NCBI GenBank assembly: GCA_902625885.1
Contig: CACODE010000003.1
Coordinates: forward strand, 1 to 64,000
Length of the DNA stretch: 64,000 bases
DNA from: an uncultured Candidatus Poseidoniales archaeon
Lineage (GTDB): Archaea > Thermoplasmatota > Poseidoniia > Poseidoniales > Poseidoniaceae
Direction: 5' to 3'
Under the pieces are notes generated by a model. It was not told the DNA's origin, made no database searches, and saw only the letters and a list, made by a program, of their open reading frames with translations. Both the position numbers and the translations under genes were made by a program. Positions 1 to 64,000 of the stretch are shown here, piece by piece (position 1 is the first letter of the stretch; each line of letters starts with the position of its first letter).

Positions 1-163
1 CCGGTGGTGTTGCATCTACCGGTTCGTTTGGTTCATCAACCGACTCTTGGGGGGGTTGCTCAAGAGAGCCGATATCGCCAAAGGCGTCGCCCAACATGTT
101 GTCAAGTTGGGACTGTTCTTCCTCATCGCGGGCTTTTTCTGCTGAGGTTTTTCGTTTGGCCAT
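1..163 (-). CDS. N-terminal part of a charged, probably coiled-coil protein (MAKRKTSAEKARDEEEQSQLDNMLGDAFGDIGSLEQPPQES...), truncated by the window edge
   Basis: Open minus-strand frame from ATG at 163 running off the left edge; not in the supplied ORF track because it is partial. Confidence 0.5.
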   Translation of the reverse strand, partial: MAKRKTSAEKARDEEEQSQLDNMLGDAFGDIGSLEQPPQESVDEPNEPVDATPP

Positions 164-229
164 GGTGGCACCCATTTCACCCACATGGCGCGGCTTAAAT
201 AGCGGTTGCGTCCCCGGCAAGTTGCTACA

Positions 230-301
230 GCCCGCTTGGTGTAGAGGTTATCATGCAGGATTGTCATTCCTGCGACCCGGGTTCAATTCCCGGAGTGGGC
301 G
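230..301 (+). tRNA. tRNA-Asp (GTC), with CCA following at 302-304
   Basis: Acceptor GCCCGCT/AGTGGGC (one G:T), anticodon stem GCAGGA/TCCTGC with loop TTGTCAT, T-arm CCGGGTTCAATTCCCGG. Confidence 0.93.
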
Positions 302-366
302 CCACCCTATTCCTACCGCTTTCGCCGCGACCTCAGGACGAAACCCAGCAACTTCTTGCGCCCTAG

Positions 367-861
367 TCATTGGCTGGGGCCCTTCCCAAGGATTTCAAGA
401 AAGAAATCACATTCGCCATCGAAAACGAAAATTTTCTTCTTTCCATCGTACACGTAGGTCGTGGAAACCGTTTTTTCCCCCGAATTGCTCGGACCCATTT
501 CATCATTCGTTGACATTGTCACGGTTTTCTTTTTTACGCGGTAGGATAAATCCTCAACGCCAATCTCTCTTTTCGCATAGATGAAATAGGGAGATATTTG
601 TTTCCAAAATTGGACTTTATCCTCATCTGCTTTCTTCACGAAAACGGCCTTGTGCTGGTACGACAACAACGCGACCACCAAGACCGCAAGAAAGGGAACG
701 TATGTGCCTTCGATCCCAAAATGAACAGCGAGTGAAGTGTTCGGCGGGGTTTCCCACTCAAGAACAGAGACAAGAACGATGGCCCCGAGAAGGTATTTTG
801 TCAACTCCATGAGGACACCGATGATCCTGTTGCCTGGGAACGATTGCTTAACTTCCTGCAT
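367..861 (-). CDS. Hypothetical membrane protein (2 TM) with soluble C-terminal domain
   Basis: ORF 367..900; likely start at internal Met (MQEVKQSF...) overlapping the upstream gene stop. Confidence 0.6.
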   Translation of the reverse strand: MQEVKQSFPGNRIIGVLMELTKYLLGAIVLVSVLEWETPPNTSLAVHFGIEGTYVPFLAVLVVALLSYQHKAVFVKKADEDKVQFWKQISPYFIYAKREIGVEDLSYRVKKKTVTMSTNDEMGPSNSGEKTVSTTYVYDGKKKIFVFDGECDFFLEILGKGPSQ

Positions 862-1828
862 TCTCACCACCCTCAATGAATTGGTTGCCATCGGCGTCAA
901 GCTTTATTTTTTCATCAACGGACGGCGTGCGGGCCTTTGTTCGCTTCGTGGCCGGCATCAGAAACCACATGACCGGCAACACCAGCAGGCTGTCCAAATT
1001 CTTGCCGAGGCCGATGTTGAAGGTTGATTGAAACGCGATGAAGGATTCGTTTTCTTCGCTGCCGTTTTCAGGGACGTTGGCGGCGACATCAGCCCTTTTT
1101 TCAGGTTCAACCAACCCGAGGTCATAGCCCGAGAAAGCAGCGTTGAGCTCAACGCCTAGCCACTTGAAACGGGTCTCGGACGAAGAATTGGTGTGAACGA
1201 ACGAGACGGTTTCGATGTTGGCTCCCGGCGTGTTGGTCGCCGTGGTGTCTTCCTCACCATCATCACCATCGCCGGCCAATTCCAGCATGTAGGACGCAGG
1301 GAACAACACCGAAAAGGCGAGGATGGCCCCCAGAAACATCAACGTACGTACGTGATGACGCCAGCGGAACGATGACAGCATCAACAATTCGCTGAGGACG
1401 AGCAACACCAGAGAGACTTTTACGGAATTCCGTCCCAATTCCAACCAATCCCTTGGTTCGGTAGAGGTTTGTTCACCCGATGATGTCGCTTTTTCTTCTT
1501 CCTGCGAGCCGTTTGACACGTCCGGTGGTTCTGTTGCGTTGTCGGCCGGTTCGGTGCTCACCGGGACGCTGGCCCCTCCGTCTCGAGCCAAAACATACAA
1601 GAGAAGCCTGGTTGAATTTCTAACCTCGACGTCAACGAAGGTTTGATCCTTGTCAATCGCCACGATGGAATGGACTTCTGCCGGCGATGGTTTGCCTTCG
1701 GTGTAAGCGCCCTGGACGGTGGCAACAAGCCAAGCGGACACGAAGACGTGAACGGCAAGAAACACCGTCACGCCGATGCGGACCACGGCGAAGAGCGGAT
1801 GGGGTTTTGGCCGCATCAACACGGCCAT
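848..1828 (-). CDS. Hypothetical multi-TM membrane protein with extracytoplasmic Ser/Thr/Glu-rich and beta-rich segments
   Basis: 326-aa ORF, several hydrophobic segments; adjacent to and overlapping 367..861. Confidence 0.65.
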   Translation of the reverse strand: MAVLMRPKPHPLFAVVRIGVTVFLAVHVFVSAWLVATVQGAYTEGKPSPAEVHSIVAIDKDQTFVDVEVRNSTRLLLYVLARDGGASVPVSTEPADNATEPPDVSNGSQEEEKATSSGEQTSTEPRDWLELGRNSVKVSLVLLVLSELLMLSSFRWRHHVRTLMFLGAILAFSVLFPASYMLELAGDGDDGEEDTTATNTPGANIETVSFVHTNSSSETRFKWLGVELNAAFSGYDLGLVEPEKRADVAANVPENGSEENESFIAFQSTFNIGLGKNLDSLLVLPVMWFLMPATKRTKARTPSVDEKIKLDADGNQFIEGGENAGS

Positions 1829-1853
1829 GCGTCCTCACCGTTCCCTTTTGATG

Positions 1854-4800
1854 TCACTCTTCGGTGCGCCGGCGGTTGCCTGCAATCGCAGCGAGGCCAA
1901 TCATGGCCATCACGGTCAACGGGGATACGAAGGGCAGGAGGCCCGAGTCTTCAGCAACTTCTTCAGCCGTTGGAGGTGTGGTCTCTTCCTCTTCATCGGT
2001 TGTTTCGCTGGTATCGCTGGTGCCGTCTGTTAGACCGAGATCGTCGGTGTTGGCTCCAGCGTCTTCGAGAACTTGTTCAAGTTCAGCGAGGTCGTGCTGG
2101 TCCACGTCAACGATGTCTTCCAGGTCGTCAAATTCGGCCATTTCGGTTTGCGCCTCTTGTGCAGAAACACCGGTAATGTAGCGAATGCTTGCGAAGGTCA
2201 TCGGTCGGTCCTCGCTGTAGCCCGTGGTTGTTGGTCCTGCGAGAATGTAGTCGTTTCCATCTTCGTCCGATGCGTACAATCCGACACCGACAATGGTGGC
2301 GTGCTCTGTGCTCCAGAGCGGCGCCCACATGCCGTCAACGTACGGGAATTCGGGGGCTTCGTTCTCGGCTATCGATTCAAAGGTTGAGCCGAGGTTCTCA
2401 CCGAAAGCCTCGAACACTTCGCCAATATTGGAGTCGGCAAAGGCTTCTGCAATGGTGTTGATCTTGTCGCTTGGTTCCTGTTGCTCCTCAATCGTGATGC
2501 AATCGCTGTAAGTATCGTAAGGGTCGTCTTCACCGGTTTGCGTCAAGTAAACGTGCAGGCAGTATTCGCCCGGGTTTGAGATGTCAACGACACGGTCAAA
2601 TTCAACCGAACTTTCATCGTCGAACGCAACGCTGTCGGTGGCGACGACGACGGACCCAGCATCGGTCATCTCGTGCACCTCATACATGACAGTGACATCG
2701 TTGTAGGTGTTGTCATAGTCTTCGGCCGTGATGTGGAGAGCGAGAGAATTGTCGCCGTTGTCATTCATGTAGGTGCCATAATGCTCGATGACTGGTCCGC
2801 CCATCCAAACCAGATTGCAGGATTCTTCAATGTTGGTCAGCACGGAGCCGTCAGCGTCGTAAATCGAGGCCCCAATGCACATGTTCACGTGGCCGTAGAC
2901 CGACGGTGCCGGAACCTCGGATTCGTGATGCACGAAGCCGCTATCAACGGACATGCTGATGTCGCAGCTCCAACTTGCGCAAAGCATGAGGTCTTCGACT
3001 GAAGCAAGCACGTTGCCCTCTTCATCGCTGATGTAGAAGTCCATGAGTTGGAAGATCGCCTCGCCTTCGTCGGCACCGTCGCCGCAGTCGGCCGTGCCGT
3101 CGTTGACCAGGGCGAAGTTCAAACTCGTGGCGTATTCATCGCAGTAGAAATCGCCTGACTGACGAGTGTTGTGTTCGTCATCGCCCTCCGAGCAGTGTGG
3201 CGTACCGTCGTTGACGTACTGGAACGGAATGCGGTCGTAGTTGTCACAGAGGAACCATTGGCCCTCGTTGTCAACAGGTTCGTCTGAACCATCGGCACAG
3301 TCAGCGCTGCCATCGTTGACCAATTCGAACGCAACTTCCGTGCCGTCTTCGCACATGTACGTGTCCGGAGCGTCTGCGTTTGCATTCTCGTCCTCTCCAA
3401 AGTAGCAATCGTCCCATCCGTCGTTAACGTGGTCAAGCGAGAAGCTGTCGCCATCGTAGCAGGTAAACTCTCTGTCCTCTTGATAGCCGAGTTGGGTCGC
3501 ATCAAAACTGCCTTGGAAACCGACCACAACGTCCTCGACGTCGTAGTTGTACGTCGTGATGCTGTTGAGGAAGAAGTCGTCCTCATCCGAGCCGTCAGAG
3601 CAGTGGTCGTAGCCGTCGTTGACACCGCTGGCGTGAATGGCTTCACCGTTGTCGCAGTAGAAGGGTTCCTCGTCATCGTAGTAGTCGTCATCGCCGCCAT
3701 CGCCACCAAAGACGTTTTCGAAAATCTCGCCCACGGAATCCTCAAGAGCATCCTCAAAGTCTTCCGCAACGGCTTCACCAAACGCTGTGCTGGCGTGGCC
3801 AAGGACGTTGCCCATCATCACGAACATGACCGGGTTGCCGGGCGGGCACGAGGTGCAAGGCGTGACGTCGAGCATCTCGCCGTCGCCAAGGTCGACCTCG
3901 AGGGTTTCGTCGGCGCTGAGGTCGAACCGGACACCGCCCATTTCCGCATCCTCTTCGTAGTCGCCCTCACTGGAAAAAGCGTCCGTGACGGTGATGTCAA
4001 ATTGGCCTTCGTCGAAGCCAAATTCTTCCATCGGCAAACCGGTGAAGTAGACGTTGTAATCAGCAGAGCCGATGTATGTGCCGTCAACGGTGCCGCAGTG
4101 GTCATCGACGTAGGTTTCGCCCCACTCTTCGAAAACGTCGGCTTCGGAGGCGGACTCAACGCAGTGCCACGAGGTTTCTTCGTTTTGCGAAGCCTCCACG
4201 TAAATTGGGCTGGGGTTGCCAAGACGCCACTCGGCGTCGGACGCAATTGAATAGGTGAAGTCCATGCCCGTGTCAAAGTCGACATCGAGCCGCTCACCGC
4301 CACCTTCCAGAACAACATCGACGCCAAGGTTCATGTCGTGGCCGACCATCATGTCGATGTCCATATCGGCGCCAATGAGGTGGTAGTCATTGTTGAGGTA
4401 TTCAGTGTAGAGAATGTCAACGGTGACCACGTTTTCGGCCTCGATGAGGACATCGATGTCGAAGGAGGTGGGTTCGCTGCCGAAGGTCGTTTCTGACCAG
4501 TCCGTCATCAGGACATCGTTGGAAAGCACGCCGTGGCGAACCACAACATCGCTGGTGCGGCTCCAAACCTGTACATTGTCGCCGTTGATGTCTTGGATGG
4601 TCTGAACGGACACGTCCTCGGTCTGGTGCACGTAGATGTTGGTGGCACCGGTGATCAGCTGGCCGATGTCAAGGTTGAAGCCAGCCTCATCAGCGTCTGC
4701 CATGATCTCCGTAAAGAGTTCTTGAATGTCCAATCCGGTGACGTTCTGGACATCGCTGTCAAGGCTGCTCCAGTCGTATTCCACGCCGTAGTAATACTCG

Positions 4801-4925
4801 GAGGGTTCGGTTGGAACGGCTTGCACCATGGCGATGGGTGAAAGCGCCGTCAGCAAGAGAAGGGATACAAGCAGGCCAGAGGGGGTGCGTCGTGCAGTAG
4901 ACATCGTTTCTCCGGTGAAAACCAT
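1854..4925 (-). CDS. Large secreted, very acidic protein with five LDL-receptor-class-A-like mini-repeats and a C-terminal TM/sorting-like tail
   Basis: 1023-aa ORF; signal peptide (MSTARRTPSGLLVSLLLLTALSPIAMVQA); repeats such as FYCDNGEAIHASGVNDGYDHCSDGSDE; C-terminus LLPFVSPLTVMAMIGLAAIAGNRRR. Confidence 0.9.
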   Translation of the reverse strand: MVFTGETMSTARRTPSGLLVSLLLLTALSPIAMVQAVPTEPSEYYYGVEYDWSSLDSDVQNVTGLDIQELFTEIMADADEAGFNLDIGQLITGATNIYVHQTEDVSVQTIQDINGDNVQVWSRTSDVVVRHGVLSNDVLMTDWSETTFGSEPTSFDIDVLIEAENVVTVDILYTEYLNNDYHLIGADMDIDMMVGHDMNLGVDVVLEGGGERLDVDFDTGMDFTYSIASDAEWRLGNPSPIYVEASQNEETSWHCVESASEADVFEEWGETYVDDHCGTVDGTYIGSADYNVYFTGLPMEEFGFDEGQFDITVTDAFSSEGDYEEDAEMGGVRFDLSADETLEVDLGDGEMLDVTPCTSCPPGNPVMFVMMGNVLGHASTAFGEAVAEDFEDALEDSVGEIFENVFGGDGGDDDYYDDEEPFYCDNGEAIHASGVNDGYDHCSDGSDEDDFFLNSITTYNYDVEDVVVGFQGSFDATQLGYQEDREFTCYDGDSFSLDHVNDGWDDCYFGEDENANADAPDTYMCEDGTEVAFELVNDGSADCADGSDEPVDNEGQWFLCDNYDRIPFQYVNDGTPHCSEGDDEHNTRQSGDFYCDEYATSLNFALVNDGTADCGDGADEGEAIFQLMDFYISDEEGNVLASVEDLMLCASWSCDISMSVDSGFVHHESEVPAPSVYGHVNMCIGASIYDADGSVLTNIEESCNLVWMGGPVIEHYGTYMNDNGDNSLALHITAEDYDNTYNDVTVMYEVHEMTDAGSVVVATDSVAFDDESSVEFDRVVDISNPGEYCLHVYLTQTGEDDPYDTYSDCITIEEQQEPSDKINTIAEAFADSNIGEVFEAFGENLGSTFESIAENEAPEFPYVDGMWAPLWSTEHATIVGVGLYASDEDGNDYILAGPTTTGYSEDRPMTFASIRYITGVSAQEAQTEMAEFDDLEDIVDVDQHDLAELEQVLEDAGANTDDLGLTDGTSDTSETTDEEEETTPPTAEEVAEDSGLLPFVSPLTVMAMIGLAAIAGNRRRTEE

Positions 4926-4962
4926 GCCCTATAAGGGTATTTGAGAGGTTTTTCTAGGGCAG

Positions 4963-6015
4963 TCATCTGCATTTTTGGTAAGACGCGTTGAATATTCTTC
5001 GCGCCAATTTGTAGTCGAGACGGCGTCTTCTAACGCCTTTTTTCGTGTTCCCCATGAAAGCGGTCAGGAACACATCGTGCGTGGCGGACCTGTACGCCTC
5101 TATGCTTTGATTGGCTTCCGAAATGACCTTATCGAGCAGTTCATCGTCAATATCAACCTCGATGTAGGTAAGATGCCGACTGCTCACCTTGATCTTGTCC
5201 CGAGCGTATCCCAACGAGTCGCCTCTGCAAAATTTGATCCTCATGGAATTGTCCGTTTTCGTGCCGTCAACGGCCCTGTAGCCGAGAATCCCCTCCGGGG
5301 CATTGAAGCGCATCGCTATGGCGTTGTTCGCCGTGCTGGCTGTTTGGTCATGGAGGGTTCGTATCTGACCGTATGTCCCCAAAATCGTATCGTTTTTCCA
5401 GACTTGTTGAATCGGGTTCGAGGTTGAGAAAATCATGACGCAAACAGGGTGTTCCGTGTCAGAAAAAGGATTCTCCTCCAGGATGGTTATCGAATGCAGT
5501 TTTTCTCGCCAGTGCGGGAGTTCATTCAAGTCCTGAATTACGGACTCCGGCACGATCCAGACCGATTCATGATATGTTTGAATGGTCTGTTCAATCGCGA
5601 GTTTGAACAGGTCGTCCAGTACACGAAACAAGCCCTCTGAAATTTCCGGGAAACGGTTTGTGTCGAAATAGTGCCTCGCCGCCGAACCGAGACGTTTGGC
5701 TGAGTTTTTCGCCATGTAGGGTGGATTGGTCAGGACGACGGCGTTGGCATGATGCACCACGTTGAGGAGGGAATCGTTTGGTACCCCCCATCCGTTGCTT
5801 TGGCAGATTTGTGGGTCAATGTCGTGGCCGTGAATCTCAAATCCCATCTCTTCGGCCAACGCAAGCAGATGGCCGTCTCCAGCAAAGGGATCAACGCATA
5901 CTGAGTGACGCTCCAACAACGATTCAAGATGGCGCTTGATGTGAGGTCGTAGCCAAACATCGTGGCGAGTAAAAAATTGCCCGAGGCGACGTTTGGTCGT
6001 GTCCACTGTGGGCAC
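4963..6015 (-). CDS. DNA N6-adenine methyltransferase-like protein
   Basis: RRLGQFFTRHDVWLRPHI, VCVDPFAGDGHLL (motif I), LTNPPYM (motif IV); likely GTG start at 6015 overlapping the upstream TAG. Confidence 0.8.
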   Translation of the reverse strand: MPTVDTTKRRLGQFFTRHDVWLRPHIKRHLESLLERHSVCVDPFAGDGHLLALAEEMGFEIHGHDIDPQICQSNGWGVPNDSLLNVVHHANAVVLTNPPYMAKNSAKRLGSAARHYFDTNRFPEISEGLFRVLDDLFKLAIEQTIQTYHESVWIVPESVIQDLNELPHWREKLHSITILEENPFSDTEHPVCVMIFSTSNPIQQVWKNDTILGTYGQIRTLHDQTASTANNAIAMRFNAPEGILGYRAVDGTKTDNSMRIKFCRGDSLGYARDKIKVSSRHLTYIEVDIDDELLDKVISEANQSIEAYRSATHDVFLTAFMGNTKKGVRRRRLDYKLARRIFNASYQKCR

Positions 6016-6605
6016 TACCTTTCTCGATGAGCGCGGCAAACGGCGACAAAGTTTTCGAACATCTCTTTGCCAAATTCCGAGTCGTTCACCTCGGGATGGA
6101 ACTGGAGCCCGAACCTGTCGCCGGCCTCGTTTTCCATGCCCTGAACCTTGCACGACGGGCTACCCGCTGTGATGAAGAAGCCTTCTGGAACCACGTGGAC
6201 TTCATCGTTGTGCGACTCCCAAACCGTCTGGTTTGCATTTGTTCCAGCAAAGATGGTCCCGCCGCCCTCAACGAGTTCAATTTCCATGGCGCCAAATTCG
6301 GGTTCGGGTGATTCGCGAGCGTCGCCACCGTAGTGGCGGGCCATGAACTGGTGACCAGCACAGATGCCCAAGATGGGGATGTCCAGCGCAAGGTAGGCCG
6401 CGCAATTCCCCAGTTCTCCGGTCAGACCAACGCGTGCTGCACCCCCGGAAAGAATCAGGCCGTCCAACTCGCGAAGTTCCGAAACGGGCGTGGTGTTGTC
6501 GATGATCTGCGTGTCCACCTTGAGGTAGCGCAGCATGCGCCACTCGCGATGCGTCCACTGGCCTCCGTTATCAACGACATCAATAACCAGCGGTTTGTCC
6601 GACAT
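6015..6605 (-). CDS. guaA: GMP synthase glutaminase subunit A
   Basis: ILGICAGHQFMARHYGG nucleophile elbow, LQFHPEV His-Glu motif; stand-alone glutaminase as in archaea. Confidence 0.9.
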   Translation of the reverse strand: MSDKPLVIDVVDNGGQWTHREWRMLRYLKVDTQIIDNTTPVSELRELDGLILSGGAARVGLTGELGNCAAYLALDIPILGICAGHQFMARHYGGDARESPEPEFGAMEIELVEGGGTIFAGTNANQTVWESHNDEVHVVPEGFFITAGSPSCKVQGMENEAGDRFGLQFHPEVNDSEFGKEMFENFVAVCRAHRER

Positions 6606-6687
6606 GCCCTCACTCCCTTGCAGGTGGTAGAGGAACGAACTTCAACATGCCGATGAATTCCACCGTGGCAGAACTGAGAGAAGTTGT

Positions 6688-6810
6688 TCAGCGGTGGTGA
6701 ACGGTGATGGTGCCGCAAACTCGACACCACACCTTGATGCCGTCTTTTCGTGGAGGGATGCCTGCGATGTTGATGTTTGTCCCGCAGGTACACTTCACGA
6801 TGTTCTCCAT
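6688..6810 (-). CDS. Small zinc-ribbon protein (MENIVKCTCGTNINIAGIPPRKDGIKVWCRVCGTITVHHR)
   Basis: 40-aa frame with CxC/CxxC metal-binding pattern between two genes; boundary approximate by about 1 nt. Confidence 0.55.
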   Translation of the reverse strand: MENIVKCTCGTNINIAGIPPRKDGIKVWCRVCGTITVHHR

Positions 6811-6849
6811 GCGGCACCCTAAACATAGGTGCTTCATCAAATCAACGCC

Positions 6850-7941
6850 TTATTGCCATCTGAAAAGGGTTTGAAACATCGCAAAACACCGCGTTGTGGA
6901 AAAGCCTTTCACTTCTGAAATTTCTGTTTCCAGCGGTTCGCCACCCGCCTCTTGGACCAACCGTTCCAGTCGTTCCTTCTGCCGGGGCAACTCGTCCCTT
7001 TCAACGATGGTCCAACCGCGAAGCAAGGATTCGCCTTCCTGACGAAACAGTGGGAACATGGCGGGCAGGTGCTCAAAGCTGTCGTGCGGGAGATTCACCA
7101 AAACGGCGTGCGCCTTTCCGGAAAGGTGTTCATCCTTTGACCACAGCCGCGCGTCCTCACAAACGACGGTCGACGGGGCGAAGGACTGCCCCGCTCGTCC
7201 GGCCCAGCGGTCCACGTTCGTCTTGAGCAAATCGACGGCTTTGGGGTTCAAATCCCCAACCAGGAACCCTTCGACGAGGTCGGGCTCCACCAGCAACAAC
7301 GGGAGGGCGGGGCCAACCCCGGCGTAGGGGTCGGCCAAAACAATCGGGTGCCCAAGTCGCTGTCTGAACGCTTGAAACCGTTCGAGAGTTTGTTGGCGCT
7401 GGTTTGAGAGGCGAGCGGAAAAGTAGACTTCTCCAGGATCCACCTGTATCTCAAAGCCGTGTTCTCGAACCGTAGTTGTCGTGTGCGTGCTGCCGTCACG
7501 GCTGGAAAGCGGTTCGAGACTGCGAACGCGGAAATCACCTTCTACACCATTGTCCGCGCATACAACACGGATGCTTGGCATGTGGTTGAGCATGGCCACT
7601 GCCATCGCTTTCCCGTGAGGGCGGACTTCGGGCTCAAGTTTCACGAGGAGAACATCGCCTTGAGTCTCGAACGCCGAGGGCCAGAAAGATGCTGGCTTTG
7701 ACTGGAGCTCAGCGGGAAGACGTTCTGTCCAGTGTTTGGGCGATGGGTCCTTGGGCTCAATATCAACGATGACATGGCCCTCCCAGAAAGCATCGTTTTC
7801 CCCTGGTGCCTCGCCCGTCAATGGTACGGCCCGATGGGTCTCGCTGTAAGGAATGACGCCTGTTTTTTCGAGCCATCCGTTGGCTTTGCAGCGTTCCAAC
7901 CAAACCTGTGTTTGGTCTCTCGGCACGCTCAAATGACGCAT
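6850..7941 (-). CDS. tRNA (guanine37-N1)-methyltransferase Trm5/Taw2-like
   Basis: MRHLSVPRDQTQVWLERCKANGWL..., VYFSARLSNQR, LADPYAGVGP, VNLPHDSFEHL. Confidence 0.75.
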   Translation of the reverse strand: MRHLSVPRDQTQVWLERCKANGWLEKTGVIPYSETHRAVPLTGEAPGENDAFWEGHVIVDIEPKDPSPKHWTERLPAELQSKPASFWPSAFETQGDVLLVKLEPEVRPHGKAMAVAMLNHMPSIRVVCADNGVEGDFRVRSLEPLSSRDGSTHTTTTVREHGFEIQVDPGEVYFSARLSNQRQQTLERFQAFRQRLGHPIVLADPYAGVGPALPLLLVEPDLVEGFLVGDLNPKAVDLLKTNVDRWAGRAGQSFAPSTVVCEDARLWSKDEHLSGKAHAVLVNLPHDSFEHLPAMFPLFRQEGESLLRGWTIVERDELPRQKERLERLVQEAGGEPLETEISEVKGFSTTRCFAMFQTLFRWQ

Positions 7942-7978
7942 GGCCCTCGCCCTGCCCAAGCGTCTCGGTGGTTTGAGC

Positions 7979-8866
7979 ATGGCGGCGGAAAAATCCCAAG
8001 AAAAAAAACTGCCCGACACCGGGCTGCTCTTGGTGGGCATGGGGATGGGCCACGTAAACGGCATGACCGTTGAAGCGCTTGATGCAGCAGCGGCCGCTGA
8101 CCACCGACGCTACGAGGCCTACACGGCGTTGTGGCCAGAGGAAGAATTGGCCCGTCTTGAGCAACGCATTGGCGCCATTGAACGCGTCATGCGACCGGAA
8201 GTGGAGGAGCCCGCCGAACTGTTCAGACTCGCTGAAACGTCGCTGGTCGCCCTTCTTGTGGTGGGCGATCCGCTTCAAGCAACAACCCACGTCGATCTGC
8301 AACTGCGCGCCCGCAGCGCTGGCATCGAATGCCGTGTCTTCCACGGCGTCTCCATCACGTCACTCGTGACGGGCGCTGTTGGCCTGTCGAATTACAAGTT
8401 TGGACGGCAGACCACGTTCACCTACCCCTACGGAACATGGGTGGCAACCTCCCCGCTTGAGGTGCTGGCGAACAATTGGGGGCATGGGTTGCACACGCTT
8501 GCCCTGCTGGACCTTGACCCCACGGGCCAAGGAACGGGAGACCAGCGCCCTATGACGCCAAAAGACGCCGCTGAAGCCATGCGATTGATGTGGACAAAGG
8601 CTACCGAGGCCATGGAAGAACGCCGGTTGGAGCCTGGGCCCCAGCAAACCATGAACCCGTTCCTCGACCCGTACCTTGAGCAGGATTTGGAAGGCGTTCC
8701 CGTTGTGCTGTGCGCCGACATGGGCACATCAGAACAATCCATCGTCGCCACCACGGTCGGGGCTTTGGAGAGCGAAATGGGGGGGCGTCTGAACTGCCTT
8801 GTGTTTCCCGCAAGTACGGGTGAAATTGAAGAGCAGGGCCTCGCTCGTTGGAAAAGGGGTGCGTGA
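7979..8866 (+). CDS. dph5: Diphthine synthase
   Basis: TGLLLVGMGMGHVNGMTVEALDAAAAADHRRYEAYTAL, VVGDPLQATTHVDLQLRA, GLSNYKFGRQTTFTYP; ORF open from 7940, the 7979 Met is a better start. Confidence 0.9.
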   Translation: MAAEKSQEKKLPDTGLLLVGMGMGHVNGMTVEALDAAAAADHRRYEAYTALWPEEELARLEQRIGAIERVMRPEVEEPAELFRLAETSLVALLVVGDPLQATTHVDLQLRARSAGIECRVFHGVSITSLVTGAVGLSNYKFGRQTTFTYPYGTWVATSPLEVLANNWGHGLHTLALLDLDPTGQGTGDQRPMTPKDAAEAMRLMWTKATEAMEERRLEPGPQQTMNPFLDPYLEQDLEGVPVVLCADMGTSEQSIVATTVGALESEMGGRLNCLVFPASTGEIEEQGLARWKRGA

Positions 8867-8868
8867 GG

Positions 8869-10986
8869 ATGAATTGGTTGTCGGACACCGAAATTCTCAT
8901 GCTCTCCTTCCTGTTGTTCATGGGCATCTTTGCAGGCGTCGGTCTTGCTTCAATCTGGGTCAAAAAGGACACCACCGATGATTACCTGGTCGCTGGACGA
9001 GGCATGCATCCAGCCCTAGCGGCTCTGTCCGCCGTCAGCACGTGGAATTCAGGGTACATGTTCATCGGCTTTATCGGGTTTATTTTCTTGCAAGGATACT
9101 CAGCGATTTGGATTGCAGGCATCTCCACCATCGGTCAGCTGGTGGCCTGGATATGGTTGTACAAGTACATCCAGAAAGAGGGGAACGAACGAAACCTGCG
9201 TTCGTTGTCTTCACTGGTGTCCAGCAAAGCCGGCGCACCGGAGGCTAAGTTGGCGGCCATTCTTTCGGTTTTCTTCCTCGCCATCTATGCTGCAGCGCAA
9301 CTGACAGCCGGCGGTGTCGCACTTAATTCAATGATTGAAGATTTTCCAGTTAATGCGGGTATAATAATTGGATTCGTTCTGGTTGTCGCTTACTGCTACG
9401 CGGGGGGCATCAGGGCATCGATCTGGACCGATGCTGCCCAGTCCACTGTGATGATCGTGGGCTCAACCATCCTTTGCGTTGTCGCCCTTGGCAAAGTTGG
9501 GGGCTTAGGTGGCCTGCACGACACCTTGGCCACGATGAGCGCCGATGACCCGAGCCTCAATTTGGTGAACATCTTTCCGTCTGGCTTGATCTTCGGTGTT
9601 TCGCTGTGGATCATGGCCTTCTTCCTCGGCGGCCTTGGTGTTGCTGGTCAACCCCAAGTGGTGTCCAGGGTGATGACCTTGAAGGACGACTCGGATCGCA
9701 AGCAGGCGATGGTTTGGTTCTTCGTCTGGCAAACACCGTTCATCGTCTTGATGTTCCTCATTGGCCTTGCATGCAGGGCCATTTTCCCCGAGATGACGGC
9801 CACTCAAGCCGAAACGGGTCTACCGACCCTGGCTGAAAGCCTGAACCCCTTCCTTGGTGGCGTTATACTGGCTTCGATTTTCGCTGCTACCATGTCAACC
9901 GCTGACAGCCAGGTGTTGGCCTGTACGGCGGCGATTACCGACGACATCAAGCCCGAATGGAAACAAGACCATGGGAGAACCAAACTGGTCACGTTAGCCG
10001 TCGCTGCGTTGGCGACCGGCATATCCCTCGTTGGCCAACTGTTTCCAGGATTCGGGGACTCCGTATTTGCGCTTGTGGTGTTTGCCGTCTACGGCCTCGG
10101 CGGCATTTTTGTGCCCCTCATTCTCATCAGGATGATGGGTTATGAGCCTGATTCAAACCACACCATCGCGATGATGGTCGCTGCGCTGCTGGGCGTGTTG
10201 GTTTGGACCGTCCTCGGTTTCGGCGACGAGGTGTTTCCCTCGGTCCCCGGCATGGGGGCAGCCTTTGCTGTGCATTTCGGATTCTGCATGAAGCACGAAA
10301 AGACGGACGAGAGGTCCAATCCGTTCGGTCGTCCGCTCGGCGACCAAGCAAGGAAATTCATGTCGGTTGGTGCCGCAGTCTTGCTCCTGTTTGTGGTTGT
10401 GCTGGAGAGCACCTACGTGCTGAAGGGTCCAAACGACGATGGTGCCGGAGGAAAGGTCGGCAGCTTCCAAGTGACGGGCAACACCTCGTATCACATCATC
10501 GGCGAGGAGACGCTATACATTGACGACGGCGCCTCTGTTGACGTGATGGTGATGGTTGATGAAGACGGTGATTTTGAAGGCTTCAACATCGTTGGGGTTC
10601 GAGTCTCCATCGCTCACATCGACGACGAATCCCAGTCAGGTTTCGGTTGCGCAGCAGCGGAACCGCCGCAAGACGATGTCGTTGAAGCGTCGTACACCCA
10701 CAAGCAACACAACGGATCGGAGAGCACCCCTGCCGCACTGTTCGATTATGAAGTGACATGGTACAACCAGAGCTTGCTCGGGAGCACGGTGACCAACACC
10801 TCGGAAGCCGACCTTGAACAGCAACTGGAAGGGGGGGACAGCGGCTTCGGAGAACACATGCTCGCGTTGCGTGTTGAGGTTCAAACCGGCGGAGGAGCCT
10901 TCTGCGAGAGCGAAGACGGCGGCGAAGAAGTGACTTACAGAATTGAACTGATTCACCTTGATTACGAAATCGATGACGCAAATTGA
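8869..10986 (+). CDS. Sodium:solute symporter (SSS family) with a C-terminal extracytoplasmic beta-rich domain
   Basis: Multi-TM SSS core (DDYLVAGRGMHPALAALSAVSTWNSGYM; ATMSTADSQVLA) plus about 190-residue soluble tail. Confidence 0.88.
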   Translation: MNWLSDTEILMLSFLLFMGIFAGVGLASIWVKKDTTDDYLVAGRGMHPALAALSAVSTWNSGYMFIGFIGFIFLQGYSAIWIAGISTIGQLVAWIWLYKYIQKEGNERNLRSLSSLVSSKAGAPEAKLAAILSVFFLAIYAAAQLTAGGVALNSMIEDFPVNAGIIIGFVLVVAYCYAGGIRASIWTDAAQSTVMIVGSTILCVVALGKVGGLGGLHDTLATMSADDPSLNLVNIFPSGLIFGVSLWIMAFFLGGLGVAGQPQVVSRVMTLKDDSDRKQAMVWFFVWQTPFIVLMFLIGLACRAIFPEMTATQAETGLPTLAESLNPFLGGVILASIFAATMSTADSQVLACTAAITDDIKPEWKQDHGRTKLVTLAVAALATGISLVGQLFPGFGDSVFALVVFAVYGLGGIFVPLILIRMMGYEPDSNHTIAMMVAALLGVLVWTVLGFGDEVFPSVPGMGAAFAVHFGFCMKHEKTDERSNPFGRPLGDQARKFMSVGAAVLLLFVVVLESTYVLKGPNDDGAGGKVGSFQVTGNTSYHIIGEETLYIDDGASVDVMVMVDEDGDFEGFNIVGVRVSIAHIDDESQSGFGCAAAEPPQDDVVEASYTHKQHNGSESTPAALFDYEVTWYNQSLLGSTVTNTSEADLEQQLEGGDSGFGEHMLALRVEVQTGGGAFCESEDGGEEVTYRIELIHLDYEIDDAN

Positions 10987-10992
10987 CGCCCT

Positions 10993-11844
10993 CTAAAGGG
11001 TGAATTGCATGCCCTGCTCACCCACTTTCCAACCGTACTCAGCAACGGTTCGGTACGCCTGAGAATCTGCACGAAGGAGCGGGTTCGTGTGGTTCAAATG
11101 AAGAAAGTACACTTCCGGGTCCCCAGTTTTCCGCACGTTGAGGCGTCGTAGGGTTTCAACAACCGGAGGGTGGGGAACCTCGTCCTGAGGGCGCCCTGAC
11201 AGTTCATCGGCGTCCCAAAACGTGCCGTCAACAAGAGCGACGTCGACGTTGAGGTGGTCAAACCACGCCCTCACGCTCGTCATGCCACGATGAGCAAGGG
11301 TCTCCTCCCACCGGTCGTGGTCGGGGAGGAAGAGAAGGGAACGGTTCGGTCCGCGAACAACGAAGGCGTGCATGTCGGAAAGTTCAGCTCGATGCGGTAC
11401 GTTGACTGATTCAATGCAAACGCCAGACGACAATTGATGCACGCTGTCGGACGGCATGGTATTGATGCGAAAAACGCCTTGCTCAACCATCAACGACCAG
11501 TGGGGGGTGCTGTCCACCAAGGCCCTCATCGAAGGTGATACGAACAGGTCAATGCCTTGCGCATTGAGCGTTTCTCGACCGAAAAGACCCAGCCCATCCA
11601 CGTGGCCAAAGTGAGCGTGCGTGAGGAAGACGGATTGGAGAGGAGGATGACCCCAAATCTCCAGTTGATCCCCGAGGGCTCGAGTGGCTTCGATAAGGTG
11701 ACCGTTGCCGAGTTCGTCGACGATACCGATGCTCACGGGATGGCGCACTTCCCCCGGTGTTAACCCCCGACAGCAGGCTTTCCGGCAGCCGGGGTGGGGA
11801 CGTCCGCCGTCCTGCGCAATGCCAAGGATGGTAACGGTCGCCAC
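10993..11844 (-). CDS. PqqB-like metallo-beta-lactamase-fold hydrolase
   Basis: VTILGIAQDGGRPHPGCRKACC N-terminus, LTHAHFGHVDGLGLFG, FLHLNHTNP; probable GTG start. Confidence 0.7.
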   Translation of the reverse strand: MATVTILGIAQDGGRPHPGCRKACCRGLTPGEVRHPVSIGIVDELGNGHLIEATRALGDQLEIWGHPPLQSVFLTHAHFGHVDGLGLFGRETLNAQGIDLFVSPSMRALVDSTPHWSLMVEQGVFRINTMPSDSVHQLSSGVCIESVNVPHRAELSDMHAFVVRGPNRSLLFLPDHDRWEETLAHRGMTSVRAWFDHLNVDVALVDGTFWDADELSGRPQDEVPHPPVVETLRRLNVRKTGDPEVYFLHLNHTNPLLRADSQAYRTVAEYGWKVGEQGMQFTL

Positions 11845-11931
11845 GATGTTTCCAGCACGAAGGACGACATGAGGTCTTTTACGCGAAGGTCTCAAACCAC
11901 ACCACCGAACCGGTGAGGTTGAGGGAAGTCC

Positions 11932-13680
11932 ATGCCAGCGCCGGGGAAAGTGGAATTTCCGGGAAAAAAGAAGACGCGCGCCAAGATGCGCGGCACCAAG
12001 CAAGCCAACGAAGCGACAGCGAAAAAGTTGGAGCGCGAATTGGGCCAGTTCCGAGAAAACCCGCGAGAGCATCTTCCAGTCATGGCGTTCAAAGGCAAAC
12101 TTCGCTGGGGGAGGACCGACCCGGTCACGAAGACGCTGGCTGAGATCGACCGCATCATCAAGAAAAAAAACGACTTGAAGTGGTTGAGCAAACGCATGAT
12201 GGCTAAGCGAGGTGACGATGTTGCCAAGGCGTTTGCTGGCTCCCTTCATGCGGCTCACGATGAACAATTCACCATGGTTGGGCAGTTCAATTCCAGTTCT
12301 TTTGGATCAGGCTCGTATGTCCGAAGGGGTGACGGAAAGCCCGGTTACCTGGCAGGCATCCAGAACCATGCGAACCTTACGCTACGCATGTTGCCCTGGG
12401 AAGATCACGCCAAGAGAGGGATGTACTTCTTCAGTTGGGACGGGGGGTTTGTGTGCACAGGGCCAAACCCCAACCCGCCTGAAGCGTGGCTTGGAGACGT
12501 CCTCAAGCGTTCAAGATTTGATCTCGAACTTCACGAAGTTGACGGTCAGCAGGTTTGGACGTCTGAGGGGCTTGACCCTGAGAAACTGACACAGGGGTTG
12601 CCCTCTCAAGGCGGCTATGTTGCGCTTCGTTTCCACAACGGTGCGGTGGTTGGTCTCGGACTTGACGCCCTTCGAACCTTCTCGAAAAAAGACAGCCCGT
12701 TCATTCATCACCTCGCCCTTTCCATGCTCCCTCCGCTGTTACCGTCCATTCTGAACATGGATGCGGTCTGGACGCCGGAAGGTTGGCCAGAAGGGCAACC
12801 CTTGCCTCAACCCAGCCTGGAAGGCATTGAACGCGTCATCGACGCGTGGCAAGGCTTGTCGATGAACGAAGGCATCGTTGCGTCGGCCATGATGCAGACC
12901 GTCATGGAAGGCATTGATGACGGATTGCTCGTTGGAGAAACCTGGCTTGATGGAAACGATGGCTCCGCCATTGCAGCAGCCCTTGAGAACCACAGCGGCT
13001 CAAACGAAGAGCGGTTGTTGGCCGGCGAAATCCTTCGTCTTGCCTATTGTGAGCCGCATGAGGACGCCATCGGTTTGAGGATTGAAGCAAAAGGAAGTCC
13101 TGAACAGCGAGAAGACCGCTGCATCAGGGTCATGGAATCAGCGACATGCGGAGATGTCTTGTCGGCGTTTTGGGCCACCCACGGTCAAGAGGCGTTGGCC
13201 GTGCTTGGGCTTGAAGGCGAGAGCGCCGAAGTGATTTGGCAAGAGCAACTCGACTCACCGAAGCCGTTCGGTAAATTCCTCAAAGGACTCGATAAGGCCA
13301 AAGCCCTTGCCAGCCAAAAAGCACGGTTCCCTTCACCCGACGACGCCGGTGCAGCTTCTCGCATGATTCACGATTACATCGTCTCGGGATTGACGCAAGG
13401 AATGGGTTCGGTTGAACGAAGAGCGACCGCGCGCCACGCCACATTGGACGAGGCTGCCGCCTCTTGGGCATGGCTTGTGGCCGTTGGTCGTTCTGGCGGG
13501 CAAGAGTGGCACTTCGAAACCAATGCACGCGATCGTGGCGGTGTTTGGGCCGTCCCAACGGGTGTTCTTTGGACCCTAGGGAAGCGACTTCTTGACGCTC
13601 CGGAAGAGGCCATTCCCGACCTGCAGGACGAGTGGAACGAAGCGTTTGCCACGTTGAAAACCACCACAGGCAATTCGTGA
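11932..13680 (+). CDS. Conserved hypothetical protein, basic N-terminus
   Basis: 582-aa uninterrupted ORF with codon usage like neighbours; no recognised domain. Confidence 0.7.
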   Translation: MPAPGKVEFPGKKKTRAKMRGTKQANEATAKKLERELGQFRENPREHLPVMAFKGKLRWGRTDPVTKTLAEIDRIIKKKNDLKWLSKRMMAKRGDDVAKAFAGSLHAAHDEQFTMVGQFNSSSFGSGSYVRRGDGKPGYLAGIQNHANLTLRMLPWEDHAKRGMYFFSWDGGFVCTGPNPNPPEAWLGDVLKRSRFDLELHEVDGQQVWTSEGLDPEKLTQGLPSQGGYVALRFHNGAVVGLGLDALRTFSKKDSPFIHHLALSMLPPLLPSILNMDAVWTPEGWPEGQPLPQPSLEGIERVIDAWQGLSMNEGIVASAMMQTVMEGIDDGLLVGETWLDGNDGSAIAAALENHSGSNEERLLAGEILRLAYCEPHEDAIGLRIEAKGSPEQREDRCIRVMESATCGDVLSAFWATHGQEALAVLGLEGESAEVIWQEQLDSPKPFGKFLKGLDKAKALASQKARFPSPDDAGAASRMIHDYIVSGLTQGMGSVERRATARHATLDEAAASWAWLVAVGRSGGQEWHFETNARDRGGVWAVPTGVLWTLGKRLLDAPEEAIPDLQDEWNEAFATLKTTTGNS

Positions 13681-13709
13681 TGGCCGTCCGACGGGCTGTG
13701 TTTGCCCGC

Positions 13710-14888
13710 TCACAATGAACCAAGGGCACGCTCGATGTCGGCCCAAAGGTCTTCAACGTCCTCAATACCGATGCTAAGTCGAACAAATCCTGGTACGACG
13801 CCCGCCTCAATGCGGACGTCTTCTGGGACGAACATGTGGCTTGAGTTGAACGGGCATTCGATGAGGGATTCCACCCCACCGAGGCTCGTCGCTTCGTAAA
13901 TGAGTTCCAATTGACGCATGAATTTGAGCGCTGCGTCGTCCCCACCCTTGACGATGAAGGCAACCATGCCGGAACCTTTCGGCAGGATGCGTTGAGCGAC
14001 CTCGTAATCGGGGTGGCTCTTGAGTTTGGAATGGTAGACGCGCTCGATTTTGTCGTGGCCTTCGAGCCGTTCTGCCAGGGTGTGGGCGTTTTCGCAAATG
14101 CGGGGCATCCGAACGTCAAGGGTCCGCATGCCGCGCTCGAGCAGGTAGCAAGAGTGGGGGTCAGGCGCAGCGCCAAAGTGCACTTTTCGCATGAAAATTT
14201 TCGCAATGAGGTCTTTGGAGCCGACGACGGCCCCGCCGAGAATGTCGGAGTGGCCGCCGAGGTACTTCGTGGTTGAATGGATGACCAAATCCACGCCCAT
14301 CTTGAGCGGTTGACAACCCCAGGGCGACGCGAAGGTGTTGTCGATGATGAGCAGCAAGTTGTGTCGCTTGGCCACTTCCGCCATGGCCTCAATATCGCAA
14401 ACCTTCAACACGGGGTTGGTCAGCGTTTCGATGTAGAGGATTTTGGTGTTCTCTTGGATGGCGGCCTCGTAGGAGGAAGCGTCGCGCATGTCCGCCATCG
14501 TGGTCTCGATGCCGAAGCGCGGGAATTCCTCAGTTAGCAAGCCGTAGGTGCCACCGTAGATATCGGCGCTAGCAACCATGTGGTCGCCTTGGTTGAGCAG
14601 TGCGAGAAGCGTCGTGGAAATCGCGCCCATGCCGGAAGAGAACGTCTCGGCGTCTTCCCCGGCTTCCATCGCCACCAATTTTTGGGCGACGGCGTCGGAG
14701 TTTACGGTGGAGAGGCGGGCGTAGAGGAGCGTGTGTTGCGCTCCTGCCGCCCAACCGGCGTATCGCTCGTCGGTGAGTTTGTAGGTTGAGGATTGGAAGA
14801 TGGGCGTGTTCACGGCGTCTCCGATGTGGTGGGTGCCGCTGTGAACGGCGTCCGTCGCAAATCGTGATGGGTGTTTTTCGTCAGCCAT
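13710..14888 (-). CDS. Cystathionine gamma-synthase/lyase family PLP enzyme
   Basis: ETLTNPVLKVCDI, DNTFASPWGCQPLKMGVDLVIHSTTKYLGGHSD; RLSIGIEDVEDL. Confidence 0.93.
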   Translation of the reverse strand: MADEKHPSRFATDAVHSGTHHIGDAVNTPIFQSSTYKLTDERYAGWAAGAQHTLLYARLSTVNSDAVAQKLVAMEAGEDAETFSSGMGAISTTLLALLNQGDHMVASADIYGGTYGLLTEEFPRFGIETTMADMRDASSYEAAIQENTKILYIETLTNPVLKVCDIEAMAEVAKRHNLLLIIDNTFASPWGCQPLKMGVDLVIHSTTKYLGGHSDILGGAVVGSKDLIAKIFMRKVHFGAAPDPHSCYLLERGMRTLDVRMPRICENAHTLAERLEGHDKIERVYHSKLKSHPDYEVAQRILPKGSGMVAFIVKGGDDAALKFMRQLELIYEATSLGGVESLIECPFNSSHMFVPEDVRIEAGVVPGFVRLSIGIEDVEDLWADIERALGSL

Positions 14889-14937
14889 GCGCATCTCCGT
14901 TCTTCCGAACAAAACCAGCCCCTTGAACCATTCTACG

Positions 14938-15909
14938 CTAGGCGTTGGTGGGAGTTTTGTCGCCCTCATCGGGAGATGTAATTTCCACCAGAATGTTTCC
15001 TATCAGCAACACGCCGCCACCGAAGGGGATCCACCACGTCCAGTCGACCAGACCGAGGCCGAGGCCAAACACGGTGGCCCAAACCGGTTCAAAGGCGTAG
15101 ATGATGGCGGCCTGGACGGGATGCATGTGCCGCTGGTACATGTTGAGGGCAACGAGACAGAAGAACGACCCCCCCACACCGAGCAGGAACACCGGTAGCA
15201 GGACGCCGTCTCGTTGGAGGACCTGAGTCATCATCTCCACGGCCTCGCTCGCTGAACCCACCGCCAGAGCCAACGAACCGAAACCGACCACCATGAACGA
15301 CGTCAGGGTCAGCATCAACGGGTCCATTTCCAAGGTCAGCTTTTGCGTGAAAATGATGTGAAGGGCGAAAAACAAGGCGCAAGCAACCGTGATGATTTCA
15401 CCCCAACCCCACGAGAGATGGGGTGGACCTTCGATGAAAGCCGCCCCAACCGTCGCCAGGAGCACCCCCCAATAGAGCGCCCTGCGCGGTGGGTGTTGCG
15501 ACATCCGCATCGTCAACAGGGCCGTCATCACGACGTAGAGCGACGTGAGAAACGCCGACGTGGCCGGATTGATGTCGTCCAAAGCGACCATTTGGCTAAC
15601 GAACCCAACCAACATCAGGCCCCCCAAGATGGCCCCGCCCGTCCACACGCTCTTTGAACGCAAGCCGTTCATCGTCTTTGGAAAGACGGCGAGAACGAGC
15701 ACCATGGCGATGAGAAAACGAAGAGCGACCAGGTAAGCGACAACGGGAAATTTTCCAAACACTTGGATTTCAACTTCAAGGGCGTTGAGCGCCTGCTTCA
15801 TCCAGATGAAGGTCGCACCCCAGATCAGCGTGACGCTCAACAACACAAGCGCAGCCTTTCGCCGCTGAGGAACAAAGGCGGAGGTGCCTTCGACATTCTC
15901 CCCACCCAT
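14938..15909 (-). CDS. EamA/DMT-family transporter
   Basis: 10-TM pattern, LIWGATFIWMKQAL, FEPVWATVFGLGL. Confidence 0.85.
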   Translation of the reverse strand: MGGENVEGTSAFVPQRRKAALVLLSVTLIWGATFIWMKQALNALEVEIQVFGKFPVVAYLVALRFLIAMVLVLAVFPKTMNGLRSKSVWTGGAILGGLMLVGFVSQMVALDDINPATSAFLTSLYVVMTALLTMRMSQHPPRRALYWGVLLATVGAAFIEGPPHLSWGWGEIITVACALFFALHIIFTQKLTLEMDPLMLTLTSFMVVGFGSLALAVGSASEAVEMMTQVLQRDGVLLPVFLLGVGGSFFCLVALNMYQRHMHPVQAAIIYAFEPVWATVFGLGLGLVDWTWWIPFGGGVLLIGNILVEITSPDEGDKTPTNA

Positions 15910-16031
15910 GGGATTCGGAGTTGGCCTCGGATGATGAGGATGATGGTCGGCGATGTTCCGCAATCCATAGCCTCAAAGAGTGCGCTCGTTCCTTGGACCA
16001 CATGGGCGAACCTCGGACCGGCGAAGGCGTC

Positions 16032-17381
16032 ATGTGGAAGCAGCCCATTGACTCGGGGCCTTTGCCGAAAAGCGGGGAGACATACGACAGCATCGTGGTC
16101 GGTGGAGGGCCTGGAGGCGCCGCAGCCGCCGGCTACATGGCCATGGAAGGCAAACGGGTTCTCCTCATTGAGAAGGAAACATGGCCTCGAGACAAAATTT
16201 GTGGGGACGCCGTGGGTGGAAAATCGCTCAGTCATGTCAAGGAACTCGGTGTAAAAGAAATCCTTGAGGGAACACCACACTTCAGAGTGACCGGGATTGT
16301 CTTTTCCTCTCCAAAGGGCCACAGCGTGCGCGTACCGCTACCGGAAGAGGATGTGCAACGCTTGGAAGCGGGGTATTCACTGCCTCGGCAGCAATTCGAC
16401 CACCTCTTGTTCGATCAAGTGCAAAAAATGGTCCGGGATGCTGGAGGCGATGTCATACAGGGTGGCGACGTGAAGGACGTCCTCTACGACGACGGCAACG
16501 GTGGAGACGACCCCGGTAAAGGCAGCGGTCGGGAGCGCCACGCCAAAGGTGTCGTCGTGAGGATTGGTGGGCGAAACGGCTCGGAGAGCACTTTTCATGC
16601 CCCTGCGGTCGTCGGTGCAGCCGGCTTTCGCTGCCCTGTGGCAAAATCCATGCTCCAAGACACCTATGACGAGCCGATGATGGACAGGGACCACTACTGT
16701 GCCGGATACCGTGAGTATTGGCGCGGCGTGAAAGGTTGCGAAGACAACGTAGGCGATATCGAGATTCATTTCGTTGACACCATCATTCCGGGCTACTTCT
16801 GGCTCTTCCCCGTAGCCGAGGGCGTGGTCAACGTTGGCATTGGCATGGTCATGTCGCTGCTCGATAGGCAGTCAAACAAGCTCAAATCGATGCAGGCGCA
16901 AGTCGTTGCAGAGCACCCGCTGTTCAAGGAGCGTTTTGCCCAAGCCTCGATGATTCCTGGAACCGGCAAAGGTTGGCAACTCCCGTTCGGCTCACCACGA
17001 AAGAAGGCCTTGCTTCAGCCTCGACGCTCCGCCAGCAACGGCGTGTTCCTTGTTGGCGACGCCGCATCTTTGGTCGATCCTTTCAGCGGAGAAGGCGTGG
17101 GTAATGCGCTCGTCAGCGGCGAAATGGCGGCGCGACACATCATGGAAGGTAAGTCGCCTGAAGCTTACCAAGACGCGTTGTGGAAAGCCCTAGGTCCAGA
17201 ATTGACCAATTCCTACAGAATGCAGAAGATGAGTCGTAGAGCATGGCTCTTGAACTGGTTTGTCGGCAAGGCATCGAAAAAACCCGCCATTCAGGAAATG
17301 ATGACGGAAATGATTGCAAGCAAAGAAGCGCAAGAAAACCTCCACTCTCCATGGTTCATGTTCAAGACCTTGATGTTCTAA
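16032..17381 (+). CDS. Geranylgeranyl reductase family FAD-dependent oxidoreductase
   Basis: SIVVGGGPGGAAAAGYMAMEGKRVLLIEKETWPRDKICGDAV; VFLVGDAASLVDPFSGEGVGNALVSG. Confidence 0.87.
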   Translation: MWKQPIDSGPLPKSGETYDSIVVGGGPGGAAAAGYMAMEGKRVLLIEKETWPRDKICGDAVGGKSLSHVKELGVKEILEGTPHFRVTGIVFSSPKGHSVRVPLPEEDVQRLEAGYSLPRQQFDHLLFDQVQKMVRDAGGDVIQGGDVKDVLYDDGNGGDDPGKGSGRERHAKGVVVRIGGRNGSESTFHAPAVVGAAGFRCPVAKSMLQDTYDEPMMDRDHYCAGYREYWRGVKGCEDNVGDIEIHFVDTIIPGYFWLFPVAEGVVNVGIGMVMSLLDRQSNKLKSMQAQVVAEHPLFKERFAQASMIPGTGKGWQLPFGSPRKKALLQPRRSASNGVFLVGDAASLVDPFSGEGVGNALVSGEMAARHIMEGKSPEAYQDALWKALGPELTNSYRMQKMSRRAWLLNWFVGKASKKPAIQEMMTEMIASKEAQENLHSPWFMFKTLMF

Positions 17382-17390
17382 GGTGACACC

Positions 17391-18179
17391 ATGGACGCCT
17401 CACTCTCGGGCATCGACGCCGTTTTTCTTGACCTGGACGGCACCATTTACCTCGGCGGCAACCTGATTGCAGGCGCTGAGGCCTTTCTCCAACGCTGCAA
17501 GGAGAAGGGCGTTCGTCGCTATTTCCTCTCAAACAATTCCTCAAAATCGGTGGCCCAATACCTGGACAAACTCCACGCCTTGGGACTTGAAGCCACCGAA
17601 GAAGACGTGTTGTTGTCGACCCACGACCTTCTGGCTTGGCTGGGAAAGAACGGTATCCAACAGACTTGGCTCGTGGGCACCGAAGGCATGCGGAGCATGT
17701 TGGAAGAGCAAGGCATTGCGACAAAAAGCGCTGCGCCAGAATACGTCGTCCTCGGCTACGACACCGAATTGACCTACGAAAAAATCGCACAGGCCAGCAT
17801 CCACATGCACGCCGGTGTGCCGCTTGTTGCCAGCCACCCAGACATGGTGTGCCCGAGCCCGGACGGGGGCCTGCCTGACGTGGGAGCCTACCTTGCGATG
17901 TTCAAGGCGACGACCGGCAGCGACCCCGTTCACATTACCGGCAAGCCAAACGCAGGAATGATCCTGCACAAAATAGAGGCGCTCGGCTTGAAACCGGAAC
18001 GTTGCGCCATGGTGGGCGACCGTCTGTACACCGACATGGCCATGGCGACAAGAGCGGGTGTGGTCGGCGTTCTCGTCCTCTCGGGAGAAGCCACAAAGGC
18101 GGATGTTGAGGCCTTGCCTGCTGAAGCGGAACAGCGTCCAACCCTCGTCGTTGGCAGCGTCGACGAACTCCTACGGTGA
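17391..18179 (+). CDS. HAD-superfamily hydrolase, subfamily IIA (NagD-like phosphatase)
   Basis: DAVFLDLDGTIYLGGNLIAGAEAFL, FLSNNSSKS, GKPNAGMI, MVGDRLYTDMAMA. Confidence 0.9.
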   Translation: MDASLSGIDAVFLDLDGTIYLGGNLIAGAEAFLQRCKEKGVRRYFLSNNSSKSVAQYLDKLHALGLEATEEDVLLSTHDLLAWLGKNGIQQTWLVGTEGMRSMLEEQGIATKSAAPEYVVLGYDTELTYEKIAQASIHMHAGVPLVASHPDMVCPSPDGGLPDVGAYLAMFKATTGSDPVHITGKPNAGMILHKIEALGLKPERCAMVGDRLYTDMAMATRAGVVGVLVLSGEATKADVEALPAEAEQRPTLVVGSVDELLR

Positions 18180-18183
18180 CGGC

Positions 18184-19107
18184 ATGAAACTCGCACAACG
18201 ATGGAACTGGTGGCGAGAACGTCGCCGTTTCCACCCGCCGGATGAAATTCACATGGCGGGAGAACTGGCCGAACAGCGGCTGTCAAGAATCAGTCGGGCT
18301 GCCGGGAAAAGCAACGGTTGGCACGTGTTTGAATCCGTTCGTATCCCGGACGCTGAACTTGGTGGAAAGCGAGAAATCGACATGGTGATCGTCGGTGGCA
18401 ACACCATGCTTGTGGTCGAGCAAAAACACTGGTCCGGTTCGTTTGAAATCAACGCTGACGAGGAATTCATCCAGCATCGAAAAAACGGCTCCAAGCACAA
18501 CCACAGCACGGTGAACCAACGTATTGCCCGTAAATCTCGCATGCTGGCCGCCATGCACAAGGAACGGGTGGGTCAAGACCAGGAGGTCAACGTAGACGTG
18601 GTGCTGGCCTTTACGAATCGCAACCTCGATTGGCCAGAACGGGTTAAGCAACTTGGCAGCACGGTGAAGGATGAAGTCGGTTTTGTGGAGATGTTGGAAT
18701 CCAACAACCCCGGTAAATTGAACGAGGATTTGCTGACAACCATCGCTGGATTCGGCACGTGGGACGAGGTTGAACTCAACGGAGGCTTGCTGTTGAAAGG
18801 CGATGTTCTCGACCTTGGCCTTGGCGACGAGGTTGAGGCGTGGCAGGCACAACGCACGGAACCCTTGGAGGGTGAAATCGTTCATCCAAAAGGCATCAAG
18901 GCCTTTCTTTCTTCCCGGCCCAGCCGAATGACATTGAGGCACGGTCAGCGCAACATGGAAGCCAACCTTCCCTATGGCAAACAGATGAAAATGCACGTAG
19001 TGGGCCAGAAAGCTCCTCAATTCGTGCCTTGGTCAACCGTAGCCTCGTTGAACTTGTCCCGCCCATCGCTCAACGACCACCTCGGCCGGTCGCTGGACAA
19101 GCCTTGA
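18184..19107 (+). CDS. NERD-domain (nuclease-related) protein
   Basis: AGELAEQRLSR..., REIDMVIVGGNTMLVVEQKHWSGSFE. Confidence 0.75.
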   Translation: MKLAQRWNWWRERRRFHPPDEIHMAGELAEQRLSRISRAAGKSNGWHVFESVRIPDAELGGKREIDMVIVGGNTMLVVEQKHWSGSFEINADEEFIQHRKNGSKHNHSTVNQRIARKSRMLAAMHKERVGQDQEVNVDVVLAFTNRNLDWPERVKQLGSTVKDEVGFVEMLESNNPGKLNEDLLTTIAGFGTWDEVELNGGLLLKGDVLDLGLGDEVEAWQAQRTEPLEGEIVHPKGIKAFLSSRPSRMTLRHGQRNMEANLPYGKQMKMHVVGQKAPQFVPWSTVASLNLSRPSLNDHLGRSLDKP

Positions 19108-19131
19108 AGCCCGCCGTGCGGAGGCCAATTT

Positions 19132-19413
19132 ATGGCGGCGATGTGGATTGAAGCGATTGGCCTCGTGGCCGGTGCTTTGGGTATCGTTGCGTGGATTCCC
19201 CAGATCAGAGAGGTTTGGGTCGAGGAAAGGCACGAGGGGATTTCCCTCATCACCTTCACCGTGGTAACCGTCGCCCTGTTTCTGTGGCTGATTTACGGTT
19301 TTCTCATACGCTCGGTCGCTATGGTGGTGGCCAACATTTTCACACTGGCCGTCATCCTTGCCGTGCTTATCGGGGTTCGAAGGCTCCGCCTGAGGGAGCA
19401 AACCTCACCCTAG
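19132..19413 (+). CDS. SemiSWEET/PQ-loop family 3-TM transporter
   Basis: 93 aa, LGIVAWIPQIREVW PQ-loop, three hydrophobic helices. Confidence 0.75.
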   Translation: MAAMWIEAIGLVAGALGIVAWIPQIREVWVEERHEGISLITFTVVTVALFLWLIYGFLIRSVAMVVANIFTLAVILAVLIGVRRLRLREQTSP

Positions 19414-19416
19414 ATC

Positions 19417-20448
19417 TCAGCAAACCGATTTGGTGGTCTGGATTATGACGGCCCCAATCTTGTACGGGTCGCCGTTTGACGCAGGTCGTCGGTCCTCCAG
19501 TCGCCCGACCCAGCCGTCTGTTGGGACCGAGGCGGGGACGCGAATGGACGCACCACGATCGGAAACGCCGTAGGAAAATTGGTCAATGGATTGTGTTTCG
19601 TGAAGCCCGGTCAAGCGCTCTTCGTTGTGCGCACCGTAAACGGCCATGTGCTTGTCGATGTTCTTTCCAAACGCTTCGCAGATGCTGTCAAAGAGTTCCT
19701 TACCACCCTTGTCGCGCATGGCGCCGTTGGAAAAGTTCGCGTGCATGCCGGAGCCGTTCCAATCGCCCTTGATGGGTTTTGGATGGTACTCGATGTAGTA
19801 GCCATAACTCTCAGTGAGGCGATCAAGCATGTAGCGAGCCACCCAGAGTTCGTCGCCGGCTTGCTTAGCGCCCTTGGCGAAAATTTGGAATTCCCACTGG
19901 CCGCAGGCGACTTCTTGGTTGATACCTTCGAAGTTCAGCCCGGCCTCAAGACAGAGATCGGCGTGCTCTTCAACAAGCGCACGGCCGTGGGTGTTCTTCC
20001 CGCCTACCGAACAGTAGTAGAGCCCTTGTGGGCCGGGATAACCGCCAACGGGGAAACCGAGTGGCAGCTGCGTGTCAACGTCCATGATGAAGTATTCCTG
20101 CTCGTAGCCGAACCAGAAATCGTTGTCATCATCGTCGATGGTTGCACGACCGTTGCTGGGGTGCGGCGTGCCGTCCGGGTTCATGACCTCGCACATCACG
20201 AGCCAGCCGTTCACGCGCTGAGGGTCGGGGAAGATGTTCACGGGCTTCAACAGGCAGTCGGAGGAGCTGCCATCGGCTTGCTTGGTCGATGAGCCGTCAA
20301 ACATCCATATCGGGCACTCTTCAATCGTGCCGCCGAAATCGTTGCGCACCATCGTTTTGCTGCGCATGTTCTGTGTGGGTTCGTATCCGTCAAGCCAAAT
20401 GTACTCCAGTTTTGCTTTCTCCATCATGGGTATCGTTCGCTTCGCCAT
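19417..20448 (-). CDS. glnA: Glutamine synthetase, eukaryotic-like type II (GSII)
   Basis: LEYIWLDGYEPTQNMRSKT, IWMFDGSSTKQADGSSSDCLLKP, FGYEQEYFIMD, GDWNGSGMHANFS, RRPASNGDPY. Confidence 0.92.
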   Translation of the reverse strand: MAKRTIPMMEKAKLEYIWLDGYEPTQNMRSKTMVRNDFGGTIEECPIWMFDGSSTKQADGSSSDCLLKPVNIFPDPQRVNGWLVMCEVMNPDGTPHPSNGRATIDDDDNDFWFGYEQEYFIMDVDTQLPLGFPVGGYPGPQGLYYCSVGGKNTHGRALVEEHADLCLEAGLNFEGINQEVACGQWEFQIFAKGAKQAGDELWVARYMLDRLTESYGYYIEYHPKPIKGDWNGSGMHANFSNGAMRDKGGKELFDSICEAFGKNIDKHMAVYGAHNEERLTGLHETQSIDQFSYGVSDRGASIRVPASVPTDGWVGRLEDRRPASNGDPYKIGAVIIQTTKSVC

Positions 20449-20662
20449 GAGGACGGTATAAGAAACATTCGCTCAACATTTTGAGTATTTTACTCTTCAA
20501 TTGCTTATTTTAAAATCATAAAAATGAGTTTTTGTTTATTCTGATAGGGTGATGGTGGGTTTTGTTTCACAAATGCGCGACAATCTCGTGCATTTTGTGG
20601 CACATGCGCAATTCCAGCAAACGGAAGGGTGCAGCCCAAATTTCGGAACGCCGAAGGGGTGC

Positions 20663-22468
20663 TCACTGGTTGTTCGCAGCGTCTGACCCTTGGGGAGTGA
20701 TGAGGACGTTGGACCCGTCGCGTTCAATGACGGGCAGATCGAAGGAGGAAAGCGAGGGCAAAACGTGCATGAAGCAAGTGGGTGAACAAGCGGGCTGAAG
20801 GTAATCTTCTCCCGTTTCGGTCATGTGGAACGTCAAACCGTGCCCTGCGGGAAGGATGGCGTCAATGGCTTGGAATTCCATCATCATGTCAACCAGTTCG
20901 CCGGGCATCACGGTTTGTGCATCGTATCCGCCAGCGTGATAGCGGATGTCCATCGTTGCATGGCCGAGACGTACCCCGGTTTCAGAGTCTCGCATTTCGA
21001 TGAACACTTGGCCGCCGTCAAAGTTCGGGACCACCGAGAGGCGCAACGGCGCCAGCCCTGCAATGTAGGTGTCCTTGTCCTCGCTGACCGGGCCGCAATC
21101 GACGGTGAGGGAATCGTCGCCACCGACGACAAACGATCCGGTGCCGACCCACACGCCAGATGACATGCACGACGAGAGTTCAATCCGATGGAACTCCATA
21201 TCCGCTGGAGGCCAGGTTTCTTCAATACGCCATTGGCCATCGTTGCGTTGGACCTGGGCGTGCAGAGCGGGTTTTTCACCCACGCCCTTGAGGTAGTATT
21301 CAAACCACTCAAAGAGATCCTGTGCCCAATCCCATCGGGTCATGTTGTGAATCGCTTCGCCGCCGTAGCCAGAGTCCTGGTTGTTGTGCTTGCTCCACTG
21401 GTCGGGGTAGTTGTGTTCCCACTGACCGATCATGCCGGCAACATCGTAGCCGTTGTCAATGTATTCCTGATACCAGTTCGTGCCCGGTGGACCGCCGAAC
21501 ACCTGGTGGGGGTCAACGTTCCAATCCTGCAGGCCCTGAACCCAGTAGATGCTGCCGTTGTACGTGCCGAGGGCTTTGTCAATATGGCTGCGCTCGTCGT
21601 AGTACTTGTCCATGTAGGGGTCCATCTCACCGAGTCCGTAGCGGGTCGGTCCGGCAAGGAACCCTTCCAAGACATCGGCGCACATGTTGTCAAGGTCATC
21701 GCTGTCGTAATCCAGAATGGAGCTGCCGTAGTTGGAATGCATCACTTGGCTTCGCGCCTCAGCGCTTCCGTTTTTGTAGAGGAGCGGGCCAAGAGCGGTA
21801 GTCCCTGAGATGGGAACGATGGTCTTGAGGTACTGGCTGCCTTGCGCCGCTGCTTCCCACGCAGTTGCGCCTTCGTACGATTTTCCGTAGATGGCGACGT
21901 GGCCGTTGCTCCAGTTTTGGGTCCCCAGCCATTCAACGGCGGCGTGGATGCCTTGACCCTCTCCATCACCACGATAATCGAAACACCCTGTGCTCTCTTC
22001 GGTAGCGAAAACAGCCACTTGAGCAAGCGCATAACCGTGCGGAACAAAATTGTCGTAAATGAATTCCCCGCGACCGGCGCTTACCACGTTGGTGGGGCTT
22101 GACTGGCTGCCAACGGGGCCGTAATCAAAGTACGGACTTACCACGGCGATAACGGGCACCTGTTCGCCCGCTTCGGTGTTGGAGGGCAACCAGTAGGAAA
22201 GGTGAACCTCTGCGGAATTCGGGCCGCCTTCCCATGTTCCCGTCGTGTCAACCCCGATCGTCGCTTCTTGAACCGGAAGGGCTTCGTGAGGCCCATCCTC
22301 AAGCACTCGAGCGTACGACCCGGTCCAGTTCCAGTCCAGCGTATGACGATCCCAAACGGCGGGGTACATGCCGGCGTCCTCCATCGGTTCGGCCGACTCG
22401 TTCTCACCGAAACACCCGGAGAGGGGCATCAGCAACAACAACACGGTAAGGAACAGTGCTTGTCGCAT
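20663..22468 (-). CDS. CocE/NonD-family (peptidase S15) hydrolase, lipoprotein
   Basis: MRQALFLTVLLLLMPLSGCFGE lipobox; GKSYEGATAWEAAAQ nucleophile elbow; C-terminal jelly-roll-like region. Confidence 0.85.
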   Translation of the reverse strand: MRQALFLTVLLLLMPLSGCFGENESAEPMEDAGMYPAVWDRHTLDWNWTGSYARVLEDGPHEALPVQEATIGVDTTGTWEGGPNSAEVHLSYWLPSNTEAGEQVPVIAVVSPYFDYGPVGSQSSPTNVVSAGRGEFIYDNFVPHGYALAQVAVFATEESTGCFDYRGDGEGQGIHAAVEWLGTQNWSNGHVAIYGKSYEGATAWEAAAQGSQYLKTIVPISGTTALGPLLYKNGSAEARSQVMHSNYGSSILDYDSDDLDNMCADVLEGFLAGPTRYGLGEMDPYMDKYYDERSHIDKALGTYNGSIYWVQGLQDWNVDPHQVFGGPPGTNWYQEYIDNGYDVAGMIGQWEHNYPDQWSKHNNQDSGYGGEAIHNMTRWDWAQDLFEWFEYYLKGVGEKPALHAQVQRNDGQWRIEETWPPADMEFHRIELSSCMSSGVWVGTGSFVVGGDDSLTVDCGPVSEDKDTYIAGLAPLRLSVVPNFDGGQVFIEMRDSETGVRLGHATMDIRYHAGGYDAQTVMPGELVDMMMEFQAIDAILPAGHGLTFHMTETGEDYLQPACSPTCFMHVLPSLSSFDLPVIERDGSNVLITPQGSDAANNQ

Positions 22469-22563
22469 GATTGGCCCAAGAAGCGGTCCGTCATGAACGT
22501 GATGCTTCATGTCCAAGCCGTTCGCTTCCAAAACATTGAGAGTGAAGGCGCCCAGCGCAAAGC

Positions 22564-23364
22564 ATGGAGGCGGCCGATGTTTGGGGCGTGCGCTGGCAAA
22601 AAGCCGATTCGCCAATGGCGCGCCGATTCATGGAGGTTTCAACGGCAAAACAATCGTTGGTGTGCCTTGCGGCCGACCGAACCACGATGAGTGGGCTGTT
22701 TGATCTGCTTGGCGCCGTAAGTCCGTATGTTGCTGCGCTCAAAACCCACGTGGACCTTGTCGAAGATTGGTCTCCAGAAGGGTGGACCAAATTCTGTGAG
22801 ATGGCTAACGAGGCGAACCTGCTGATTTTTGAAGACCGGAAATTTGCCGATATTGGCAAAATCAGCCGCCGACAGATGGGGGGTATCTACGATATCAGGT
22901 CCTGGTCGGATTTGGTGACAGCCCACCTCATCAGCGGTCCGGACGTGGTTGACGGTTTGCAAACGGCGTGGTCCGATGTCAACAGAACGGGGAGCGTGCT
23001 GCTGCTTGCCCAAATGTCAAGCCGGGGAAATTTGTTGCACCCCGCCTACACCGAAGAGGTGGTGCGGCTCGGCAAAGAGCACCCCGGCGTCCTTGGCTTC
23101 ATTGGCAACGGTTCGCAGCCGTCGTCCTTGAAATCGCTTCGAGACATGGTCGGGGAAAGCAAGATGATTTGGACGCCTGGCGTGAACATCCAAACCGGTG
23201 ATGGTGAAATGGGTCAGCGGTATGGCGACCCAACGGAAGCCGTGCTTGCCGGGGCCGACTGCATCATTGTGGGTTCGGGCATTCACATGGCGGAACATCC
23301 CGAGAAGGCGGCCGCCATGTACGCTGAAGCCTCGTGGAAAGGCCTTCTCCAACGAAACGGGTGA
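22564..23364 (+). CDS. pyrF: Orotidine-5'-phosphate decarboxylase
   Basis: LKTHVDLVEDW, LLIFEDRKFADIGK, IWTPGVNIQTGDGEMGQRYGDP, IIVGSGIH. Confidence 0.93.
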   Translation: MEAADVWGVRWQKADSPMARRFMEVSTAKQSLVCLAADRTTMSGLFDLLGAVSPYVAALKTHVDLVEDWSPEGWTKFCEMANEANLLIFEDRKFADIGKISRRQMGGIYDIRSWSDLVTAHLISGPDVVDGLQTAWSDVNRTGSVLLLAQMSSRGNLLHPAYTEEVVRLGKEHPGVLGFIGNGSQPSSLKSLRDMVGESKMIWTPGVNIQTGDGEMGQRYGDPTEAVLAGADCIIVGSGIHMAEHPEKAAAMYAEASWKGLLQRNG

Positions 23365-23642
23365 TGCGCGTGGCCTGGCTGGAGATGGCGCTCGCTTCCC
23401 TCAGTTTGGTCTTCCCAATCTGGCTGGTGTGGCGAGCGTTTTCAACCTCAAAACTGCTTGAGCGACGTCTTGCTTATGGCGATGCTTCGTTACTCACTGA
23501 CGACCGTTTTCGCATCGACAGGGTGACGCTAGGCCCCCCGGGGACTCAACTCATTGAAGATGTTCAGTTCGTTAGCGTTCCTCAGACCGCACCAACGCAC
23601 GTGCCTTCGGTCGTGGAAGGGCCCTACACACAGGGGGAGTGA
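23364..23642 (+). CDS. Small N-terminally anchored membrane protein
   Basis: ATG overlaps the TGA of pyrF; 92 aa with one TM. Confidence 0.6.
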   Translation: MRVAWLEMALASLSLVFPIWLVWRAFSTSKLLERRLAYGDASLLTDDRFRIDRVTLGPPGTQLIEDVQFVSVPQTAPTHVPSVVEGPYTQGE

Positions 23643-23646
23643 AACG

Positions 23647-24219
23647 ATGACGTCAGAAGAAAATCTTGAGCGGGAACGGCGTTTTCTCGTCGACGGACGA
23701 GAAGGAAAACCGTGGCGCAACGAGCCTTCGTTCGACATCGTGCAACACTACCTTGACAACGAACGCCTCCACCTTGCGGGTGCCGTGTTGTGTTACGATG
23801 GCGTTGAGCTGTTCACGCTGACCGCCCAGCAGGTGTCGCTTATCGAGAACCATGATGGGTGGGTGGCAAGGCTTCGCAAGAAAGGAAACGTTTGCATTTT
23901 TACCTCAAAAAAGGGCGTAAATGCCGACACCGCATACGAGATTGAACACGAAGTCCCGGACGGCGTGTACCGAATCTTGCTCGCCGAACAGCCGTACCCC
24001 TTTGTTAAGAAAACAAGGTATGTTTGGGAAGATGAGCAAGGTCTGCAGTGGGAAATCGACGAATTTGAAGGCGCCCTCGCAGGCCTTGTTTTGGCCGAAG
24101 TCGAGTTGGCCCCAAACCAACTGATTGAGACCTTTCCCGCTTGGGTGGGTCAAGAAATCACGGGGCTGGGCTTGCTGTCCAACCACTCCTTAGCCCATCT
24201 TATGGCCCGTACCGATTAA
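23647..24219 (+). CDS. CYTH-domain protein (adenylate cyclase/triphosphatase superfamily)
   Basis: N-terminal ERERRFLVD (ExExK-like), VWRLRKK-like VARLRKKG, YEIEHEVPD, KKTRYVW, WEIDEFEGALAGLVLAEVEL. Confidence 0.85.
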   Translation: MTSEENLERERRFLVDGREGKPWRNEPSFDIVQHYLDNERLHLAGAVLCYDGVELFTLTAQQVSLIENHDGWVARLRKKGNVCIFTSKKGVNADTAYEIEHEVPDGVYRILLAEQPYPFVKKTRYVWEDEQGLQWEIDEFEGALAGLVLAEVELAPNQLIETFPAWVGQEITGLGLLSNHSLAHLMARTD

Positions 24220-25307
24220 CGGGTTGATGCCACAACTGCGTCGATCACCCGTTGGACCTCGTCATCCGTCATTTGATGGTGAACTGGAACGGCGACGAGC
24301 CTGTGGGCAATGGCGTCGGTTACAGGTAGGGTGGTGTTGAACTGCTCGTGACCTGCGTAGACTTGCTGCCGATGAATCGGGGTAGCGTAGTACACGCGAG
24401 AGTCGATGTTTGCCTCCTCGAGAATGTTGCGAAGATGCTCGGGTTCGTCCACCAAAAGGCAGTATTGGTGCCATGCGTGTTCTGTCGCCGGACGAACCTC
24501 CGGAACAACCACTCCCGGGAGGCCCTGAAAAGCCTCGGCGTAACGGTCAGCGATGGTTCTGCGGCGGGCCAGCCATCCTTCCAAGCGTTTCAACTGAATG
24601 CGCCCGATGGCTGCGGATACCTCTGACATTCGAAGATTGGAGCCCAACTCGTGCGATTCAAGGCGCTGATCGCGCCCGTGGTTCACCAAAGCGTCCATTC
24701 GCGCTGCAAGGTCTTCGCGTCGGGTAACCATCATGCCACCTTCGCCACCCACGGCGAGGTTCTTTGACGGAAAAAAGGAGAAACAGGCCACATCGCCGAT
24801 GCCACCCGCTTTGATGCCGGAACCCGCTACCGCCCCGTGCGCTTGTGCAGCGTCTTCGATGTAAGCGATGCCGTGTTGTTGGCACCAAGTCGGCAAGGCG
24901 TCGTCGCACATTTGACCGAAGAGATGAACCGCGATGACCGCTTTGGTTTGCGGGGTGCGAGCCGCTTCAAGGGCGTCGAGATCAAGGCACCAATGGTCGG
25001 GTTCAACGTCAACAAAAACAGGGGTTGCGCCCACCAAGGAAACGCAGGTAGCGGTGGCGATGTAGGTGAGGGAGGGAACGAGAACCTCGTCACCGGGCCC
25101 TATTTCCAACAGCCGCAACGCCCCCCACAACGCCACGGAACCGCTCTGACAAGGCGTGCCTTGAACAGCGTTGCAATACTCGGAAAATTCCTTCCCAAAC
25201 GCCTTGCCTTGGGGGCCTTTTACCCAGTGCAGGGAATCCAAAGTAGCAACCGCTGCTTGACGCATTTCATCGTCCCAAGAAGGGCGGGCCATGCTGATAC
25301 GATTCAT
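24216..25307 (-). CDS. DegT/DnrJ/EryC1/StrS family aminotransferase
   Basis: SLTYIATATCVSLVGATPVFVDV, IEDAAQAHGA, CFSFFPSKNLAVGGEGGMMVT. Confidence 0.93.
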   Translation of the reverse strand: MNRISMARPSWDDEMRQAAVATLDSLHWVKGPQGKAFGKEFSEYCNAVQGTPCQSGSVALWGALRLLEIGPGDEVLVPSLTYIATATCVSLVGATPVFVDVEPDHWCLDLDALEAARTPQTKAVIAVHLFGQMCDDALPTWCQQHGIAYIEDAAQAHGAVAGSGIKAGGIGDVACFSFFPSKNLAVGGEGGMMVTRREDLAARMDALVNHGRDQRLESHELGSNLRMSEVSAAIGRIQLKRLEGWLARRRTIADRYAEAFQGLPGVVVPEVRPATEHAWHQYCLLVDEPEHLRNILEEANIDSRVYYATPIHRQQVYAGHEQFNTTLPVTDAIAHRLVAVPVHHQMTDDEVQRVIDAVVASTR

Positions 25308-25397
25308 GCTTCGGCGAATTTCTTCTCCTCCTTGAGTGTGCGTTTTCGGCGCCCTCCCGGCGCGCCTTTGAAGACCCCCTGCCGCATTCGCCTCTGT

Positions 25398-27857
25398 ATG
25401 GTCAACGGTGGTGATGAGGTCCCAGCGCCTCAATTCCCCGAAGACAGCGGTAACGAGGCTTCTCCCGTTGGCGGCCTTGTTGACGATTTGTTTGGTGAAA
25501 AACCCCCGATGTTTCAACTCGAGACCGAGTCAAACAGCTCGCCATCAAAGCGTTCGTACAAGCCAAAGGGTTTGTTCTTGGGTACCCGCAGGGACACGGA
25601 TGAGCCCATTGACATCGCTCCGCAGGTGCTGGCAAGGCACGGAGCCATGCTGGGTTCGACCGGTTCCGGTAAAACCGTCATGGCCAAAGCCCTCATTGAG
25701 GAGGCTGCGCTGGCCGGCATCCCGTCGCTCATCATTGACCCGCAAGGGGATTTGGCCCGATTGGCGCTGGGTATAGACCTCGGTGAGCTCGAAGAAAAAG
25801 ACGGTATCGTCGCCCGCGCAAAACAACTTCTGGCCACCTGCGAGGTCCGGATTTGGACCCCCCTTCGAAGCAAAGGGCTGCCCCTCTGCATCGATCCGTT
25901 TCGTGCGCCGCCGTCCGACCTTGACCCCGAGGAAGCCATCACGGCTTGGGACATGGTGGCGGCTGGATTTGCGAACCTCGCCGGGTTTGATGTTGAAAAA
26001 ACCCAAGGAAAAACGGTGAAGCCTTTTCTGTATGAAATTCTGGTTGAGGGGACAAAGTGCGGTTTGAACGTCGGGGATTTTCAGGCCCTTGCTCGCGTGG
26101 TCAGAGAGCCCCACCAGGAGTTCATTCGCCATTTGTATCCAGAGTGTTTCTCCGAGGACGAGGAAGAACGCGTGGACCCTCCAACATGGAACGAGGTCAT
26201 GATTGAACATCGGCTAACGGATTTTGAGGAACGTTTGCCAAAAACAACCCGAAACGACCTCGCTCGCCGGCTTGCAGCCTTTTCATCGGGCGTGAACCAA
26301 CTTCTCTTCTCAAACGGCGTTCCCATCGACATCGATGCGTTTGTGGAGCCGGCCATCCCGGGTAAAGTGCCGTTGAACATCGTGTACCTGAACACGATTC
26401 AGGACGAAAACCAGAAGCAATACTTCGTGCAAGAACTCTCTCGGGAGCTTTACGATTGGATGCTCACGCAACAACCGGCAGATGGCGAACTCAAGTTGCT
26501 CTTTTTCATGGACGAAGTCGCCCCGTACCTCCCCCCTCACCCGAGGAATCCGCCGGCCAAAGACCTCATTAAACTCATTTTCAAACAGGCCAGAAAGTAC
26601 GGTGTGGCCTGTGTCTTGGCGACCCAAAACGTCAGCGACGTGGATTACAAAATCTTGGCCCAGGCCAACACCACGTTCATCGGCAGGTTCACCCAACCGC
26701 AAGACGTCGAGAAGGTTCGCCACCTCCTCAAAGAGAGCGGAGGGGACCAAGATTTGGTGGCACAGCTTCCAACGCTCGGGCCGGGACAGTTCCAGATGGT
26801 AGCCCCGGATGTTGATGCGAACCCGGTGCCCATTCAGTGCCGGTGGCTCTACACGGACCACGGGGCGCCGCTTAACGAGGATCAGGTTGAGGACATTATC
26901 GCGCCCGAAATTCGGGCATGGGCGAAGACGCGTTCCGCCCGAGGAGGGCGCGCCCGCGGAGCCGGTGCTGCCCACGCTGCCAGCAGAGGTTCGTCATGGA
27001 CAAAGGGCGACGAATGGTCCGAAGGTGCGGCGCAAAGCATCGTTGAAGCGGCACGAATCAAATCGGCCGGTGGCATGGCGGCCGCTGCCCACGGCATTGT
27101 GGACGATTCGGCGTTTGAAGTCAAACTCATGGGCGGTCTGGCCGTTCTGCGAGACGGGCGCGACCCGCTCTACACGATGCAGGCAGCGACCAACCTGGCC
27201 ACGGTTCTTGTCCTCGGCTGGGTTCTTTCCGCGTTGATGCTCGCATGGCGCGACACCGAACTTTCGGGTTGGTGGTTGCTGGTCAGCGCCACCACCTGCC
27301 TCGCCGCCGTTGGCGTCCTCGTCTTGGAATGGGTGCTCGAGCACGATACCGAACTGCTGCAAAAATTGAGTCGGTTCGCCCACGCTTTCCAGTTGCTCCT
27401 GGTGGCGTGGCTCTGGATTTTACTGGGTTGGACAACGTGGGGCACCTTGGACTTGCGAGGTGCTGGTCCGCTCCTTGAAGTGGTGGTGGTGTGGGTCACC
27501 CTCTTCACCAGCATCGAATACCTCAACCGCATTCAACTCGGTCGAATTCGGTGGAACGGTGGTTCGGCGCTCGACAAGATCGTCGGCGTGTCGGCCCTCC
27601 TCACCAAAGCCGAATTGACGGAAATGCGAGCCACGTCTCGAGAATTGCTCAGCGCCGTGCGATGGATACTCCACGGCGCCACGCTGGTGTGGTTGTGCTG
27701 TTTGCTGGCCTTCCAAAGCGGCGTTCTTCCCGACGATTCCTCGATGGGTGCATGGGGCCGGCCAACGCTTTGGCTTGCATCGGTCTACGGGTTGATGTTT
27801 TGCAGTGAAGCGTGGTTGCGGCTGCGGGGTCGGTGGCCGGGCGAGCAGCGAAGCTGA
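25398..27857 (+). CDS. HerA/VirB4-type ATPase fused to a C-terminal multi-TM domain
   Basis: Walker A GSTGSGKTVMAKAL, LIIDPQGDLARLAL, Walker B LLFFMDEVAPYL, ACVLATQNVSDVDYKI; C-terminal region has several TM helices. Confidence 0.85.
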   Translation: MVNGGDEVPAPQFPEDSGNEASPVGGLVDDLFGEKPPMFQLETESNSSPSKRSYKPKGLFLGTRRDTDEPIDIAPQVLARHGAMLGSTGSGKTVMAKALIEEAALAGIPSLIIDPQGDLARLALGIDLGELEEKDGIVARAKQLLATCEVRIWTPLRSKGLPLCIDPFRAPPSDLDPEEAITAWDMVAAGFANLAGFDVEKTQGKTVKPFLYEILVEGTKCGLNVGDFQALARVVREPHQEFIRHLYPECFSEDEEERVDPPTWNEVMIEHRLTDFEERLPKTTRNDLARRLAAFSSGVNQLLFSNGVPIDIDAFVEPAIPGKVPLNIVYLNTIQDENQKQYFVQELSRELYDWMLTQQPADGELKLLFFMDEVAPYLPPHPRNPPAKDLIKLIFKQARKYGVACVLATQNVSDVDYKILAQANTTFIGRFTQPQDVEKVRHLLKESGGDQDLVAQLPTLGPGQFQMVAPDVDANPVPIQCRWLYTDHGAPLNEDQVEDIIAPEIRAWAKTRSARGGRARGAGAAHAASRGSSWTKGDEWSEGAAQSIVEAARIKSAGGMAAAAHGIVDDSAFEVKLMGGLAVLRDGRDPLYTMQAATNLATVLVLGWVLSALMLAWRDTELSGWWLLVSATTCLAAVGVLVLEWVLEHDTELLQKLSRFAHAFQLLLVAWLWILLGWTTWGTLDLRGAGPLLEVVVVWVTLFTSIEYLNRIQLGRIRWNGGSALDKIVGVSALLTKAELTEMRATSRELLSAVRWILHGATLVWLCCLLAFQSGVLPDDSSMGAWGRPTLWLASVYGLMFCSEAWLRLRGRWPGEQRS

Positions 27858-27871
27858 ACAGGGTGAAACGT

Positions 27872-28396
27872 ATGGCGCGAAACGTCGAGGAACCGGCTTA
27901 CACCGTGGTTGATACCTATGCATCGTTTGAGGTGCGTCTGTACGAAGAGACGATTCAGGCTCGTGTTCGCACCGATGGTCAGCATTACAGCAACGCCACG
28001 GGCGGGTTTCGGCGCATTGCGGGGTACATTTTCGGAGGCAATCAGCGCAACCAACGAATCGCCATGACCGCCCCGGTCCACATGTGGGCAGAAGACAGTG
28101 CGCATTGGATGGCGTTCACCATGCCGTCGTCTTTGTCAATGGAACAGTTGCCGGCGCCGAACGACGAGGGTGTTTTGCTTGTTTCGAATCTTGCAGGCCA
28201 TTTCGCCGTGCTTGCGTTCTCAGGGCGTTCGCATCCCGAGAAGGTCGCAAAAAAGAGTCAGCGCCTCCTTGACGCCGTAAAAGCCGAAGGAATGGAGGTC
28301 ACTGGTGAGGTCGTGTTGGCTGTTTACAACAACCCCAACACGACGTTGCCGTTCATGCGAAGAAACGAAGTGATGGTCCCGGTGCTTCCTCGCTGA
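27872..28396 (+). CDS. SOUL-family heme-binding protein
   Basis: EEPAYTVVDTYASFEVRLYEE, RRIAGYIFGGNQRNQRIAMTAPV, LPFMRRNEVMV. Confidence 0.88.
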   Translation: MARNVEEPAYTVVDTYASFEVRLYEETIQARVRTDGQHYSNATGGFRRIAGYIFGGNQRNQRIAMTAPVHMWAEDSAHWMAFTMPSSLSMEQLPAPNDEGVLLVSNLAGHFAVLAFSGRSHPEKVAKKSQRLLDAVKAEGMEVTGEVVLAVYNNPNTTLPFMRRNEVMVPVLPR

Positions 28397-28467
28397 GAGC
28401 GAAACACTGCGTTTTCAATCGCCAGCGCACCGGAAAAGATGACATAGCCCAACAACAAGGAGTGAGC

Positions 28468-28638
28468 GTGCCTGAAGTTCTGCTGGAAGAAATCGTCGCT
28501 GACGTTGGTGAAAAAATCGGTGACAAGCTCGATGAGGTAACTGAGGAAAGGCCGTGGGTAAGGGTGTTGATTCGCAACCTGATGTACCTCGTCGCTCTGG
28601 CCATCGCTGTCTACGCCATCAACGACGCGTATTTTTGA
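28468..28638 (+). CDS. Small tail-anchored membrane protein (VPEVLLEEIVADVGEKIGDKLDEVTEERPWVRVLIRNLMYLVALAIAVYAINDAYF)
   Basis: GTG start preceded by AAGGAG; 56 aa with C-terminal TM; absent from supplied ORF track. Confidence 0.55.
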   Translation: MPEVLLEEIVADVGEKIGDKLDEVTEERPWVRVLIRNLMYLVALAIAVYAINDAYF

Positions 28639-28731
28639 GAAAACCCGTCGCTTGTGAGGTCAAACCTGCGAAATTTGCGAAAAATCGCGTTTTACCCGAG
28701 GTTTTATTCCCTATCACTGTGATGCCATGAC

Positions 28732-29181
28732 ATGGCAGACGCTGGTGGCGCACACGACTTGCAACGGCTGGGAAAGAAAGACCTCAACAAAGACGGGCGT
28801 ATCATCAACCTCGTCGTGGTTGGCTCGAGCCGATTTTACGATTATTCGGTGGTAGAAGAGGTCATCATGCAGTGGATCGGTTTAGAAGCGTATCCTGACC
28901 TCGTTATCGTCGGAGGGGCCAGTGGCGTGGATTACCTTGCAGAACGGTGGGCCGGCAACAACGCCGTGCCCTTCGTTGTGTTTTCCGAGGAATGGGACGA
29001 AGTTCGGCCGGGCCTCAAGGATTCGGGACGAGGCGAGGCACCGACGTCGCTGACCCATCGATTGTTGGATGCTGCGACCCACGTGTTGGCGTTCCCCAGC
29101 CCGTCGAGCAAATGGACAAAAAAAGTGGTCGAAATGGCGCTAGAAAGCGGTATACCAACCGTTGTTCACGAGGTGGAATGA
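28732..29181 (+). CDS. SLOG-superfamily (YspA/DUF2493-like) protein
   Basis: LVVVGSSRFYDYSVVEEVI, LVIVGGASGVDYLAERWA. Confidence 0.7.
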   Translation: MADAGGAHDLQRLGKKDLNKDGRIINLVVVGSSRFYDYSVVEEVIMQWIGLEAYPDLVIVGGASGVDYLAERWAGNNAVPFVVFSEEWDEVRPGLKDSGRGEAPTSLTHRLLDAATHVLAFPSPSSKWTKKVVEMALESGIPTVVHEVE

Positions 29182-29270
29182 ACGCTGAACACCGCTTCGG
29201 CGCTGACGTGGCGTAAGTGACGGTTCGGGGTCGCGGTGTTGATATACGCGAGTTAAGAGCGAGGGTCGGC

Positions 29271-29354
29271 GCAGGAGTCGCCCAGCTTGGTCAAAGGCGC
29301 TGGGATGAGGTCCCAGTCCGTAACGGTTCGCAGGTTCGAATCCTGCCTCCTGCA
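29271..29354 (+). tRNA. tRNA-Leu (GAG)
   Basis: Acceptor GCAGGAG/CTCCTGC, anticodon arm CTGGG-ATGAGGT-CCCAG, long variable arm, T-arm GCAGGTTCGAATCCTGC; no encoded CCA. Confidence 0.93.
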
Positions 29355-29368
29355 CTCTCAATACTGCG

Positions 29369-30412
29369 CTAAGCTTCCTTTACTTCTTTGATTAACGAAG
29401 CGAGTTTCATGTTCAGGAGGATTTCGCCGAAATCCCTCGAATAGGCGCATAAGCGGCGGACCGATTCAGAAACGGTGAGCGAAGCTGCAAGAAGGCGGCT
29501 TTTCTTTTCGCTCTCATAAACAGATGATTCGAACGCTTTCAATTCGGTTTGGAGGGTTTTCAATTGATGGCGCGCTGTTTCGATGCGGTGAGAATCTTGT
29601 GTTCGAATGTTGATCATGAGTTCTTTCAGGGCCTCCTGCCATAGAGGTAAAGACGATACAGGCGGCGAGATGCGGAGTTCGTTAATGTGATTGGTGTGTG
29701 CAACAACGAAATGCGTCATGTTGTTGGCGTGGTCCATCATTCGCTCCAAGCAGCGTGCAAGGTTAGCGTATTCCATGGACTGGCCTCGGGTGATGTTCAA
29801 TTTTGTTGCCGCCTGATAGGATTCAAACACGATCCTCACTTGACGTTCAACCAAATGGAGGAGGCTGTCAACCTCGCTTTCTCGCTCTTCGTTGTCCGAA
29901 AGAAATTCAATGTCGCCACCGTTGAAAACCTCCAACAGGTCCCGAACCAGCGATGAAAGCAAGAGGTACATGCGTTTCAGGCTGGCGTGAAACGGCATGT
30001 CTCCAGGGTTGAGCAAGCAGCGGAGGACCGTGCGCTCGTCCTCCTCTTCCACGATTTCAAATCCCCGGGTCGAACGCAAGAAATGACGAATGGATTTGGT
30101 GGGTGACAACGCCGCTTCTGTATGCGAGACGACGATGATGTCGGCCCCCGATATGTAGGCCCCCATGAGGTGATCATGAAGGCTGTTGTCTGGAATTTTT
30201 GCGAGGGAAATGTCGACCTTTCGCACCGCCTGCAGATCTTGGTCCAGCGGTGTTATTCGTAGCGCTCCACTTGGCCGCCAGTCCACACGTAGCGAATCTC
30301 TGGAGCCCAATTGATGATGGAGAACCCAAGGTTTTGGCAAGCTAAGCGTGAACGTGCTACCACCGGTGACTTGCAGTTTTCGAACGTTGAGGTCGCCGGG
30401 TCCTAGAGCCAT
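29369..30412 (-). CDS. AbrB/SpoVT-like plus PhoU-domain regulator
   Basis: RKLQVTGGSTFTLSLPKPWVLHHQLGSRDSLRV N-terminal swapped-hairpin pattern, followed by helical PhoU repeats. Confidence 0.82.
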   Translation of the reverse strand: MALGPGDLNVRKLQVTGGSTFTLSLPKPWVLHHQLGSRDSLRVDWRPSGALRITPLDQDLQAVRKVDISLAKIPDNSLHDHLMGAYISGADIIVVSHTEAALSPTKSIRHFLRSTRGFEIVEEEDERTVLRCLLNPGDMPFHASLKRMYLLLSSLVRDLLEVFNGGDIEFLSDNEERESEVDSLLHLVERQVRIVFESYQAATKLNITRGQSMEYANLARCLERMMDHANNMTHFVVAHTNHINELRISPPVSSLPLWQEALKELMINIRTQDSHRIETARHQLKTLQTELKAFESSVYESEKKSRLLAASLTVSESVRRLCAYSRDFGEILLNMKLASLIKEVKEA

Positions 30413-30424
30413 GATTTTAATACA

Positions 30425-30460
30425 ATATAGACCTATATAGAATATACTCCCGTTAGTATA
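30425..30460. promoter_or_regulatory. Two adjacent inverted repeats in the divergent regulator/PiT intergenic region
   Basis: ATATAG-AC-CTATAT (30425-30438) and TATACT-CCCGTT-AGTATA (30443-30460), both with perfect 6-bp arms. Confidence 0.55.
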
Positions 30461-30485
30461 AGTATTGAGTTACGGTGGAGAAAGC

Positions 30486-32609
30486 ATGGAACCGCTAACA
30501 ATGATTCTGATCGCTTTGGCACTGGTTGTCTGTGCGTACATGGCCTGGAACATCGGTGCAAACGATGTCGCAAACGCCATGGGTACATCGGTGGGTTCTC
30601 GCGCCTTAACCCTCAAGCAAGCGGTGATCATCGCAGCAGTGTTTGAATTCGCTGGAGCTTTCTTTGCCGGTGATGCCGTTACCGACACCGTTCGGAAAGG
30701 CATCCTGAGCGTCGATTTCACCGATCCTCTCATCGACGAGGCTTTTTCCACAGACATAGCGTTGGGTTTCATCGCGGCCATGATGGCGGCGGCAACGTGG
30801 TTGACGGTCGCCACACGTCTCGGTTTGCCGGTTTCAACGACCCATTCCATCATAGGAGGTATTCTCGGCGTGGGCCTGATTTTAGAAGTCAAATATTCCA
30901 CCAGCCTCATCGATTGGGAGGTCGTCAGAAAGGTCGTCATGTCGTGGGTCGCCAGCCCACTCATGGGAGGCCTCATCGGCTTCTTCTCTTTCGTGATTAT
31001 CCAAAAATTGATCTTTGAAAGTGAAGATCCAATAAAGCGGTCGCAGTGGTTAGCCCCCATACTGGCCTTCCCGACGTTCTTTGTCTTGGGCCTCGCTCTC
31101 CAGTACAAAGCGCTCAAGGGGTTCATTTCCAAGGCCGCCTCAAACGGTTGGATTGAAAACAAGAACGATTGGCTGCCGGTGAAAGAAGACGGGGTGTTTG
31201 ACCCGTGGGCTCCCAACGCCTGGATTCCAATCAACTCCATCATGCTCGCAGCGGCCATCGGTGCAGCTTCCAGCCTTGTCCTCTACTGGGTCCTTAGGCG
31301 CATCGACATCGCTGAGGAGGTCAGAGGTTTCAGAGGCGTGGAGCGCATATTCGTCTGGCTGCAAATCATCACGGCTGCTTACGTAGCCTTCGCACACGGC
31401 GCTAACGACCGCTCGAACGCTATCGGTCCAATGGCGGCCGTTTGGCAAGTGTTGAGCAGCGAAACCGGACAGTTGGCGGCCAAGGCCGAGATCCCGCTCT
31501 GGCTTGTCCTTCTCGGATCAGCCGGTATCGCCATCGGTGTCATGACTTGGGGTTGGCGAGTGATGGAAACTATTGGTAAGAAAATCACCGACATCACGCC
31601 AACCCGAGGGTTCGCAGCAGAGTTTGGCGCAGCAACGACCATTCTCGTGTTTTCCATGCCGTTTTTGGCCGTACCCGTCTCCACAACGCACACGCTGGTG
31701 GGGGCCGTGGTCGGTGTGGGCCTCGCCGGTGGTGCCAAAGCCGTTGATTTCCGCGTGTTTGGAAAAATCGCCGCCTCTTGGGTGGCCAGCGTGCCAGCCG
31801 CTGCGTTTGGCGCCGTCGTGCTCTTTGTTGCCTCTGGAGGTGAAGCCCTCAACATGATCGTGATCTTGCCCTTGTCGTTCATCGCCGTTGGCTATGCGAT
31901 TTGGAGGAGCGGTTCGGAAGTCCATATTGAGGATGCGCTCTCGGACGTCGGCGGGGATGGTCAAGAAGTCACGCCGTTCGAATTGTTCCACGAACACGCA
32001 CAAGCGGTTGAAGAAACGGTAGAGCACATGGTTCGGGCGGTAAACGCAGCATGTGACGGTGAGGACGCGAGCGAGGCCATCAAGTCCACCATCGAAACAG
32101 AACTCAAAGCTGACAACATCAAGAGCGAGATTCGACGACTCGTCAGAGAAGATTTGCGCATGGGGATTCGTGTGGGGCTGGATGATTTCCTCTACATGGT
32201 CAGCCGGCAAGACCGTATCGCAGACTACGCCCAGAATGTTGCCGAGCAGCTCACGTTCCGACCGCTGTTCGATGACGATGTAGCCAAAGAACACCTGAAG
32301 ATGATGGCAAAAGCCGTCGCTGAGACGGTGGCAAAGTACGAAGATGCGGTCGAAGTGTTGAGGGATTTCTCCATCAGCGGACAAACAAAGGCAGCTGAAG
32401 AGAGATTGGCCAGCATGATCCGTGCGGTCAACCTCAAGGAGCACGAGGCTGATGGTGTTGAGGCAGAAGCAGCAACGTACGTGTTCTCAAACGGTGAAAA
32501 GGAGCCGTTAGCAGCGATGCACATGTACCGTGTCCTGCAACGTTTGGACGATGTTGCCAACGCATGTGAAAAATCGGCAAACGCCTTCCTACCGATTCTC
32601 AATCGTTGA
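30486..32609 (+). CDS. PiT-family inorganic phosphate transporter with C-terminal PhoU-like (DUF47) domain
   Basis: MAWNIGANDVANAMGTSVGSRALT and AFAHGANDRSNAIGPMAAV signature repeats; helical acidic C-terminal about 220 residues. Confidence 0.92.
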   Translation: MEPLTMILIALALVVCAYMAWNIGANDVANAMGTSVGSRALTLKQAVIIAAVFEFAGAFFAGDAVTDTVRKGILSVDFTDPLIDEAFSTDIALGFIAAMMAAATWLTVATRLGLPVSTTHSIIGGILGVGLILEVKYSTSLIDWEVVRKVVMSWVASPLMGGLIGFFSFVIIQKLIFESEDPIKRSQWLAPILAFPTFFVLGLALQYKALKGFISKAASNGWIENKNDWLPVKEDGVFDPWAPNAWIPINSIMLAAAIGAASSLVLYWVLRRIDIAEEVRGFRGVERIFVWLQIITAAYVAFAHGANDRSNAIGPMAAVWQVLSSETGQLAAKAEIPLWLVLLGSAGIAIGVMTWGWRVMETIGKKITDITPTRGFAAEFGAATTILVFSMPFLAVPVSTTHTLVGAVVGVGLAGGAKAVDFRVFGKIAASWVASVPAAAFGAVVLFVASGGEALNMIVILPLSFIAVGYAIWRSGSEVHIEDALSDVGGDGQEVTPFELFHEHAQAVEETVEHMVRAVNAACDGEDASEAIKSTIETELKADNIKSEIRRLVREDLRMGIRVGLDDFLYMVSRQDRIADYAQNVAEQLTFRPLFDDDVAKEHLKMMAKAVAETVAKYEDAVEVLRDFSISGQTKAAEERLASMIRAVNLKEHEADGVEAEAATYVFSNGEKEPLAAMHMYRVLQRLDDVANACEKSANAFLPILNR

Positions 32610-32734
32610 AACAACACGAGATGATGTGCGCCAAACTTCACTCTTAGAATACAGGCGACCTCAGGAGAGATTGGCCTTTAGATCCAAGTCGTGGAACATC
32701 CCGCCTAGCGGGCTGGTGAGCTGGTGCGAATGCA

Positions 32735-33043
32735 TCATTCTGGTGGACGTAGCGCTGAGAGAGAGAACATCTCTCTTTTCTCCACAACAGCCGCCACCTT
32801 TTCCATGAATTCAAGATCGTTGAGCCTTTGTGCCATTTCAGCCGGGTCAAAATCAAAACGCATGAGGATGGCCGTTTTGTCGTTAACCTTGCCGTAAACA
32901 ATTTTTCCATCGTCAACCTCCTTCTTGTTGTCGTAGGCGTTGAGCATCAACGATTCCCAGTCTTCGTAGGTCTTTCCTTCTTTCATGTGGACAAGTACTG
33001 CTGCATCCATAAGCCGGCCATCGCTTGGAGATTTATATGGCAT
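32735..33043 (-). CDS. Small hypothetical protein (MPYKSPSDGRLMDAAVLVHMKEGKTYEDWESL...)
   Basis: About 102-aa ORF isolated between two + strand genes. Confidence 0.55.
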   Translation of the reverse strand: MPYKSPSDGRLMDAAVLVHMKEGKTYEDWESLMLNAYDNKKEVDDGKIVYGKVNDKTAILMRFDFDPAEMAQRLNDLEFMEKVAAVVEKREMFSLSALRPPE

Positions 33044-33277
33044 CCTGTTCGGATTTCGCACCAAACAAGATTCGAATGCACGGTGGATTGCAGGCCATGT
33101 TCAATTTATTTCGATAGCACAACTAAAAATCGCACACCGTTTAAAGGCGAACATGAAGGTTGAAGAGGGCATCTCTGGATTTTTTTCTGAAGTGGTGGCA
33201 CGCAGACCGTCCAGATTAAGTGACGACATGATTTTCCAGCGAAAAAGGATTATGACCAATCGCGCGTTGGTTTCATC

Positions 33278-34615
33278 ATGGCACAGAACGAAATTGATTT
33301 CATCGGCGGCGGCTTCAAACTGACCCTGCCATACACCTTCGGAGGATGGTTACTCTGGGTGTTGGGGTTCATCATCACCGCCTTCGGCGTTGCCGCAGCC
33401 ATGACCGACCCGACCGGTTTGGGCATAGCCGTCATCGGTCTCGTCGTCTTGGCCGCCGTTTCTCCAGGAAGCATGTCGGCCGGGCTTCACAAGATGCGAA
33501 AGGAAGCCATTGACCCAAAAATCCTCCAGGCCAAGGCCGAACAGAGCGGCTACAGCGTTGACAACTGGTTTCTCCAGCAAACCACGCTGGTGCCCACCAA
33601 CGACCCGAACGATTGGATTTTACCTGCACCGGGCCCACAAACCTGGGACGCGGCGAATCCCTACGGGCCACATGGGGACGGTACGCCGCTGCCTGAACAC
33701 CCCGTCAAGGTTGGTACGCCACAACCGGCAACGATGACGTCGCACCTTGTCTTTGCTGGAACGGCCGCCATTCTCACGCTTGTTGTGGGCGCCGTGCTGA
33801 TCGGTGATGAAGAGGCTGAATTGGGTATGACGCCGGCGCTCGCCATCGCCGGTTTGGGTTTCATCCTCCTTCTGGTCAATTACTTCCGAGCCAAAGCCCT
33901 GCGTCAAATGCTCGACACGCCCACCTCGCTGGTTCGCTCGGTAGCGGTTGGCCACCCTGAACTGGTCGGCCAGGTACGCCCGGGTGCAGCCGGCGGCCTC
34001 ACGGTTCACGTGGACGGCAGCGACCGCATGGTCATGCACAACATGGTTGGTTTCTACTGGACGTACGAACAAGAACAAGAACGCGAAGTCACCGACAATG
34101 AAGGCAACACGAGAACCGAGCGAAGTTGGGTCACCATTCGCTCCGACCGTGGCGGTGTGCCGTTCATGCTTCACGACGGAACCGGTGGCATCAAGGTGAA
34201 CATGACGAGTTTCAAGCGCACCGAATACGGTCAGATGCTCAAGCGATGGAGCGGGGCTTTCGCCGAGTCTTTGGGCAAGCAACTGATGGCACAAGCCGCT
34301 GCGAGCGTGTTTAGAGGCGCCAGAGTGACCGACCATCGATGGACCATTTACGGCCTGCGCCTTGGCGATCCTGTCTACCTCCTGGGCGCGACCAAACCGC
34401 GCCCTGCCGCCGAACTGCAAGCCGAAGGGTTGGACGGAACACTTGGCAACAGCACCATCGAAGTCTGGGGCGATGACGACGGGGTCGGCATGAAGTGCAC
34501 GCTGATGCGAGGCTCGGAACTGTCGAACGTTGGTAAGTCTCGTTCAGGGTTTGAGATGATGGCCCCGCCAATTCTCCTGCTGCTTGGGGGCCTCTCACTC
34601 ATCGGCCTCGCCTGA
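33278..34615 (+). CDS. Membrane protein with a possible GIDE-like domain
   Basis: N-terminal TM hairpin, central soluble region, WTIYGLRLGDPVYLLGATKPRP...STIEVWGDDDG followed by C-terminal TM. Confidence 0.6.
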   Translation: MAQNEIDFIGGGFKLTLPYTFGGWLLWVLGFIITAFGVAAAMTDPTGLGIAVIGLVVLAAVSPGSMSAGLHKMRKEAIDPKILQAKAEQSGYSVDNWFLQQTTLVPTNDPNDWILPAPGPQTWDAANPYGPHGDGTPLPEHPVKVGTPQPATMTSHLVFAGTAAILTLVVGAVLIGDEEAELGMTPALAIAGLGFILLLVNYFRAKALRQMLDTPTSLVRSVAVGHPELVGQVRPGAAGGLTVHVDGSDRMVMHNMVGFYWTYEQEQEREVTDNEGNTRTERSWVTIRSDRGGVPFMLHDGTGGIKVNMTSFKRTEYGQMLKRWSGAFAESLGKQLMAQAAASVFRGARVTDHRWTIYGLRLGDPVYLLGATKPRPAAELQAEGLDGTLGNSTIEVWGDDDGVGMKCTLMRGSELSNVGKSRSGFEMMAPPILLLLGGLSLIGLA

Positions 34616-34651
34616 GGCCTGACGGCCTTGCTTGAAGGACAGGGATTGGCC

Positions 34652-35305
34652 ATGACAACAGAACCGAGCGAGATTGGAACAACGGTGTTGGACCAAATCG
34701 TTGCGGGTGGATTGATTTACGCCGTGCCGTTGTTCATCGTCTCGCTGGTGCTCTTCATTGAAGGCAGAAAACGCATTCCAATGACCGTGGGCATCGTTGG
34801 CTTTGTTGTGGGTTTTGGCATGGTGGGCCAGCTCTATCCGCACGTCGGCCAAAGCCTGCCGGTTGACGAAACGCAGTTTCGCTTTCTCGCCGCCATCGCT
34901 ATCGGCGTGTGTTCGGTGAGCGTGGCTCAAGCCTCGATGCGGTTTCTTGCGGCGGGCTTGGTCTTTCTTCTCATCACCAACCTCATCAAAGCCGGCACGC
35001 GCTTCGGTATTGACCTCGAAGGCGATGCGTTTCTTTCCGGTGGCCTGACCCTGCTCGCCTTTTTCCTCAGCATGTCGTTTCGACGGTTGGTGCCAGCGCT
35101 CATGGCGGGCCTCGTGGGCACGCTTGGCATGATGTTGGCGGTGTATGTCGCTGTGGGCTGGGATGTTTCACGGCTTGACGGCGTATCGGCGCCAGACGCC
35201 TACCTTGGTTTGGTTGGCATGGTCCTCAGCACCGTGGTTCAATGGCGAACCATTCAGGAAGAGAAAGAAAAGGAATTGGACGGCGAAAAAGAGTACGTGT
35301 TCTGA
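34652..35305 (+). CDS. Hypothetical multi-TM membrane protein
   Basis: About 217 aa with about 6 TM segments, immediately downstream of 33278..34615. Confidence 0.65.
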   Translation: MTTEPSEIGTTVLDQIVAGGLIYAVPLFIVSLVLFIEGRKRIPMTVGIVGFVVGFGMVGQLYPHVGQSLPVDETQFRFLAAIAIGVCSVSVAQASMRFLAAGLVFLLITNLIKAGTRFGIDLEGDAFLSGGLTLLAFFLSMSFRRLVPALMAGLVGTLGMMLAVYVAVGWDVSRLDGVSAPDAYLGLVGMVLSTVVQWRTIQEEKEKELDGEKEYVF

Positions 35306-35343
35306 AGAAAGAACTCATGTAGGTCCCTGTTGGACAGGGTTTC

Positions 35344-36018
35344 ATGCCAACAGCACTCGTCACCGGAGCCAACAGAGGCCTCGGCCTTGAGCTCGTGCGC
35401 CAACTCTTGGGTCGAGGCTACGAAGTTCACGCCACCTATCGAACATCAAAAGACGGTCTTGAAGCTCTTACCTGCTCTCAATTGCACGAGCACCAACTCG
35501 ATGTCCGAAACGAAGAAGCGGCGAAAGCCATGATGGCATCGATCAACGCCCCTCTTGACGTGCTCATCAACAACGCTGGGGTTGCCGACGGACGATGGTC
35601 CTCAGTGGAAGAGATTGACATGGACGTGGTGAGGGAGGTCCTGGACATCAACGCCGTGGCCCCGCTCCTGGTGACGCAGTGCGCGCTGCCGTTGTTGACA
35701 AAAAATGGCGGCAAGGTGGCCATGATCACCAGCCTGATGGGTTCCATCGACGACTGCCACAGCGGCAAATCCTACGCCTATCGGGCGTCAAAGACCGCCC
35801 TCAACATGCTGGCAACCTCCATGAAAAACGAATTGCGCGACCAAGGTGTGTCCGTGGTGTTGATCCACCCAGGTTGGGTTGAAACGGACATGGGCGGGCC
35901 GAGAGCCCCACTCGGGGTCGAAGAAAGCGTGGCTGGTATTTTGTCGAGAATCGAGGAACAGACCCTTGAGTCATCAGGGCGTTTCGTCGACTACAAAGGT
36001 GAATCTTTACCGTGGTAA
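35344..36018 (+). CDS. Short-chain dehydrogenase/reductase (SDR)
   Basis: ALVTGANRGLGLELVRQLLGRG, LINNAGVADG, SYAYRASKTALN (YxxxK). Confidence 0.92.
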   Translation: MPTALVTGANRGLGLELVRQLLGRGYEVHATYRTSKDGLEALTCSQLHEHQLDVRNEEAAKAMMASINAPLDVLINNAGVADGRWSSVEEIDMDVVREVLDINAVAPLLVTQCALPLLTKNGGKVAMITSLMGSIDDCHSGKSYAYRASKTALNMLATSMKNELRDQGVSVVLIHPGWVETDMGGPRAPLGVEESVAGILSRIEEQTLESSGRFVDYKGESLPW

Positions 36019-36185
36019 TAAAAAGTCTAATTAAAATTACATTCTGTGGTTTTTGTTGTCTGTTTGCGGCAGGTGTTTTCCACTTTATGGCGTTCTTTCA
36101 TCTGTCTCCAAACTTCTCCGGAGTGGCCTGTTTTCCGGGATGATATTTTTCTCACTGGGCTTCCTTCCGTCATGTTGATATGAGG

Positions 36186-36205
36186 GTTTTAGGGCAACCT
36201 AAAAC
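36186..36205. promoter_or_regulatory. Perfect 8-bp hairpin GTTTTAGG-GCAA-CCTAAAAC upstream of the flavoprotein gene
   Basis: Exact inverted repeat with GNRA-type loop; followed by palindrome ACCATCGATGGT at 36214-36225. Confidence 0.5.
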
Positions 36206-36274
36206 AAGGGCCTACCATCGATGGTGCCCGTGGACATTTTGGGTGAATTTTCGCCAACAAAACGATGTGAGAAG

Positions 36275-38032
36275 ATGAGCGGTAAATACAGAACCAGAAT
36301 ATGCAACGTCCTCGTGATCGGATCGGGAGGCGCGGGCCTGCGATCCGCCATTGCCGCCCACCAAAGCGGATGCGAGGTCCTCGTCATCGGGAAGCGCATC
36401 CGAAACGACGCTCACACCACGCTCGCTGCTGGCGGCATCAACGCTGCCTTGGGAACCGTGGACCCTGACGACGACTGGGTGCAGCACTTCGTTGACACCT
36501 ACCAGGAAGGGTACCATATCGGCGACCCAAAGACGGTTGAAATTCTGGTGAAGGACGCGCCGGAGCGCGTGAACGAACTCGTGGACTGGGGTGCGCCTTT
36601 TGCCAAGACCGAGGACGGCAAGCTCGACCAACGGTACTTTGGCGCCCACACCTACCGTCGAACGTGTTACGCCGGTGACTACACCGGAAGGGCCATCCTC
36701 AACACCTTGGTTTCGAAGGTTGAAGAGTTGCGAATCCCTATCATCGACATGATCTACGTTTCCAAATTGCTGGTCAACACGCAGAACGGGCAGAAACAGT
36801 GCTTCGGAGCCGTTGGTTTTGACATCAACTCTGGCGAGAGAACGGTGTTCCTTTCCGATTCGGTCGTTCTCGCTGCCGGCGGCCACACGAGAATTTGGCG
36901 AAGAAGTTCCTCGAGGCGGGATGAAAACACCGGCGACGCCATGCGTCTTGCCCTTCATGCCGGGTGCAAGCTCGCCGACATGGAAATGGTTCAATTCCAC
37001 CCCACGGGTATGGTCCATCCTGAATCCCTGGCGGGCACGCTGGTTACGGAAGCCGTCCGGGGAGAAGGAGGGCGGCTGGTCAACTCAGAAGGCGAGCGCT
37101 ACATGGAACGCTACGACAGCGTGCGGATGGAGCTCTCGACGCGAGACCGCGTCGCCTTGGCGAACTACACCGAAATCCAAGAGGGGCGGGGCACGGCCAA
37201 CAACGGCGTCTTCCTCGACATCAGCCACGTCGACAAAGGGCTCATCCTCGAAAAGCTCCCGAGGATGTACCGTCAGTTTATGGAATCGCAAATGCTTGAC
37301 ATCTCAAAAGACCCGATGGAAGTCGCACCGACGGCCCACTACAGCATGGGGGGCGTGGTGGTTGACCCCGAAACCCACTCCACAGGTGTTGGTGGCCTCT
37401 ATGCGGCGGGCGAGTGCACGTCCGGCGTTCACGGTGCCAACCGATTGGGTGGCAATTCGCTGGCAGAGATTCTGGTGTTTGGAAAAATCGCCGGCGAGGA
37501 AGCAGCGCAATTCTCGATGGACCTCAACCTGCAAATGCGAAACCGAGACATCATCAAAGAAGCGATTGCAGAACTGGACGAGTTGACGACGCCGGGTGAG
37601 GAGTTGGCCCGACCCCTTCAACGAGCGGTGAGGAACATCATGTGGAACCACTGCGGCGTCATACGGTCTGGCGAAGGTTTGGACCAAGCGCTCAGCGAAC
37701 TGATGGAGGTCAAGGAGGCTTCCAAAGACGTTGACGTCCGGCCGAGCGCTGAAGGGTTTTCCGACCTTGCCCTGGCTCTGGACCTCTTGGGGTCCATCGA
37801 CAGCGCCGAGGCAACGATTCGTTCGGCCATCGCCAGAAAAGAGAGCCGTGGCGCCCACCAGCGCAGCGATTTCAAGGAAATGGAAAGCGGTGAAACGGTC
37901 AACTATGTCGTTGAACTGATCGACGGCCAGCAGACGGTGTCCAAAACCAAGGTGGACGATTTGCCCGAAGAATTGCAGGTGGCCGTGGACGCTTACGAGC
38001 AACTCTCGGTTGAAGGGCGACTGCTTGAGTGA
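36275..38032 (+). CDS. Succinate dehydrogenase/fumarate reductase flavoprotein-like FAD protein
   Basis: VLVIGSGGAGLRSAIAAHQSG, HTTLAAGGINAALG, RRTCYAGDYTGRAILNTL, HYSMGGVVVDPETHSTGVGGLYAAGECTSGVHGANRLGGNSLAEI. Confidence 0.88.
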   Translation: MSGKYRTRICNVLVIGSGGAGLRSAIAAHQSGCEVLVIGKRIRNDAHTTLAAGGINAALGTVDPDDDWVQHFVDTYQEGYHIGDPKTVEILVKDAPERVNELVDWGAPFAKTEDGKLDQRYFGAHTYRRTCYAGDYTGRAILNTLVSKVEELRIPIIDMIYVSKLLVNTQNGQKQCFGAVGFDINSGERTVFLSDSVVLAAGGHTRIWRRSSSRRDENTGDAMRLALHAGCKLADMEMVQFHPTGMVHPESLAGTLVTEAVRGEGGRLVNSEGERYMERYDSVRMELSTRDRVALANYTEIQEGRGTANNGVFLDISHVDKGLILEKLPRMYRQFMESQMLDISKDPMEVAPTAHYSMGGVVVDPETHSTGVGGLYAAGECTSGVHGANRLGGNSLAEILVFGKIAGEEAAQFSMDLNLQMRNRDIIKEAIAELDELTTPGEELARPLQRAVRNIMWNHCGVIRSGEGLDQALSELMEVKEASKDVDVRPSAEGFSDLALALDLLGSIDSAEATIRSAIARKESRGAHQRSDFKEMESGETVNYVVELIDGQQTVSKTKVDDLPEELQVAVDAYEQLSVEGRLLE

Positions 38033-38034
38033 AG

Positions 38035-38730
38035 TCAAACAGGTACGGCCTGAACATCGACTTCGAAGAGTTCAACCGTCCACTGGATATTGATTTCCTC
38101 GTTGTCGTCGTCATTCCCCGGCAGAGCGGATCCAGGTGCCGAGTTCGTATCCACAGAGACTTCAAGTTCGAGAATTCCACTCCCGTGAGTGGTGTTGGTC
38201 CACATGCGTTCCCAGTGCTCTGCGTTGTAACCTTCTTCCTGCAATGCCTCGCCGGTGTATTGGGGGTACACGTGCACCACGAGGGTCATGGTGTTGCAAT
38301 CGCTGTTGGAATCAGAAAGGACGTTGTCTGGATGCCCCCAATCCGCCGTCATACCGTTAGGAGGTATTTGCCCAAGGACATCATCGCAAGGGTCCGCAAT
38401 CGCTCCTGAGGTTTCTTCATATGAAATCGATATGCTGATTTTCGCCATCATCAGAGATGAATCTGCCTCGATGATGTCTCTTGAAAGTTGGAATACGTCG
38501 GTTTCCCCATCGGCGATAAGCATGGAATCTGAACCTTGAAGACTGGATTGTTCGAAAGACACAGCGTACTTCGGAGCGGTGTACTTGTTTACGATGTCGT
38601 TTTCCTTGACAATGAAGAAACTGTAAGCGTGAAACGCTAAACCCACGATCACCACAGCCGACAGAAGCGCAAAGGCCTTGCCCGAATCGTCTTCTTTGGC
38701 GAGAAAAGCAATACTCGTGTCATCACTCAT
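38035..38730 (-). CDS. Single-TM protein with beta-rich ectodomain (module protein 'B1')
   Basis: 231 aa; homologous by eye to 56459..57148. Confidence 0.75.
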   Translation of the reverse strand: MSDDTSIAFLAKEDDSGKAFALLSAVVIVGLAFHAYSFFIVKENDIVNKYTAPKYAVSFEQSSLQGSDSMLIADGETDVFQLSRDIIEADSSLMMAKISISISYEETSGAIADPCDDVLGQIPPNGMTADWGHPDNVLSDSNSDCNTMTLVVHVYPQYTGEALQEEGYNAEHWERMWTNTTHGSGILELEVSVDTNSAPGSALPGNDDDNEEINIQWTVELFEVDVQAVPV

Positions 38731-38742
38731 TGCACATCACCA

Positions 38743-40134
38743 TTAGAAGGGCTCCACTTGGCTCCAATGCAGCAACAGGGCTACGAAAAGCAAGAATGGT
38801 ATGATGACCATCAAGGCCTTGTCGAACCTGTAGTGCTCGGTTTTGTCAAAATCCAATTCGGGGAAGTAGGAGCCCTTGGTCCGAATGGGAAACCGTAACG
38901 GGTCGGAAATCAAGGTCTGGAATGACCGCTCCTCCCAACCAATGCCGAAAGCAATGGCGATACCAAGGATGCCAGCGGACAGCATTTCGGTCAACGGAAT
39001 GAGGGACTGGACGAGTTCAAGCAAGGCAGATGTGGCAACCACGATCAAGATGATTGACGTTGTTTTACCAACTTGCTCGTTGTCTTCAGAGATCCGAATC
39101 AGGCCGTATCTGAACAGGATGTAAAGCCCGAGGAGAGGGCGCATCATGGTGAAGTGCAAGGTGGACGTGAGTTCTGTCCAAACGGTCTGCAACCTCGAGA
39201 GCCCGCCCACCTCGGTCCCAGAGAGCGGCCCCCCGTCGCTACCGGTTACCACCGAGTTGCCGAACACGATATGGCTCAATACGCCGAGAGCCATGTAGGC
39301 GAAAACAATGTACGATGTGTTTCTGAGACGGCCCTGCGTTGCTTGGTAAATCTCGCCACAGAGAATCACCAACCCAAACAATACGGCAACGGCAAGGCCC
39401 TGAGACCAGAGGTAATCGTTGAGAAGGTTGCCTCCGTAGAGGTCCATGAAGTAGAAGTAATTCGCTCGGGTAAACATCCCCACCCAATAAAAGAGAATAT
39501 GGCCGACGATCAAAATGACCATCAAGATGGCCAGATCCGCAACGCCTTGCACCTCCTCATTGCTTTCTTCGCCCTTCATGAACCTGAATTTCAGGTATAC
39601 GAGCGTCCAAATGAAGCAGCCAGTGAGGTACATTCCAGGGAAACTGGCAAGTGGCGAACTGATGTCCAAAAACACGACCGCTCCAATCGAAATCAAGGCG
39701 TAAACAAGAATCGCCCCAATACCAATTTTGAATTGCTTCCGAGTGCGAAGGATGGGTACGGGGAAGATGAGGGAAATCAGCAACAGCAGCCCGCAGAAGA
39801 TCACGTTGCTAAAATGGCCACCGTAAACCACGATGTTCGTGTATTCAGTATCGTAGCCTATTGAGTAGAGGCTGTTGGCCACGCCCTTGCAAATGAACAT
39901 CCAGCAGAGCACTTGTGCGGCAAAGTGCTTGTTCCAGATCACTTCAAATTTCTGTTTTCGGATGAGGATAAGGCCTGAGATGCCGAGAGCAAAGCTGAGG
40001 ATGCCGCCAACTGCGAGCAACCCATCAACGACCATAGAAAAGCCACAGCCTGCATCGTTTGTTAAATCAACCGTTGATTTTGCCTCGTTCCCACAATTCA
40101 TGGTGGGTTTGCCAAGCAGCTGTACCTCAATCAA
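38743..40134 (-). CDS. Multi-TM membrane protein of unknown function (module protein 'A1')
   Basis: 463 aa, about 10 hydrophobic segments; C-terminal LLELVQSLIPLTEMLSAGILGIAIAFGIGWEERSFQTLI shared with 57152..58492. Confidence 0.75.
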   Translation of the reverse strand: MIEVQLLGKPTMNCGNEAKSTVDLTNDAGCGFSMVVDGLLAVGGILSFALGISGLILIRKQKFEVIWNKHFAAQVLCWMFICKGVANSLYSIGYDTEYTNIVVYGGHFSNVIFCGLLLLISLIFPVPILRTRKQFKIGIGAILVYALISIGAVVFLDISSPLASFPGMYLTGCFIWTLVYLKFRFMKGEESNEEVQGVADLAILMVILIVGHILFYWVGMFTRANYFYFMDLYGGNLLNDYLWSQGLAVAVLFGLVILCGEIYQATQGRLRNTSYIVFAYMALGVLSHIVFGNSVVTGSDGGPLSGTEVGGLSRLQTVWTELTSTLHFTMMRPLLGLYILFRYGLIRISEDNEQVGKTTSIILIVVATSALLELVQSLIPLTEMLSAGILGIAIAFGIGWEERSFQTLISDPLRFPIRTKGSYFPELDFDKTEHYRFDKALMVIIPFLLFVALLLHWSQVEPF

Positions 40135-40385
40135 GCGACCTTTACAGCAAGAAGCCGATGTTGGCTCATTGACTGGTATTGTTTGAGCAATGGGTAGCGC
40201 CTGACAAGACCCACTGCGAGCCCTCTGATGAGGTCAAAACGAATCAGTGGGTTTGTGCATTGACCCTTGCGAACAGTTGGAACTTATCCATTCAGTTGCT
40301 GATTAAATCTAGACTTCAGATAAATTACGTTCGGGAAAAAGTAAATGATTGTCTACTTGGGGAGATAATTAGAATTGGCGATTTT

Positions 40386-41354
40386 ATGAATACCAGATTT
40401 CTGATTTTGCTACTCATATTCTCGTCAACCATGAGCGGATGTATCTTAGAAGAACAGGAAAAAAGTGGAGGAGAATTTTCTCCTACTGAAGAAATTCAAG
40501 ATGAGGCTCTTCAATTCTCGGAACATTGTATAGAATACGATGGTCTTGAGAGATGCTGGTTGCTGCTTGTTCCTACGATTGTAAATGAATCTATTTCTGT
40601 ACCCTTACTCATTGATATACACGGTGGCGGCGATGATATGTATGAGCAACGTTGGACATCTGACTTCGCAAACATTTCGATGGAACAGGGATTCATCGTT
40701 GCATATCCGCAAGGGCACAATAATTTTTGGAATATGGGTGGTCCAACTCCATGTCTAAACGAACTTCTCTGTTCAGATGAGGATGATGTTGGGTTCATAT
40801 TACAGATGCTTGACACCATCATGCAAAATCACTCCATCGACCAAACAAGGATTTACTCGACTGGTTGGTCAAACGGGTGTGGTATGACGCAGAGATTAGC
40901 AGTGCAGACCAGTGAGGTTTTCGCAGCCGTGGGGTGCATGGCAATGTACAAATTAGCAGAGGTTTCTCCTGAATATTCACCCATTCCATTTATGGAAGTC
41001 CACGGGCTTCTAGATGAGATTGTTTACTATGCCACAACGGCACCTACAGCACCTATCTTCGGACCGGAAAATGGAGCAGTTCAGAACCTAGAGAGTTGGG
41101 CTGACCTCAATGGATGCCAGGGTTCAATTCCTGAGATTATTGTCAGTGAGGTGGATTATGACATTCGTGGATACACAGACTGTGAGAATGAAACTCAAGT
41201 TATGCTGGTGACACTTTTCTTCGCCGCTCATAACCCCTATGAGCATGATGATCCCGTCGCACATCCGGGAAGAGGATGGGCAAATCCGACAGGAGTTCCC
41301 TCCTCAACTATCGTATGGGATTTCGTGAGTCAATTCTCTAAAACGAACGAATGA
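40386..41354 (+). CDS. PHB-depolymerase/feruloyl-esterase-like alpha/beta hydrolase lipoprotein
   Basis: Lipobox STMSGC; LLIDIHGGGDDMYEQ; STGWSNGCGMTQRLA; VHGLLDEIV. Confidence 0.82.
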   Translation: MNTRFLILLLIFSSTMSGCILEEQEKSGGEFSPTEEIQDEALQFSEHCIEYDGLERCWLLLVPTIVNESISVPLLIDIHGGGDDMYEQRWTSDFANISMEQGFIVAYPQGHNNFWNMGGPTPCLNELLCSDEDDVGFILQMLDTIMQNHSIDQTRIYSTGWSNGCGMTQRLAVQTSEVFAAVGCMAMYKLAEVSPEYSPIPFMEVHGLLDEIVYYATTAPTAPIFGPENGAVQNLESWADLNGCQGSIPEIIVSEVDYDIRGYTDCENETQVMLVTLFFAAHNPYEHDDPVAHPGRGWANPTGVPSSTIVWDFVSQFSKTNE

Positions 41355-41458
41355 AGTAATTGCAAGAGCACAGTTCAATGTATGTGTCTCATGGGTACCC
41401 TTTGCTCTACATTTTTGAAGGGTAAACATGTATAAAGTCAAACCACTACAAAAAAACG

Positions 41459-42457
41459 ATGCGCAAGATATTATCGCTTTTTGTGATTTTTTTATTCGTA
41501 TCTACGGCGCCAGGGTGCCTCAAAGATCCTCTAGATCAACCCTCTGAGGACGGAGGTCAAATGTCAGGCAATGAATCATCTTGGGCACATGGTCTGAGCA
41601 GTAGTTGTATCTCCTATGACGAAATGGAAAGATGTTGGGACCTTTACGCACCTGCAACTATTGACCCACAATATTGCTTGGAAAACTCTTGCCCACTGGT
41701 TTTTGATTTTCATGGATTTAATTCCAATCCTGAGATACAAAAAACACTCTCTGGGTTCGATGATTTATCTGATGAGTTTGGGTTCGTTGTAGTCTATCCT
41801 TTGGGATACGAAAACTCCTGGAACTCGGGATGGTGTTGCGGTGAAGCAAGTGAGAACGGTGTAGATGATTTAGGATTCATATTAGAGATTTCTAAACAAG
41901 TTGAAGATATTTGGAATACAGATAATGCACGACGATATTTGACTGGTTATTCGAATGGATGTTCAATGGTTCAAAAGTTAGCAAATGAAGTTAGCCAGTT
42001 TTTCGCAGCTGCAGGTTGTATGGCGCATTATCTGTTAGAGGCTCCATCTCCTAATTATTCACCCACACCGATAATAGAGGTTCATGGAATTCATGACCCA
42101 GTAATTCCATACGGTGAAACATACGGTTTTTCACCCTGGATTCAACATTCATGTGATGGAGATTGCCAGGGCGCAATCAGCAATATGGAAACATGGGCGG
42201 AGATGAATGGTTGCTCAGGATCAACTCCTGACACAGAAATTTTTGAGTATGATTATTCAATTATAGGATATACCCAATGTGAAAACAATGCTAGCGTGCA
42301 ATTGTTCACCCTAAACCTCGCACATCATAATCCGTACAAAAAGGATTATCCAAGCAACAATCTATGGTCGCCGGTCACTTCTAATGGAAACCCTACAGGT
42401 ATTGATTCTTCGTTGATAGTTTGGGAATTCCTAAGTCAATATTCAAAGGAGTTGTAA
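41459..42457 (+). CDS. PHB-depolymerase/feruloyl-esterase-like alpha/beta hydrolase lipoprotein, tandem paralogue
   Basis: Lipobox STAPGC; LVFDFHGFNSNPE; LTGYSNGCSMVQKLA; VHGIHDPVIPYG. Confidence 0.82.
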   Translation: MRKILSLFVIFLFVSTAPGCLKDPLDQPSEDGGQMSGNESSWAHGLSSSCISYDEMERCWDLYAPATIDPQYCLENSCPLVFDFHGFNSNPEIQKTLSGFDDLSDEFGFVVVYPLGYENSWNSGWCCGEASENGVDDLGFILEISKQVEDIWNTDNARRYLTGYSNGCSMVQKLANEVSQFFAAAGCMAHYLLEAPSPNYSPTPIIEVHGIHDPVIPYGETYGFSPWIQHSCDGDCQGAISNMETWAEMNGCSGSTPDTEIFEYDYSIIGYTQCENNASVQLFTLNLAHHNPYKKDYPSNNLWSPVTSNGNPTGIDSSLIVWEFLSQYSKEL

Positions 42458-42520
42458 GCTCAATATTTCATTTGGAAAGTTAAGAAGAACATCATTACAG
42501 ATGCTCCCCTTTGATTTGTG

Positions 42521-43054
42521 TCAGGGTTTCCAATCAGCAAACTTCACGTTCGCTGGTGTGTTTAGTGGAGGCAATTCATCCATCCGATCGAGCAACCATA
42601 TCGTCCAGTCAAAGATTTGGTAGTCTTCTTGTTTCACCCCAATCCGTATTTTGGCGTTTTCTCGCACCAAAGCGATGAACACGCGCAACCTCGACCCAAG
42701 CATGATGTTGACAGGTTGCATGAACCTCGCCACCGTGGTAAAGGAGAGTTGCTTGTCGAACGTCATCATGGCCACCGAATTTGTGTTGTACGCCATGTAG
42801 CTCATCGCATCGAGTTCGGCTCTGGTGAAGTTGGCCGCCTCCTCGATGGTGATGTCTTCAGGGAATTTGTTGAGCAAGAGGGACAGCCCGGTCTGGTACA
42901 TTGGTGAAGAGAAAATGTTGGCGAGTTCCCTCGCTGCCTCCTTTTCTTTTGTCTTGTTCAACTCGACGATTTGCCGTATACCGAAAATCAGCGTACCCAA
43001 AATCGCTAGTCCGCCGAGGAGTTCTCCAAAATTCGCAGCGTCCTCCAGATTCAT
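42521..43054 (-). CDS. Small one-TM hypothetical protein (DUF4760-like appearance)
   Basis: MNLEDAANFGELLGGLAILGTLIFGIRQIVELNKTKEKEAARELANIF. Confidence 0.6.
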   Translation of the reverse strand: MNLEDAANFGELLGGLAILGTLIFGIRQIVELNKTKEKEAARELANIFSSPMYQTGLSLLLNKFPEDITIEEAANFTRAELDAMSYMAYNTNSVAMMTFDKQLSFTTVARFMQPVNIMLGSRLRVFIALVRENAKIRIGVKQEDYQIFDWTIWLLDRMDELPPLNTPANVKFADWKP

Positions 43055-43168
43055 GTGGTGTTTTTTCGTCAATTGGTTAATCATTGTTGCTTAGGCGTGG
43101 TTTTTCCACAACGCCCTCGAACCCATGGCTTGCGTCAGGGCCTTCGAGGCCACGACGCGAGTTGTGAA

Positions 43169-43837
43169 TCACTCTGCAGGAGTTTCTGCCTCAGCGCCAC
43201 CCTGCATGGCCTTGTGAGCATAGACGGCCCCGGCGGCGCCCAGCAGTTGCGGCACGATGTGTATCCAGATGTCAGCGACGGCCAATTTTCCGCTGACCGT
43301 GAGCATGGTGGTGACGGCGGGGTTGAACGAGCCGAGCGAAATACTCCCGACGGTGAACGCACCGGCCATGACCGTCAGACCGATGGCCGCCCCGTAGAAC
43401 TGGTTACCCGCTTGTTCAGTGGCGACGTTGATGATGACGAACATGAGGGCGAAGGTCCACAACGCTTCAGCCGATAGCACGGCAATCGTGGAATCGAAAG
43501 TCGCAGCGGTGATCTCAGCAGCGTCGGCCCCGTTCAGAACAAGTTCCGAACCAACAAAGAATGCGAGAACACCCGCAAGGATTTGTGCCCCGAGGTAGGT
43601 AGGTAGTTCGTCTTGGCTGCAGTCACCCTTGAGGAAAAGCCCGATGGAGACGGCGGGATTGAAGTGAGCCCCAGATACATGACCGAGGGCATAAATCATG
43701 ACCATGAGTGTCAGACCGATAGCGAGGGGTGCAAATGCACCTGCACTACCGTTCACCGCTGCGATAAAAATCGTGAGCGTCAAGAAGAAAGTTCCTACAA
43801 ATTCAGCGATGCCTTTGCCAACATTGTTTGATGTCAT
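43169..43837 (-). CDS. MIP-family aquaporin/glycerol facilitator
   Basis: SGAHFNPAVSIGLF and SLGSFNPAV NPA boxes, six TM segments. Confidence 0.93.
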   Translation of the reverse strand: MTSNNVGKGIAEFVGTFFLTLTIFIAAVNGSAGAFAPLAIGLTLMVMIYALGHVSGAHFNPAVSIGLFLKGDCSQDELPTYLGAQILAGVLAFFVGSELVLNGADAAEITAATFDSTIAVLSAEALWTFALMFVIINVATEQAGNQFYGAAIGLTVMAGAFTVGSISLGSFNPAVTTMLTVSGKLAVADIWIHIVPQLLGAAGAVYAHKAMQGGAEAETPAE

Positions 43838-43961
43838 GTTTCGTGGATTGAAAATCAGCATAAAATCATGGTGATGTGTTTCGTTTTCATACGAGAATTT
43901 GCGCCTTCATTCACCTAGGCGAAGCCATAGTTTCTTTTGCCCGAATGGTGGGTTTGTAATC

Positions 43962-44348
43962 ATGGGCGGAGCCGTGCCAATTCTGACCCTCGTGAAAGCG
44001 AAAGAAATAGCGGAACGGCCTTCTCTGTCGCCACCTCAACAACAATTGGAAACAACGCTAACGATGTTGTGTTCCTTTCTGAGCGTTGACGATTTCATCT
44101 CGTTCCTGGCTTCGCAGCCGTTCAACGAGTTTGCTCGAAAAGAAGACCCTTGGGTGGTGTTCGAGTTGGGCCTGTACCAGGATCACACCAAGACGTTGCA
44201 ACTCATTCCTTCGAAAGCGTCACTGATGCTGTTAGATTCAAGCCACACGGGTGCTTTTGAAAATCATGTTTGGGAAGGCGATGCCAACGAAGCGATGGGT
44301 CGGGCCGTCAAGCACTGGATCGCTGTTGTCCTTGCGGCTGGTCAGTAG
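43962..44348 (+). CDS. Hypothetical protein
   Basis: About 128-aa ORF from internal ATG at 43962. Confidence 0.5.
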   Translation: MGGAVPILTLVKAKEIAERPSLSPPQQQLETTLTMLCSFLSVDDFISFLASQPFNEFARKEDPWVVFELGLYQDHTKTLQLIPSKASLMLLDSSHTGAFENHVWEGDANEAMGRAVKHWIAVVLAAGQ

Positions 44349-45151
44349 AAAATAGAGCAGCAGGTCAAGGAGCCATCCGCTGCACGGATTTCGCTCATGT
44401 CAATTTCCACCGTCTCCAAGCCACGGGCATGAAGTTCTCGCTCAACCCCAGGGTAGCCTTTGGCGATGAGCACTTTGCCGTTTGGCAGACCGATGGTGTT
44501 GCACCCGTACACCTCTTCTCCGGGAAGCCAAACGATTTCACAACCCTCGGGCAGCTCACCAAAATCTGAGGGAGAAAGGTAACCTTCTGGTGCGAGGATG
44601 ATGCTGTCCGTGGGTGTTGAGGAGATGCTGGTGAGGTGGAGGGCGTGGTCGGGAATGTTGATGACGCGAAGTTCGTAGCCGAAGAAATCGAGAAGGCTCC
44701 GTAAACTCGCAATGCCCAAATCGTTGGTTCGAGACGAGCGTCCAACGAAAAAGAGATCTCCGAGGCGAATGATGTCCCCGCCGTCCATACGAGCTTCGCC
44801 GCCCATCGTGCAGGTCTGTACGCCTTTCAGGGCTTCCATGAGGTATTCGGCGATGGGGGGCTGCTCGGCGACGCGCGATGGGTGTCCTGGTGTTGGTAGC
44901 AACATGTGGCCATCGATGACCACCGCTTGGTCTTCGACAAACATGCAGTCGGGATGGTTTTCGTCCGCAGCCAGGCAATGGACCTCTATGCCGTTGTCAA
45001 CAAGGGCTTGGATGTAGGCTTGCTGTTGCTGCCTGGCGAGTTCAACATCGGTAGGGCCTTGACCAAAGAAACGAGCCAGCGCATTGGTAAAGGACGAAGG
45101 AACGCTACGAACCAGCGCTCGCTTCTTTTGGTCCACCCGCACGGAGGCCAT
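44342..45151 (-). CDS. Dimethylarginine dimethylaminohydrolase/amidinotransferase-superfamily protein
   Basis: DCMFVEDQAVVIDGHMLLP, EARMDGGDIIRLGDLFFVGRSSRTN, EIRAADGSLTCCSIFY C-terminal catalytic Cys region. Confidence 0.85.
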   Translation of the reverse strand: MASVRVDQKKRALVRSVPSSFTNALARFFGQGPTDVELARQQQQAYIQALVDNGIEVHCLAADENHPDCMFVEDQAVVIDGHMLLPTPGHPSRVAEQPPIAEYLMEALKGVQTCTMGGEARMDGGDIIRLGDLFFVGRSSRTNDLGIASLRSLLDFFGYELRVINIPDHALHLTSISSTPTDSIILAPEGYLSPSDFGELPEGCEIVWLPGEEVYGCNTIGLPNGKVLIAKGYPGVERELHARGLETVEIDMSEIRAADGSLTCCSIFY

Positions 45152-45297
45152 GATAACAACCGCGGGCGCCCTTCCTTTAACCCCTTCCCTTTTTACGGAA
45201 GTGAATTTCCTGAGTCCGGAAATATCATTTCGCAGTGCAGCGTTTCGACGTGTTTGATTTGGGGCGCTAGCGCGCCCCCACAAACCGCTGTTCTGGC

Positions 45298-47337
45298 TCA
45301 CTCGTCTTCGTCAGTGGTGTAGGTTGGTGGGTACAGGTATCGCGGGTCGCGATCCTCGTCCATCTGCACAACATACACGCCAGAAACCATCTCGGATATG
45401 AACAGGAAACCGCGAGGATCGTACTGCAAGCCCCAATCGAACGGAATCATGCACGAAGCCCAACAGTCGGCCATGTCGTAACCCAACTTCTCCTTCGGGT
45501 CGTCAATCCATGTGGGTCCAGCAGGCAGGTAGTAGCCCATCGTCTTGGTCTCAGCGAATCCTTCGATCGCTGGGAAGCCAATTTCAGGAGCCGGTACACC
45601 GTCCACCCATTCGGTCTCGCTCCAAATCATGCTGTGGTCGGTTACCCAGTTTCCAGCGTGGTAATGGGTCCAGTACACATGGCCGTTGGTGCCGGTGTCG
45701 CCGTTGTGAGGGCTGTAGATGTAGCCACCCGGGATGTAGTGGTGCTCGTGCACACTGCCGTCGGGAAGGATGCTTGTTCCGGGCAATTTCCACTTGCTCA
45801 GCAAGAAGGGTTTGGCTGGGTCGGTGGTATCGATGGTCCAAATGTAGCCTGTGTGATTGGTGTTGGTGCCGTACTCCGGTGCAATCATGGTGAGGTGCCG
45901 CCAGTTGATGCCGTAGACAGCATCGTCCGGGCCGGTCCCGCACTCGTCATCCCAAGTGTCCATCGGGTCCGTTTCTGCTGCACCGTTGCACAGGAGATGG
46001 TCGTAAGGAATGGCGTAGTGAATCCATCCGTTGCCGTTGAGGGCTCCGGTGCTTCCGCCCCATTCTTCGGGCGTCATGTTGGCGTGGCCGCCACCGCCAG
46101 GGCCGTACCAGCCGTCGTCTGCGCTCGGGCAGCCAAGCCATCGGCCAACCTCGTTGTCTTGTGGCCACGAGATGCCTTCTGGATCGGGGACAGGTGGCGG
46201 GTTGGAGACGTCGACGATGCGAAGGCCTGCGTCCCAGTAAGAGATGTAGAGCAACGCTTGCCCCGTAATGGGGTGAATGTGGAACACGTTGTCATGGTTG
46301 AACAGCGAACCTCCACAGGTGGTTTCGGGTTCAGGGGAATAGCCGCCCCAGCGTATGATTTCGCGACTGGTGTTCTGGTCCTCGTCGTTGATGTCAGGGC
46401 GCCACGACTCGAACCCGAGCGGGACGTAGAACACTTGTGTACCCTTGTAGAACACGCCCGAATCGCCCTCTACCATTTCGGGGTAGGGGTCTGCACCGTA
46501 GAGGAAAAGGTGGCATTCTTCCATGGCGTAGATGGGTGGGGCGTTTTCCCAATCGCAGTCAACGTGAAGGTCTTGATTATGGAACCCTGCCGGAGGATTG
46601 TTCCATTCAGCCACCTTGATCGGGTAATTCTTGTCGGACACGTCAATGACATCCAACCGATTGGCGCCGCTGTTGGCGTCGTCGTCTTGTGGAATGGGGT
46701 CAAGGTCGCTGTTGGTTAGCTCGTGATTGACCAGAACCCAATTGTTGTCGGGCGTGACCTTGATGTCGATCATGCGTCCGATTTCGGCGTAATACGTCGA
46801 GAGCAAGGTGATGTTGTTGGGCTTTGAGATGTCGAGAATTTCAAACTGGTTGTACGACGAGACATAAGCGTAGCAACCACCGGTGCCGTCGGGATGTTTC
46901 ACGCAGTCTTCGTTGAAGTTGCCCTCGATTGAAATCTCTGAGGAGTCCCCGGGCGTCGGTCCGACGTTCTTGTACTCTGGATAGCACGGCCTTCCCGCTA
47001 CGTTATCCAACTCGGCTGGGGGAGCAACGTTGCCGTCACAGTTGAGGTTGTGATAGTCGATGAGAAGCATGTTGTCGGTTTGGAGGCGGTGAGCCAAGAG
47101 GTCGCTGTGGCTGTGATTTTCATCCTCGATTTCCACGACAGGATCGATCCACTTGGAGGTTTGGCTGCCTTCGTTTTCATCACCATCGTCGTCCAAACTC
47201 ATGTAGGCGAGACCGGAAATCACGCTGATGGTGAGTAGGGAAACAAGAGCGATGACGATGACTTTGTCAGCGGCTCGCTCGTCGTCTCTTAATCTCCTCG
47301 TTTGCATGGGGGATGCGTTGTTGGAGTTGTATTTCAA
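45298..47337 (-). CDS. N-terminally anchored LVIVD-type beta-propeller protein (copy 1)
   Basis: Repeats such as FEILDISKPNNITLLSTYY, LDVIDVSDKNYPIKVAEW, LYISYWDAGLRIVDVSNP, YIWTIDTTDPAKPFLLSKWKLPG. Confidence 0.8.
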   Translation of the reverse strand: MKYNSNNASPMQTRRLRDDERAADKVIVIALVSLLTISVISGLAYMSLDDDGDENEGSQTSKWIDPVVEIEDENHSHSDLLAHRLQTDNMLLIDYHNLNCDGNVAPPAELDNVAGRPCYPEYKNVGPTPGDSSEISIEGNFNEDCVKHPDGTGGCYAYVSSYNQFEILDISKPNNITLLSTYYAEIGRMIDIKVTPDNNWVLVNHELTNSDLDPIPQDDDANSGANRLDVIDVSDKNYPIKVAEWNNPPAGFHNQDLHVDCDWENAPPIYAMEECHLFLYGADPYPEMVEGDSGVFYKGTQVFYVPLGFESWRPDINDEDQNTSREIIRWGGYSPEPETTCGGSLFNHDNVFHIHPITGQALLYISYWDAGLRIVDVSNPPPVPDPEGISWPQDNEVGRWLGCPSADDGWYGPGGGGHANMTPEEWGGSTGALNGNGWIHYAIPYDHLLCNGAAETDPMDTWDDECGTGPDDAVYGINWRHLTMIAPEYGTNTNHTGYIWTIDTTDPAKPFLLSKWKLPGTSILPDGSVHEHHYIPGGYIYSPHNGDTGTNGHVYWTHYHAGNWVTDHSMIWSETEWVDGVPAPEIGFPAIEGFAETKTMGYYLPAGPTWIDDPKEKLGYDMADCWASCMIPFDWGLQYDPRGFLFISEMVSGVYVVQMDEDRDPRYLYPPTYTTDEDE

Positions 47338-47402
47338 GCCAAGGGTGCATTGTATTCAAATGTTGATTTGTTTTATGTAGGCCCCATGATTAGGGCCGTT
47401 CA

Positions 47403-48035
47403 ATGAAGCGTTTTACAGGCCTTATGTGTCTCCTTTTTGTTTCATCGCTGCTTTCAACAGGGGCCGTCCAAGCTCATTCCGCCGACACCTTCACGGTGGT
47501 CATCAAGCAAAGTGGGTTGACCCCGAGTTCATCCCAAATCACCTACAACGATTCCGTTGTTTGGCACAACACCGACAGTCGAGAAAACATCACCCATCGC
47601 ATTGTGTTCGACTTTGATGGCGATGGTCTGTACAACGGCACCGACGATTGGGACTCGGGTGAACTGGTGGCAGAATGCAACTCAACCGCTGGCGAGAACG
47701 GCAGCGAAGAGGACGACGGTGCACCTTGCAACGTCACGTTCTTGGTATGGTTCAACGGTACTTGGGGCGTTGGCGAATACCGCTATCAGGACATGCTTTC
47801 GGACGGAACGGTCCTCAACGGCACCGTTGTGGTGGTGGAAGACGTTCACGAAGAAAATTCAAGTGCACCAGAAATCGGCAGCACGTTCGGTTCCTTTGAC
47901 AGCCGTCAGGGCGACGATGTTGTTGAAGAGGAAGATGAAGGTGACGATGCCAAGCGGTTGTTCTTGATGATCGGTGCAGGTTCGGGTTTGGGCGCTGTCG
48001 CCCTGTTGGTGTTGCTCGTCATCCGCCGCTCCTGA
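47403..48035 (+). CDS. Cupredoxin-like membrane-anchored protein with EF-hand-type loop (copy 1)
   Basis: Signal peptide; TFTVVIKQSGLTPSSSQITYNDSVVWHNTD; loop DFDGDGLYNGTD; GTVVVVEDVHEE; C-terminal TM. Confidence 0.65.
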   Translation: MKRFTGLMCLLFVSSLLSTGAVQAHSADTFTVVIKQSGLTPSSSQITYNDSVVWHNTDSRENITHRIVFDFDGDGLYNGTDDWDSGELVAECNSTAGENGSEEDDGAPCNVTFLVWFNGTWGVGEYRYQDMLSDGTVLNGTVVVVEDVHEENSSAPEIGSTFGSFDSRQGDDVVEEEDEGDDAKRLFLMIGAGSGLGAVALLVLLVIRRS

Positions 48036-48056
48036 GCCAGCTCCCTGGCGACGCTA

Positions 48057-48704
48057 TCACAAGGTGTTGAGGTAGCGCAAGTCTTCCAGGAAAAGATCGA
48101 GAATCCAGTCGTTGTCGCCCCACCAGACTCGCTGATATCCAAACCGATCAACGAGGATGGTGCCTGTCTCATGGTTCACCGTGTAATCGTCGGGGTGGTG
48201 CCGTGCGGAGGAATTGTTGGCCGTTTCTTCAATCGTTAGGCCGATACCAAAGTTCACCCAAACATCTTGCAGCGCCTTCATGGAAGGGCTCTCGGAATCG
48301 TTGCTCATCGAAGTCAGGTGAATCCATTCCGAGTTCGTCCCCGTTTTCCACTCGTGCAAGACCGACACGTTATCCCGCCAAGGATCGACCGTGATGGTCA
48401 GGAACGTTGTTTTGTTGAGTTCGTCTTCAGAAAGTTGCGATCTTACCCAGTCCATGTTGTACGTGACAATGGGGCAGATGTCAATGCAGTTGGTGAAAAG
48501 AAACGCAATGGCAAGGGTCGTGTTGGCAGCTTCCTCAGAATACGTCCAAGATTCGCCTTCACTACTCGTCAACGTAAAGTCGTTAACCCGCACGTAATCA
48601 ATTTCTTCTCCATGAGGGGCCCACCGGTCGACCTCTCCGGGAGAAAAACATCCGGCGAGCAGCATCGAAGCGCACATCAACAACGACAGAATTGGGGTTC
48701 TCAT
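48057..48704 (-). CDS. SCO1/SenC-family lipoprotein
   Basis: MLLAGCFSPGE lipobox; FLFTNCIDICPIVT (CxxxCP); TVDPWRDNVSVLHEW. Confidence 0.85.
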   Translation of the reverse strand: MRTPILSLLMCASMLLAGCFSPGEVDRWAPHGEEIDYVRVNDFTLTSSEGESWTYSEEAANTTLAIAFLFTNCIDICPIVTYNMDWVRSQLSEDELNKTTFLTITVDPWRDNVSVLHEWKTGTNSEWIHLTSMSNDSESPSMKALQDVWVNFGIGLTIEETANNSSARHHPDDYTVNHETGTILVDRFGYQRVWWGDNDWILDLFLEDLRYLNTL

Positions 48705-48713
48705 TTCTTCACC

Positions 48714-50492
48714 TCAAAGACGGTAGGGGAGATCGATGTCCAACTGGACAAGATAGAGCCCTGTTGAAATACATGACGCATAGGTGATGCCGTCGTGGTG
48801 CTCAACAGCCCATAAGTACGGCACCCAGCCGAAATTGTAGAAACTGGAATCCAATGCTGTCCCGTCCGCACCGTGCGGAAGGTAGTACGCCACAGTGGAC
48901 TCTTCGTGAACGGCGACCCTGTCGTCGGGATTGGCAGGGTCGACCAGTGTTTCAATGTCAACAATCCACAAACCGGCGTGGTAATGAGAGATGTAGAGAC
49001 GGCCGTCCCAACCGCCGCCGTGGCTCTGATCGGTTTCATCGGTGGTCTCAAAGTACGTGCTGTCGAGGTTGTGCGGGGAAAACAGGAGCCATTCCTCTGC
49101 ATTTTGGTGAGCTTCGCAGTCCTCACCATAGCAATGGTCTTCAGCGTAAGGAATTTCCCAATCTCGAATCAATTTTGGTTTGAACTTGAACTGCCCGTCT
49201 TCCATCACGTAATCGGTCGTGTCGAGCAAGTAGATGATGCCGGTGCCGACGCTCGTGCTCAAGACTTCCACAGCGGCGGTGACCAGGTGAACGGGCTCGT
49301 CAGAATAACCAACGTGGGACAAATCGACCATGGTGGGAAACGGTTCGGCGTAATGGATGTACGAAGCGCGGCCGCCGTTTTCGTTACCGGTCGGTCCGCT
49401 GTCGGGCTGGCCGTCTCCGTCCAAATCAAGGAAATCCATCCAGAGACCGACCTCTGGTGCTCGCCACCTGCACATCAGCGGATTACCAAATCCAGTGCGG
49501 CAGGTCACCGCATGGGTGAGGTAGGTGGATTCTGAATTGACGGGGTGAGGTACATCGGTCACGTCACCGATACGAAGGCCTGCTTCCCAATAACTGCCGT
49601 AAACAAACGTGCGCCCGTACCTCGGATCGTTGGCGTCTTCACCCGGCCAAGTCTGGACCGTCATGTCGTGAATGTAAATCCAACCGCCCATCGTGGTCTC
49701 CCACGAGACTTCGTACTCGCCAACCTTAACGATGGTGTGACCAAGACCTGAGGCGGGCACCCCGGGCAAGTTCCGTGCAGCTGAGCCGATGAGGTTGAGG
49801 TGGGCGATGGTCACACCACCGCAAGCCTCGCCGATGGCATCGTTGCAGTTGTCGTAATCAGGGTTGGCCACGAACATGTACCACTCGCCGTCGATCATGT
49901 GGGTGTAGAGGTTGTGAGGGCCGGTCGGGTGATCGGCGTCGTACCAGGAATCAACCCAGGTCGGGTTGGTTTTGTCCGTGACGTCGATGAGGGTGACCGT
50001 TACTTGAGCAGGGTCGTTCCATTCCCCAACGTTGGGGTCGGCGTTGCCGGGGTCGACAAGTTGGTTCTGCTGGATGATGTATTCTCGCCCGAAAGCTTCC
50101 AGATATTTCACGTCCAAAACCTGGGTGTTGGGGTCGTTGTAAACGCCCGTGACGGTGGTGTTGGTCGGGTCGGTGACGTTCACGATATGCATGTCGTTCC
50201 ACCCGGCAAGGTATGCATAGGTCTCGCCATCGGGTGTGGTGGCCACTTGAACTTCAGCGTTGCCTGTCGTGGTGAGTGGGTTGAAATCCAACAGTTCCAT
50301 GTTGTCCGTGCTAAACATGTGCTGGCTGGCGTTCGAATGGTCGTGATCTCCCCCTTGAATCAACGGGTCATCCGCTTGAAAGGTCACTTGTTCTTGGACG
50401 GAGGATTGGATGTCGTCGCCAAGGACGAGAACCAGCGCTGAGGTAAGAAAAAGCACCGTAAAGATTGCAAGAAGCAGTTCTTTTCCGCCCAT
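48714..50492 (-). CDS. N-terminally anchored LVIVD-type beta-propeller protein (copy 2)
   Basis: AYLAGWNDMHIVNVTDPTNTTVTGVYNDP, VTLIDVTDKTNPTWVDSW, YGSYWEAGLRIGDVTD, LYISHYHAGLWIVDIETL. Confidence 0.8.
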   Translation of the reverse strand: MGGKELLLAIFTVLFLTSALVLVLGDDIQSSVQEQVTFQADDPLIQGGDHDHSNASQHMFSTDNMELLDFNPLTTTGNAEVQVATTPDGETYAYLAGWNDMHIVNVTDPTNTTVTGVYNDPNTQVLDVKYLEAFGREYIIQQNQLVDPGNADPNVGEWNDPAQVTVTLIDVTDKTNPTWVDSWYDADHPTGPHNLYTHMIDGEWYMFVANPDYDNCNDAIGEACGGVTIAHLNLIGSAARNLPGVPASGLGHTIVKVGEYEVSWETTMGGWIYIHDMTVQTWPGEDANDPRYGRTFVYGSYWEAGLRIGDVTDVPHPVNSESTYLTHAVTCRTGFGNPLMCRWRAPEVGLWMDFLDLDGDGQPDSGPTGNENGGRASYIHYAEPFPTMVDLSHVGYSDEPVHLVTAAVEVLSTSVGTGIIYLLDTTDYVMEDGQFKFKPKLIRDWEIPYAEDHCYGEDCEAHQNAEEWLLFSPHNLDSTYFETTDETDQSHGGGWDGRLYISHYHAGLWIVDIETLVDPANPDDRVAVHEESTVAYYLPHGADGTALDSSFYNFGWVPYLWAVEHHDGITYASCISTGLYLVQLDIDLPYRL

Positions 50493-50549
50493 AGACGCCT
50501 CAACCCACCAGTCCGTTTGGTCTTTATGATTTGGTGCTTCCGCTCAATC

Positions 50550-51194
50550 ATGGCAGCGCAACGGACCATCGCCGTCATCGCTGCCCTGTTGATGGTGACG
50601 GTTTTGCTACCGGCGTCGGGCGCCCATGAACAAAAAACACTGACCGTTATCATGACTGGAGATGGTGTTGTTTCTGGAAACATCACCGACTCAGCCTTCG
50701 TCCAAGGCAACGCCCTTTGGTTCCGCATGGAAGACAGTTCCGATAACGCCAGCATGGTGGTTCGATTTGACAGCAACATGGACGGGTCGTTCAACGCCTC
50801 GGAAGACAACATGTCAACCGAACTCGTGAACGAATGCGCCCTCGATGAGAACGGCTCGCTGGTGGATGAGGATTGTGCCGTCTCGTGGACCTACGCTTTT
50901 GACATGAATGCAGAAATTGGAACCTATCTCTTTTGGGTTGACCGAACGCAGAACGGCACCGAAACCACATGGAACCACTCCATCATCGTTCACGAAGACA
51001 TCCACGAAGAGGACGGTCCATCACCCGGAGATTGCTTCGGCGCAGGATGTCCAGAGGAAGAAACGGAAGACGACGAGTCTGCTTCATCGGTGTTGAGCGG
51101 TGTTGACCGGACGTACGTGCTGGTGTTGGGTGCGGTTTCGCTCATTGGCATGGCGGCCATGCTGAACTCGATTAGCAAAGAAAAACAGCGCTAG
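50550..51194 (+). CDS. Cupredoxin-like membrane-anchored protein with EF-hand-type loop (copy 2)
   Basis: Signal peptide; KTLTVIMTGDGVVSGNITDSAFVQGNALWFRMED; loop DSNMDGSFNASE; HSIIVHEDIHEEDGPSP; C-terminal TM. Confidence 0.65.
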   Translation: MAAQRTIAVIAALLMVTVLLPASGAHEQKTLTVIMTGDGVVSGNITDSAFVQGNALWFRMEDSSDNASMVVRFDSNMDGSFNASEDNMSTELVNECALDENGSLVDEDCAVSWTYAFDMNAEIGTYLFWVDRTQNGTETTWNHSIIVHEDIHEEDGPSPGDCFGAGCPEEETEDDESASSVLSGVDRTYVLVLGAVSLIGMAAMLNSISKEKQR

Positions 51195-51422
51195 ACGCTC
51201 AAAGCACTCCTTCATGAGAAACGGTCTATCCTTCGATGAGGGGGCAACGGATGTCATTGATGCACTCAATGTAGTGGTTAGCAAACAACGGTTTCCTTGC
51301 CCTGAGGATTTTGCCTTTGTTCTTTTTTTTCATGTTCTCATGTTTTTCTTGGTTCTGGTCCCTCATCAAAGAATCGGTGCAACCGAGGGCAGAACTTGAG
51401 AAGGTGGACCGCCACGGGCGGT

Positions 51423-53189
51423 ATGATGAGGGACCGATTTCTCCAGGCTCTGTTCCTTGTGTGCATCATGGTCTTGATGCCCATCTCAGGGTGTTTTGGA
51501 GAACAAAATAAAACGGGTCCGGCTTCGGAAGGGGATGTTGTCGTTACGCCGATGGTGTGGACCGGTGGTGTGTTCCAGGGCGTCACCATCGAAGCAGAAA
51601 CCGACTTGTCGGCCTTCGTGCCCTATCTGGTTCAAAACGAGGAGGAAGGTTTTATTCAGAATTCCACCGTTGTTGACATAAAAGCAGGCGAATCCGTTCT
51701 GTTGTCCGTTTTGGCCCCACCAAGAACCGATACAGCGCTTATCATGATCGGGGATTACGGGCGCGAAAACTGGCCGATTCGAACCTTGGAAGAGTCGTGG
51801 CGAACCTGGTACCAACGTGATGGCTATGATAGTGGAGACAACGATGGTATTGTTCGAATTCAGGGCAGCAATGGCTCCATCGATGCGGTGCAGCCTGCCA
51901 ACGAAAGCGGTGGCCCTGTTATCGCTCTTCGTATACCGGTTGAGCGCCCAATGGCAGCCGCCTACGGCGAGGCAGACGGTGGGAGACATTCTACCGGCCT
52001 GGTCGACGGTCTCAACGTGTTCAATTACATCAACCACATGTCGGACGAAACTCCTGATTTGACCGACGCAGCGGACGGTGCCGTTGGTTATCTTGACCGG
52101 TGGGCTGGTCAAGGCAACGCTGCTTACGAGGATGCTGCGCAATACCTCATCGGCAATTTGGAGAGTTTTGGATTGGAGGTCATCACCCAACGCTTCACGT
52201 ACGATTCCCTCATGACGGGAGCACAAAATCCAGAGGCGTACAACATCTGTGGCTACCGTTTCGGTGAAGTGGACCCTAACAAATGGATGGTATTCGGAGC
52301 GCATTTTGACATCGCTCCGCCGGTCAACGGGGGCATGCTTGACCCGCACATCTTCGGCCGCACGTACGGCACGAGGGTGGGTGCCTACGACAACACGGCA
52401 GGTACAGCCATGGTGTTGACCGTCGCCGAGGCCATGGCCAACTTCAACACGCGAAACACGATGGTTTTCTGTCTGTGGTCCGGTGAAGAGGGTGGCAAGC
52501 GCGGAAGCGATTTCTGGACGGATTACTGGGTGAAGGAAGACAATCCTGATGTTGAGGTTACGAACTATGTCAATCTGGACATGGCCGGCGTAAATTGGCC
52601 AGGTGGTGGAGGAGCGCCTTGCGGTGGAAATCACGGTGGTGGTGACGGAGGATGCGATCCTCAACCCGCTGTGGACCCTGATGGTTATCCAAAGGATGAG
52701 GAAGTGTGGCCGATGCGTGTGTACATTGGACCGAGCCTCGACCACGACGTGATGAACCAGCCGGGTATGGTCGGGTTGGCCATGTGGATCGGTTCAGACG
52801 CCATCGGTGTGGAAGAGCAGATGTCGATGTTGATAGGAACCGATTTGCCCGCAGACACGTGGAAGGTTGACGACTGGATGAACAAAGACCGGCCGGAAAT
52901 CATCGTCTACGAAGACACGACGGCAAGGTCAGACCACGCAACGTTCCAGGACAATCTCGGAACCGTGACGATGGGTTTTGGTGGGCTTGTCGACGGGTAT
53001 TGGTGTTACCACCAAACCTGCGATACGGTCGACGAAATGCTTGACTGGATGGACACGACCGGAAAAGACTACGGCGAAGAACGAAGCGGAAAGAGCAACC
53101 TCGTCGACGCTTTGGACACCATCACGTGGTGGGCAACCTACTCGTTCTTCCACTTGGATGAAAATCCGGTGCGAAACGCCTACTTGTGA
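51423..53189 (+). CDS. M28-family metallopeptidase lipoprotein
   Basis: MPISGCFGE lipobox; VFGAHFDIAP, GAYDNTAGTAMVL, CLWSGEEGGKRGSDF, NLDMAGVNW. Confidence 0.87.
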   Translation: MMRDRFLQALFLVCIMVLMPISGCFGEQNKTGPASEGDVVVTPMVWTGGVFQGVTIEAETDLSAFVPYLVQNEEEGFIQNSTVVDIKAGESVLLSVLAPPRTDTALIMIGDYGRENWPIRTLEESWRTWYQRDGYDSGDNDGIVRIQGSNGSIDAVQPANESGGPVIALRIPVERPMAAAYGEADGGRHSTGLVDGLNVFNYINHMSDETPDLTDAADGAVGYLDRWAGQGNAAYEDAAQYLIGNLESFGLEVITQRFTYDSLMTGAQNPEAYNICGYRFGEVDPNKWMVFGAHFDIAPPVNGGMLDPHIFGRTYGTRVGAYDNTAGTAMVLTVAEAMANFNTRNTMVFCLWSGEEGGKRGSDFWTDYWVKEDNPDVEVTNYVNLDMAGVNWPGGGGAPCGGNHGGGDGGCDPQPAVDPDGYPKDEEVWPMRVYIGPSLDHDVMNQPGMVGLAMWIGSDAIGVEEQMSMLIGTDLPADTWKVDDWMNKDRPEIIVYEDTTARSDHATFQDNLGTVTMGFGGLVDGYWCYHQTCDTVDEMLDWMDTTGKDYGEERSGKSNLVDALDTITWWATYSFFHLDENPVRNAYL

Positions 53190-53266
53190 TGATTACGGTC
53201 AACACCTTGCAAACAGAAGCTTGTCTTTTGCGTTAAATTGTTAGGAAAGACGGGGGTGCGAAGGTC

Positions 53267-54226
53267 ATGCAGCCCGTTGCAAAGGCATTGCTTGGGTGTC
53301 TTCTCCTGCTGATGTTGCCGCTTGCCGGTTGCACGGCAGCGCCAGTGAAGGAATCGGTCAACGATGCTGAAACACTCGTTGAGATTGAAGACCCATGCAT
53401 GCTGGCCACACAATCCTCACTGCAATCGCTGGTGAGTATTCAGGTCGACGGAGAGGACCGGTTCTTCCGCCTGTCTGTCCCCAGCTCGACACCAGGGACA
53501 AAACTGCCAATCGTCCTCGCTTTCCACGGTGGGGGAGATGCTGAAGAGGATTTTCCGCAACAAAACCAGTTCGATCAACTCGGTGAAACTGAGAAATTCA
53601 TCATGGTCTACGTCATTGCAGACAGCGATCGAACCGCTGCAGAAGGCGATTGGTACCTCAACTCTGCAGCCACGTCCCGTGAAGACAACGACTTTTCAGA
53701 ACAGATTGTTGATGATTTGGCGCAGGTGTTCTGCATCGACGAGGACCGACTGTACGCCACGGGCTATTCTCTTGGGTCCATGTTCACCTACGAAATCGCT
53801 TGTCAGTTAAATCAGCGATTTGCGGCCGTTGCTTCCTTTGCAGGAACCATGCCGGTCAGTCCAGAATCGTGTGATTTGCTCGGAAGAATGGCCGTTCTGC
53901 ATATCCACGGGAAATTGGATTACATCATCGATTACGACGAGGACTGGGACTGGAAAGACGGAGAACACGAAGGGGTTGGTACGATGAGTAACATCCCGGG
54001 GATGATCGACTACTGGGCGGACAAATCAAACTGCCAAAACGAAAACACGCACTCGCACCTGTTTGGAGGAGACGATGTTGAGCACATCGTTCACACCGAC
54101 TGCGCCGGCGATGTTCGCATTGAACACTACGGAATGGAAGCCCAAGAGCACACCTGGCCAAACCAGGTTGACGGCACCGACACGTACGAATTGATTTGGA
54201 ATTTCTTAAGCGATTTCACCAATTGA
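53267..54226 (+). CDS. PHB-depolymerase/LpqC-like alpha/beta hydrolase lipoprotein (third family member)
   Basis: LPLAGCTAAP lipobox; IVLAFHGGGDAEEDF; YATGYSLGSMFTYEIAC; HIHGKLDYIIDY. Confidence 0.83.
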   Translation: MQPVAKALLGCLLLLMLPLAGCTAAPVKESVNDAETLVEIEDPCMLATQSSLQSLVSIQVDGEDRFFRLSVPSSTPGTKLPIVLAFHGGGDAEEDFPQQNQFDQLGETEKFIMVYVIADSDRTAAEGDWYLNSAATSREDNDFSEQIVDDLAQVFCIDEDRLYATGYSLGSMFTYEIACQLNQRFAAVASFAGTMPVSPESCDLLGRMAVLHIHGKLDYIIDYDEDWDWKDGEHEGVGTMSNIPGMIDYWADKSNCQNENTHSHLFGGDDVEHIVHTDCAGDVRIEHYGMEAQEHTWPNQVDGTDTYELIWNFLSDFTN

Positions 54227-54244
54227 TTCCAGACTGCAGGGCCT

Positions 54245-55057
54245 TCAGCGAACAAGGTTGGATATGGTCTCAGCGATAGTGTGCAAAACACCCATGGGGC
54301 TCCATACGTTGGAAAACCACAAGAAGACCGGAACAGCGAAAATCAAGAGAACAAGGTAGAAGGCACGCTCGCTCCAGTCTTTAATCTTCAGACCGTCAAG
54401 CGGTCCGAAAGGCAACATGTTGAACAGTCCAAGAATCAGGTTGGCTTGCAACCAGAAAACACCCGCATGGATGAGGATGGCTTGCCAAACCAAACTGCCG
54501 TTGGCAATGTAATCTGAAGCGGTGATCCTGCCCGCCGTGGCGACCCCGTCAAAAGCCCCTGAAAGGCCGAGGACCAGCCCCCAAACAGGAATGCCGATGA
54601 GGAACAACCCGAGATTGGTTAACGGCCCTGCGACGGCGATGTGGCCGTTTTGTCGACGAGTGACGACACCAGCCACCATGACGGCCCCGGGTGCCATGAA
54701 CACGAAACCAAGGAGAAGGGAAATGATGACACCGAATTGCAGACCTTTTGGGTCGGCTCGAAATTCTGCCCAACAACCGTTTTTCTTCGCCACCAGCTTG
54801 TGACCGATTTCATGCACGAGAAACGCCGGGCCAACCGCAATGAACATCACCGGCATGGAGAGAAGGAGAAGGACCAACCACGTTGAAAAACCGTATTCGT
54901 TGATTCCAGAGATGCCATAGACGGACATAAATCCGAGAGCGAGGGTAAAAGCGGCCATGGCAAGTGCAAGATGGTTTTTCTCGGTCTTGCTAAAGTGCCA
55001 CAGACGACCCGTGTGATGTTTTGGTTTCTCCCAAGTTGACTGGTTGAGAAATTGCAT
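54245..55057 (-). CDS. M50-type site-2-protease-family membrane metalloprotease
   Basis: FLVHEIGHKLVAKKNG (HExxH), NLILGLFNMLPFGPLDGLKI (NxxPxxPLDG). Confidence 0.87.
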   Translation of the reverse strand: MQFLNQSTWEKPKHHTGRLWHFSKTEKNHLALAMAAFTLALGFMSVYGISGINEYGFSTWLVLLLLSMPVMFIAVGPAFLVHEIGHKLVAKKNGCWAEFRADPKGLQFGVIISLLLGFVFMAPGAVMVAGVVTRRQNGHIAVAGPLTNLGLFLIGIPVWGLVLGLSGAFDGVATAGRITASDYIANGSLVWQAILIHAGVFWLQANLILGLFNMLPFGPLDGLKIKDWSERAFYLVLLIFAVPVFLWFSNVWSPMGVLHTIAETISNLVR

Positions 55058-55315
55058 CAAGGCGTTGCCAAAAGACCCGTTCGTTTCAAAATGAAGCGTT
55101 CCACGGTCGTCAACCCGTTGATGTACCCGGTGTATCCGTGGCTGACCGCGCGTGTTTCGAAAGGGGTCGTCATCAAGAATGTCGGCGCGCGAATCCCTTG
55201 CCCCCATGGATGGCCTTCTTTCCCTCGTATGATTTGAAGGCTCGTGTGCAAGGTTTCATTTCGTAGACGGGTGAGGAGGGTTTGAACGCCGCAACTTGGC
55301 CGTAGGTGATGGAGA

Positions 55316-55828
55316 ATGGGTGATAAAGAGAGGCAAGAACGGGATGATGTCTTGTTCCTCTTTGATTCAGGACTGTCTCCTGAGCAAATCGCCACGATAA
55401 AACAGATATCGGTCGCTGATGTTGAGGACGTTGTTCAGCTTCGGAAAAACGCCGTCCGAAAGGAAAAACAACAGAACATCATACAGGATATCAGCAACAA
55501 CAACCCTTGGAAAGACGGTGTGCCAGGTATTGACGTTGTGCGAGAGGTCGTTGAATCCGTGCCGCCTGGAACGGTTGATATGGACACTTACGGGGCACGG
55601 ACCGTTCCTTCAAGGCCGATCAAGAAAACAGACCGAAGCGATCGTGTGGGTGAAGACACCGTGCTCACGGACCGCGTGCAAGCCGCTGCAGAAACATCGA
55701 ACATGGACGAAGAAGCGGCAAAAATCTTCGAGGACATTGAATTTGAACGGCGTCAAAAGGAAAGGAAAGTGTTGGAAGGCGCCATGAAAGACATCAAGGA
55801 CATGGTGGATGACGATTTGGAATTCTGA
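55316..55828 (+). CDS. Hypothetical protein with N-terminal HTH-like helices and acidic C-terminus
   Basis: 170-aa ORF; LSPEQIATIKQISVADVEDVVQLRK. Confidence 0.6.
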   Translation: MGDKERQERDDVLFLFDSGLSPEQIATIKQISVADVEDVVQLRKNAVRKEKQQNIIQDISNNNPWKDGVPGIDVVREVVESVPPGTVDMDTYGARTVPSRPIKKTDRSDRVGEDTVLTDRVQAAAETSNMDEEAAKIFEDIEFERRQKERKVLEGAMKDIKDMVDDDLEF

Positions 55829-55857
55829 CAGTTTCCCGTCCTCTTGCGATGTCCCGT

Positions 55858-56370
55858 CTACCAAAAGCCACCAAGGGCGTTATCCTCAATGATTTGTTTT
55901 TCATAATCGGTTTTGCCGAAACCCTCCGGAACGCCCCATTTTTTCAAATAAAATTCAATGGGAACGGCGCCGTTTCCCCTATCTACGCCGTAATTCTGAT
56001 CGTAAACCCCCTCCACGACTGGTGCAGGACCGTCGTACGTCAAGTACCAATCCTCGGGTACATGCGGGCCGGTATCGGTTCCATCGGGGCCCGCCCAATT
56101 GTCACCTGAACGGGTATGTGTTGCTTCGTTCCCCAACTCTCCGTTCATCCCAATGTTTTGTGAAATGAATTGATAAGCGACAACATTGGCAACGAGAAGA
56201 AGGATGGCAATACCGATTGTTGCGCCAATTCGAACGGTCATATCGGCGCTCAATTCTGGCGTTAAGAACGCGAAAATCACGAAGGTGGTGGTGACCCAAC
56301 CGAAACCGAGGTACACCGGTAGAATTTTGAGAATTTGTTCGTTGTTACTACCCTCACCAGCATCGTTCAT
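55858..56370 (-). CDS. Two-TM hypothetical protein downstream of the A2/B2 module
   Basis: MNDAGEGSNNEQILKILPVYLGFGWVTTTFVIFAFL...; ORF 55858..56550 trimmed to the internal Met. Confidence 0.6.
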   Translation of the reverse strand: MNDAGEGSNNEQILKILPVYLGFGWVTTTFVIFAFLTPELSADMTVRIGATIGIAILLLVANVVAYQFISQNIGMNGELGNEATHTRSGDNWAGPDGTDTGPHVPEDWYLTYDGPAPVVEGVYDQNYGVDRGNGAVPIEFYLKKWGVPEGFGKTDYEKQIIEDNALGGFW

Positions 56371-56458
56371 GAAACCTGTGAATCGTTTCCAGCATATCGT
56401 TTTTTTTCCGGAACAAGACACTTCGCAACAGGCCTGCGAAGGTGATGAAAGGTGATGT

Positions 56459-57148
56459 TCACTCAACGAGTGAAAGACTCGCCTTGAACATGGTGACCGT
56501 GACGTCAACGGTAATTTCCTCATCTGTATCAAGGCCAATCGGGTCGGCAAAACCGAGTGGGGTATTCACGTCAAGTTCGAGGTCGACAGAGAGGACACCA
56601 ACCCCCCAGCCCGTTTCGGTCCAGGGTTCCAAAGCTTGGAATTCGTTAACCGCTGAAATGACGGTGGATTGTCCATCAAAATTTGGGTAGACCCGCAAAT
56701 GGAGCTCGATCGGCACGCAACTGCTGTCCTGGCCTGAGAGGTTGCTTGCTGGGTCATTCCATTGCGCCGTCAAGTCGTTTTCAATGATGTCGCCGGCAAT
56801 GGAATCGCACTGCACGGAAACACCTCCGTCTTCTTCAGATGTGATGGTGACATCAATGGAGCCGATGGTGTAGCCTTCAGGAACATCGATTTCCGACAGT
56901 TCAAACAGGACGTTCCTTGTTTCATCGTCTTGCAGTGTCTCGACGGTTTGCAAGGATTGATTTTGAATCTCAAAAGTGATGTTCCATTCCGGTGTGTTTG
57001 ATGTGAATTCCGCTGTTGTCCTGAGGTCGCCAACAAAATCACCGACGGTCGTCACCAACAACAGCAAGGTCAGGGTGTAAGCCCCCAGCGTCGGAATACG
57101 GGATTCTTTGGTCATCAACACGTTTCGAATGGTCTGTTCTTCGCTCAT
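56459..57148 (-). CDS. Single-TM protein with beta-rich ectodomain (module protein 'B2')
   Basis: 229 aa; homologous by eye to 38035..38730. Confidence 0.75.
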   Translation of the reverse strand: MSEEQTIRNVLMTKESRIPTLGAYTLTLLLLVTTVGDFVGDLRTTAEFTSNTPEWNITFEIQNQSLQTVETLQDDETRNVLFELSEIDVPEGYTIGSIDVTITSEEDGGVSVQCDSIAGDIIENDLTAQWNDPASNLSGQDSSCVPIELHLRVYPNFDGQSTVISAVNEFQALEPWTETGWGVGVLSVDLELDVNTPLGFADPIGLDTDEEITVDVTVTMFKASLSLVE

Positions 57149-57151
57149 GAT

Positions 57152-58492
57152 TCAACCCCCCATAACCCCGAGTCCTGTGAAAAGGATAGAGATTGCAAAG
57201 ACAAACGCCGTTATGCACCCGAAAACAACGTTAAACACTTTCAGATTGAATTCGCGTCCTTCGCTCTTCTCTGCGACGAAATCCCGTACGGTGTCCTTTA
57301 CCGAAGCCGATCCTTCAATGAGGCTGCTAACGATTTTCTCCTCCCAACCGATGAAGATACCCACCACGATGGCCAAAGCTGCAGAAGAAATCATATCGGG
57401 AATTGGAAGGAAAGACTGGATCAATTCAAGGATGGTTGACGAAACAATCAGTAGCATCAAAATCACAATAATGCGAATCAGCCATCGGTTTTCTTTGCTC
57501 TTGGTGTCGACGATGTCGTAGTGCAGTAAAATGAACATGAAAAGGATCGGTGTGTAGAGATAGACAAGCGCTTCTGAGGTGAAATCATACCATATGGAGT
57601 AAGCATAGGGGAAATCCTCACAGGATGTTTCGTAGCAACTCCGAACGATGTCTAAAACAGCATAATCCGCCAGACCAGCGATAAACCCAATAATGAAAAT
57701 AATGAACGTGAGGACCCCAAACGGCGAAATACCGATTTTGTATGAGCGCCAAATTTCACCTGAGCAGAGAACCAGTATGGCTCCTGCACCTAGTGTGAGG
57801 CGCATGTTCACACCACCCCACCAACTGTAGGAGGCGTACATGGCCGTTTCAATTGACTGCCGTTGGAAAAAGTAGTCGTTGATTGATAGAACCTGTGAAA
57901 GCCAGTACGTCATCGTTTCACCGTGAATGCCTATGAGGAGAAGTCCAGCGACCATTGATATTTTCCGCAGTCTGAGGTCCTCATCTCGCACTTCAGTGAC
58001 GACAAAACGGATGTATATGGCCACCATGACGAGGTACCCTGGTATATGCAGAAAATTTTCAACGTTGTAGTGAGCGAAATCGGTCATGAGGTGTAGCGTG
58101 GTAAAGAACACCGCTCCCGCAAAAGACATGCTGAGAAGGAACCAAAGGTCCCATTCCTTCTGGATTATTCGAAACGGAAAGAAGAAGGGGAGGAGGGCCA
58201 TCAAAACGACCGCACAGCTGAGGAAGAGGTTGGTTGCCGTGAAAGCAAAAGTCCCGGATACTTTGTTCAGGTAGAGGGAGGAGAATTCACCTTGGGCGCC
58301 GTACCTGAATTCCAAAACAGCCGTCATGAGGTAGCTCAGTCCCAGAAAAATAAGAATCCAACCAAGGATGCAACCCGTTATTCGATTGGTGGATGATTGT
58401 GAGTCACTGCGCCCGATGATGGAAAGTGTGGCGATGCCGAGAACAAGATCCACCACCGCAGCGATGGGGACCATTGATTGAATCTCGACCAT
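57152..58492 (-). CDS. Multi-TM membrane protein of unknown function (module protein 'A2')
   Basis: 446 aa; C-terminal ILELIQSFLPIPDMISSAALAIVVGIFIGWEEKIVSSLI matches 38743..40134. Confidence 0.75.
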   Translation of the reverse strand: MVEIQSMVPIAAVVDLVLGIATLSIIGRSDSQSSTNRITGCILGWILIFLGLSYLMTAVLEFRYGAQGEFSSLYLNKVSGTFAFTATNLFLSCAVVLMALLPFFFPFRIIQKEWDLWFLLSMSFAGAVFFTTLHLMTDFAHYNVENFLHIPGYLVMVAIYIRFVVTEVRDEDLRLRKISMVAGLLLIGIHGETMTYWLSQVLSINDYFFQRQSIETAMYASYSWWGGVNMRLTLGAGAILVLCSGEIWRSYKIGISPFGVLTFIIFIIGFIAGLADYAVLDIVRSCYETSCEDFPYAYSIWYDFTSEALVYLYTPILFMFILLHYDIVDTKSKENRWLIRIIVILMLLIVSSTILELIQSFLPIPDMISSAALAIVVGIFIGWEEKIVSSLIEGSASVKDTVRDFVAEKSEGREFNLKVFNVVFGCITAFVFAISILFTGLGVMGG

Positions 58493-58602
58493 GAATCTTC
58501 ACATGCCCTACTGGAAATAGAGGTTCCGTCGTCATCAGCATAAAAGCCCAAGATTCAGAATCGGGGTAGAGACGCTGAAGTGAGAGGGTTGGAGTGTTCA
58601 CC

Positions 58603-59364
58603 TCAAACAATTTTGGAAGAGGGTGAGCGAACAAAAGAAGGGGTGAGGAGATGGTAAGAGAGCCTTTGCGTTCCCTTGCCTTTGGACTTCTTTCCAATCA
58701 GTTCCACACGACCGAGTTCCGAAGTGTTGCTCACGTGGGTTCCAGCGCAAGGACATAGATCGACCTGGTCGCCAATTTGAACGACGCGTAGGTCTCTAAC
58801 GCTTGCTGGGAGGAGGTTCATGTTGGTTCTGTCGGGCGGCATGATGGTGTTGATTTCCTCTCTTGTCATGACGGAATCCGATACTTTCAGACCCGTATTG
58901 ATGTGCCCGTTCACCACGTCCACCAACCGTTCCATCATGGCCTCGTCAAAAGAAATAGGATTGAAATCGATACGCGACTTTTCTGCATGAATTTGATTGC
59001 CGACGGTTCGCACGCCGTTGAACAGTTCGTAAGCAATACCGCTCATGAGATGTTGAGCCGTGTGCATGCGCATGTGAGCGTACCGAGTGTCCCAGTCAAC
59101 GGTACCGCGAACTTCATCGCCAACAACAAGTTGGTGTTCGGTTTCTACCGTGTGCTGAACATCACCCCTACCGCGAACTTCCTGCACGTTGATGTCGCCA
59201 TTGGGACCTGACAGAACACCTGTGTCCCAGTACTGTCCCCCACCAAGTGGGTAGAACAAGGTCCGGTCGAGAACAATGGAATTGCCATCAATCGCTACGA
59301 CTTGAGCGTCAAACGTTCGTGCGTAAGCCGCTTCAATGCTCTCGAGGTACAATTTCACCGTCAT
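58603..59364 (-). CDS. alaX: Alanyl-tRNA editing protein AlaX
   Basis: LDRTLFYPLGGGQYWDTG, MRMHTAQHLMSGI (HxxxH), VDLCPCAGTHVSNTSELG. Confidence 0.93.
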   Translation of the reverse strand: MTVKLYLESIEAAYARTFDAQVVAIDGNSIVLDRTLFYPLGGGQYWDTGVLSGPNGDINVQEVRGRGDVQHTVETEHQLVVGDEVRGTVDWDTRYAHMRMHTAQHLMSGIAYELFNGVRTVGNQIHAEKSRIDFNPISFDEAMMERLVDVVNGHINTGLKVSDSVMTREEINTIMPPDRTNMNLLPASVRDLRVVQIGDQVDLCPCAGTHVSNTSELGRVELIGKKSKGKGTQRLSYHLLTPSFVRSPSSKIV

Positions 59365-59402
59365 GGTGATGGTACGGTTGAGATGTTGATGAGGTTAACC
59401 TT

Positions 59403-60494
59403 TCACGCTGACGTGTTGACCGGAAGAGGATTTTTTTCGTGAAGGGCGAGTTGTCGCTTGAGTTCTCTAAAGCTGATCATCTTCCCGTTGACTTCATCCC
59501 ATAGTCTCAATTTGATGGTTTTGAGACTGCTGAAAAAGCGGAGTTCTGGTGCCTGTTGGAAGAAGGGGTGAGAGAAATGGCATCGTTCGAGGTTGTAGTT
59601 GGGAATCATCGGGTTGAGGTGATGGATGTGATGATAGCCAATGTTGCCAGAGAACCACTGGAGAATTTTTGGAAGGTTGTAATAGCTGCTGCCCTCCATC
59701 GCTGCCGCCGTGTAATCCCACTCTTTGCCTGAAGCCCAATACGTATCTTCGAATTGGTGTTGGACATAAAACAACCAGAGACCGAAACCGGCGGCCACCG
59801 CCATCATGGTGAATTGCATGAGAAGCCAGGTACCAAAGCCGTAGATCATGCTCATACCGATGCACCAACCGGCAAGGGTGATGTTCATGAGGTGTACGGA
59901 TTGCCTCTCTTTCTTTTTGGCTTTGGAATTTGGGAAGCGTTGAAGGATGACGAACAACACGATGGGTGCGAACACGAACAGGATAATGGGGTTGCGTATG
60001 AATCGGTAACTTAGTTGCAATCGACGGGAAGATGATACGTACTCTTCAACCGTTAAGGTCCAGATGTCACCAATGCCTCTGCGGTCGAGGTCCCCGTTGG
60101 TAGCATGGTGCCGTGCGTGTTCCCAACTCCACTGCCGGTAAGGTGTGAAAGTGAGCATACCGGTGATGAAACCAATGATGCTGTTGGCTCGTTTGGATTT
60201 AAGGAAAGAGCCGTGACCGCAATCGTGGAAGATAATGAAGGCTCGAACCATGAACAGGCCACCGAGAACAGCTGGCGGAATGCAAAGCCAGAGCGAGACG
60301 TCTTTCAAAAAATAAATAGAAACCCAAATGGCAAAAATCGGAACGAGGGTGTTGATCAGTTGCCACGTGGCGCGACCCGTGTGCGGTTGTTGGAACTCGG
60401 CGACGAGTTTTTTCCACTCTCGCTTGGACGAACGTTTCCTCTTTTGGGTTGTTTTTTGGAGGTTTTCTGTCGGATGAGTTCCCATCTGCATCAC
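59403..60494 (-). CDS. Fatty-acid-desaturase-family membrane protein
   Basis: Three histidine boxes: HDCGH, HARHH, HHIHH; FYVQHQFEDTYW; TM layout. Confidence 0.92.
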   Translation of the reverse strand: MMQMGTHPTENLQKTTQKRKRSSKREWKKLVAEFQQPHTGRATWQLINTLVPIFAIWVSIYFLKDVSLWLCIPPAVLGGLFMVRAFIIFHDCGHGSFLKSKRANSIIGFITGMLTFTPYRQWSWEHARHHATNGDLDRRGIGDIWTLTVEEYVSSSRRLQLSYRFIRNPIILFVFAPIVLFVILQRFPNSKAKKKERQSVHLMNITLAGWCIGMSMIYGFGTWLLMQFTMMAVAAGFGLWLFYVQHQFEDTYWASGKEWDYTAAAMEGSSYYNLPKILQWFSGNIGYHHIHHLNPMIPNYNLERCHFSHPFFQQAPELRFFSSLKTIKLRLWDEVNGKMISFRELKRQLALHEKNPLPVNTSA

Positions 60495-60576
60495 CTACGC
60501 CACAAGGCGCTTCTAACCCGTGCCAGCGTGTGCCACCTAAGAAAGTGGTGTTTTTCGCCACACCTAAATACGCCGT

Positions 60577-61302
60577 TTAAACGAGCGTTGGTAATTGCTC
60601 AAGCGCTCGTAAAACTGCGCTGTCAAAAGACAGGTCATCAAGATTTTTTGAAAGGTGAGGTGTGCATTGCTCGATAAAACCACGACTGGGTGACCATGAC
60701 GGTTTATTGAGCCACCACAATTCGGTCATGCCGTCTCCACGCGAGAGGAAAAGATCGGGGTTGGGAGCTGTTGTTGCATCCTCTGATACAACCGTTCCGC
60801 CAAACCACGGAACAGTGACGGGGAAAGAAAGTGTGATTGGTGGATGTGGAGAAAGTGAGTGTTGACGGTTTCCGGGTCCCCGTTTCTCCGAGCTTTCGGT
60901 CAACGCAAGACGGTCCACCGTGAGAAGCGTGGGTTTGTCTCGTTCTGTAGACGTAAGTTCGAGATGTATGGTTTGGTTCTTTTTTGTTGATGAGAGCACG
61001 CGCGTGCGGGTCAAGAATTGCACGCCATGACGGGCAATGTTAGCGGCGAGATGTTTCATAATCCAGTCCCAGCGACATCCCCAACCGTCGGCATTGGATT
61101 GAAGAGAAAGGAAGGTTTGTTGCTCTGAAGTAAAGTACGTGTTGAGAAGGTTTTGATCGACAACACGTCCTGGGTGATTGACCGGTAAACCGAGTTCGGC
61201 TTCCATTTCAATGATGGTGACGTCGTTCTTTTCCACCAAGTGGTGTGCAAGAACAAGAGCCTCGATGGTACCGCCGATGAGAGCAATGCGCAAACACATC
61301 AC
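60577..61302 (-). CDS. Short FAD/NAD-binding Rossmann-like oxidoreductase
   Basis: IALIGGTIEALVLAHHLVEKNDVTIIEMEAELGLP dinucleotide-binding N-terminus; 241 aa; overlaps the ferredoxin stop. Confidence 0.6.
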   Translation of the reverse strand: MMCLRIALIGGTIEALVLAHHLVEKNDVTIIEMEAELGLPVNHPGRVVDQNLLNTYFTSEQQTFLSLQSNADGWGCRWDWIMKHLAANIARHGVQFLTRTRVLSSTKKNQTIHLELTSTERDKPTLLTVDRLALTESSEKRGPGNRQHSLSPHPPITLSFPVTVPWFGGTVVSEDATTAPNPDLFLSRGDGMTELWWLNKPSWSPSRGFIEQCTPHLSKNLDDLSFDSAVLRALEQLPTLV

Positions 61303-61505
61303 CGTTCTGGTAGGATATCAAGGGCATAAACCGGGCACGACGGTAAACAAATTCGGCAGTGAGTACAGTTTGGTTCGTCAACGTGTATCATACGATCTAC
61401 AAGCGTGAGGACTTGCACTGGACATAGAGCAACGCAAGCTCCGCAACCAAAACACCGATCTTCTTTGACGACAAGTTCGTGAAGGGAAACTCGCGCCATA
61501 TCCAC
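61299..61505 (-). CDS. 2x[4Fe-4S] ferredoxin
   Basis: CFGCGACVALCP and CTHCRICLPSCP cluster motifs. Confidence 0.93.
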   Translation of the reverse strand: MDMARVSLHELVVKEDRCFGCGACVALCPVQVLTLVDRMIHVDEPNCTHCRICLPSCPVYALDILPER

Positions 61506-61803
61506 TGCAGCGGACCTTCATTCAAGACTGCTTCGCCTTCCAGAAGAATTCATTCAGTTAATTTTCGTGTTAGATTCAAACACGGTTTGCTCGCCCCTAT
61601 GTTTCCACTGGAACAAATCTTTCTAAAGAGTAAGACGGGAAAGAATTCGATGATAGAATCGATCCGAAAGAAAACCCGTGGGATATGGTCGCGAGAAGTA
61701 CATGAACATTAAGGAAAAAGAAATTGTGTTTTTCATTCAACGATCAGAAAAAAATCTTCCAGTGGAAATAATGGGGTCAGACCCACATCTTCATTGAAGA
61801 GTT

Positions 61804-63135
61804 GTGCATCCGCAGGTTATGGTGTTGTATTCAGCCGGACGAACCACTTCTTATCCTGTTGATCCTCCACCTGTGGGACTTCGATTTCACTATCTCGGCG
61901 GCGGAGATGAAGTGGGGAATGTTGGCGTGGTTATCGAAGACGCAGATGGCACGCGACTTCTCTTGGATTATGGCCTTGCTCCCACATCACCACCCAGATA
62001 CCCTATCGAAGCGCCGCCAGTACAAGACGCCGTGATGACGCATTCTCATGTGGATCATATCGGCATGGCTCCTTGGCTTTGCGCTAACCATCGAACACGT
62101 CTTCACGGTACGGCTTTAACCGCTTCTCTTTCCGAAATGATGTGGCGAGACTGCTACAAAATCAGCTCGATAGAGAAGTACCCATTAGCCTGGGACAAAA
62201 GAGACATCGATACAGCCCTTGATTCTTGGTATCATCATGACTTTGGTCAGTCTTGGAAACACCATAATTGGGAATTAACGTTTCACAGAGCCGGTCACAT
62301 TCCAGGTGCCGCTATGCTTCACGTTCAAACCCCAGAGAAATCAATTCTTCTCACGGGTGATTTTGATACCAGGGATTCATCACTTGTTGAAGGAGCTAAA
62401 CCCGTTTTAGCCGACATTTTGTTCATTGAGGGGACGTACGGCGGACGTTATCATCCTGACAAAATGGAAGAAACAGAACGCTTCTTGGAAGCCGTCGATC
62501 GTGTTGTAAGACGAGGTGGAACGGTCCTGATACCTGCTTTTGCTAACGGCAGAACCCAAGATGTTGTCATGATCTTGCACAAACATCGACCTCATCTCAA
62601 CGTTCATGTAGACGGCATGGGAAAACGTGTAGCGAAAAACCATCTTTCACATCCCTCTTTTCTCAAAGATGCATCAGGCCTTGAAAGGGCCTGGCGATGG
62701 GCAAAAAAAGTGTCCAGCAAGTCTGACAAAAAGAAGGCTCTCAGTGCTGATGTTATTGTATCAACTTCAGGGATGCTTGAAGGCGGGCCGGCCCTTTGGT
62801 ACCTCAATCGACTGAGGCACGACCGAAAAAACGCCGTGTTCTTTACCGGCTACCAAGCTGAAGGCACCGGTGGGAGGGAACTCCTCGAGACAAGCCACCT
62901 TAACATCTATCGCGAACGCGTCTATGTACCACTTGAGACAGAACAATTCTCGTTTTCAACGCATGCAGGCCAGAAGGAGATTTTGGAGTTCGCCAAAGCA
63001 TGCCAAGCAAAACACGTGATTGTGTACCATGCCGATGCCCAAACAGCCCGACCCCCCCTTCTCGCTGCTCTCCAAGAACAAGGACACACTGTACACGAAC
63101 CCCAAAACGGGAAGTCCTACATCATCCAAGACTGA
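61804..63135 (+). CDS. MBL/beta-CASP nuclease (archaeal CPSF2/RNase J-like)
   Basis: MTHSHVDHIGMAPWL, HRAGHIPGAAMLHV, LLTGDFDTRD, IPAFANGRTQDVVMIL, STSGMLEGGPALWYL; GTG or downstream ATG start. Confidence 0.88.
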   Translation: MHPQVMVLYSAGRTTSYPVDPPPVGLRFHYLGGGDEVGNVGVVIEDADGTRLLLDYGLAPTSPPRYPIEAPPVQDAVMTHSHVDHIGMAPWLCANHRTRLHGTALTASLSEMMWRDCYKISSIEKYPLAWDKRDIDTALDSWYHHDFGQSWKHHNWELTFHRAGHIPGAAMLHVQTPEKSILLTGDFDTRDSSLVEGAKPVLADILFIEGTYGGRYHPDKMEETERFLEAVDRVVRRGGTVLIPAFANGRTQDVVMILHKHRPHLNVHVDGMGKRVAKNHLSHPSFLKDASGLERAWRWAKKVSSKSDKKKALSADVIVSTSGMLEGGPALWYLNRLRHDRKNAVFFTGYQAEGTGGRELLETSHLNIYRERVYVPLETEQFSFSTHAGQKEILEFAKACQAKHVIVYHADAQTARPPLLAALQEQGHTVHEPQNGKSYIIQD

Positions 63136-63170
63136 CACGGAATGCAATTTATTCAAACGTTGGTGCATCA

Positions 63171-63671
63171 CTAAATTACTGAGGCCGATGATTTCATTCG
63201 GTTGATATCGTATTTAGGTGGGAAAGCAATCAAACGGATCAAGAGGAAATTGAAGAAACCAAACACGCAGGTGTTGAAAAGCCAGACTAACCGGTGATGG
63301 ACCCCATAACCCTCAACCAGTGTGTACGTGATCCACGTTGTGACGATTAATTGGCTCGCATAAACGATGATTGCTCTGTACAAACTTCGTCGATATGGAA
63401 ACGATGACTTGAACGTGAACTTGTAATGGACATAGTGAGATTCCACCATACCGATGGCGCATGAAATGGACCATGCAGCAACCGCCGCATGACCTGGCCA
63501 GACATTCAGTACGTAGAGAATTTCATACAAGACCCATGCAAAAGCGGTGTTGATCACACCGATGAGACTGAATTTTACAAATTCACTCATCATGATGGAC
63601 GTGTTCCAACTTTTACTCTGGTTCTTTTCGTGCAGAACTAACCTCTCCAACCGCTTAATGCTACCAACCAA
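63171..63671 (-). CDS. GtrA-family membrane protein
   Basis: FVKFSLIGVINTAFAWVLYEIL, four TM segments, YKFTFKS. Confidence 0.8.
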   Translation of the reverse strand: MVGSIKRLERLVLHEKNQSKSWNTSIMMSEFVKFSLIGVINTAFAWVLYEILYVLNVWPGHAAVAAWSISCAIGMVESHYVHYKFTFKSSFPYRRSLYRAIIVYASQLIVTTWITYTLVEGYGVHHRLVWLFNTCVFGFFNFLLIRLIAFPPKYDINRMKSSASVI

Positions 63672-63737
63672 GACAATTCAATTCAACTGATGGTTGAATT
63701 GACAATCTCTTGAAAACCCCCGCAACCTACGCGAGGC

Positions 63738-64000
63738 GTGTCAGATGTCGGCCCGTCGTTGGACTACTATCTTCGAGTGTTTGGAAACTTTGAATTTTCC
63801 GTCTCCGGCATCTTTGCCCTCAACCATGCAGTAGCCATCCTCGGTGCCATCACTGGTCTTTTCCTTATCGGGCTTGCCATTTTCATTTTTAGGTCTGGCA
63901 GCAAGGATTTGAAGAATCAAGCCATTGGGATGATTTTGCTGATTGAGGGTTTCATGGCTGCTACACTTGCCTTTTACTGGATTTACCCCTTTTCACTTGG
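63738..64000 (+). CDS. N-terminus of a multi-TM membrane protein, truncated by the right edge
   Basis: Open frame VSDVGPSLDYYLRVFGNFEFSVSGIFALNHAVAILGAITGLFLIGLAIFIFRSGSKDLKNQAIGMILLIEGFMAATLAFYWIYPFSL. Confidence 0.55.
   Translation, partial: MSDVGPSLDYYLRVFGNFEFSVSGIFALNHAVAILGAITGLFLIGLAIFIFRSGSKDLKNQAIGMILLIEGFMAATLAFYWIYPFSL

Follow-up and report, generated by a model that had tools for sequence, protein, structure and literature searches.

Genes at the locus

The window, by which we mean the whole 64,000-nucleotide stretch of DNA that was analysed, comes from a genome of 1.66 Mb that is 70% complete and whose nearest relatives are Poseidoniaceae, MGIIa. Five neighbouring genes are of interest here. 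PropA (45298..47337, minus strand) has an N-terminal TM segment followed by an LVIVD beta-propeller ectodomain, as indicated by its ORF, its match to PF08309 and its place in a PropA clade with 100% support. Its true start is probably the ATG at 47307, since M11 of the listed ORF is the conserved start. Divergent from it lies CupA (47403..48035, plus strand), a small protein with a signal peptide, a mature N-terminal His, a pair of cysteines, a D-x-H motif and a C-terminal TM segment. According to the alignment of its relatives the predicted mature residue 1 is His25 (...AVQA/HSADT; codon at 47475..47477, plus strand), the disulfide-type pair is C92 and C109, and the D-x-H motif is D147-x-H149.

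The middle gene (48057..48704, minus strand) encodes a SCO1/SenC lipoprotein with the lipobox LAGC19, the motif C73xxxC77P and H178, recognised by PF02630 and its conserved ligands. It is followed by PropB (48714..50492, minus strand), again an N-terminal TM segment with an LVIVD beta-propeller ectodomain, which contains nine near-invariant histidines. One of these, H193, is a putative axial-ring residue on the basis of its conservation in 134 proteins (codon at 49914..49916, minus strand). CupB (50517..51194, plus strand) has the same parts as CupA: in the listed ORF its His1 is residue 37, its cysteines are 107 and 120, and its D-x-H is D161-x-H163. The true start of CupB is likely to be the ATG at 50550, slightly inside the listed ORF.

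A sequence-only reading of this DNA had described two head-to-head pairs of a propeller and a small protein with an intact SCO1 lipoprotein between them. This arrangement is borne out by the ORFs and by Pfam, and all five ORFs are open where, and on the strands on which, that reading had placed them.

Between the divergent PropB and CupB genes lies the element CATAAAGACCAAACGGA (50512..50528, minus strand). It is unusually well conserved in relatives, and the 1.66 Mb genome holds no other copy of it when up to 2 mismatches are allowed. The element is TATA-like and is probably a bidirectional core promoter for PropB and CupB, and a regulator site within it is possible. The element varies by genus, and in another MGIIa group it reads ATAAATACAATACG. 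A bacterial promoter scan was uninformative, as expected since the host is an archaeon.

Further, three PHB-depolymerase-like secreted esterases are found near the cluster, at 40179-41354, 41459-42457 and 53267-54226 (+). A DDAH-like gene (44342-45301, minus strand), which matches the dimethylargininase family below the cut-off, is a conserved neighbour of the cluster in MGIIa.

The propellers

Both propellers match LVIVD (PF08309) above the gathering cut-off of 20.2 bits, PropA with 42 bits and PropB with 23.8 bits, and they are 24% identical to each other (E 5e-30). In a Pfam scan with E up to 1 LVIVD was the only family found, and PF05694 (SBP56) did not appear. No match to the NosZ propeller or CuA families was obtained in the Pfam and NCBIfam scans, and searches of PDB sequences with both propeller profiles and with one distant relative gave no matching chain.

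The most striking property of the propellers is their histidines. Nine of them (50, 52, 58, 193, 275, 380, 402, 474 and 505 in PropB numbering) are about 99% conserved or better across 134 full-length PropA and PropB proteins. Further, in the same 134 proteins, which include both paralogues, the PropB residues E80, D127, H193, H275, H380, H474 and W561 are each 98.5-100% identical. The putative ring was placed at the start of the innermost strand of seven blades, taken from predicted strands; these positions were chosen by eye, with conservation as part of the guide. When the seven-residue set is slid by 1 to 8 positions, at most four of the seven residues are conserved, and usually at most two. 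Several invariant histidines thus appear to ring the axis of the propeller, a lead that comes from sequence and a predicted model.

The AlphaFold model of PropB has a pLDDT of 79 and a pTM of 0.83. Its Foldseek matches are mostly propellers, while the count of seven blades comes from the predicted strands only. The top match, well ahead of the others, is PDB entry 5hrm, the phosphotriesterase of Sphingobium sp. TCM1 (E 3.2e-11), with a sequence identity of 14% and TM of 0.46-0.54.

Across the order the propeller is mostly 60-88% identical. In one locus (L113; G002 C1:212498-214282) an in-frame TGA splits PropB into two ORFs, which is either a sequencing error or a pseudogene. Outside the class, distant relatives of the propellers in other Thermoplasmatota and in haloarchaea retain several of the histidines. 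Such relatives are found at L122:4959-6473 (minus strand), at L123:3906-5300 and 5429-6826 (plus strand) and on the haloarchaeal plasmids H1, H2 and H4; those of L122 and L123 retain motifs such as HDH, HD, SPHN and HYHAG. Neither a His1 partner nor a SCO gene was seen near the distant relatives that were inspected outside the class.

The small proteins

CupA and CupB are 30% identical (E 2e-17). In 131 of 133 relatives an aligned His comes immediately after the point at which signal peptidase is predicted to cut. This point is placed by the -3/-1 residue rules: every readable row has A, G or S at position -1, and almost every row has V, A, S or T at position -3. The mature small protein would therefore begin with His. 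All 131 proteins that are aligned in the region concerned share a second His. An Asp stands two residues ahead of it in 122 of the 131; counted by alignment column, the Asp is present in 129. The remainder of the sequence drops below 30% identity. There is no conserved Met in the mature domain, and a C-terminal hydrophobic segment is found in 127 of 133.

In PfCopC, the Cu(II) ligands are His1, Asp83 and His85 (PMC7529816). The His1, Asp and His of the small proteins, with the same D-x-H spacing, would therefore make up a CopC-like site of the Cu(II) type.

For the small protein AlphaFold predicts a compact beta-sandwich plus the signal and TM helices (pLDDT 87); the D-x-H is located after the last predicted strand. 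Foldseek gave weak matches of Ig/cupredoxin type, among them laccases, auracyanin and LPMOs, with a best E of 1e-3; CopC was absent from the top 50. By sequence, the family has no match to any Pfam model: PF13473 is reached below threshold only, and CopC (PF04234) was not matched by 57 members at E 0.1. As far as sequence can tell, the small-protein family is new to the libraries searched.

The sequence-only reading had called the small proteins cupredoxin-like and had pointed out two shared cysteines. The cysteines turn out to be invariant: one is found in all 133 proteins and the other in 132, the remaining protein being unreadable at that position. The cupredoxin label does not hold, as the ligands of type-1 or CuA sites are missing and the N-terminal His and D-x-H signature is found instead. 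In particular, among the 133 proteins no conserved Met or His adjoins the conserved Cys as in a type-1 cupredoxin, and the Cys pair looks like a disulfide.

The SCO gene

The middle gene matches PF02630, SCO1-SenC, with 66.8 bits (E 2.5e-18; cut-off 22.8). The intact CxxxCP reported earlier is indeed present, with C73 and C77 in the motif FTNCIDICPIV, and C73, C77 and H178 are conserved at 95% or more in 42 orthologues. Orthologues in the sister family keep CxxxCP and V[DN]H. The clusters of that family (f2) also hold a second, larger SCO (e.g. L084:11906-13072), with CPD[IV]CL replacing CxxxCP.

In MGIIa genomes a second, longer SCO is found near COX2, about 4 kb away. In one of them (G002), this SCO is at C1:37004 and COX2 is at C1:41678, and the SCO of the cluster is found at C1:214427. 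The cluster SCO is thus probably dedicated to the cluster, and a role as general CuA chaperone only is disfavoured in MGIIa. Genomes without the cluster still hold a cox-type SCO.

Age of the duplication

In a tree of 81 propellers there is an A clade of 34 and a B clade of 47 proteins, both with 100% support, and each clade holds members from all three families (f1, f2 and f3). The duplication therefore predates the class, and a recent local duplication of the whole unit is ruled out. The identities within the pairs, 24% for the propellers and 30% for the small proteins, agree with this: they show homology, yet of an old kind that differs from a recent tandem duplication.

The tree of 72 small proteins follows the propellers to a large degree: the partner label needs 2 changes, compared with 21.9 for shuffled labels. 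The CupA partners are not a single clade in this tree, since five CupB partners with long or deep branches are placed close to them; the AU test does not reject a tree that is forced to have the CupA partners in a single clade (p 0.358). From these trees, propeller and small protein appear to have been inherited together, largely as pairs. The earlier proposal that the whole unit was duplicated thus stands for the pair, for which the trees largely agree; the SCO gene was not duplicated, and the event was ancient and nonlocal.

Distribution and gene order

Within the order, PropB occurs in 159 of 195 genomes, and 96 of 116 have the small protein. A profile of both propellers detected both paralogues in six genomes that belong to a third family of this class; beyond the class it gave weak partial matches only, in two genomes. 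The families coded f2 and f3 are probably MGIIb and MGIII.

The small protein is located divergently upstream of PropB in 76 of the 76 loci with room for it, so the divergent pair that had been proposed from the window alone is conserved. Further, in the genomes covered by the searches for both proteins, 69 of 70 with a propeller have the small protein, against none of 12 without one (Fisher p 1.6e-13), a co-occurrence that partly reflects physical linkage in incomplete assemblies. Several genomes without the system are more than 90% complete, which indicates that it is accessory.

The gene order is not constant. The SCO gene directly adjoins PropB in about half of the loci and is not adjacent in many genomes; in the genus of the window and in the next genus it comes after PropB. 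In the sister family (f2), CupB is divergent and is followed by the operon-like run PropB-PropA-CupA-SCO-SCO, so that PropA and CupA are co-directional and lie in one operon. In another MGIIa genus the divergent CupA-PropA pair is found elsewhere in the genome, while CupB, PropB and SCO stay together (L112, L114 and L116 to L118 versus L113 and L115). In f3 the small protein is paired with PropB, and PropA is apart. These varied orders indicate that the propeller and the small protein form the core and that SCO is a frequent companion. The layout in the window, with two head-to-head pairs flanking SCO, is one among several arrangements.

In some loci a paralogue of the M28 peptidase, which has diverged to about 40% identity with the one in the window, lies between SCO and the DDAH-like gene or beside PropA and CupA. 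It replaces, or adjoins, the position that PropA and CupA have in the window in L006, L012, L014 to L017, L068, L077 and L082, and this spot therefore appears to exchange genes. L082 and L049 are from MAGs labelled Verrucomicrobiales and Rhodobiaceae that have contigs of Poseidoniaceae type, and these are probably misbinned.

Comparison with known systems

Methanethiol oxidase, SBP56 (MtoX), is also a beta-propeller. Like the cluster, it is exported, and it is copper-dependent with His ligands and encoded beside SCO1/SenC (PMC5739008). The MtoX operon has SCO1-MauG, whereas no MauG was seen in the cluster, which has a His1 partner and a membrane-anchored propeller. The propellers do not belong to SBP56 by sequence, as they lack PF05694, and that family is absent from 119 genomes of the class and 147 of the phylum. 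Nor do the proteins belong to NosZ (Pfam and NCBIfam) or to CopC (Pfam) by sequence.

The small proteins resemble CopC and the X325/Bim1 histidine-brace carriers in their mature N-terminal His, internal His and Asp ligand. With CopC they share the D-x-H spacing (PMC7529816), and with Bim1 the membrane anchor. They differ from both in having an invariant Cys pair, a C-terminal TM anchor and the D-x-H after the last predicted strand, and 57 members gave no match to the CopC model of Pfam.

The Sphingobium phosphotriesterase is a propeller like PropB and its top fold match, but it is only 14% identical. This enzyme is a soluble hydrolase whose propeller has a binuclear metal centre, of Mn, on its axis, and it is not known to have a linked His1 partner. 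With the archaeal LVIVD surface proteins (PF08309) PropA and PropB share a Pfam match above the cut-off and a surface location. They differ from the LVIVD relatives inspected in their linked His1 protein and SCO.

Possible function

We give roughly an even chance to the reading that the cluster encodes a propeller metalloprotein of the cell surface, probably with copper, that is served by a His1 copper carrier and a SCO protein. PropA and PropB would be membrane-anchored extracellular propellers with a metal centre at one face of the axis, made of invariant His and acidic residues. Each would be paired with membrane-anchored CupA or CupB, whose mature His1 and D-x-H would form the CopC-like Cu(II) site and which would carry or present copper to the propeller. 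The SCO lipoprotein, with its CxxxCP and His, may supply or reduce copper for the propeller site. Once assembled, the propeller would work as a metalloprotein at the surface; the analogy with the propeller enzymes methanethiol oxidase and NosZ makes a copper oxidoreductase the most likely kind. Several points of this scheme are inferred: that cleavage falls just before His1, that the metal is copper, where the metal site lies, which way the copper is passed, and that the catalysis is redox. Among copper enzymes with a SCO of their own, the closest parallel is methanethiol oxidase, as mtoX is in an operon with SCO1/senC (PMC5739008). The copper theme itself, which the sequence-only reading had raised, is strengthened.

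The same parts could also serve copper acquisition. The His1 protein and the propeller would then scavenge Cu(II) at the surface, with a propeller that binds or docks and is no enzyme, and SCO would pass the copper on to cytochrome oxidase and halocyanins. Membrane-anchored proteins with an N-terminal His have been described as metal scavengers or carriers, namely Bim1 and the "anglerases" (PMC10952591, PMC12537917), halocyanin and plastocyanin are strongly transcribed by MGII (PMC9723583), and SCO is a CuA chaperone. However, the cox locus of MGIIa has its own SCO and genomes free of the cluster keep a cox-type SCO, the partner and the propeller are linked far more tightly to each other than either is to SCO, and the invariance of residues inside the propeller hints at a role beyond docking. 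Acquisition is therefore, in our judgement, rather improbable.

The fold of PropB raises a hydrolase as another explanation: the propeller would resemble the Sphingobium phosphotriesterase in having a binuclear Mn or Zn centre, its substrates would be marine organophosphates or other esters, and the His1 protein would be a separate metal-binding partner. The clear lead of 5hrm among the fold matches (E 3.2e-11) and the Glu and Asp that the putative ring holds besides His are in line with this. The low similarity (14% identity, TM 0.46-0.54) is not, and the SCO linkage and the CopC-like site point to copper. The ligand set of the propeller is also richer in His than that of the phosphotriesterase, and we regard a hydrolase as quite unlikely. 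Least probable, in our view, is a purely structural role, in which LVIVD propellers and Ig-like sandwiches would mediate contacts at the cell surface and His and Cys would provide stability. LVIVD repeats have been discussed for archaeal and bacterial cell-surface proteins (PMC2447325), and in its fold the small protein matches Ig/cupredoxin sandwiches of a general kind. Adhesion would hardly explain why His1 and D-x-H are invariant while the other sequence of the small protein falls below 30% identity, or why nine histidines of the propeller are invariant over class-wide divergence with SCO in the operon.

Returning to the copper metalloprotein, its most specific form would be a new extracellular copper enzyme: a propeller with an axial ring of His and acidic residues, loaded by, or in a redox relay with, a dedicated membrane-anchored His1 protein, of which two pairs have been kept since the origin of the class. 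We consider this form possible but somewhat doubtful.

Significance

Each part is already known by itself: LVIVD propellers, SCO proteins and N-terminal-His copper sites. Their fixed combination, the ancient paired duplication and the small-protein family were not described in the open-access literature searched, which is weak evidence of novelty.

Few uncultured microbes in the surface ocean are as abundant as the MGII archaea, whose use of metals and of small organic or sulfur compounds is poorly known. The cluster is present in about four fifths of the sampled genomes of the order and is thus not a minor feature. If the copper reading is true, the small proteins would be a new family of N-terminal-His metalloproteins in archaea, the propeller would be a candidate copper enzyme, and the SCO protein would apparently serve a target of its own, different from cytochrome oxidase.
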